A DNA stretch of 27,246 nucleotides from a virus: positions 1-27,246 of the IMG/VR virus record IMGVR_UViG_3300010373_000117; one strand, 5' to 3'. Position 1 is the stretch's first letter. Each line of letters starts with the position of its first letter. The notes below the pieces were generated by a model, which made no database searches, was not told the origin of the DNA, and worked only from the letters and a program-made list of their open reading frames with translations. Positions 1-27,246 of this stretch are shown piece by piece. The translations under genes were made by a program, and so were the position numbers.

Positions 1-314
1 TATCTTTATTTGATTTAAGTATTGCTGTTTTTAGAAATTTAGATTTTTCATCAAACCCAGATGTAAGGATATACCCACGTAGGGAGGACTGTGTTTACGA
101 AGAAGAGTGGAAAATTATAAACGATGCTAGAAAAAAGGAGGTTATGGACGGGAAGGCCATCTATTGTAATCTTGTTTACGACTCAGATGGTATTCTTCAT
201 CTGCGAGTTAGTTACAAGCCGGACGGTGGTTACATATGTCCGCATTTCATGGACTTTGAGATTAAAAAATTATTAGGGATTTTTAAAGATGAAAAAGAAA
301 AACCCAACGCATAA
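1..314 (+). CDS. Hypothetical protein, 3' part only
   Basis: An open frame enters the window (first full codon at base 3) and stops with TAA at 312-314, giving the last 103 residues of a protein whose start lies outside. The fragment is charged and soluble, with no membrane segment or motif I recognise. Its ending KDEKEKPNA overlaps the start of the next gene at 289 by 26 bases, the compact packing used throughout this phage. The other two frames on this strand hit stops within the first 20 bases. Function unknown. Confidence 0.6.
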   Translation, partial: SLFDLSIAVFRNLDFSSNPDVRIYPRREDCVYEEEWKIINDARKKEVMDGKAIYCNLVYDSDGILHLRVSYKPDGGYICPHFMDFEIKKLLGIFKDEKEKPNA

Positions 315-501
315 GCTCTCAAAAAGAGACCGTTTCATGCTTTATGAGGTTAGGTGGTTTAATACCCTTGCGTGGCTCAGAAGGCTTGAAAAGGACCTAG
401 AAGGCCCTTTCTATAAGTGGTCATGCAATGATGAATCTTGCCAGGAAACTAATTGCTTTATGATAGACGGCCATACTGGTGAGTGGGTCAAGGTTCAATA
501 G
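289..501 (+). CDS. Small hypothetical protein with Cys/His cluster
   Basis: A 70-residue protein with a basic N-terminus (MKKKNPTHK) followed by an aromatic and charged helix. Near the C-terminus, C46, C51, C56 and H62 are spaced so that they could bind a metal (C-x4-C-x4-C-x5-H). This is only a spacing argument and I match it to no named family. The start overlaps the previous gene by 26 bases, and a weak AGGGA lies about 10 bases upstream. About 50 bases separate it from the next gene. Function unknown. Confidence 0.5.
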   Translation: MKKKNPTHKLSKRDRFMLYEVRWFNTLAWLRRLEKDLEGPFYKWSCNDESCQETNCFMIDGHTGEWVKVQ

Positions 502-550
502 CATACTACTGTTGTTTTAACGACTCTATGATATAATTATCCTCATAAAT

Positions 551-832
551 ATGAGCATAATAATAAATAAAGATATTGTGGAGGGATTGGGGCTTTCTGG
601 ATACCCTATGGCTATTGCCAGGGACTCAAAGTTTCATGTCATGGGTATTTTGCATGGGATGAGGCTGGTTTCAATGGCTCTCCCATTCAGCCCTGCGGCA
701 GATATGGAGGGAGATCCTGTATTTGATACTATACACATAGCATTAGAAAAATATTTTAATAAAGACATAATTCTAAAGATTTATTATAACAATGGGGAAG
801 AGCTATGGCACGCGGACGATATAAAGTACTAG
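551..832 (+). CDS. Hypothetical protein (93 aa)
   Basis: The protein begins MSIIINKDIVEG and has a hydrophobic, glycine-rich first half and a more charged second half. I see no recognisable motif. The start is odd: there is no Shine-Dalgarno sequence in front of it. Instead a TATAAT at 532-537, with CTGTTG 17 bases upstream of it as a possible -35, would start transcription only a few bases before the ATG, so this message could be nearly leaderless. The 3' end overlaps the next gene by 28 bases. Function unknown. Confidence 0.5.
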   Translation: MSIIINKDIVEGLGLSGYPMAIARDSKFHVMGILHGMRLVSMALPFSPAADMEGDPVFDTIHIALEKYFNKDIILKIYYNNGEELWHADDIKY

Positions 833-1200
833 AAAACGATCAGCTTGTTTACGAGGAGATTTTAGAGGAGGTCGTTTACGACGAAAAAGGGAAGGTTATT
901 TATGACGAGAATGGTAAGTTTGTCTATAAGGACGTAAAGGAGAACATTTCCGATTTTAACTTGATTCCAGACGGTTTACGAAGGGGAGAGCTAAAGGCTA
1001 GGCTATCTCTAGAAATGGCCATGAGGGACCACTGGGTTAAGTCTAAGCAGTGGTTACAGCATCTGAACAATAAGCGAAAGCTTGGCGACGATGACCATGA
1101 GAAGATTGAGGATAAGATACCTACCTGGAAAGAGGGCCTTGATATCAGGAATGCCAGGATAGAGGAGCTTAGGAAGAAGATTGAGAGAGCCAGAATGTGA
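805..1200 (+). CDS. Hypothetical charged protein with short internal repeat
   Basis: A 131-residue, highly charged soluble protein. Residues about 15-45 hold an imperfect repeat of the form VYDEKGKVIYDENGKFVY, likely short beta-hairpin strands. The C-terminal half is helical and ends in a basic coiled-coil-like stretch (RIEELRKKIERARM). The start is well supported by GGGGAAG just upstream of the ATG. The stop overlaps the GTG start of the next gene (ATGTGA), which suggests translational coupling. Family unknown. Confidence 0.55.
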   Translation: MARGRYKVLENDQLVYEEILEEVVYDEKGKVIYDENGKFVYKDVKENISDFNLIPDGLRRGELKARLSLEMAMRDHWVKSKQWLQHLNNKRKLGDDDHEKIEDKIPTWKEGLDIRNARIEELRKKIERARM

Positions 1201-1532
1201 GCGAAAAGGTTTTAGACTTTAAAATGACTACCGCGGATGGTAGGGTTGTATCTGTTGTAGAGAGGGCTAAGGAACTTGGGTTTTGCTTAGAGATTAACTT
1301 TGATGTTGATTGGACATTTACGCATGAATGGTGGTCGCCTAGGATTGAATGCATAAAGAAGTCACCTCCAATAGTAGCAATTGAGATTGTTCAGAAAAAT
1401 CTAGATTTGTTCTTTAGTGAGCTTAACCCAGTTAAGGAAAAATTCTTAAAATGCGTACAGGCGGAGCTGCCTAAGGTTATTCAAAAAGTTCCGGCTATTT
1501 ACGAAGAGGGTAGCAAATGTGAGCAAAAATGA
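1197..1532 (+). CDS. Hypothetical protein, paralogue A of a tandem pair
   Basis: A 111-residue protein starting at a GTG inside the previous stop (ATGTGAGC). Its N-terminal half aligns with the next gene: both are 111 residues and share DFK at the start, a DGR turn, then ERAKELG, an F about 8 residues on, and a W-x-PR motif near residue 46. The C-terminal halves differ: this one carries a helical segment rich in Val, Leu and Lys. The pair looks like a tandem duplication that has diverged. I do not recognise the family. Confidence 0.5.
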   Translation: MSEKVLDFKMTTADGRVVSVVERAKELGFCLEINFDVDWTFTHEWWSPRIECIKKSPPIVAIEIVQKNLDLFFSELNPVKEKFLKCVQAELPKVIQKVPAIYEEGSKCEQK

Positions 1533-1854
1533 AGCCTTTGATTTCAAAATAGGGTTCGATGGCAGATGGGAGTCTATCGGTAAGATTATAGAAAGAGCAA
1601 AAGAGCTTGGCCTGAGCCTGAGAATGCACTTCAATGCTGAGGATATTGTGAATGGAACGTTCTGGCCGCCTAGGACATCTATTCATAAGGATGTTTATCT
1701 CTCTGCAACTGCTGATAGTGATTTGGCGGCTCAGAGGTGGGGAGAAGAGGCATATTTCCGAGAGCAGTTTGGGTTTTCTGAAGCAGAGTTTACTGTAATT
1801 ATGCAAAGAGAGCTTATTAGGCAGATAGAGGTTATTTTAAGGCAAGCCGAGTGA
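1519..1854 (+). CDS. Hypothetical protein, paralogue B of a tandem pair
   Basis: A 111-residue protein beginning at GTG (1519) and overlapping paralogue A by 14 bases. It repeats the same N-terminal layout: FDFK, DGRW, IIERAKELGLSL, F, then FWPPR near residue 50. The C-terminal half is helical and ends in a basic and acidic coil (MQRELIRQIEVILRQAE), unlike paralogue A. Both copies being kept, of equal length and in tandem, suggests that each has a use, perhaps as a heteromer. That is inference and no function is known. Confidence 0.5.
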   Translation: MSKNEAFDFKIGFDGRWESIGKIIERAKELGLSLRMHFNAEDIVNGTFWPPRTSIHKDVYLSATADSDLAAQRWGEEAYFREQFGFSEAEFTVIMQRELIRQIEVILRQAE

Positions 1855-2054
1855 GACGCGAAGACTTTGACTGGGATTTAGCTTATAATGAGCGCTTTAG
1901 TGACATTGATAGCGAAGAAATCGAGAAAATTTCAGAAGTATGCGCTTATTTGGGTAAAATGCTAGCAAAGCCGCCAATAGGCTATGATTTAACGCTATAT
2001 GACAAGATTTGCCGTAAGATTTTATTCTATGAGCATCTAGAGAGGGGCGGATAA
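1851..2054 (+). CDS. Small hypothetical acidic protein
   Basis: A 67-residue protein from a GTG start that shares GTGA with the stop of the gene before it. The first third is acidic (DFDWDLAYNERFSDIDSEEIE); the rest is predicted helical, ending HLERGG. There is no membrane segment and no recognised motif. It sits in an unbroken run of small co-directional genes and is probably translated by coupling. Confidence 0.45.
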   Translation: MRREDFDWDLAYNERFSDIDSEEIEKISEVCAYLGKMLAKPPIGYDLTLYDKICRKILFYEHLERGG

Positions 2055-2055
2055 G

Positions 2056-2439
2056 ATGGATAAATATTTAAGCCTGGTCGACAAGGATAAATGGAAATCT
2101 AGATATACAGTAGATTTCTCAAATTGTCCAAAGATACAGTGGAGACACAACGGAGACAATAGAGACGTAATAGATAAAGAGGAGCAAAACCTAAAAGATG
2201 GAAAGGTTATATACGTCGAGCCATTTAATGACTGGGGAGGCGACGCTTCTACAGGCGGAATAAAATTTGAATTCAGAAACGAGAATAAAAGAGTTGTTGG
2301 CGGATGGATTCCTCTTTCATATATACTTGGCATCAATCTTGATATGATTGATGGTACATGCATGTCTTATGTTGATGGAGGTGGATTAGATACTATTAGG
2401 AATTTAGAAGGGTATGACGATGAAAGAGATGACATTTGA
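2056..2439 (+). CDS. Hypothetical protein (127 aa)
   Basis: A soluble protein preceded by a good ribosome site (GAGAGGGGCGG) ending about 5 bases before the ATG. The middle has Trp/Gly-rich beta-strand-like segments (FNDWGGDASTGGIKFEF and VVGGWIPLSYILG); the tail is acidic (YDDERDDI). The stop overlaps the next gene by about 20 bases. I find no catalytic motif and no recognisable family. Confidence 0.5.
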   Translation: MDKYLSLVDKDKWKSRYTVDFSNCPKIQWRHNGDNRDVIDKEEQNLKDGKVIYVEPFNDWGGDASTGGIKFEFRNENKRVVGGWIPLSYILGINLDMIDGTCMSYVDGGGLDTIRNLEGYDDERDDI

Positions 2440-3268
2440 CGATTGTAAGAAGCTTGAGAAAGTAACAAAGAAAGTAGATGAATTGCTTAAATGTTTATGT
2501 CTTCCATATAATCATGGTAAAATAGATTATCTTCATTTGTGTGCAATGATTGTTATTAGCGGAAGATTAAATAGCAAATTTCCTGGTTCTCACAATAATG
2601 TCGCGTCTATATCCAATATTCTATGCATTGATTATGGGGCCGCAAGTTATATGTGTTTTTGGCTTACTGCTTCTGGACATTTAGAGCCAACCTCAACTGA
2701 TGCAGATATTAAGTTAAGTCCTATAGGACTAGAATATGTAGAAAGGTATGTTAAAGACAATCTTTTCATATTATTCCGTAACAGGATGTTTGAGGCAATC
2801 AACGAAGAGCTATACCCTGGAGAGAGTCAATCAGAAGGGATAGAACCAGAAAACTCCATGTTGAACATAAAGATTGGAAAAGATAATTGCTCAAAGCAGT
2901 TATACGAGAAGATTCTAGAGCTTCCTTGTGTTTGGATGTGCTATTTTGGAATTATGGAGCCGTATACGGCTGACCCGAAGAAGGACGCGAAGAATCAGCT
3001 AAGCTTCGATATTTGCATGAATAGGTTAGAAAAGAAGAATACGAGTGAGTATATTGCAGATATTATAGGTAATATTCTTAATAAAGTTGTTAACCTGCCG
3101 GAAGATTTACGAAGAGAATACATTAATGAAGATGACCTACTGCATCTACACTATAGGGACTTTAATTTTAGTACTTACGTTAACGGAAAAATAATTAGAA
3201 TATGGCGTGGTGACGATGATGATAAATTTAGGGGAAATATTAATGACAGAACAAAAACCATTCCCTAA
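2420..3268 (+). CDS. Hypothetical protein with winged-helix-like N-terminus
   Basis: A 282-residue protein. Two ATGs lie at 2414 and 2420; I chose 2420 because an AGAAGGG element is better spaced for it. Residues about 35-110 look like a winged helix: a helical region, a segment resembling a recognition helix (ISNILCIDYGAASYMCFWL), the turn TASGHLEP, a short strand DADIKLS and then PIGLEYVERYV, similar to the end of many transcription-regulator wings. The remaining 170 residues have no recognised domain. It may bind DNA, but this is inference from pattern only. It overlaps the ligase-like gene by 26 bases. Confidence 0.5.
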   Translation: MKEMTFDDCKKLEKVTKKVDELLKCLCLPYNHGKIDYLHLCAMIVISGRLNSKFPGSHNNVASISNILCIDYGAASYMCFWLTASGHLEPTSTDADIKLSPIGLEYVERYVKDNLFILFRNRMFEAINEELYPGESQSEGIEPENSMLNIKIGKDNCSKQLYEKILELPCVWMCYFGIMEPYTADPKKDAKNQLSFDICMNRLEKKNTSEYIADIIGNILNKVVNLPEDLRREYINEDDLLHLHYRDFNFSTYVNGKIIRIWRGDDDDKFRGNINDRTKTIP

Positions 3269-4124
3269 CTTCCTGGGCAAGATTGAAAGAGGAAACCTAT
3301 TAGACTTTGCTGATGCTGTTGTATTAACAGAAAAGATGGATGGAAGCTACTTTCAGTTCGGTTGGTATGAGGGCGAGTTCAGGATGAGGACTAAGAATAC
3401 GCAAGATTACGAAGGTATTCCTAAGATGTTTAGTAAGGTTGTTAAGGAGCTAAATGAGCACAAGGATACGTTTCCGAAAAATGTTATTTTCTGCTGCGAG
3501 TACTTTCAGAAACCTAAACATAATGCTATTTGTTATGACTTCTCAAGCATTGGAGATATTGATAAAGATAGTTGTTTCCTTTTTATAATTTACGTAAGGA
3601 GTTTGACCGATAACCCGAATGAAGGGATTTGGCTTTTCCCTGGTAAATTTGGAAACTGTTACATTGGATACGTTCCTGATGTAACTTATGCTAATTATTC
3701 AGATCCGTGCCAAATGGCTGAGAGCGCCTATGGGGCAATCAGAGAAGGGATTGTCATGACAAATGCTAGAGGAGAACGATTCAAGTACGTAACAGACCAC
3801 TTCAAAGAGGTTCATGTCGGCCAGAGAAAGCCAAAGCGCCAGCATCCAGAGCTTGATTCAGTATGGTTCCCTTATATAGCAGGGCTTAAGGCTAGGGTTA
3901 ATAAGGCTATATTCAGGCTTAAAGAGGCCGGTATAGAGTTCAATAAGAGCACGTTTGGTAAGGTTATAGGCTCTACTGTTAATGACTTACTGGATGAAGA
4001 GAGCCAGAACATAAAGGAAGAGCTGTTCAGGTTCCATGAGAAGTCGTTTAAGAAGAAGGTTAATGCGGCTATTGTTGATATATTGTTTGATAAGTTGAGA
4101 GAGGAACCTTTAAGTGAGCGATAA
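3243..4124 (+). CDS. ATP-dependent RNA/DNA ligase-like nucleotidyltransferase
   Basis: A 293-residue protein of the covalent nucleotidyltransferase superfamily, which seals nucleic-acid nicks via a lysyl-AMP intermediate. Visible motifs in order: motif I EKMDGS with nucleophile K31; motif III-like IFCCEYF near residue 82; motif IV EGIVM near residue 170; and motif V-like FKYVTDHFKEV shortly after. The C-terminal 100 residues are helical. Length and motif spacing resemble phage RNA ligases of the Rnl2/RNA_ligase type better than full DNA ligases, which need an OB fold. An open frame extends 36 bases further upstream, but GGGGA precedes the ATG at 3243. Two tRNA genes in the same phage make RNA repair a reasonable role. 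Confidence 0.72.
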   Translation: MTEQKPFPNFLGKIERGNLLDFADAVVLTEKMDGSYFQFGWYEGEFRMRTKNTQDYEGIPKMFSKVVKELNEHKDTFPKNVIFCCEYFQKPKHNAICYDFSSIGDIDKDSCFLFIIYVRSLTDNPNEGIWLFPGKFGNCYIGYVPDVTYANYSDPCQMAESAYGAIREGIVMTNARGERFKYVTDHFKEVHVGQRKPKRQHPELDSVWFPYIAGLKARVNKAIFRLKEAGIEFNKSTFGKVIGSTVNDLLDEESQNIKEELFRFHEKSFKKKVNAAIVDILFDKLREEPLSER

Positions 4125-4338
4125 AGAAAAAGACAATCCTGTAAAAGTTCTGTCGTTTAGTGGGCCAAGAAAAGATAAAGATTATGATTATTATACTGAC
4201 GAAGAGTATATTGAAGAGCAAAGATGTTATATTTTAGAGCTTTTAGATGACAACCAGTCACTATTCGAAGAGATTGTAAGGCTTAAGAATAAACTGGGAG
4301 AAGAGGTAACTGTTACGGAGGTTGACGAAAGCAAATGA
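4114..4338 (+). CDS. Small acidic hypothetical protein
   Basis: A 74-residue protein from a GTG start preceded by AGAGGAA inside the ligase-like gene, which it overlaps by 11 bases. It is strongly charged, with a tyrosine/aspartate-rich stretch (DKDYDYYTDEEYIEEQ) and a C-terminal helix that could form a short coiled coil. Its stop shares ATGA with the next small gene. No family recognised. Confidence 0.45.
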   Translation: MSDKEKDNPVKVLSFSGPRKDKDYDYYTDEEYIEEQRCYILELLDDNQSLFEEIVRLKNKLGEEVTVTEVDESK

Positions 4339-4484
4339 CAAATGAAGATATTATTAAAGCTCTACGAAATGAAGTAGACGAACTTAAGAATGAAGTTAAA
4401 AAGCTTGAAGAACAAAACCATAATTATGCAAGAACGATTGTTGAGCTGTGCAGTAGAGTTGTTCGGAATGAGGGGATTGAGTAA
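4335..4484 (+). CDS. 49-residue coiled-coil peptide
   Basis: A short frame starting in the ATGA overlap with the previous stop and ending TAA at 4482-4484. The middle of the product has regular hydrophobic spacing (LRNEVDELKNEVKKLEEQ), typical of a two-stranded coiled coil, followed by a helical tail. The next gene starts 2 bases after its stop. It is chosen over a longer overlapping frame because the junctions on both sides fit the local pattern of tight coupling. Function unknown. Confidence 0.5.
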   Translation: MTNEDIIKALRNEVDELKNEVKKLEEQNHNYARTIVELCSRVVRNEGIE

Positions 4485-4485
4485 G

Positions 4486-4683
4486 ATGCCAATAGATGCT
4501 GAAGAAATTATGGACGTCATTAAAATAAAATCAGAAGCCCTTTCAGCAAGAATTGATAACCTTGGAGAGAGGATTAGTAATCTTGATGAGGGCAAGATAG
4601 AGGTAGACTTTTATTTAAGTTGTATTTTTTGGTATTTTTTAGTAAAAGTAATGGTTACGGTAGCGGCGATGATATGCAAATAA
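4486..4683 (+). CDS. Small membrane protein 1 (C-terminal TM segment)
   Basis: A 65-residue protein starting 2 bases after the preceding stop, with GGGGA in front of it. Residues 1-40 form an acidic amphipathic helix (IDNLGERISNLDEG); residues about 41-64 are a hydrophobic segment rich in Phe, Tyr, Trp and Val that should cross the membrane. It is the first of three consecutive genes with the same layout: soluble N-terminus and one C-terminal membrane helix. Size and shape would fit a holin or a small membrane modulator, but there is no lysozyme gene nearby to support lysis. Confidence 0.5.
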   Translation: MPIDAEEIMDVIKIKSEALSARIDNLGERISNLDEGKIEVDFYLSCIFWYFLVKVMVTVAAMICK

Positions 4684-4847
4684 ATAACGAAGATATTATA
4701 GACCCAATTTCGTTTAAGATTAACTACCTTACAACAATTACCGGCCTAACTCTAAATCACTGTAGAGACATAAACATTGCCGTAACTTGTATTTGGTGTT
4801 ATCTGGCAATAAGAGCATTGATTGAGGTTTTTATATGGCTGAAATAA
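4674..4847 (+). CDS. Small membrane protein 2 (C-terminal TM segment)
   Basis: A 57-residue protein overlapping the previous gene by 10 bases; I use the ATG at 4674 rather than a further upstream start lying within the previous gene. Residues 1-30 are polar, and residues about 33-55 are a hydrophobic helix (AVTCIWCYLAIRALIEVF) ending in WLK. It overlaps the next gene by 13 bases. Middle member of the three-gene membrane cluster; function unknown. Confidence 0.5.
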   Translation: MQINNEDIIDPISFKINYLTTITGLTLNHCRDINIAVTCIWCYLAIRALIEVFIWLK

Positions 4848-5026
4848 GCGCACTTAATGAATTAGCAACAAAACTTGCTTCTATTTCTAGTAGCGTTGGA
4901 AATGCGTGGGTTGTTCGGCAATATTTCGAAATGGCCAAAGAAGTGTTTTATATAGTCGTCGCATTTATTGCTATAAGATACGCATATCGGGTACTTAGGG
5001 CAGTCGTTACTGAATATACCATATGA
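4835..5026 (+). CDS. Small membrane protein 3 (C-terminal TM segment)
   Basis: A 63-residue protein beginning MAEISALNELATKLAS, an amphipathic helix, followed by a hydrophobic membrane helix at about residues 36-50 (VFYIVVAFIAIRYAY) and a basic end. It overlaps both neighbours: 13 bases upstream and an ATGA at its stop. Layout matches the two genes before it although the sequences are not clearly alike. A cluster of holin-like proteins or subunits of one membrane complex are both possible. Confidence 0.5.
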   Translation: MAEISALNELATKLASISSSVGNAWVVRQYFEMAKEVFYIVVAFIAIRYAYRVLRAVVTEYTI

Positions 5027-5092
5027 AGATAAAATCAGAGGAAGGCAGAAAATGATTAAAAAATTATTATCAACAGCAATGAGGAGCTTTAA

Positions 5093-5170
5093 ATGACAAT
5101 AGGTTTAGTTGTTTCGTTTATTTTGATGGTAGTGGCCACTGTAGCTTTAGTTGCATTTTTATCTTTATAG
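5093..5170 (+). CDS. 25-residue single-TM micropeptide
   Basis: A tiny frame MTIGLVVSFILMVVATVALV with a strong ribosome site (GAGGAGC, 7 bases before the ATG). Nearly the whole product is one membrane helix. The same spacing and sequence of the start region (GGAGCTTTAAA then ATG) recurs at the next gene at 5181, so the start looks genuine. A still smaller frame at 5052-5096 (14 residues, MIKKLLSTAMRSFK) precedes it and overlaps by ATGA; it may act as a coupling leader rather than a protein. Confidence 0.45.
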   Translation: MTIGLVVSFILMVVATVALVAFLSL

Positions 5171-5180
5171 GAGCTTTAAA

Positions 5181-5657
5181 ATGACCAAAGAAGAGCTTGA
5201 ACTTGAGCTTTCAAATTGCAAGCAATATTCTGGGCAGCTTGAGAAGATTAATGAGTCTAGAAATGAACAAATCTATGAATTATCAAGAAAGCTTGAGTCT
5301 GAAGTAAACGATATTAAGTTAAATCACATGAATGAGGTTTCAGAGCTTAGGGCTATCATCAAGAAGCGAGATGACGAAATTCAGTATATGAATGATACGT
5401 ATAAGCCATGCGAAAACACTAAGATTCAGATGTTGCGGGAAAAGGATTCTGAAATAGAAAAGTTGAAGAATGAGATTAAGGAGCTTATGGATAAAAAAGA
5501 GCGCCTTTTCGATAAGTATAGACACATTGAAAGTGAGTTAACGGAAGCTAAGCAAGAAAATGAAAAAATGACAACATTCTTAGAGAAGCAGAAGGAAGCA
5601 TACATTGATTTCTTAGGTGACGACTCTGATAGCTGCTGTGGATGTTGCGAATGCTAA
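5181..5657 (+). CDS. Coiled-coil protein with C-terminal cysteine cluster
   Basis: A 158-residue protein, almost wholly charged alpha helix. Residues 1-65 and 80-140 carry continuous heptad-like spacing rich in Glu and Lys, split by a break around DTYKPCEN (72-79). The last seven residues are CCGCCEC, following an acidic DDSDS, and could bind a metal or form disulphides. The frame is open 30 bases further upstream, but the ATG at 5181 has AGGAG at the right distance. There is no signal peptide or membrane segment. Function unknown; a structural spacer or partner for the membrane peptides is possible. Confidence 0.55.
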   Translation: MTKEELELELSNCKQYSGQLEKINESRNEQIYELSRKLESEVNDIKLNHMNEVSELRAIIKKRDDEIQYMNDTYKPCENTKIQMLREKDSEIEKLKNEIKELMDKKERLFDKYRHIESELTEAKQENEKMTTFLEKQKEAYIDFLGDDSDSCCGCCEC

Positions 5658-5734
5658 TGCTGTCGATAGCAGCATTTATTGCCGGCTGCATTGTTGGACG
5701 GTTATTTTTTTATATGTTTTCCAAGATTGATTAA
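5651..5734 (+). CDS. 27-residue single-TM micropeptide
   Basis: A short frame MLMLSIAAFIAGCIVGRLFFYM overlapping the end of the coiled-coil gene by 7 bases. The product is one hydrophobic helix with a GxxxG-like face (AGCIVGR) and a charged end (SKID). There is no separate Shine-Dalgarno sequence, so coupling to the gene before it would be needed. It resembles the other micropeptides at 5093, 6826 and 7258 in size and character only. Confidence 0.35.
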   Translation: MLMLSIAAFIAGCIVGRLFFYMFSKID

Positions 5735-5831
5735 ATTATTCCACGCCAAACCGACAAATGCTCACAAAAAATAACAACTTATTCGCTCATCTATATACTC
5801 CCTGGACTACTTCTTTAGGAAAACTACTAGC

Positions 5832-5849
5832 TATAATTCATACATGTAT
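5832..5849 (+). promoter_or_regulatory. Probable -10 element with adjacent palindrome
   Basis: The gap 5735-5876 is the only sizeable break among the early genes. TATAAT lies at 5832-5837, about 40 bases before the ATPase start. No good -35 is present (ACTTCT at 17-base spacing). A perfect 10-base palindrome, ATACATGTAT, sits at 5840-5849, over the expected start site, where a repressor could bind. The downstream ribosome site is TAGGAG. Confidence 0.35.
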
Positions 5850-5876
5850 ATTTACACAACTGTAGGAGAACTTTAA

Positions 5877-6833
5877 ATGGCATTAAGAGCACAGAAACCA
5901 ATGGAAGTTAAGAAAAGACTGAAAGCGTTATTCTATGGTGCAGCTAGCGCTGGAAAGACGTACGCTGCTATACAATTCCCTGCTCCATATCTAATAGATA
6001 CAGAAGGCGGCTCTGAAAACTCTCAGTACGTTAATATGTTAGAAGAAAAAAATGGTGTAATATTTCAAACTAGCGACTTTTCTGAGATATTAACAGAAGT
6101 TAAGTCGTTATTAACGGAGAAACATCCTTACAAGACTCTAATAATAGACCCTCTGACTACAGTATATGCGTCGCTTCTTGATCAATGCGCCCTTAAGTTA
6201 AGCAGAGGCGGAAAGGATGGGACAGAGATGGGCCGTCATTATGCAGAGGCTAATAAGCAGTTTAAGAGACTGTTTAACCTGATTCTTAGATTAGACATGA
6301 ACGTTATAATAACCTCTCATGCAAAGTCTGAATATGGTCCTAATATGGCGGTTATAGGTCAAACATTTGATTGCTATAAGAAGATGGACTATATATTTGA
6401 TTTGGCTATTGAAGTTAAGAAGCACAAAGGTTCCGTTCCAGTTACTGATGGAATTGCTCATTCTGGCAGGGTAGGAACCATCATTAAGACAAGGATATCT
6501 TCCTTTCCTGAAGGAGACTCATTCGAGTTCTCATATCAGAATATAGCTGAAAGATACGGGAAGGACGTTATAAACAAGGTGTCTGAAGCTAAAACTTTAG
6601 CTTCTAAAGGCCAAATTAATGAGATTAAGTCTCTTATATCAGAGCTTAGGGTTCCTTCTGAAGTAGTCGATAGATGGCTATCTAAGGCTAAAGCAGACTG
6701 CTTTGAGGATATGGACTCTGATGTTATCGAAAAATGCATTGATAGCCTTAGAAAGAAGGTTGAGGAAAGAGAAGCTGGTCCTAATGGTTGCGACAGAGTA
6801 GTTCCTATAATGGCAGGAGCTTCAAATGTATAA
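5877..6833 (+). CDS. RecA-core P-loop ATPase, Sak4-like phage recombination protein
   Basis: A 318-residue P-loop ATPase. Walker A GAASAGKT is at residues 21-28 and Walker B TLIID at 87-91; an early acidic strand LIDTEGG (39-45) and the segment MNVIITSHAK, a sensor-like strand, follow the order seen in phage RecA-fold ATPases annotated AAA_24 or Sak4. Sak4 proteins are single-strand annealing or strand-exchange factors that work with SSB in phage recombination. The C-terminal 90 residues (SKGQINEIKSLISEL onward) are helical and could be a small DNA- or partner-binding domain. A strong TAGGAG precedes the ATG, and it is the first gene after a promoter-like gap. No SSB or exonuclease gene is visible nearby. 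Confidence 0.75.
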   Translation: MALRAQKPMEVKKRLKALFYGAASAGKTYAAIQFPAPYLIDTEGGSENSQYVNMLEEKNGVIFQTSDFSEILTEVKSLLTEKHPYKTLIIDPLTTVYASLLDQCALKLSRGGKDGTEMGRHYAEANKQFKRLFNLILRLDMNVIITSHAKSEYGPNMAVIGQTFDCYKKMDYIFDLAIEVKKHKGSVPVTDGIAHSGRVGTIIKTRISSFPEGDSFEFSYQNIAERYGKDVINKVSEAKTLASKGQINEIKSLISELRVPSEVVDRWLSKAKADCFEDMDSDVIEKCIDSLRKKVEEREAGPNGCDRVVPIMAGASNV

Positions 6834-6972
6834 CATCATTATAGCGTCAGGCTTGGCATTATCTGCATTAGTATGCGTCCCTATGGCAATCCTTAGCGGT
6901 TCTAGGAATGAGGTAATATTAATTAGCCTGTTTAACTTTACAAGTATTTTCTTGTGGAAACTGGTTTCATAA
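6826..6972 (+). CDS. 48-residue protein with two TM segments
   Basis: A short frame starting inside the 3' end of the ATPase gene, 8 bases of overlap, with AGGAG well placed before the ATG. Residues 3-23 form one hydrophobic helix and residues about 30-46 (VILISLFNFTSIFLW) a second, joined by the polar turn SGSRNE, so a membrane hairpin is expected. Function unknown; the shape would fit a small holin or a membrane-bound host modulator. Confidence 0.5.
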   Translation: MYNIIIASGLALSALVCVPMAILSGSRNEVILISLFNFTSIFLWKLVS

Positions 6973-6990
6973 ACGTAAATGGAGAACATT

Positions 6991-7245
6991 ATGAGCGTTA
7001 TATCTTTAAAGGCTAAATGTTTAAGGCAAGCTTACTTCAAGTCAGGTGAGTTTGAAGGGCTGGATGACTGTTTTCATGAGTTATGTGATAATCTGTTTGC
7101 GCTAAGGCTTAGCGTGAATTCTATGAGGGATATGGTCTTAGGAGAAGGTCAATCTCGTTATGCAAGCATTTATTCTGATGCTGAGCAGCTTCTTAGGAAT
7201 AGCAATGAGTGCATAGACTATATGAAGAAGGTTATGGCGTGTTAG
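6991..7245 (+). CDS. Hypothetical helical protein (84 aa)
   Basis: I place the start at 6991, where TGGAG is correctly spaced; an in-frame ATG 12 bases upstream has no ribosome site. The protein has five cysteines and is mostly helical, with a conserved-looking FHELCDNLFALRLSVNSMRD in the middle. There is no membrane segment. It lies between two membrane micropeptides. Family not recognised. Confidence 0.5.
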   Translation: MSVISLKAKCLRQAYFKSGEFEGLDDCFHELCDNLFALRLSVNSMRDMVLGEGQSRYASIYSDAEQLLRNSNECIDYMKKVMAC

Positions 7246-7257
7246 TATGAGGTCAAT

Positions 7258-7344
7258 ATGAGCGATAGAAACATAGGAATATTGGTTGTTGCGGTAGTAA
7301 CTTTGTTTGGGGTTATTATGATTCGGACAGTAATGGGTTACTGA
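7258..7344 (+). CDS. 28-residue single-TM micropeptide
   Basis: A short frame beginning MSDRNIGILVVAVVTLFGVI and ending TVMGY, preceded by GAGGT about 8 bases before the ATG. The product is a short polar N-terminus plus one membrane helix. It is the last + strand reading frame before the tRNA gene. It is one of several micropeptides of this shape in the early region; function unknown. Confidence 0.4.
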   Translation: MSDRNIGILVVAVVTLFGVIMIRTVMGY

Positions 7345-7362
7345 TAGGTTATAATATACGTT

Positions 7363-7439
<77 letters not shown>

Positions 7440-7447
7440 GTTTGTAG

Positions 7448-7453
7448 TATAAT
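7448..7453 (+). promoter_or_regulatory. Candidate -10 box directly after tRNA-Pro
   Basis: TATAAT followed by GTAA begins 9 bases after the tRNA. The same TATAATGTAA string occurs in the two strong promoters at 12936 and 18966. The -35 position falls in the tRNA T arm and is poor (CTGCTA). It could start the RNA-like segment that follows. Confidence 0.35.
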
Positions 7454-7600
7454 GTAACAGAGCAGAAAGCAGCGTGGATGGACACGCCAATAACTTAGAG
7501 AGTGGTAATGGATGGCTGACCGGGGTGTAGTGAACCTTGGAAGAGACCGCGCGAGGGGAAACTCAGGAATCTACACATGCACCTGATAGGGCCCGTAACT
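7454..7600 (+). ncRNA. Possible structured non-coding RNA downstream of tRNA-Pro
   Basis: This stretch has no reading frame worth calling and is visibly richer in G and C than its AT-rich surroundings, a usual sign of RNA genes in AT-rich genomes. Helices I can draw are: GCGTG (7472-7476) with CACGC (7483-7487); TCAGG (7563-7567) with CCTGA (7582-7586); and GTGTAG (7525-7530) with CTACAC (7571-7576). The last pairs into the loop of the second hairpin, so a pseudoknot is possible. A GGGCCC follows at 7589-7594. It sits between tRNA-Pro and a convergent minus-strand gene, with no clear terminator. It does not look like tmRNA or RNase P, and at 147 nt is far shorter than GOLLD or ROOL. Identity unknown. 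Confidence 0.4.
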
Positions 7601-7601
7601 T

Positions 7602-7814
7602 TTAAATATCGGATAATGCCATAGACGTAAAATCGTCCTTCTGCTCTTTATTAGAAATATTATCTATAGACTCCTCATTACCCTTGAGCAGCCCATATAG
7701 AATTTCGTCGTATTCATCTTGGCTGATTTTCTTTAACTGAAGTTCCTTGAGTAGAGCTCTTTCCTCATAAAGTAGCGCGAGTATTTCCTTATCAGATAGC
7801 TTCCTGATTGACAT
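7602..7814 (-). CDS. Small hypothetical helical protein
   Basis: A 70-residue minus-strand protein (MSIRKLSDKEILALLYEERA) that is charged and mostly helical, ending in an acidic, serine-rich tail. GGGAAT precedes the ATG, and a strong minus-strand promoter (TTTACA-17-TATAAT) lies about 40 bases upstream. It is transcribed away from the MarR-like gene at 7897 from a shared control region. It could be an accessory regulator or a decision-switch protein, but it has no recognised motif. Confidence 0.55.
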   Translation of the reverse strand: MSIRKLSDKEILALLYEERALLKELQLKKISQDEYDEILYGLLKGNEESIDNISNKEQKDDFTSMALSDI

Positions 7815-7838
7815 TTCATTCCCGTTTTTTTATTTTTA

Positions 7839-7867
7839 TTTTAAAATTCAACGGATTATAGTATAAT
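7839..7867 (+). promoter_or_regulatory. Plus-strand promoter for the MarR-like gene
   Basis: TATAAT at 7862-7867 with TTTTAA 17 bases upstream (7839-7844). It overlaps the divergent minus promoter: the two -10 boxes are adjacent and symmetric, so polymerase bound one way should exclude the other. The predicted start near 7874 leaves a leader of about 23 bases. Confidence 0.5.
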
Positions 7868-7883
7868 GCAAAAAAAATGTAAA
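7855..7883 (-). promoter_or_regulatory. Minus-strand sigma70 promoter for the 70-aa gene
   Basis: Read on the minus strand, TTTACA (7883-7878) and TATAAT (7860-7855) are exactly 17 bases apart. The expected start is near 7848, giving a leader of about 33 bases to the gene ending at 7602. The -10 forms one half of the symmetric string ATTATAGTATAAT shared with the + strand promoter. Confidence 0.65.
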
Positions 7884-7896
7884 TGGATTATTGCCC

Positions 7897-8535
7897 ATGA
7901 TTCCGCCAATGAACTTCAACAATGTTTTAGTATTATCTATAAATAGACTGTCTCTAGTAATGAATAGGTATGTCAATAAACGACTTAGGTCTGCTATAGG
8001 CCCAGAAATGAAGATATACGTATTTAAGATTTTAAATACAATAAACAATTCATCAGATGGAACGATTACTCAGCAGGAATACTCTAGGCTTGGTTATGAC
8101 CGGTCTACTCTTGATAGGAATGCTGAACGTCTAATAGTTAAGAAGCTTTGTACTAAAGGTGAGGTTCCGGCTAAAGGAAGAGGCGTACGAAAGGTTCGTA
8201 CAACTTACAAGCTAACTAAAAAAGGTAGAGACTTGCTCTGTAGTTCTAAGAAGATAATTCAGGAAATAGATGGTGAGGTTCAAAAAATGTGGGATACGGC
8301 ATATGCTGAGAATATTTCAAATCGTGCTTTATACCTATTAGACTTAAACAAGTATGGGTCAGGAGAAAAGCTTCCTGAATTGAATTCTTCTGAACATTTT
8401 GCTAGTATTATAAATGGGTTATCTGAATGTCTTGAAAACATGAAGAATCCTAAGAAACCTAGAAAAATAAGAACTGATACTATGAAGTATGCTAGAGAAG
8501 AATACAGGCGTGAACGAGAAAGGGGAGACTGGTAA
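7897..8535 (+). CDS. MarR-like winged-helix transcription regulator
   Basis: A 212-residue protein with a MarR-type winged helix at about residues 40-113: helices around YVFKILNTINNSSDGTIT, a recognition-helix region GYDRSTLDRNAERL, the linker IVKKLCTKGEV, then the wing RKVRTTYKLTKKGRDLL, whose TYKLTKKG is typical of the family. The C-terminal 100 residues are helical and end in a basic, Arg-rich tail. No Shine-Dalgarno sequence is present before this ATG; TTG at 7891 is an alternative start. Its position on one side of a symmetric divergent promoter suggests that it regulates itself and the minus-strand gene. MarR proteins usually bind palindromes as dimers. Confidence 0.62.
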   Translation: MIPPMNFNNVLVLSINRLSLVMNRYVNKRLRSAIGPEMKIYVFKILNTINNSSDGTITQQEYSRLGYDRSTLDRNAERLIVKKLCTKGEVPAKGRGVRKVRTTYKLTKKGRDLLCSSKKIIQEIDGEVQKMWDTAYAENISNRALYLLDLNKYGSGEKLPELNSSEHFASIINGLSECLENMKNPKKPRKIRTDTMKYAREEYRRERERGDW

Positions 8536-8537
8536 TT

Positions 8538-8942
8538 ATGTTTAGAACGACTAACGATAGCTTTACAAGCAATGACGAGAGTTTTACGAGTGACGAAGGG
8601 GTAATGATTGATTCAGATGGCGAGCAAGAAAATCCGTTCGATGCTCTTAACATAAGTGGAATCAATAACCTATCTCAGGCTCATGTAGCTGTTCCTTCAG
8701 TTGACGCAGAAGTTAAGGCCGCTATAGAGAGTAATTCTATTCTATCGGCTCAATTAGCTGCTATAACAGCGGACCTTGAAAGAATGAGAAGAGAAGTTGA
8801 ATTCAAGGACAGAATAATCGCTACACAGGAATCTGAATTGCGCATAAAGTCTCTTTATATAGCTCAGAAAGACGCTGAGGCTATAGCTGAGATTAACAGG
8901 TTGACTCATGATATTGGGATGCTAGAGAAGCTAGGGCTTTGA
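8538..8942 (+). CDS. Coiled-coil hypothetical protein
   Basis: A 134-residue protein right after the MarR-like gene, with AGGGGAG upstream of the ATG. Residues 1-35 are acidic and Ser/Thr-rich with the near repeat DSFTSNDESFTSDEG. Residues about 55-130 form a long Glu/Lys-rich coiled coil. Its 3' end overlaps by 12 bases with the minus-strand gene coming the other way. Function unknown; it probably shares the mRNA of the regulator. Confidence 0.55.
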   Translation: MFRTTNDSFTSNDESFTSDEGVMIDSDGEQENPFDALNISGINNLSQAHVAVPSVDAEVKAAIESNSILSAQLAAITADLERMRREVEFKDRIIATQESELRIKSLYIAQKDAEAIAEINRLTHDIGMLEKLGL

Positions 8943-9617
8943 TTTAATAGGCTTTACTGATACTTTAAGATTTAACTCCTTAATAATATCAAATAAGAAT
9001 TTAACCGACGGGTTTCCTTTTCTTGAAAGGTTTCGACTTATGGCGGGGCCAAGGTAATCAACTTTCCTTGATAAGGAGTAAATTCCTCCTTTTTCTTTTG
9101 CTATTTTTGAAAGGTTAAGCAAGTGTTCTTTGTGGTCTGCCGAAAAGAATTGATTTCCTTCATGAGAAACAGACAATACTAACCCATAATAAGATAAAAC
9201 TTTGCATAGAGACATAATTGTAATGCTTTGAAGTCTTCTATCTTTAAAATATGAATATATTCTCTGGTAAGAAACCTTCATTCTTTTTGCTAATCTTCTA
9301 ACTCCTTCACCTTTACATATCGCATTCCTAAAAGAAGAGCAAAAATTAATTGAGTCATAATCCTCGTTTACGTCATTAAAAGCATTTTCTATCAAGAATA
9401 AAGTTTCTGCCTTTATGTCACTTTTTTCGAAACCATAAAAATTAAGATGCTTCATATATTGTAAAGCTTTATTCTTCTGTTCTTTATTAAATTTCGAAAG
9501 ATAAGATATTATCTCTTCAATTATACTGTCATTCGCCATAGAAGATACTTTATTATTTTCTGAACTTAAAGATTGTCTTCTTAGAACTTTTTCGGCCAAA
9601 TGGCTGAAGTTTCCCAT
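8931..9617 (-). CDS. Protein with two tandem antitoxin-type HTH domains
   Basis: A 228-residue minus-strand protein with a very strong GGGGGG ribosome site. Residues about 95-150 (FRNAICKGEGVRRLAKRMKVSYQ onward to LVLSV) and 164-222 (LLNLSKIAKEKGGIYSLSRK onward to LKVSV) are two copies of the helix-turn-helix layout known from addiction-module antidotes of the HigA type: A-x-x-x-GG-x-x-x-LS, an RNLS-x-x-GNP recognition turn, then a helix and a terminal L-x-L-x-V strand. The second copy is closest to consensus. The usual family member has about 100 residues and a single domain. No toxin gene adjoins it. A DNA-binding regulator derived from such an antitoxin is the likely reading. Confidence 0.6.
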   Translation of the reverse strand: MGNFSHLAEKVLRRQSLSSENNKVSSMANDSIIEEIISYLSKFNKEQKNKALQYMKHLNFYGFEKSDIKAETLFLIENAFNDVNEDYDSINFCSSFRNAICKGEGVRRLAKRMKVSYQRIYSYFKDRRLQSITIMSLCKVLSYYGLVLSVSHEGNQFFSADHKEHLLNLSKIAKEKGGIYSLSRKVDYLGPAISRNLSRKGNPSVKFLFDIIKELNLKVSVKPIKSKP

Positions 9618-9633
9618 TTTCCCCCCTAATTAT

Positions 9634-9653
9634 GGCGCAGAATTAACTGCGCC
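9634..9653 (-). other. Hairpin between the H1-like and HTH genes
   Basis: A perfect 7-base inverted repeat, GGCGCAG and CTGCGCC, with a 6-base loop lies in the only gap between two minus-strand genes. It lacks a following U run on either strand, so it is probably a processing or stability element, or a partial terminator that lowers expression of the HTH gene relative to the H1-like gene. Confidence 0.45.
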
Positions 9654-9670
9654 GTTTCAAGATAATAATT

Positions 9671-9985
9671 CTAATATCCCATATTGAATACGTCAGCCAA
9701 ACTAACGAGATTATCGTTAGATTCCGGCTTTACCTTCTTAACTTTCTTAACAGGCTTCTTCTTTACGACCTTCTTAACAGATTTCTTTGCAGGCGCCTTC
9801 TTCTTAGCCGCAACCTTCTTTACTGGCTTCTTGGCTTTAACCACAGCCTTCTTAACGGTCTTCTTGACAACCTTCTTAACAGCAGGTTTCTTAGCTTTAG
9901 CCTTCTTGGGCGCAGCTTTCTTTGTTACCGCCTTCTTTAAAGCTGGTTTCTTCTTAACAGGTTTCTTTTTTAACTTCGTTGCCAT
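9671..9985 (-). CDS. Histone H1-like Lys/Ala/Pro-rich DNA-binding protein
   Basis: A 104-residue protein whose first 87 residues are almost only Lys, Ala, Pro and Val in repeats of the KKPVKK or KKAV type, as in the C-terminal tail of histone H1 and in bacterial H1-like proteins (AlgP, HctB type). Such tails bind and condense DNA without sequence preference. The last 17 residues (ESNDNLVSLADVFNMGY) are different: acidic to neutral and hydrophobic, and could be a docking tail. GGAG precedes the ATG, and a good minus-strand promoter lies upstream. Likely roles are phage DNA condensation or binding to host nucleoid; the opposite-strand frame here is only a shadow of the repeats. Confidence 0.75.
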   Translation of the reverse strand: MATKLKKKPVKKKPALKKAVTKKAAPKKAKAKKPAVKKVVKKTVKKAVVKAKKPVKKVAAKKKAPAKKSVKKVVKKKPVKKVKKVKPESNDNLVSLADVFNMGY

Positions 9986-10021
9986 TTAATTTCTCCAGTA
10001 GTGATTTTTAAACCAGGGTGT

Positions 10022-10050
10022 ATTATCATATACGAATAACTAAATTGCAA
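10022..10050 (-). promoter_or_regulatory. Minus-strand promoter for the H1-like gene
   Basis: On the minus strand TTGCAA (10050-10045) and GATAAT (10027-10022) are 17 bases apart, about 37 bases upstream of the H1-like start. It probably also serves the HTH gene further on, since no separate promoter is evident there. Confidence 0.55.
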
Positions 10051-10066
10051 CACAAAGAGTGACACT

Positions 10067-10537
10067 ATGATGAGAATTAAAAATGTTTCCATTCCGTCTG
10101 TTAGAGCAAAGATATTAAAAGAAAAGAAGCAAAAGAAGCTTGAGAAGGCGCGAGAGGATTTCGCAAAGCAACAGGCTGCAAAGATGCTTGAAAAGGAAAA
10201 ACAGCAGGTTCTCAAGTATCAGGAACTAAAGCATGCCCTTAAAGTAGAGATATATGACACGCCAGGAATGACAATAATATCCGAAGAAGAGAACTTTATG
10301 CTTGTGGCAAAAAGCACAAAAGTATCAGTAAATATAATAAGAAATGCAAACGGTATGCAGCCATATCATAAGTCAACTATAGAAGATATTTGCATCATAA
10401 GCTTGATAGACTTTGGCAGAAGGAAAACACGTTCAGAACTATATGATACACTTGCTGATGTCTGTGGTTGTAAGGTTTACAGAGTAAGCCATATTGATGA
10501 CATAGATGATGTTTTAAAGAAATTAGACCAAATATAG
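10067..10537 (+). CDS. Hypothetical protein upstream of terminase
   Basis: A 156-residue protein starting at ATG 10067 (a second ATG follows at once). Residues 1-55 are a very basic helix (AKILKEKKQKKLEKARED); the rest is a mixed alpha/beta domain with IISLIDFGRRKTRSELYDTL and a terminal helix DDVLKKLDQI. It stands immediately before TerL, where the small terminase is normally found. A basic coiled N-terminus would be compatible with that, but I see no clear helix-turn-helix, so the role is only positional inference. Confidence 0.5.
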   Translation: MMRIKNVSIPSVRAKILKEKKQKKLEKAREDFAKQQAAKMLEKEKQQVLKYQELKHALKVEIYDTPGMTIISEEENFMLVAKSTKVSVNIIRNANGMQPYHKSTIEDICIISLIDFGRRKTRSELYDTLADVCGCKVYRVSHIDDIDDVLKKLDQI

Positions 10538-10540
10538 GCT

Positions 10541-12172
10541 GTGCCTAAAATAAATAATAAGAGTCTAAAAATAGACCTTCCTCCAGTTAGTAGCTTTTAC
10601 TCTTCAATTCTAGAAGAGGATGAGAGCAGATACTTAGCGGAAACCAGGTTATACGAGTTTGTAAAGCAAGCTTGGCATATAGTCGAGGGTAACGAGAAGT
10701 TCGTTGAATCGTGGCACATTGAGGCCATATGCCGCCATTTAGAGTGCGTTTATCTTGGAATTATAAAGAAGCTTATTATAAACGTCCCTCCTCGGTCATC
10801 AAAAAGTACAATCGTTAGTGTAATGTTCCCAGTTTGGGTTTTCATTCAGGACTCTTCAAAGAAGCTATTAAATTGCGCGCACTCGATAGACGTTTCTCAG
10901 AATAACGTCATTAATTGCAGAAATATAATACAGTCAGAGTGGTTCCAGTTTCGTTGGGGTCATAAGTGCGCCTTATCTAGATATCAGAAGACAAAGAAGA
11001 AGATAGAGACGACATCTAGAGGCAGATATGAAGCTGTTTCTATTGGAGGCTCAATCACTGGTAAGGGCGCAGACATTAGGATAGCTGATGACCCTAATGA
11101 TGCTGGTCGTTCTGATTCTGAGGCTATCTTAAATAGTACAAATCAGTGGATGTCATCCGCATGGGCAACTCGAGGTAATAACCTTAAGGAATCATCTGAA
11201 ATACTTATCCAGCAGCGCGTTAACATGATGGACGTAACCGGGTTCATGTTAGAACATGATACAGACAAGAAGTTCGTAAAGCTCATTCTTCCTATGAGAT
11301 TTTGCCCAGAAAGGAGAGCTAGGACTATAGTTCTGCCTGGGTCTGATGAGGTATGGCAGGACCCCAGAAAGAAGCCTGGTGAGCTTTTATGGCCGCATCA
11401 TGTTGGGGAAGAAGACCTTAAAGAGCTTGAGGATACTCTCAGGGCGTCTGGTGGAGAATATCGAGTTTCTGGTCAGATGCAGCAACAGCCAGCTCCTGAT
11501 GATGCTGGTATCCTTAAGAAGTCAAAATTCATTTGGTGGAAGAAGGAAAGGTCGCCTAAGATTGATTTAACGATATCTACATGGGATACAGCGCTTGTTA
11601 CTGGAAACCTTGCAGCTTATAGCGCGGTTACAACCTGGGGATTGTTTAAGTCTGACGATGGGGTTCCGGCTATAATTCTGTTGGGGATGCTTAGGATAAA
11701 GGTTGAGTTCCCTGAGCTTAAAGAGCTAGCAATGAGGCTTTATGAAGACTATAGAGATGATGGCAAGAATGATATTGTTCCTGATTCTAACCACGGGGTT
11801 GACATTGTACTTATCGAGTCTAAAGCTTCAGGAAACCCGCTTATACAGAGTCTTAGGAGAGCGGGAATAAATGCGGTTGGGTTTAATCCTCCTCCCGATA
11901 AGGACAAGGTAGGCCGAGCCAGGGTCGCTAGCGCCTTCTTGGAGTCAGGACAGGTATATGTACCAGCCTATCCCCCAAACTACGTCAGGCTGCGTCCTAT
12001 GGCAGAGAAATTCGTAGATATTTGTAGTGTGTTCCCTATGGACCCTAAGGGTTTTGACGTGGTTGATACATTCTCTCAAGTGGTATTATATATGCAGAAA
12101 TGCGGGTATCTGTCTAACAGGTTTGACCCTGTTGTTGAGAAGAAGAGGTTTGAGAATGAGGTTTATTATTAA
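10541..12172 (+). CDS. terL: Terminase large subunit
   Basis: A 543-residue packaging motor and nuclease. The ATPase half has Walker A PPRSSKST at residues 83-90 and Walker B IRIADDP at 179-185. The C-terminal RNase H-like nuclease has the expected acidic triad: D349 in STWDTA, E426 in VLIESKASG and D510 in DVVDTFSQ. Full length for the family. It uses a GTG start 3 bases after the preceding stop, with poor ribosome-site sequence, so coupling to the upstream gene is likely. It binds the portal encoded at 13063 and drives DNA into the prohead. Confidence 0.95.
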   Translation: MPKINNKSLKIDLPPVSSFYSSILEEDESRYLAETRLYEFVKQAWHIVEGNEKFVESWHIEAICRHLECVYLGIIKKLIINVPPRSSKSTIVSVMFPVWVFIQDSSKKLLNCAHSIDVSQNNVINCRNIIQSEWFQFRWGHKCALSRYQKTKKKIETTSRGRYEAVSIGGSITGKGADIRIADDPNDAGRSDSEAILNSTNQWMSSAWATRGNNLKESSEILIQQRVNMMDVTGFMLEHDTDKKFVKLILPMRFCPERRARTIVLPGSDEVWQDPRKKPGELLWPHHVGEEDLKELEDTLRASGGEYRVSGQMQQQPAPDDAGILKKSKFIWWKKERSPKIDLTISTWDTALVTGNLAAYSAVTTWGLFKSDDGVPAIILLGMLRIKVEFPELKELAMRLYEDYRDDGKNDIVPDSNHGVDIVLIESKASGNPLIQSLRRAGINAVGFNPPPDKDKVGRARVASAFLESGQVYVPAYPPNYVRLRPMAEKFVDICSVFPMDPKGFDVVDTFSQVVLYMQKCGYLSNRFDPVVEKKRFENEVYY

Positions 12173-12186
12173 ATAGGAGAAATCAG

Positions 12187-12684
12187 ATGAAAGATGTTCA
12201 AGTTAAGATAACGGTAGAATTATTGAGAGATATATTAATCAGGCAAGAAGCTGCTTTATTTTCAGTATCTAAAGTTCGAGATGACTATCATAGGAATTAT
12301 TCTACAAATGAGTTCTATAGATACCTTACAAGACGGGTCGATGAACTAGAGAAGCTTGTTAATGAAACAAAAGAAAAAATAAGAAAGATTGGCGATGATG
12401 CAAATGATTTTATCATTGTTGGAATTTGTTGGAGTGATCCTACATTTTTAGGTGACAGTATAAAAATAAATGAAGTTTGTTTAAGCAGTGAGCTGATATC
12501 AAAAATATCATACAAATCGTTTTTTTCACAAAAACTTAAAGATTACGTTATTGAAAGAAATGACAAAGATGAGGATGAGTCTGACGATTCCATTTCTATA
12601 GATGAACTAGAAGAAATTACATGCCAGATGCGCGAGCTAGATCAAAGGCTTCGAAAACTACACTCTAAACTCAATAAATATTAG
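12187..12684 (+). CDS. Hypothetical protein (165 aa)
   Basis: A protein downstream of TerL with a good AGGAG 8 bases before the ATG. Residues 25-70 and 135-165 are charged helices with coiled-coil character, separated by a beta-like middle (FIIVGICWSDPTFLGDSIKI) and an acidic linker (NDKDEDESDDS). There is no motif I recognise. It is more AT-rich than TerL. It is followed at once by a tRNA on the other strand. Confidence 0.5.
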   Translation: MKDVQVKITVELLRDILIRQEAALFSVSKVRDDYHRNYSTNEFYRYLTRRVDELEKLVNETKEKIRKIGDDANDFIIVGICWSDPTFLGDSIKINEVCLSSELISKISYKSFFSQKLKDYVIERNDKDEDESDDSISIDELEEITCQMRELDQRLRKLHSKLNKY

Positions 12685-12688
12685 TAAT

Positions 12689-12773
12689 TGGTGGAGAGGG
12701 AAGGATTCGAACCTTCGAAGGCAGAGCCGCCTGATTTACAGTCAGGAGCCGTTGACCGCTTGGCTACCTCTCC
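12689..12773 (-). tRNA. tRNA-Tyr (anticodon GUA)
   Basis: An 85-nt class II tRNA on the minus strand with encoded CCA. Acceptor GGAGAGG/CCTCTCC is perfectly paired; D arm GCC/GGC; anticodon stem CCTGA/TCAGG around CTGTAAA, giving GTA; a long variable arm with GGC/GCC; T arm GAAGG/CCTTC with TTCGAAT. It is read against all the surrounding head genes. A weak minus-strand promoter (TTGAAT-16-TATATG, 12907-12880) lies about 100 bases upstream of its 5' end. Confidence 0.95.
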
Positions 12774-12819
12774 TGAAATGGAGGCCGCAAATCTAGATTA
12801 CGGCCATAAACCTTAAATT

Positions 12820-12871
12820 CATGCGCCCGCATGTATCAATAGCAACTAAAGGTAATTAGTCTCATGCGGGC
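12820..12871. repeat. Nested dyads of CATGCG in the tRNA-Tyr to portal gap
   Basis: The 289-base stretch 12774-13062 holds a short dyad CATGCG-CC-CGCATG at 12820-12833 and a longer inverted repeat, GCCCGCATG (12825-12833) with CATGCGGGC (12863-12871), around a 29-base loop. The shared CATGCG element occurs three times. No U run follows on either strand. Another small inverted repeat, GGCCG/CGGCC, is at 12783-12805. Either protein-binding sites or an RNA hairpin in the tRNA precursor are possible. Confidence 0.5.
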
Positions 12872-12935
12872 ACGATAATCATATATCAGCTACCTATCTA
12901 TATTCAATGCTGGAAATCAAAAATAGCTAGTTACA

Positions 12936-12964
12936 TTGACAACTGATCGAAAGTGCGGTATAAT
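12936..12964 (+). promoter_or_regulatory. Consensus sigma70 promoter before the portal gene
   Basis: TTGACA (12936-12941), a 17-base spacer and TATAAT (12959-12964), a perfect match to the bacterial housekeeping consensus. The start should be near 12971, leaving about 90 bases before the portal ATG. It is followed by GTAAGC, sharing TATAATGTAA with the promoter at 18966. Confidence 0.85.
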
Positions 12965-13000
12965 GTAAGCATAATAATTATAAGTAAATACGGTGTATCA

Positions 13001-13081
13001 GTGGCAGACGCACAAAAAAATAATTACCAATTAAAACAACAAAAAATAGGTAAGCTCTCTAAATGTCTACAAATCTATTAG
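13001..13081 (+). CDS. Possible 26-residue leader peptide
   Basis: In the portal leader a GTG starts a short frame (VADAQKNNYQLKQQKIGKLS) that runs 19 bases into the portal gene in another frame. The only ribosome-site hint is GGTG a few bases upstream. Because the portal ATG itself has only a modest AGGTAAG, a short overlapping frame could couple to or tune portal translation. It may equally be chance. Confidence 0.25.
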   Translation: MADAQKNNYQLKQQKIGKLSKCLQIY

Positions 13082-15684
13082 AAGATTTGCCCGAAGAAAT
13101 ATTTAGAGAGTCTCACGAAGAGCCAGATGGCTCACTTGTGTTTGATGTTCTTATCGATGGTGAGAATCCGGAAGAAGAGGAATCCTTCGAGGAACATGAC
13201 TTCTATGAAAATCTCGCTCATAAAATGGATAGGGATAAGCTTAAGCGGCTATCCTCAGACCTTTTAGACGACATTAGGGAAGATTTAGCAAGCCGCTCAG
13301 AGTGGGAAGATACAGCCAACCTTTCATTAAAATACCTTGGTCGAAACGTAGAAGAATTTAAGCAGTCTGACTTCTTTAAGGGTTGCGCTGCATTTGATTC
13401 TGCAATGTCGACTACCTTACTAGAAGCTTATTCAGTTGCTAGAGCGGAACTATTCCCAGCTGCTGGCCCATGTAAAGCTAAGATAATTGGTAAGCCAACT
13501 GCTGAAGCTGAAGAGTGCGCAGATAGAGTCAAGGATTGGACTAATTATTATCTAACTGACTACGATAGAAGTTATTACCCAGACTCAGAACAATTGTTGA
13601 TGTATTCTCACTTCTTTGGGTCTGCTTTTAGGAAAGTGTATCAAGATCCTATTTTGAATGAGCCTAGAAGTAGGTTTATAGCTCCTCAGAACTTTATCGT
13701 AAATCTGCATACCACTGACATATTGAGCTCTTCCAGAATTACGGAAGTGGTTTTCTTAAGCAGAAAGGACGTTATCTTAAGGCAAAAGTCTGGTGATTTC
13801 TTAGATTTAGACCTTCCTGATGTCATAGATGATGAAGATACTGAAGACGGTTCTGTTCTTGCTAAGGCGATTGACAAGACTGACGGGGTATCAAAGGAGT
13901 CATCTGAGAATAAGACATTATTTAAATATTATGAAACTCATGTAGATTTGCTGCCAGAAGATGTTGAAGATACTGTAAATAAGAAAGATTCTGACATTCC
14001 AAGGTCATATGTTGTAACAATTTGCCTTGCTAATGATAAGGTCGTTTCTGTTAAGAGGAATTGGGAAGAGAATAACGATAAGTATATTCGAAAAGAATAC
14101 TACGTTCATTACTACTTCCTGCGTGGATTTGGCATATATGGTGTTGGTATTGCCCATCTTATGGGTTCCAATGCTATTACATTAACTCAGATATTAAGAC
14201 AAAGTGTAGACGCAAACACTTTCAAGAACTTCCCTGGATTCTTAAAGACAAAATCATTTACGAGTGAAAACAATAATATCGGCCTACTTCCTGGTGAAGG
14301 ACGCGAGGTCGAAACTCAAGGGGCACCAATCGGTGACTGCATCATGCCAATGCCATATGACGGACCCTCTCCCGTCGGCATTGCACTGCGTGAGCAGCTA
14401 AGACAAGAGACAGCTTCTCTTGGCGCAAGCACACAACAGCAAATCCCAGACATGGGTGCTAACGCATCAGAAGGGACCGTAATGGCTCTCCTAGAGGTTG
14501 CTGGCAGGATGCAGTCTACCGTACTTAGATCTCATCATTCTTCATTAAGCTATGAGCTTAAGCTGTTATTTAATGTTTTCAGAGATTATCTTCCAGACAA
14601 GGCTTCACAGCAGGGAGACCTTAAGTTCTTAGTTCCAGGTAAAGAGTCTTTCATATCTAAAGAAGACTTTAGCGACCAGATTGGGATTATGCCCGTATCA
14701 GACCCAAATGTTCTAACTAGCACTCATAGGCTTGTTAGAGATGAGGCATCATTAAATATCGCCTCTCGTTATCCAGAATTACATAATATCAGAGAAATTT
14801 TACACAGAATTTATTCAGCCATGAAGGTTGAGAACATTGACCAGATATTACCTGCGCTTCCAATTCCTATTTCCTTAGACCCAATTACAGAGAACATGAA
14901 CCTATTGCTTGGGAAGCCGGTTATTGTCAGCCCAGGACAAGATAACAAGGCGCACGGGATTGTGCACTCTAATGGAAGAAATGACCCTATAGTTCAAATG
15001 GTATTTCAGCAGAATCCAGCGGTCTATGCAAACTGGATAATCCATGAGCAGCAACATAAAGCTTTAGAGGCTTTGGAAGAATTAGAGAAGCAGCGCATGG
15101 AACAAGAGATGCAACAACAAATGCAACAACAGCAAATGAATCAAATGATTGGTATTCCTATGATGGGCGAAATGCCTATGCAGCAGATGGAGCAAGGGTT
15201 TGAGCAAGGAATGCCACAAGAGCAGCAGAATCCGATGCAAGATAACAAAGAATCCGAGGCTAATCAGAAGAAAGAAGAATTAGAACAAATACAAGCTTCT
15301 CCTGAGATTCAGAACAAAGTTGCATCGGATGATGCTCAAGCCATTATCGAACAGAACAAGATGATGGAAGAGAAGCAAGCAATGGATGCTCAGAATCAAA
15401 TAGACCCACAAAGGGTAATGCTTGTTGATATAGAACAACGAAGAGAAGCCGCTCATCTAAGAGACGAAGAGAGCAAGCGAACCGCTGAGCTAGATGCCTA
15501 TAAGATTGAGTTAGCTCATGAAGAAGTAAAGCTGAAAGTCGCAATGGAAGAGCGTAAGGCAGAGCTTAGTCATGAAGCGGAAATGGCAAAGGTACAGGCA
15601 CAGCTTCATATAGCTAATGAAAAGAACTTAGTTGAGATTGGCAAACATGAAAATTCAAGACCGGAGCAAAATTATGAAAGATGA
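13063..15684 (+). CDS. Portal protein
   Basis: An 873-residue protein forming the dodecameric ring through which TerL packages DNA. Residues 1-60 are acidic; the core, about 60-590, includes helix-rich and clip-like parts such as RSEWEDTANLSLKYLG, the segment YYVHYYFLRGFGIYGVGIAHLMG and the tunnel-helix-like ALREQLRQETASLGAST, as in large podovirus-type portals. After about residue 660 comes a Gln/Met-rich tract (MEQEMQQQMQQQQMNQM) and then a 130-residue charged helix, together an unusually long C-terminal tail that may form the barrel inside the head. The position between terminase and scaffold fits. A strong promoter stands directly upstream. Confidence 0.85.
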   Translation: MSTNLLEDLPEEIFRESHEEPDGSLVFDVLIDGENPEEEESFEEHDFYENLAHKMDRDKLKRLSSDLLDDIREDLASRSEWEDTANLSLKYLGRNVEEFKQSDFFKGCAAFDSAMSTTLLEAYSVARAELFPAAGPCKAKIIGKPTAEAEECADRVKDWTNYYLTDYDRSYYPDSEQLLMYSHFFGSAFRKVYQDPILNEPRSRFIAPQNFIVNLHTTDILSSSRITEVVFLSRKDVILRQKSGDFLDLDLPDVIDDEDTEDGSVLAKAIDKTDGVSKESSENKTLFKYYETHVDLLPEDVEDTVNKKDSDIPRSYVVTICLANDKVVSVKRNWEENNDKYIRKEYYVHYYFLRGFGIYGVGIAHLMGSNAITLTQILRQSVDANTFKNFPGFLKTKSFTSENNNIGLLPGEGREVETQGAPIGDCIMPMPYDGPSPVGIALREQLRQETASLGASTQQQIPDMGANASEGTVMALLEVAGRMQSTVLRSHHSSLSYELKLLFNVFRDYLPDKASQQGDLKFLVPGKESFISKEDFSDQIGIMPVSDPNVLTSTHRLVRDEASLNIASRYPELHNIREILHRIYSAMKVENIDQILPALPIPISLDPITENMNLLLGKPVIVSPGQDNKAHGIVHSNGRNDPIVQMVFQQNPAVYANWIIHEQQHKALEALEELEKQRMEQEMQQQMQQQQMNQMIGIPMMGEMPMQQMEQGFEQGMPQEQQNPMQDNKESEANQKKEELEQIQASPEIQNKVASDDAQAIIEQNKMMEEKQAMDAQNQIDPQRVMLVDIEQRREAAHLRDEESKRTAELDAYKIELAHEEVKLKVAMEERKAELSHEAEMAKVQAQLHIANEKNLVEIGKHENSRPEQNYER

Positions 15685-15886
15685 GAGCTTTAAGCCTGGT
15701 TGGCGTGGCAAAGATCCAATGCGAGCGGTAGCAGAGAAAACCCTCGTTGGTGAAAAAAGTGAAATGTCCAGACGAGACGGAACTGGAAAATTCCATAAAT
15801 TAACGAAGCAGCAAACCGATATGTACATTCCTAGGAAGGTCAAGGTTAAGCTGCCACAACTTTACAATCACGGGAGTAATGTATGA
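15674..15886 (+). CDS. Small basic hypothetical protein
   Basis: A 70-residue basic protein. The frame is open further upstream, to a TTG at 15632, but GGAG is correctly spaced only for the ATG at 15674, which overlaps the portal end by 11 bases. It contains FKPGWRGKDPMRAVAEKTL and a Lys-rich tail. Small basic genes after the portal are common in head clusters; the role is unknown. Confidence 0.5.
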   Translation: MKDESFKPGWRGKDPMRAVAEKTLVGEKSEMSRRDGTGKFHKLTKQQTDMYIPRKVKVKLPQLYNHGSNV

Positions 15887-16062
15887 AAAAAGGTGGAGCA
15901 ACTACAGCACGTATGGCTAGCAAACATAGAATTGGCGGAAACCCAATTAGCTCTAAAGACTGCAAGCCAATGAAACTAGCAGCTGGTGGTTCAGCAAAGG
16001 TTCGCTTAAAAGAAGCTACTAAAGCTGGCAAGCCGATGAAAGCTAAAGGGATGTGCAGTTAA
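15883..16062 (+). CDS. Small Lys/Gly-rich protein (59 aa)
   Basis: A 59-residue protein sharing ATGA with the previous stop region. It is rich in Lys, Gly and Ala with loosely repeated motifs (MKKGGAT, MKLAAGGSAKV, GKPMKAKGM). Short proteins of this composition are frequent between portal and scaffold genes in podovirus-like phages, but their role is not established. It likely binds nucleic acid or an acidic partner, by charge only. Confidence 0.55.
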   Translation: MKKGGATTARMASKHRIGGNPISSKDCKPMKLAAGGSAKVRLKEATKAGKPMKAKGMCS

Positions 16063-16064
16063 GC

Positions 16065-16280
16065 ATGGAACCTGATTTCCATGAAAACTTATTAGATGCT
16101 TTGAGAAAGAGCATGCAAGCATATAGTGAAAGGATACTTTCAGGCTCTTTTTCAACATTTGAAGAATATAAAAGTTGTGCTGGTAGATTGCACGGACTTA
16201 AAGAAGCCGAGCATATTATTCAGAAAACTTATAAAGACATGTACGAAATAATACCGAAGTCATATTTAGCGAGGAATTAA
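16065..16280 (+). CDS. Small helical head-cluster protein
   Basis: A 71-residue protein starting 2 bases after the preceding stop; an upstream GTG in frame lies inside the previous gene. The pattern SFSTFEEYKSCAGRLHGLKEAEHII is typical of small helical proteins found next to portal genes in many tailed phages, of unknown function. Its last base is shared with the next start (TAATG). No membrane segment. Confidence 0.55.
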   Translation: MEPDFHENLLDALRKSMQAYSERILSGSFSTFEEYKSCAGRLHGLKEAEHIIQKTYKDMYEIIPKSYLARN

Positions 16281-16774
16281 TGTTATCGGCAGCTAAGACA
16301 GATAGCGTAACGAGTTACATAGAGCCACATGAGATAAAAGAAGCACAAGCTCTAATAGAGGGAAACATGAAGTTTCCTATGCCTCGAGTATGTGGATTCA
16401 ACATGCTTGTAAAGATTCATGTCAGGGAAGAAGACTTGTATGAATGCAAAGACAAGCATGGAAAGCCAATTATAGGAAGCAATGGACGGCCGGTAAAGAT
16501 TGCTATTCCTCCTGCCATTAGAGCTTCAGAAAAATACAGGAGCTGTACTGCTCTTGTTTTAGCTCAGGGTCCACGTTGTTATACAGAAGAAGAATATAAA
16601 GAAAGCGGTCCTCTATGTAGGGTTGGAGACTTTATTGTATTCCCAAGGAATGAATGTAGAGGCTCTCAATTTTCTTACCGTGGATTTCCAGTTCAAGTTA
16701 TTACTGATAAATGCGTTTATCAGGTTATTAAATGCCCAACAGATATAGTTAGGTATCGGGTAATGTTAGGTTAA
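16280..16774 (+). CDS. GroES-like (Cpn10-fold) protein 1
   Basis: A 164-residue protein. The line PRVCGFNMLVKIHVREE (35-51) matches the first strand of Cpn10; ALVLAQGP (91-98) matches the EVLAVG strand; CRVGDFIVFPRNECRG (113-128) matches the VKVGDIVIF strand and turn; the last strand is CVYQVIK. Co-chaperonins cap GroEL; phage versions such as T4 gp31 allow capsid protein folding. The expected mobile loop between the first two blocks has no hydrophobic tripeptide like IVL: it reads GKPIIGSNGRPVKIAIPPA. So this copy may not bind GroEL in the usual way. It is larger than GroES (97 residues) owing to N-terminal and loop insertions. Confidence 0.65.
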   Translation: MLSAAKTDSVTSYIEPHEIKEAQALIEGNMKFPMPRVCGFNMLVKIHVREEDLYECKDKHGKPIIGSNGRPVKIAIPPAIRASEKYRSCTALVLAQGPRCYTEEEYKESGPLCRVGDFIVFPRNECRGSQFSYRGFPVQVITDKCVYQVIKCPTDIVRYRVMLG

Positions 16775-16788
16775 TCGGAGGACAGACG

Positions 16789-17286
16789 ATGAGTGAAGCG
16801 GCAAATAGCGCAATTGATGAAGAATCTAAAAAGGTTATGTTTTTAGAATCTGTTAAACAAGAACTTGGAATAGATTTGCCAAGAGCATGTGGTTATCAAC
16901 TTATAGTTCGAGTTCATGAGCGAGCAAAGGAGTTAGAGGAAAAAAATAAAAGGATAATTGATTTACATGAGTCTAATTCCCCTAGTGGTAATATTATTTT
17001 AAGTCCTGAATCGAAAGACAAAGACCTTGCTGGGAAATTAATTGTTTTAGATAAATCTTTAGAACATGACAAATACACAAGAAAGGTTGGTCAAGTATTA
17101 GCGATTGGTCCAATTGGCTATAAAGGCGATAAATACAATGGAGTAGACCCTTATTGCAAAATAGGTGATTGGATAGTATTTCCTAGTGGCTGCGGAACTG
17201 AGATGTTATATGGCGGAATACCATGTCGCATTCTTAATGATGATAAGTGTCTTGTAATAGTGGATGACCCTAACTATGTAGACTAA
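16789..17286 (+). CDS. GroES-like (Cpn10-fold) protein 2
   Basis: A 165-residue protein with a good CGGAGG before the ATG. LPRACGYQLIVRVHERA (30-46) is the first Cpn10 strand; GQVLAIGPIGY (101-111), CKIGDWIVFPSGCG (123-136) and CLVIVDDP (154-161) follow the GroES order EVLAVG, VKVGDIVIF and ILAIV. Unlike its neighbour, it keeps hydrophobic tripeptides where GroES has its GroEL-binding loop: IIL at 69-71 and IVL at 85-87, the latter spaced before GQVLAIG much as in GroES. It probably works with host GroEL on the capsid protein encoded at 19884. The two copies share a PR-x-CG-x-x-x-x-V motif. Confidence 0.72.
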   Translation: MSEAANSAIDEESKKVMFLESVKQELGIDLPRACGYQLIVRVHERAKELEEKNKRIIDLHESNSPSGNIILSPESKDKDLAGKLIVLDKSLEHDKYTRKVGQVLAIGPIGYKGDKYNGVDPYCKIGDWIVFPSGCGTEMLYGGIPCRILNDDKCLVIVDDPNYVD

Positions 17287-17338
17287 AAAGTTAACTTGTC
17301 CACAAATTAAATAATAATAATAATTAAGGACCATAATA

Positions 17339-18391
17339 ATGAATGAGTATGACAAAGTCAGTGGTGATTTCGCAGATAATTATGATAATGAATCTACGGA
17401 TTATCTGAACTTAGACCCAAACGTCCAAGACGCATCTGCGGTACCTAATACTGTAGAAGAACCAGAAGATAACCTTGAAGACAACTCAGAAGTTGAAGAA
17501 TCAGAAGAGGAGCCTAATGGTAATCGTGGTCAGAAAAAGTATAGCGTTCAAGAAGCTTTCCAGATTGCTCAACGGGAAAAGTATAACGCTATTGCTGAGA
17601 ACGAAAGACTTAAGCAAGAAGTTAATAGGCTAAAGACTGTATCTGACCAATCAGCTGAAGCTGCACTAAGACATTATGAAGAAAATGTAACTAATAGGCT
17701 TAATCGAGCAAATGCAATGTTTGAAGTCGCCGAAGAGCGCGGAGACATTGAAGCAAAGAAATACGCTATTAAAGAGATGCAGGATGCAAACTTTGCTGTA
17801 AATGAGCTTAATCGATGGAAAGCTGACCAGCAGGCAAATCATGGCGGGTATGAAGAGCAGTATCAACAGCAGCAATATCAACCAGAACGTTACCAAGGAT
17901 ATACGCCTGAACCGCAACGAATACATTCAACAAGAGAAATGGAAGCTCAAGCGGCAGCTAATGGACATAATTGGGTTGCTAAGAATACTTGGTTTAGTGA
18001 AGGAAGCCCAGATTACGATCCACAGCTAGCTGCTATAGCCATGGATATCTCTTATAAAATGCAACAAGAGGCTATAAGAAGGGGTCAAGGAGATGCAGTC
18101 GGTTCACCTAAATATCTTCAGGAATTAGATTATCACTTGAATCAAGTAAGGAACCAAGGTAATCGCTCTAGGAGCACACAAGTTCAAAATAGAGGTCTTA
18201 ACATGAAACAATCAAGGAGCCCTGTTGCTTCTGTTAGAAACAGTGGCTCAAATTCATATAACTATAACAATAGGAAACAGCAAGTAAGGTTAACTCCTGA
18301 GCAGGCTGAGTTTGCAAGGATAAACAAATTCAACCCAGAATCTTATATGAAGAGAATACTGGCTCAACAACGAAAAACAAATAACCGATAA
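17339..18391 (+). CDS. Scaffold-like head assembly protein
   Basis: A 350-residue acidic, helical protein with AAGGA before the ATG. Residues 1-65 are very acidic (EEPEDNLEDNSEVEESEEEP); residues 70-170 are a coiled coil containing the MFEVAEERGDIEAKKYAIKEM pattern familiar from phage scaffolds of this gene order; residues 175-200 are Gln/Tyr-rich; NTWFSEGSPDY follows; and the C-terminus is basic (RKQQ, AQQRKTNNR), where scaffolds usually contact the capsid protein. Its location between portal and major capsid fits an internal scaffold, removed before packaging. Confidence 0.7.
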   Translation: MNEYDKVSGDFADNYDNESTDYLNLDPNVQDASAVPNTVEEPEDNLEDNSEVEESEEEPNGNRGQKKYSVQEAFQIAQREKYNAIAENERLKQEVNRLKTVSDQSAEAALRHYEENVTNRLNRANAMFEVAEERGDIEAKKYAIKEMQDANFAVNELNRWKADQQANHGGYEEQYQQQQYQPERYQGYTPEPQRIHSTREMEAQAAANGHNWVAKNTWFSEGSPDYDPQLAAIAMDISYKMQQEAIRRGQGDAVGSPKYLQELDYHLNQVRNQGNRSRSTQVQNRGLNMKQSRSPVASVRNSGSNSYNYNNRKQQVRLTPEQAEFARINKFNPESYMKRILAQQRKTNNR

Positions 18392-18409
18392 TATTTAGAG
18401 GACAGAAAA

Positions 18410-18940
18410 ATGAAAAAAAGAACTCCCGCTAGAGAAAGAGACGTTGAAAAACATGCCGGAAGCCGAGAAGAAGAATTCCGGGAATATGAAGACAGAGATA
18501 GCGAAATCGATTATGACCTTGAGATGAACTATACGTCTGGGACGTATATTGACCCCAAGAAGATTCCAGCTGGAATGAGATATACATGGCTTAGGCATTC
18601 TATTTGTGGCGAACCAGATGATGCAAATCTTGCAGCTTTTAGACGCCGTGGGTGGACTCCTGTGCCTGCAAGCCGGCATCCTGAAAAGAAGGCTATAGAT
18701 ACATTTGGAAGACTTAGCCATATGCAAGATTATCTTCATGATGGAAGCGTAATGTGTTTTGAACGATCTATCAGAGAATGTGAACGGGAAGAAGAATACT
18801 TCAGAAGAAAGAACGAGGCTATCTTAGGTGGTATCAGCCAAATGCTAACTTTAAATACGCCATCGTCTATTCCTTCTAGGAGCATTTCTGAAACATCTAG
18901 AGACCATGGAAAGGATTTGGGTGGATATAAAACATTTTAG
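18410..18940 (+). CDS. Hypothetical head-cluster protein (176 aa)
   Basis: A protein with GAGGA before its ATG. After a charged N-terminus comes MRYTWLRHSICGEPDDANLA and then RGWTPVPASRHPE, a motif I know as recurring in proteins next to scaffold genes in podovirus-like phages, function unknown. The C-terminal part holds an Arg/Glu-rich helix. Last gene before the capsid promoter. Confidence 0.55.
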   Translation: MKKRTPARERDVEKHAGSREEEFREYEDRDSEIDYDLEMNYTSGTYIDPKKIPAGMRYTWLRHSICGEPDDANLAAFRRRGWTPVPASRHPEKKAIDTFGRLSHMQDYLHDGSVMCFERSIRECEREEEYFRRKNEAILGGISQMLTLNTPSSIPSRSISETSRDHGKDLGGYKTF

Positions 18941-18965
18941 CATTAATCAAAAAATGGATTATCTC

Positions 18966-18994
18966 TTGATTTATTCGCGTAACTGTGCTATAAT
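18966..18994 (+). promoter_or_regulatory. Strong sigma70 promoter for the capsid genes
   Basis: TTGATT (18966-18971), 17 bases, TATAAT (18989-18994), followed by GTAAAT. The start near 19001 gives a leader of about 250 bases before the decoration-like gene. It shares TATAATGTAA with the promoter at 12936. Confidence 0.8.
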
Positions 18995-18999
18995 GTAAA

Positions 19000-19241
19000 T
19001 TAGATTAGTAAAAGAGCAGACCCCTCTTTAAAAGGTCTGAAGGTAACCAAACTTCAGGTTGCGTAAGCCACAAGTTACGCGTGAGCAGACCCCTCTTGAA
19101 ACGGTCCGTGGGTATTTTAAACCACAGGTTAGTCCGAGCTAATAATTCGGATGGCAATATGCGCCTAGCATAAGGTCGACCAATATATGTTGGTCTAACT
19201 TGAATAATTAGACTTTTATAAAAAATATAAAAGAAGTCTAA
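19000..19241 (+). ncRNA. Structured leader RNA of the capsid operon
   Basis: The 311-base gap 18941-19251 has no gene after its promoter but is full of inverted repeats. In order: a duplicated three-hairpin module (19014-19151, listed separately), then GACCAA/TTGGTC with a 6-base loop at 19178-19195, then a long hairpin at 19208-19241 (TTAGAC/GTCTAA, a 3-base bulge, and TTTTATA/TATAAAA with loop AAAAA) whose 3' side runs into the AAGGAG ribosome site of the next gene. The last hairpin could stabilise the message or control access to the ribosome site. No known riboswitch class is recognised. Confidence 0.6.
19014..19151 (+). repeat. Tandem duplicated three-hairpin RNA module
   Basis: The 15-base string GAGCAGACCCCTCTT occurs exactly at 19014-19028 and 19083-19097, 69 bases apart, each opening a similar unit. 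Hairpin 1 pairs AGACC with GGTCT in unit A and GACC with GGTC in unit B. Hairpin 2 pairs GAAG with CTTC in A and GTGG with CCAC in B, so both sides changed together. Both units then have CAGGTT and a third hairpin: GCGTAA/TTACGC in A and TCCGA/TCGGA in B. Compensating changes argue that structure is selected. Confidence 0.65.
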
Positions 19242-19251
19242 GGAGTTTAAA

Positions 19252-19872
19252 ATGGCTTACGGAAACGGAAAAAATGCCCCAACTGGCTTTGTTCCAACTC
19301 GATACTTAAATGGATCTAGCTGGAATGAACAAACAAATCAATACAGAATCGCGAGTGCATATGCTGATGACTTAGGGCAAGGTGATCTTGTTACTTTAGG
19401 AGACGGCGTAATTGAAATTCTTTCAGAAGGCGGTGGAGAACAAGTTCTCGGCGTGTTCTGGGGATGTCAATATTTAGATTCTAACGGCAAGATGGTCTAC
19501 TCTAATCAATGGGTTGGAAATACGGCTGTTTATCAAGGCGGTTACGCAACAGCTTTTGTTGTCGACGATCCAAACGTTTTATTCAGCGTTCAGGTTGCTG
19601 ATAGTACTAATGCTAGAAATTACTTACAAATCGGTGATTTATACGACAACGCAGATTTTGTTGTTGCAGATCCTAATCCGTTAACCGGCTTATCTACCGC
19701 ATATCTTGACATAAACACGATTGCACATACAGCAACACTAAACTTAAAAATTTATGATTTAGATCCAAAAGTTGGAAACAATTTTGGAACCGCTACTACA
19801 TATAATTATAACAATGCTTTAGTTTTGCTAAACAATCATGTTTACAAGAGCGTTGGAACACTTGGGGTTTAA
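19252..19872 (+). CDS. Capsid decoration/stabilisation-like protein
   Basis: A 206-residue beta-rich protein with AAGGAG upstream. The order GFVPTRYLNGSSWNEQTNQYRI, DDLGQGDLVTL, QVLGVFWGCQYLDSNGKMVYSNQW, VVDDPNVLFSVQ and a final NNHVYKSVGTLGV matches a family of proteins encoded just before the major capsid gene in many marine and environmental phages, taken as head decoration proteins. It shares the leader and ribosome-site context with the capsid gene 11 bases further on, consistent with high expression. Confidence 0.7.
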   Translation: MAYGNGKNAPTGFVPTRYLNGSSWNEQTNQYRIASAYADDLGQGDLVTLGDGVIEILSEGGGEQVLGVFWGCQYLDSNGKMVYSNQWVGNTAVYQGGYATAFVVDDPNVLFSVQVADSTNARNYLQIGDLYDNADFVVADPNPLTGLSTAYLDINTIAHTATLNLKIYDLDPKVGNNFGTATTYNYNNALVLLNNHVYKSVGTLGV

Positions 19873-19883
19873 GGAGATAACAA

Positions 19884-20777
19884 ATGGCAATTAATTTAAC
19901 ACAAATACAAGCCTTAACCCAACCAGGTCTAGACGAAGTATTTGGAATGTATCACGACCTTCCAGAACAATGGAAGGAATTTTATTCAATCTATGAGTCT
20001 GATAAGGCACAAGAACAAGACGTGCAAATGAGATTCTTAGGTATGGCATCTACTAAACAAGATGGCGGTCCAGTACCAGTTGACACAATGGGGCAACGTT
20101 ACATTACCACGTTTGTGCATCAGTACGTTGGGAACTCTTTCGCTATCACAAGACAAGCGATAAAGGACAACCTGTACAAGACTCAATTCCCAATGATTAC
20201 GCAAGCTTTGCGGAAGTCTATGCGAGTTGCTAAGAACGTTATAGGTGCTGCTCCTCTTAACTCTGGATTTGATGCTACGAAGCCAATCGGTGACGGGAAG
20301 GCATTATTTGCTAACAATCACCCATACGATGGTGGAACATTTACAAATCTAGGAACTGTTCAATTTAGTGAACAAGGTTTAGAGCAGATGCTTATTGGTA
20401 TTCAAGCATTCGTAGACGTTGCAGGAAACATCATTTCTGCAAAAGGTAAGAAGTTGGTTATTCCTCCTGCCTTACAGTTTACGGCACAACGGTTGCTTGG
20501 TTCTGAATTTAGACCAGGTAGTGCTAATAATGACATTAACGCTATTAAGAGCCTTCAGGCAATTCCTGAAAGTTATACCGTTAATCATTATATCACTAAC
20601 CCAAACCAGTACTTCTTGTTTACTGACGTTGAAGATTGCTTCAAGCACTTTATCAGAGAAAAACTAGAAGTTAGCAGCTACTGCGATTTTGATACGGACA
20701 CCGTTAAACATAAAGTTATCGAAAGATATTCTTTCGGTGTTAACGATCCACGCGGGGCTTACGGTTACACAGCCTAG
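19884..20777 (+). CDS. Major capsid protein (HK97-type fold)
   Basis: A 297-residue protein with AAGGAG before the ATG. It has the features of phage capsid proteins of this length: an N-terminal helix-rich arm (LPEQWKEFYSIYESDKAQEQD), the E-loop-like GPVPVDTMGQRYITTFVHQ, the spine-helix region ITRQAIKDN and ITQALRKSMRVAKN, LFANNHP, KGKKLVIPPALQFTAQRLL in the P domain, and the final RYSFGVNDPRGAYGYTA, a recurrent C-terminal signature of these capsids. It assembles on the scaffold and possibly folds with the GroES-like proteins. The strong promoter, the structured leader and good ribosome site fit its need for abundance. Confidence 0.85.
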   Translation: MAINLTQIQALTQPGLDEVFGMYHDLPEQWKEFYSIYESDKAQEQDVQMRFLGMASTKQDGGPVPVDTMGQRYITTFVHQYVGNSFAITRQAIKDNLYKTQFPMITQALRKSMRVAKNVIGAAPLNSGFDATKPIGDGKALFANNHPYDGGTFTNLGTVQFSEQGLEQMLIGIQAFVDVAGNIISAKGKKLVIPPALQFTAQRLLGSEFRPGSANNDINAIKSLQAIPESYTVNHYITNPNQYFLFTDVEDCFKHFIREKLEVSSYCDFDTDTVKHKVIERYSFGVNDPRGAYGYTA

Positions 20778-20792
20778 TCGTTGTTATTTAGT

Positions 20793-20840
20793 TCATGGTC
20801 TGTCACCACTGCATCCTTAAAGAAGATGCAGTGGCCATGA
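20793..20840 (+). other. Strong hairpin after the capsid gene
   Basis: A perfect 10-base stem, CCACTGCATC (20806-20815) and GATGCAGTGG (20825-20834), with a 9-base loop, extended by TCATGG/CCATGA with a 7-base bulge. No U run follows, and the next gene's AGGAG is 12 bases downstream. It more likely protects the capsid mRNA 3' end or limits read-through to the fibre genes than acts as a classical terminator. Confidence 0.6.
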
Positions 20841-20865
20841 TAGACAAAATTAGGAGTTTTTACTC

Positions 20866-21534
20866 ATGTCTACAACAGAATCAACCGGAACGTTTAGCTC
20901 AGGAATATTGATTGGCGACCAAGCTAGCGGAGCTCCAGTAACTCCAACATTAGTTGGATCAACTAAGATATCAAGCTGCTTAGAATTACAATCTACGACT
21001 ACAGCTTTTACTCCACCTAGAATGACTTCTGTTCAGATTTCAGCTATAACGCCAGCAGTAGATGGAATGACTGCATACGCAACTGACTTTAATGCTCCTG
21101 CTGTTAGAACTGATGGACTATGGCAGTATCCAATTGCTATGCAATCACTTACATTGCTAGCGTCTCAAGTTAAAGCATTAACCACAACTCCTGTTACAAT
21201 ACTTCCAGCATTAACAGCAGGAAGTGCATATGTTGTTTATATGGCTGTTGCTACACTTAACTATACAGGAACTGTATTCGCAAGCGTTGACGGAACCATT
21301 AGGCTATATTTCAATGGTGGAGCGAATGTAAATGCTCTATCTTCAGATTTCACAAATGCCTTTGTTGTAGAAAACGGCAGCTTCCGTGAGCAGTTTTTCG
21401 CTTCAACTACTGCGCCAGCAAAAGCAAATACCGACGGCCTTGCGTTAAGCGTAACAAATCCTCTTACAGCATTTACAGGCGGCGGCACATCTTCGATAAC
21501 AATAAATGTTTGGTATTCAATTATAAGCGACTAA
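20866..21534 (+). CDS. Fibre-like virion protein, copy 1 of 3
   Basis: A 222-residue protein of alternating short hydrophobic strands. The N-terminal third, GTFSSGILIGD, ISSCLELQSTTTAFTPPRMT and then DGMTAY, is shared with the next two genes. The LELQST-x-x-A-x-x-x-PRMT-x-x-Q block with a following GM-x-AY recurs in phage tail fibres and other trimeric surface proteins. The C-terminus, SITINVWYSII, also matches the other copies. AGGAG lies upstream. Its location just after the capsid gene leaves open whether it is a head fibre or tail protein. Confidence 0.6.
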   Translation: MSTTESTGTFSSGILIGDQASGAPVTPTLVGSTKISSCLELQSTTTAFTPPRMTSVQISAITPAVDGMTAYATDFNAPAVRTDGLWQYPIAMQSLTLLASQVKALTTTPVTILPALTAGSAYVVYMAVATLNYTGTVFASVDGTIRLYFNGGANVNALSSDFTNAFVVENGSFREQFFASTTAPAKANTDGLALSVTNPLTAFTGGGTSSITINVWYSIISD

Positions 21535-21552
21535 ATACATGGAGTTTCGTTA

Positions 21553-22266
21553 ATGGCTACTATAGATTCAAAAGGTACATTTAGCTCAGGGGTTCTTATT
21601 GCAGATCCAGTTTCTGGGTATCCAGCAACTCCTACATTAGTAACAGTTAATGGAAAAGAAGTTGAAATATCAAGCTGCTTAGAACTTCAGTCTACAACCG
21701 GCGCATTAACGCTTCCTAGGATGACAACTCTACAATTAGATACAATCGTTAACAATGGCGCATATGTTGATGGGATGGTCGCTTATAATTCCGATATATC
21801 TTCAATGGTATGCCTAGAGGATGGTGTATGGGTTGATGAGCTTTCAACTTTCGCTTCAGCAAGCGTTACTCTTACTCAGGCTCAAATACTAGCATTACAT
21901 GCAACTCCAATAACTTTGATTACTGCTCCTGGACCAGGATTGGCAATATCTGTTCTAAAAATATCACTTGTCAATGTTTTTAACACAACCGCATTTGCAG
22001 GCGGAGGATTAGTATCAGTAAGGTATAAAACAAGCAATGTTAATGCATTAACCTCAACAATTGATACTACTTTTGTTACCGCTGGGGCAACATCAGTTGC
22101 TTCTTTGTATGGACAAAATGGAGGAGCTGCTTTAGATGTTATTGCAGCTTCTAACATAAGTAATACTGCGGTAGAAATAACAAATGCAACTGGTGTGTTC
22201 ACAGGCGGAAATGCCGCCTCTAAAATAAAAATAACAATTTGGTACACAACCATAGGTTTGACATAA
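21553..22266 (+). CDS. Fibre-like virion protein, copy 2 of 3
   Basis: A 237-residue paralogue of its neighbours. GTFSSGVLIAD, EISSCLELQSTTGALTLPRMTT and DGMVAY mark the shared N-terminus, here the closest of the three to the usual fibre motif; the tail IKITIWYTTIG matches too. TGGAG precedes the ATG. The middle (residues 95-215) is beta-rich, Thr/Ala/Val-rich and much less similar to the other copies. Such variation in the middle with constant ends is what would be expected if the middle meets receptors. Confidence 0.6.
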   Translation: MATIDSKGTFSSGVLIADPVSGYPATPTLVTVNGKEVEISSCLELQSTTGALTLPRMTTLQLDTIVNNGAYVDGMVAYNSDISSMVCLEDGVWVDELSTFASASVTLTQAQILALHATPITLITAPGPGLAISVLKISLVNVFNTTAFAGGGLVSVRYKTSNVNALTSTIDTTFVTAGATSVASLYGQNGGAALDVIAASNISNTAVEITNATGVFTGGNAASKIKITIWYTTIGLT

Positions 22267-22273
22267 GATTGGT

Positions 22274-22951
22274 ATGAGCTCAACAGAATCAACTGGTACA
22301 TTTTCATCTGGAGTTTTGATTGGAGATTCTAACGTTCCAACTACAGTTGACTCCGTTACGATATCAAGCTGCTTAGAACTTCAGTCAAGCGACTCTGCGT
22401 TAACATTGCCAAGAATGACAACAACGCAACTTTCAGCACTAACTGTCCCAATTAATGGAATGATTGCCTATGACAACGTTCTTAAGACTCTGGTTAAGTA
22501 TGACTCGATAACTCCAGGATTTATTTCTGCTCAGGGTAAAAATTCCATAGCAAGCATTTCCGTTCTTGGTTCTGAGATTACCAGGATGTATGGAACTCCA
22601 AAGCTATTAATTGCGGCGACAGGAGCTGGAACTGCAATAATTCCATTCAAGGCAACGTTGGTTTATGAGAATGATGATGGGCCATATGCAGGAAATGGGA
22701 CAATACAAATACAATACGGGAATACTGTGCATGCCGGAGGGCAGAATGCGTTTTCATCTACAATTGATAATTCGTTCTTAAATGATAATTTTAAAATTTC
22801 TGTAATGACATTAAACTCCAGTCTTATAAATATTGCTGCACCAGAAAATACTGGACTATATATAACAAATGACACCGGCACATTTGATGCAGTAAATGGC
22901 GGAAGTTCAGTAACTATCAACATTTGGTATAACGTTATAAATTTAACATAA
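22274..22951 (+). CDS. Fibre-like virion protein, copy 3 of 3
   Basis: A 225-residue paralogue beginning MSSTESTGTFSSGVLIGD, nearly the same start as copy 1. It keeps ISSCLELQSSDSALTLPRMTT and NGMIAY, and ends SVTINIWYNVINLT. It follows copy 2 after 7 bases without a clear ribosome site, so translation may depend on coupling. The 18-base DNA string ATATCAAGCTGCTTAGAA is identical in all three copies, at 20968, 21667 and 22361. Confidence 0.58.
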   Translation: MSSTESTGTFSSGVLIGDSNVPTTVDSVTISSCLELQSSDSALTLPRMTTTQLSALTVPINGMIAYDNVLKTLVKYDSITPGFISAQGKNSIASISVLGSEITRMYGTPKLLIAATGAGTAIIPFKATLVYENDDGPYAGNGTIQIQYGNTVHAGGQNAFSSTIDNSFLNDNFKISVMTLNSSLINIAAPENTGLYITNDTGTFDAVNGGSSVTINIWYNVINLT

Positions 22952-22966
22952 ACATAAAGGTGACTT

Positions 22967-23197
22967 ATGAAACTAGAAGAACTAAAAGCTAAAATCGCAA
23001 ACGTAGAAGCTCAATTGAAAGAGCATAATCAAAAGGCTATTGAGTTAGACCAAGGTCGGGCAACCACTGGAGCGGTTATTCATACTCTAAACGGGGCATT
23101 GCAAGCATATCAAGATATGAAGAATGCATTTGAATCAGAAAGCGCTGGTGACCTTGTTAATGATGCTGCGACTGTTATTGATAGCTTAGCTTCATAA
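22967..23197 (+). CDS. Short coiled-coil protein (76 aa)
   Basis: A 76-residue helical protein starting MKLEELKAKIANVEAQLKEH, a plain heptad-containing coil, followed by GALQAYQDMKNAFESE. AAGGTGA precedes the ATG. Coils of this kind are found as trimerisation or chaperone-like helpers of fibres and as small virion proteins. It sits between the fibre-like triplet and a beta-rich virion protein; function unknown. Confidence 0.5.
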   Translation: MKLEELKAKIANVEAQLKEHNQKAIELDQGRATTGAVIHTLNGALQAYQDMKNAFESESAGDLVNDAATVIDSLAS

Positions 23198-23218
23198 TAA
23201 TATATATAAGGCAAAAAA

Positions 23219-23902
23219 ATGGCTACACCAATTATTTACAAATGGACCGCTGACACAGTTGATGACGTTTGTTTGACTCAAAGCGTTGTTGTTGCAACAA
23301 CTAATAAATTGGTTCTAAATGGAAACCTTTCTGCTGGAGCGCCGTATTCGGTTATATCTTTTGGAAACGTATCTAGAACGGTTAGTATTACTTCTACTGC
23401 CAATCTAACGGCAGTTAATTTTACAATAACTGGAACATATAACGGATTGCCTCAGACAGAGACGCATGCAGGGCCAAATAACACAACGCTTTACTCAACA
23501 AAGTTTTTCAACACTATAACATCCGTAACGGCTAGCGCTAATGCAGCTAATGTTCAGATTGGAACTGGTACAACTGGTCAAACTAACTGGTTTTGTCATG
23601 ACTCGTATGTGCAGGCTCCATCACTTGCAGTTTCTGTTGTAAAGACCGCAGGAACATTCACATACTCATTTGAGCCAACGACATCAGACGCTATCAATAA
23701 TTACGTGCAAACCGCTTCTACTCTTGGAATTGTTATACCGAACCCAGATAACGCTAATGCTTACACTAGAATTATGAATGCCGCTACAGCTAGCATTAAT
23801 GGTTGGTATCAGTATCCAGCAAGATATTCTAGGATTTCGGTAACAGCTTCTGCTGGCGCTGTTTTCCAAGCATTCTTCATGCAACAGGGGGTTACAAACT
23901 AA
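23219..23902 (+). CDS. Beta-rich virion protein (227 aa)
   Basis: A Thr/Ser/Ala-rich protein lacking charged stretches, with AAGGC before the ATG. Patterns such as TVSITSTANLTAVNFTITGTYNG, INGWYQYPARYSRISVTASAGA and the final VFQAFFMQQGVTN indicate a beta-sandwich surface or neck protein of the virion. It shares an ATGA-type junction with the next gene. I cannot assign a specific role; a minor tail or neck component is the likely one by position. Confidence 0.55.
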   Translation: MATPIIYKWTADTVDDVCLTQSVVVATTNKLVLNGNLSAGAPYSVISFGNVSRTVSITSTANLTAVNFTITGTYNGLPQTETHAGPNNTTLYSTKFFNTITSVTASANAANVQIGTGTTGQTNWFCHDSYVQAPSLAVSVVKTAGTFTYSFEPTTSDAINNYVQTASTLGIVIPNPDNANAYTRIMNAATASINGWYQYPARYSRISVTASAGAVFQAFFMQQGVTN

Positions 23903-24087
23903 TGAATGGTGCAAGAAAAGACTGGATATCAGGTGCTATTAAGCGTCCAGGAGCTTTACATGAAGCTCTACACGTAAAGCAAGGACAAAAGATACCTGCG
24001 TCTAAGCTTGAAAAAGCAGAGCATTCTAGCAATAAAAGAATAAGAGCAGAAGCTAATTTAGCAAAGACCTTAAAAGGTTTCCACTAG
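23902..24087 (+). CDS. Small conserved-looking phage protein (61 aa)
   Basis: A 61-residue basic protein with WISGAIKRPGALHEALHVKQGQKIPASKLEKA and then an NKRIRAEANLAKTLKGF tail. This pattern (AIKRPGAL, GQKIP, KL, RA-x-LA-x-TL) is one I know as recurring in small proteins near head-tail connection genes of many phages, with no proven function. The start overlaps the previous stop. Confidence 0.6.
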   Translation: MNGARKDWISGAIKRPGALHEALHVKQGQKIPASKLEKAEHSSNKRIRAEANLAKTLKGFH

Positions 24088-24105
24088 AAATTAAGGTATG
24101 AGTAA

Positions 24106-25194
24106 GTGTCCACATCTGAAACTTATAATTTTTGCTCGCCTGAGAGCCGTGTTTTAATAGATGATGCATACGAAAAAATAGGCATCCTTACTCCACTTAT
24201 TGACCGAGAAAAGATAATATCCGCTCAGCGGTCTATCAACTTTATATTGCAGCACTGGCCTAATCAAGGTAAAAACCTTTGGGCTATTAGAGAAGCAATG
24301 ATAGGTCTTCAGCCAAATCAAAACACGTACAGCATACCAACTAATGCTATTGACTTAAAGACTGTAGCATTAAGAGAGTCCACAAGAAATGTTTTTAACA
24401 ATGGTTCTCCATCTTCTAGTGCTGGCGGGGTTGCCGCTAATGCATTCGATGGAGATACTTCAACAGTCTGCACTCAAGTATCTAGCAATGGAAACATAAG
24501 CTATACATGGGATATTGAGCAGGCAGATGACTTTGAGGTAGCAATATCATTAGTTGGGATACAATCTAATGCTACTACAAATTATACCCTAGTGTGTGAA
24601 TACTCTACAGATTTTGGTGCCACGTGGAACACTGCTTTATCTATACCTGTTCAATCTTATCCAAAGGGTGTTACTCAATGGTTTTCAATTGATGTTCCAA
24701 CAAATTCAGTATCATTTAGAGTTAGAGAAACCGGCGGCGCAACTCTAAACATACAAGAGTTATATTTCAACAATAGTACACAAGACAAGATCATAAGCCG
24801 ATTCTCTGAGACGGATTATAACTCTCAAGTTAATAAGAATGAGTCTGGAACGCCTTCTAGTTTTTATGTAGACAGGCAAATAACTCCTATATTAAAGGTA
24901 TGGCCTGTTCCTTACGCTGCGTATCAAGTCTTATATTTTTCTTATTGGGAATCATTACAAGATGTAGGGGCGATGACGGATGTGGCAGAGGTTCCCGCTC
25001 GCTTTCTAGAGGCATTGTGTTCAGCGCTTGCTTATAAATTAGCTATTAAAAACAGTGAAGTTATTACTAACCCTATAGAGAAAATAGGAATACTAAAGGC
25101 GGAAGCAGACCAAACATTCAGGGAAGCAACCGATAGCGATAGAGAAAGAGTTCCAACGCGTATTTACCCGTATACAGGATATTCATATGAGTGA
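24106..25194 (+). CDS. Head-tail adaptor with inserted discoidin-like domain
   Basis: A 362-residue protein from a GTG start with AAGG 9 bases before it; an ATG at 24098 is out of frame. Residues 1-90 (DDAYEKIGILTPL, SINFILQHWPNQGKNLW, NQNTYSIP) and 227-362 (FSETDYNSQVNKNESGTPSSFYVDR, LKVWPVP, LYFSYWESLQD, VPARFLEALCSALAYKLA) together make the head-tail connector fold known from P22 gp4/T7 gp11-type neck proteins. Between them, residues about 92-226 (NAFDGDTSTVCTQ, YTWDIEQ, YSTDFGATWN, VSFRVRETGGATLNIQELYF) resemble an F5/8 type C (discoidin) beta-sandwich, often sugar-binding. It joins the portal to the tail. Confidence 0.68.
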   Translation: MSTSETYNFCSPESRVLIDDAYEKIGILTPLIDREKIISAQRSINFILQHWPNQGKNLWAIREAMIGLQPNQNTYSIPTNAIDLKTVALRESTRNVFNNGSPSSSAGGVAANAFDGDTSTVCTQVSSNGNISYTWDIEQADDFEVAISLVGIQSNATTNYTLVCEYSTDFGATWNTALSIPVQSYPKGVTQWFSIDVPTNSVSFRVRETGGATLNIQELYFNNSTQDKIISRFSETDYNSQVNKNESGTPSSFYVDRQITPILKVWPVPYAAYQVLYFSYWESLQDVGAMTDVAEVPARFLEALCSALAYKLAIKNSEVITNPIEKIGILKAEADQTFREATDSDRERVPTRIYPYTGYSYE

Positions 25195-25513
25195 TAGGCC
25201 TAAGGGTAAGCATGTAACGATAGATATAAATAATCCTCTGGCATTAGGAATTTGCGATTACACTGGGTTTGTACACTTACGAAAAGATTTAGTTAAGCAA
25301 ATGCAATGGGCTGGAGATTCTCTGGTTTGGACAGGATTATATGTTGGAAAGGATTATTTAGACGTTCCAGACCCTCAGTTAAGAACACCTCATTTACCAC
25401 CAGACCCGGTACCTGTAATGGACCCACGTCCACCGCAACCGGACCCTCCTATTTTAAGTAATGCTCAAAGAATACAGAACCTAAATAACAGCTATAGAGG
25501 GTCTTTTGGATGA
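25187..25513 (+). CDS. Small virion-associated protein with proline-rich tail
   Basis: A 108-residue protein overlapping the adaptor stop by 8 bases. The section GICDYTGFVHLRKDLVKQMQ and then LVWTGLYVGKDYLDVPDPQLR is like small proteins coded next to neck genes in many phages, some of which carry zinc-binding cysteines; here only one cysteine remains. Residues 65-90 are Pro/Asp-rich (PPDPVPVMDPRPPQPDPP), an extended linker. Function unknown. Confidence 0.55.
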   Translation: MSDRPKGKHVTIDINNPLALGICDYTGFVHLRKDLVKQMQWAGDSLVWTGLYVGKDYLDVPDPQLRTPHLPPDPVPVMDPRPPQPDPPILSNAQRIQNLNNSYRGSFG

Positions 25514-27246
25514 CTATAGATGTTACTGTAATTGCAGCAAAAGGAGGGTATGTAGACGTAGTAGACTCAGGCGGGGCTGTAAGCTCTGTTGATGCTATTG
25601 GATGTACTGGTTTAACCGTTACGGGCGGACCAATTACAACATCTGGAACGTTTATATTTACGTTAGGAACAGAGCTTCAAGCGCTATCTGGACTATCATC
25701 TACTGGCTTAGTAACGCGTACTGCTGCTAATACTTATGTTGAGAGGTCTATAGCAATTGGTTCTGCAAATTTAACGCTCTCTAACGGTAGTGGAGTTTCT
25801 GGAAATCCTACTATTGATTTGGCAACGACATTATCAGGTCTAAGTTTAATTACTACAAACTCGATAACTATTAATAATAGTCCAGTTAATCCAACGGATG
25901 GCTCTAACAAAGCGTATGTTGACCTAGTAGCTGCTGGATTTCAATTTAAAAGCAGTTGTTATTGTGCTACTACAGCGAATCTTACTGCGACATATGCTAA
26001 TGGTACCGGAGGTGTAGGCGCTACATTAACTAATTCTGGCACTTTAGCGGCAATATCTATAGATGGTCAGTCGCCTGCTTTAAATGCAAGGGTTTTGGTT
26101 AAAGACCAAACAACGACTTATCAAAATGGTATTTATACCGTCACTACAGTAGGAAGTGGTTCTGTAGCGTGGGTTTTAACGAGAGCAACCGATTTCGACC
26201 AACCAATTGAAATACAAGTAGGGGATTTAGTACCTGTTCAAAATGGAACTATTAATCTTGATACGGTATGGTTACAAACATCTACTGTTACCGCAGTAGG
26301 TACTGATGCAATTGTTTTTACTCAATTTTTGTATTCTCCAAACTATTTCTTGAAAGTAGCTAGTAATTTATCAGACGTGGCTAGTGCTTCAACTTCCAGA
26401 AGTAATTTAGGATTAACTAATGTAGCTATTCAAAATGTAACAAATCATAGCGCTCTTGTAGGTGGTGCTTCTAACGCAATTACTTCAATTGCGCTTACAA
26501 ATGGCCAATTACTGATAGGTTCTACTAGCGCGGACCCAGTAGCAGCAGTTCCAACAAATGGAACAAATATCAGCTGGTCTACTGGCGCAGGCAGTTTGAC
26601 AGCAAATATATCTGGTCAAATTGCATTAACTAATGGCGGAACAGGTGCTAGTCTCTCTGCAAGTAATGGCGGTATATTCTATTCTACCGGTTCGGCTGGA
26701 GCAATATTAGCTGGAACCGCAATAGCTAATAAGATGTTGCTAAGCGGGGCTTCTACTACGCCTTCCTGGTCTACTTCTACTATTCCTTCTAGCGCAGGCG
26801 CAACAGCAAATGTTCATTTAATAAGCAATGGAACCAATTATGTTTTAGGTGCATTAACTTACCCTAATTCAGCTACGCTTGGAGATACTTATTATGCATC
26901 TAGTACAACTGCTATTAGCATATTGGCAGGCAATACAACTTCAACTAAGAAATTCTTTACACAAACCGGAACTGGTGCTGTTTCAGCTGCCCCTGGTTGG
27001 AATACTATTGTGGCGGCTGATGTCCCTGCGAGTAATTTGACTAAAGTTGATGACACTAATGTAACAATAACCATTGGAACAGCGGCTTGTTTGCTTGCGG
27101 CTAGTAGTTTGACTATGGGATGGTCTGGGCAATTATCATTAACTAGAGGAGGTACTGGAGCTAGCCTATCTGCGAGCAATGGCGGAATATTCTATTCTAC
27201 CGGTTCTACAGGAGCGATTCTTTCTGGTACTTCTACGGCTAATCAA
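25510..27246 (+). CDS. Tail fibre protein, 5' part only
   Basis: The frame opens at an ATG overlapping the previous stop and stays open to the window end, 579 codons without a stop. Residues 1-110 are Thr/Gly-rich beta strands; about 195-275 holds VLVKDQTTTYQNGIYTV and WVLTRATDFDQP, a domain common in phage fibres; NLSDVASASTSRSNLGL, at about 287-303, is a frequent fibre linker. From about residue 370, repeats such as IALTNGGTGASLSASNGG and LSLTRGGTGASLSASNGG appear, typical of long trimeric fibres. It should attach the virion to the host surface. The true length and the C-terminal tip are outside the window. Confidence 0.75.
   Translation, partial: MTIDVTVIAAKGGYVDVVDSGGAVSSVDAIGCTGLTVTGGPITTSGTFIFTLGTELQALSGLSSTGLVTRTAANTYVERSIAIGSANLTLSNGSGVSGNPTIDLATTLSGLSLITTNSITINNSPVNPTDGSNKAYVDLVAAGFQFKSSCYCATTANLTATYANGTGGVGATLTNSGTLAAISIDGQSPALNARVLVKDQTTTYQNGIYTVTTVGSGSVAWVLTRATDFDQPIEIQVGDLVPVQNGTINLDTVWLQTSTVTAVGTDAIVFTQFLYSPNYFLKVASNLSDVASASTSRSNLGLTNVAIQNVTNHSALVGGASNAITSIALTNGQLLIGSTSADPVAAVPTNGTNISWSTGAGSLTANISGQIALTNGGTGASLSASNGGIFYSTGSAGAILAGTAIANKMLLSGASTTPSWSTSTIPSSAGATANVHLISNGTNYVLGALTYPNSATLGDTYYASSTTAISILAGNTTSTKKFFTQTGTGAVSAAPGWNTIVAADVPASNLTKVDDTNVTITIGTAACLLAASSLTMGWSGQLSLTRGGTGASLSASNGGIFYSTGSTGAILSGTSTANQ
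26633..27240 (+). repeat. 513-base spaced coding repeat in the tail fibre
   Basis: The segment coding GGTGASLSASNGGIFYSTGS appears at about 26638-26697 and again at about 27151-27210. The DNA is nearly the same (for example ATATTCTATTCTACCGG in both), and the spacing is 513 bases, exactly 171 codons, so the repeat keeps frame. The second unit continues past the window end. Confidence 0.7.

Follow-up and report, generated by a model that had tools for sequence, protein, structure and literature searches.

The question raised by this locus is whether a repeated, gene-free leader in front of the head genes of an uncultured phage forms a selected RNA structure and, if so, what that structure would do. 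The window, meaning the complete stretch of 27,246 nucleotides analyzed here, is a 27-kb fragment (G000) of an uncultured tailed phage with a G+C content of 39% and contains terminase, portal, two GroES-like and capsid genes. Transcription from a strong promoter is predicted by consensus to start at ~19001 and the first open reading frame past the promoter begins at 19252, which gives a leader of ~250 bases. As the initial annotation had described, a 69-base unit occurs twice in this gene-free leader. The features of the region are as follows.

18966..18994 (+): sigma-70 type promoter, TTGATT-17-TATAAT with TG extension (extended -10), a consensus match only
19012..19080 (+): unit 1, pseudoknot followed by hairpins P3 and P4
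19012..19016 (+): unit 1 S1 5' arm AAGAG, pairing with CTCTT at 19024-19028 (sequence, and S1 covariation in relatives)
19018..19022 (+): unit 1 S2 5' arm AGACC, inside the S1 loop, pairing with GGTCT at 19034-19038 (S2 covariation in a sequence-only alignment)
19024..19028 (+): unit 1 S1 3' arm CTCTT, from the sequence
19029..19033 (+): unit 1 loop 3, TAAAA, A-rich in nearly all relatives
19034..19038 (+): unit 1 S2 3' arm GGTCT, from the sequence
19039..19055 (+): unit 1 hairpin P3, GAAG/CTTC, with no gap after the pseudoknot
19061..19080 (+): unit 1 hairpin P4, GCGTAA-GCCACAAG-TTACGC; the loop GCCAYAAR recurs among relatives
19083..19152 (+): unit 2, pseudoknot, P3 and P4, the same layout in other letters
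19083-19085 / 19093-19095 (+): unit 2 S1, GAG/CTC, weak (3 bp)
19088-19091 / 19103-19106 (+): unit 2 S2, GACC/GGTC
19108..19125 (+): unit 2 hairpin P3, GTGG/CCAC
19132..19152 (+): unit 2 hairpin P4, GTCCGA-GCTAATAAT-TCGGAT
19153..19197 (+): two more hairpins, 3' of unit 2 and before the ribosome-binding site (GGC..GCC region; GACCAATATATGTTGGTC)
19208..19241 (+): hairpin TTAGACTT...AAGTCTAA, ending at the ribosome-binding site AAGGAG (19240-19245)
19252..19872 (+): downstream gene for a 206-aa putative head/decoration protein, no Pfam or PHROG match
19884..20777 (+): major capsid protein (PF25209 Phage_capsid_4; PHROG major head protein)

The sequence GAGCAGACCCCTCTT is present at 19014 and 19083, a spacing of 69 bases, and the extended pattern GAGCAGACCCCTCTTNAAANGGTC has only these two unit sites in the whole window, with a chance expectation of 0. 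In unit 1, helix S1 crosses helix S2 to form a classical H-type pseudoknot with a loop 1 of one base and an A-rich loop 3. The unit had originally been drawn as three simple hairpins beginning at 19014. All three hairpins are present, with the second and third (now P3 and P4) differing between the two copies as described, but the first is combined with a crossing helix into a pseudoknot. Unit 1 begins at 19012, because the AA before GAG is part of that second helix, AAGAG/CTCTT. The leader is indeed that of the capsid genes, although the gene immediately 3' encodes the 206-aa protein and the major capsid gene comes second. The predicted model of the 206-aa protein is all-beta, of low confidence (mean pLDDT 67), and its fold search against the PDB returned no match at E 0.001. 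A homologue in L019 (3001-4152) carries an additional C-terminal domain of ~150 residues.

None of 200 dinucleotide shuffles folds as well as the window leader (z -3.3; -3.7 in a second comparison), and the segment 19150-19245 has a folding z of -4.6, whereas unit 2 on its own folds no better than shuffles. Compensatory changes between two copies in one genome, which had been offered as evidence for a selected structure, are therefore thin evidence; the selected structure itself stands, and the convincing support comes from related phages. Elsewhere in the window, a perfect consensus promoter (TTGACA-17-TATAAT, 12936-12964) precedes the portal gene at 13063 and is followed by no pseudoknot unit. 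Two adjacent open reading frames (16280-16774 and 16789-17286) both match the GroES co-chaperonin PHROG phrog_3188 and are perhaps a duplication. The window also contains an RNA ligase-like gene (3207-4124) and genes for tRNA-Pro (TGG; 7363-7439, plus strand) and tRNA-Tyr (GTA; 12689-12773, minus strand).

Relatives were gathered by using the 206-aa and capsid proteins as queries, and their leaders were then read. The same architecture, in different stem letters, was observed before the same gene in ~20 other uncultured phages. The exact core was far more restricted: L009 is another contig from the phage of the window, and beyond it the core was found in one other phage only (L003/L004, two contigs with the same leader), as two units spaced by 70 bases before a homologue of the 206-aa protein. 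Further exact-pattern matches (L001, L002, L005-L008 and L010-L012) look like chance, the following arms being absent. The breadth of stem replacement is illustrated by the L262 unit, which reads AAGAC-GGACC-TGA-GTCTT-CAAAC-GGTC plus GGAG/CTCC and is accompanied in that leader by GGGC/GCCC plus GAGA/TCTC. Other stems are AGGC/GCCT with GACAG/CTGTC (L176), CGAG/CTCG with AGCC/GGCT plus GCGT/ACGC (L261), GTGGT/ACCAC with TACCG/CGGTA (L280) and GTC/GAC with GCGA/TCGC (L267). One locus, L415, was recovered from the whole viral collection by DNA pattern alone, with no protein guide, and proved to be a leader of the same gene.

Units number one to two per leader and are usually tandem, two having been read in 14 of 21 lineages. 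The L018 unit and the second L266 unit are uncertain readings of the sequence by eye, and no clear unit was seen in the L260 leader. In isolated relatives for which a host is known (Pelagibacter, Caulobacter, Roseobacter, Alcaligenes and Planktothrix phages), the gaps are short and a leader is absent. By consensus-predicted starts, the +1 lies 0-16 bases 5' of the pseudoknot in 11 of 20 leaders; most of the others have a separate hairpin at the 5' end, before the units. At the opposite end of the leaders of L021, L256 and L277, a hairpin TTGAC..GTCAA presents the ribosome-binding site GGAG in its loop, suggesting that translation is controlled at its start site.

Covariation was evaluated by exchanging arms among 30 units chosen by eye (3000 permutations). 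Own arms pair in 26/30 units for S1, 25/30 for S2 and 24/30 for P3, compared with permuted means of 8.4, 12.0 and 11.6, and no permutation reached the observed values. Since these units were picked by eye, two less biased checks were run. In a sequence-only MAFFT alignment, 90.8% of S2 cells were paired, three pairs had changed on both sides, and the covariation score was 0.322 compared with 0.007-0.080 for slid partners. The 3' arms of S1 and P3 were not aligned by MAFFT, so these helices were tested by arm swapping instead, using 15 units selected solely by GACC..AAA..GGTC. Here P3 pairs in 14 of 15 units (permuted mean 6.7, maximum 13 in 5000) and S1 in 12 of 15 (permuted mean 7.1, the observed count being reached in 10 of 5000). 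Kinship of the sequences inflates such pairing counts, which are thus to be read as strong evidence and not as probabilities. Covariation in each of the three core helices exceeds that of shuffled and swapped controls. The outcomes that would have refuted the original proposal, no homologous leaders or no covariation, were not observed.

Model R1 was built from units of L174, L262, L255, L265, L415 and L276, leaving out the window's closest types, and recovered the held-out capsid leaders of L176, L015, L016, L277, L019, L257 and L280 as the top site per record at E 2.6e-6 to 4e-3; a further model, R2, detected the first L015 unit at E ~1e-3. In the window itself, R1 ranked the two units first and third within 27 kb, yet at E 0.29 and 0.44, so the window is tied to the family by its architecture, by its position relative to the gene and by the relatives L003 and L019 that are shared. 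The weaker R1 matches that were inspected elsewhere (G012, G005, G013) lie inside open reading frames. Hairpins with the P4 signature loop C[CT]A[TC]AA were counted 10 times in 21 leaders, compared with 0.86 in shuffles. A loose descriptor without G+C filtering returned many A+T-rich chance matches (43 versus 14.9 in shuffles) and was not relied on. In searches of whole records, many of them fragments, the element is confined to the capsid leader of one clade, at one place per genome, with no convincing units elsewhere in these phage genomes.

The distribution follows the capsid-protein tree, in which the phages carrying pseudoknot units, including the window, make up 21 of the 22 rows of one clade (support 98/92); the window branch is long, so its exact place within the clade is unsure. 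The sister clade of 19 rows (99/95) has a different element in the same leader position, consisting of two to four tandem hairpins with a conserved loop UYACGUAY on varied, compensating stems. There are 58 such hairpins with 14 different stems in 23 leaders, compared with 4.5 in shuffles, and they are a second unrecognized capsid-leader element. They lie directly after a TTGACA-type promoter and before the head gene (L097-L172, L177, L281, L282, L017, L022 and L023), and their leaders often sit behind an intrinsic terminator. In a third, more distant clade (L094, L478, L479, L481 and L486), a third conserved element, a hairpin TCGC-CCCGGYGY-GCGA followed by AUGA, is positioned just before the head gene, with an additional 5' hairpin after the promoter. 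Scans of genome contigs revealed nothing beyond that more distant clade.

Neither the pseudoknot units nor the ACGU hairpins are recognized by Rfam. At the gathering cut-off, the Rfam 15 covariance models yielded only the two tRNAs in the window, and leaders of the pseudoknot and ACGU types gave no match even at E up to 2-5, in agreement with the initial annotation, which knew of no matching family. The STAXI model (RF01728) matched 0 of 8 of these records at E up to 10. Comparison of the leader DNA with 50,697 phage records gave no match apart from a 25-base chance match in tail genes. The element is apparently undescribed in Rfam 15, the phage collection and the part of the open-access literature covered, and to that extent the earlier suggestion of a new class is supported. 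The two other suggestions made with it, a capsid-protein operator and a stability element, are considered below as candidate mechanisms.

The element very probably has a genuine role in shell-protein production, as a switch, a docking site or a protective cap. We favor, with about even confidence, a mechanism in which the capsid-operon mRNA carries a structured leader that acts in cis and is bound by a clade-specific protein. In each unit the H-type pseudoknot would be stacked on P3 and followed by P4, and the repeated units would together act as one composite operator, at the 5' end of the mRNA or close to it. This operator would be recognized by a clade-specific RNA-binding protein, plausibly the product of the decoration or capsid gene that follows, and its binding would tune how the most abundant structural mRNA is translated or how it decays. 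The binding, its protein partner and the direction in which it acts are inferred; two facts make the 206-aa protein a candidate, its place and the agreement of leader type with capsid clade.

A realistic, though less probable, explanation is a 5' stability leader in which the structures block 5'-end-dependent decay (of the RNase E/RppH or RNase J type) with no dedicated protein, for which the 5' hairpin of T7 gene 10 is the comparison. Such a role agrees with the 5' position of the structures, which begin at the predicted +1 or close to it in 11 of 20 leaders and follow a separate 5' hairpin in most of the remainder, with stems that are free to change, with the structural nature of the gene, for which high expression is expected, and with whole leaders that often beat shuffles in folding (the window; L267, z -5.3), but the whole leaders of L255, L276 and L415 were no better than shuffles when nested folding was considered. 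Plain protection also needs no sequence conservation of loops, whereas the P4 loops and the sister-clade ACGU loops are conserved on changing stems, which argues for a recognizing partner rather than bare stability and is the reason that the protein-bound operator is favored. The unpaired bases of the pseudoknot itself, of which only the A-rich loop is kept, fit a purely mechanical role as well, and the variation in copy number between one and two likewise counts against the operator. It is unlikely that the unit binds RNA polymerase after the promoter as a nascent-RNA antiterminator and promotes terminator readthrough in the long structural operon. Units of ~66-70 bases directly after a promoter do resemble the put RNA of ~70 nt, but put is composed of two stem-loops and not of a pseudoknot and two hairpins (PMC9378689). 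The units moreover occupy one place per genome and are absent at other promoters such as that at 12936-12964, and 18 of 19 loci have no terminator-like hairpin in the 4-8 kb downstream, the exception being one weak hairpin in L260, whose leader has no clear unit; both observations argue against put-like antitermination.

Compact H-type pseudoknots and tandem arrangement are known among riboswitches. A tandem riboswitch or other ligand-binding aptamer is nevertheless very unlikely, since the pseudoknot keeps little but stem complementarity and the A-rich loop 3, with no strictly conserved unpaired core for a ligand pocket, and there is neither an Rfam riboswitch match nor a terminator beside the units. 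The least probable explanation is a feature of the DNA (operator repeats or a single-stranded DNA structure), an option that was also considered for tandem pseudoknots by the authors describing STAXI (PMC2864571). Every unit lies on the coding strand, after the promoter and before the gene, their stems change by compensation without keeping the letters of a binding site, and the S2 wobbles, in small numbers (4 cells), are G-U on the sense strand and never A-C.

Extending the protein-bound operator to the whole lineage, we tentatively propose that its tailed phages may control capsid production via operators in the leader to which their own capsid or decoration proteins bind. The RNA operator, whether pseudoknot units, ACGU hairpins or the CCCGG hairpin of the third clade, would have changed clade by clade in step with its protein. 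If true, these leaders would represent a natural series of RNA-capsid recognition codes. With leader elements replaced clade by clade at a single gene position, RNA-protein co-evolution becomes open to testing, and the pseudoknot-hairpin unit is compact enough to be tried as a portable mRNA control part. For tailed-phage biology, the result is a structurally supported, apparently undescribed class of RNA element placed where the amount of shell protein is set.

Among known systems, the T7 gene 10 leader likewise has a 5'-terminal stem-loop on a capsid mRNA; it differs in being one simple hairpin with no repeated units and no pseudoknot. The put RNA of HK022 is also a ~70-nt module directly after a phage promoter that occurs twice in a genome. 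It comprises two stem-loops in early operons with no pseudoknot reported (PMC9378689), whereas a pseudoknot and two hairpins are present here and no downstream terminators were found. The pan motif also places simple RNA structures in tandem before an operon, and its authors interpret these as a dimeric protein-binding site (PMC2864571), but it is a hairpin with two bulged A residues associated with cellular pantothenate genes. STAXI (RF01728) shares a tandemly repeated pseudoknot, in two or three copies, but has UUCG tetraloops and lies near DNA-handling genes (PMC2864571), namely ssb, topoisomerase, antirestriction or integrase genes, in place of the head-protein and major capsid genes found here. 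A further parallel is the gene 32 operator bound by gp32, likewise an H-type pseudoknot in a phage mRNA 5' leader, the pseudoknot here being supported by covariation only. The gene 32 operator is a single copy before a replication gene, that of a single-stranded DNA-binding protein, and is followed by unstructured A+U-rich RNA; the present units are repeated, carry P3 and P4, precede head genes and are followed by more structure down to the ribosome-binding site. The leader pseudoknot of T4-type gene 32 is perhaps the sole viral pseudoknot in translational autoregulation (PMC3014915), and a repeated pseudoknot on capsid mRNAs would therefore be a notable addition.
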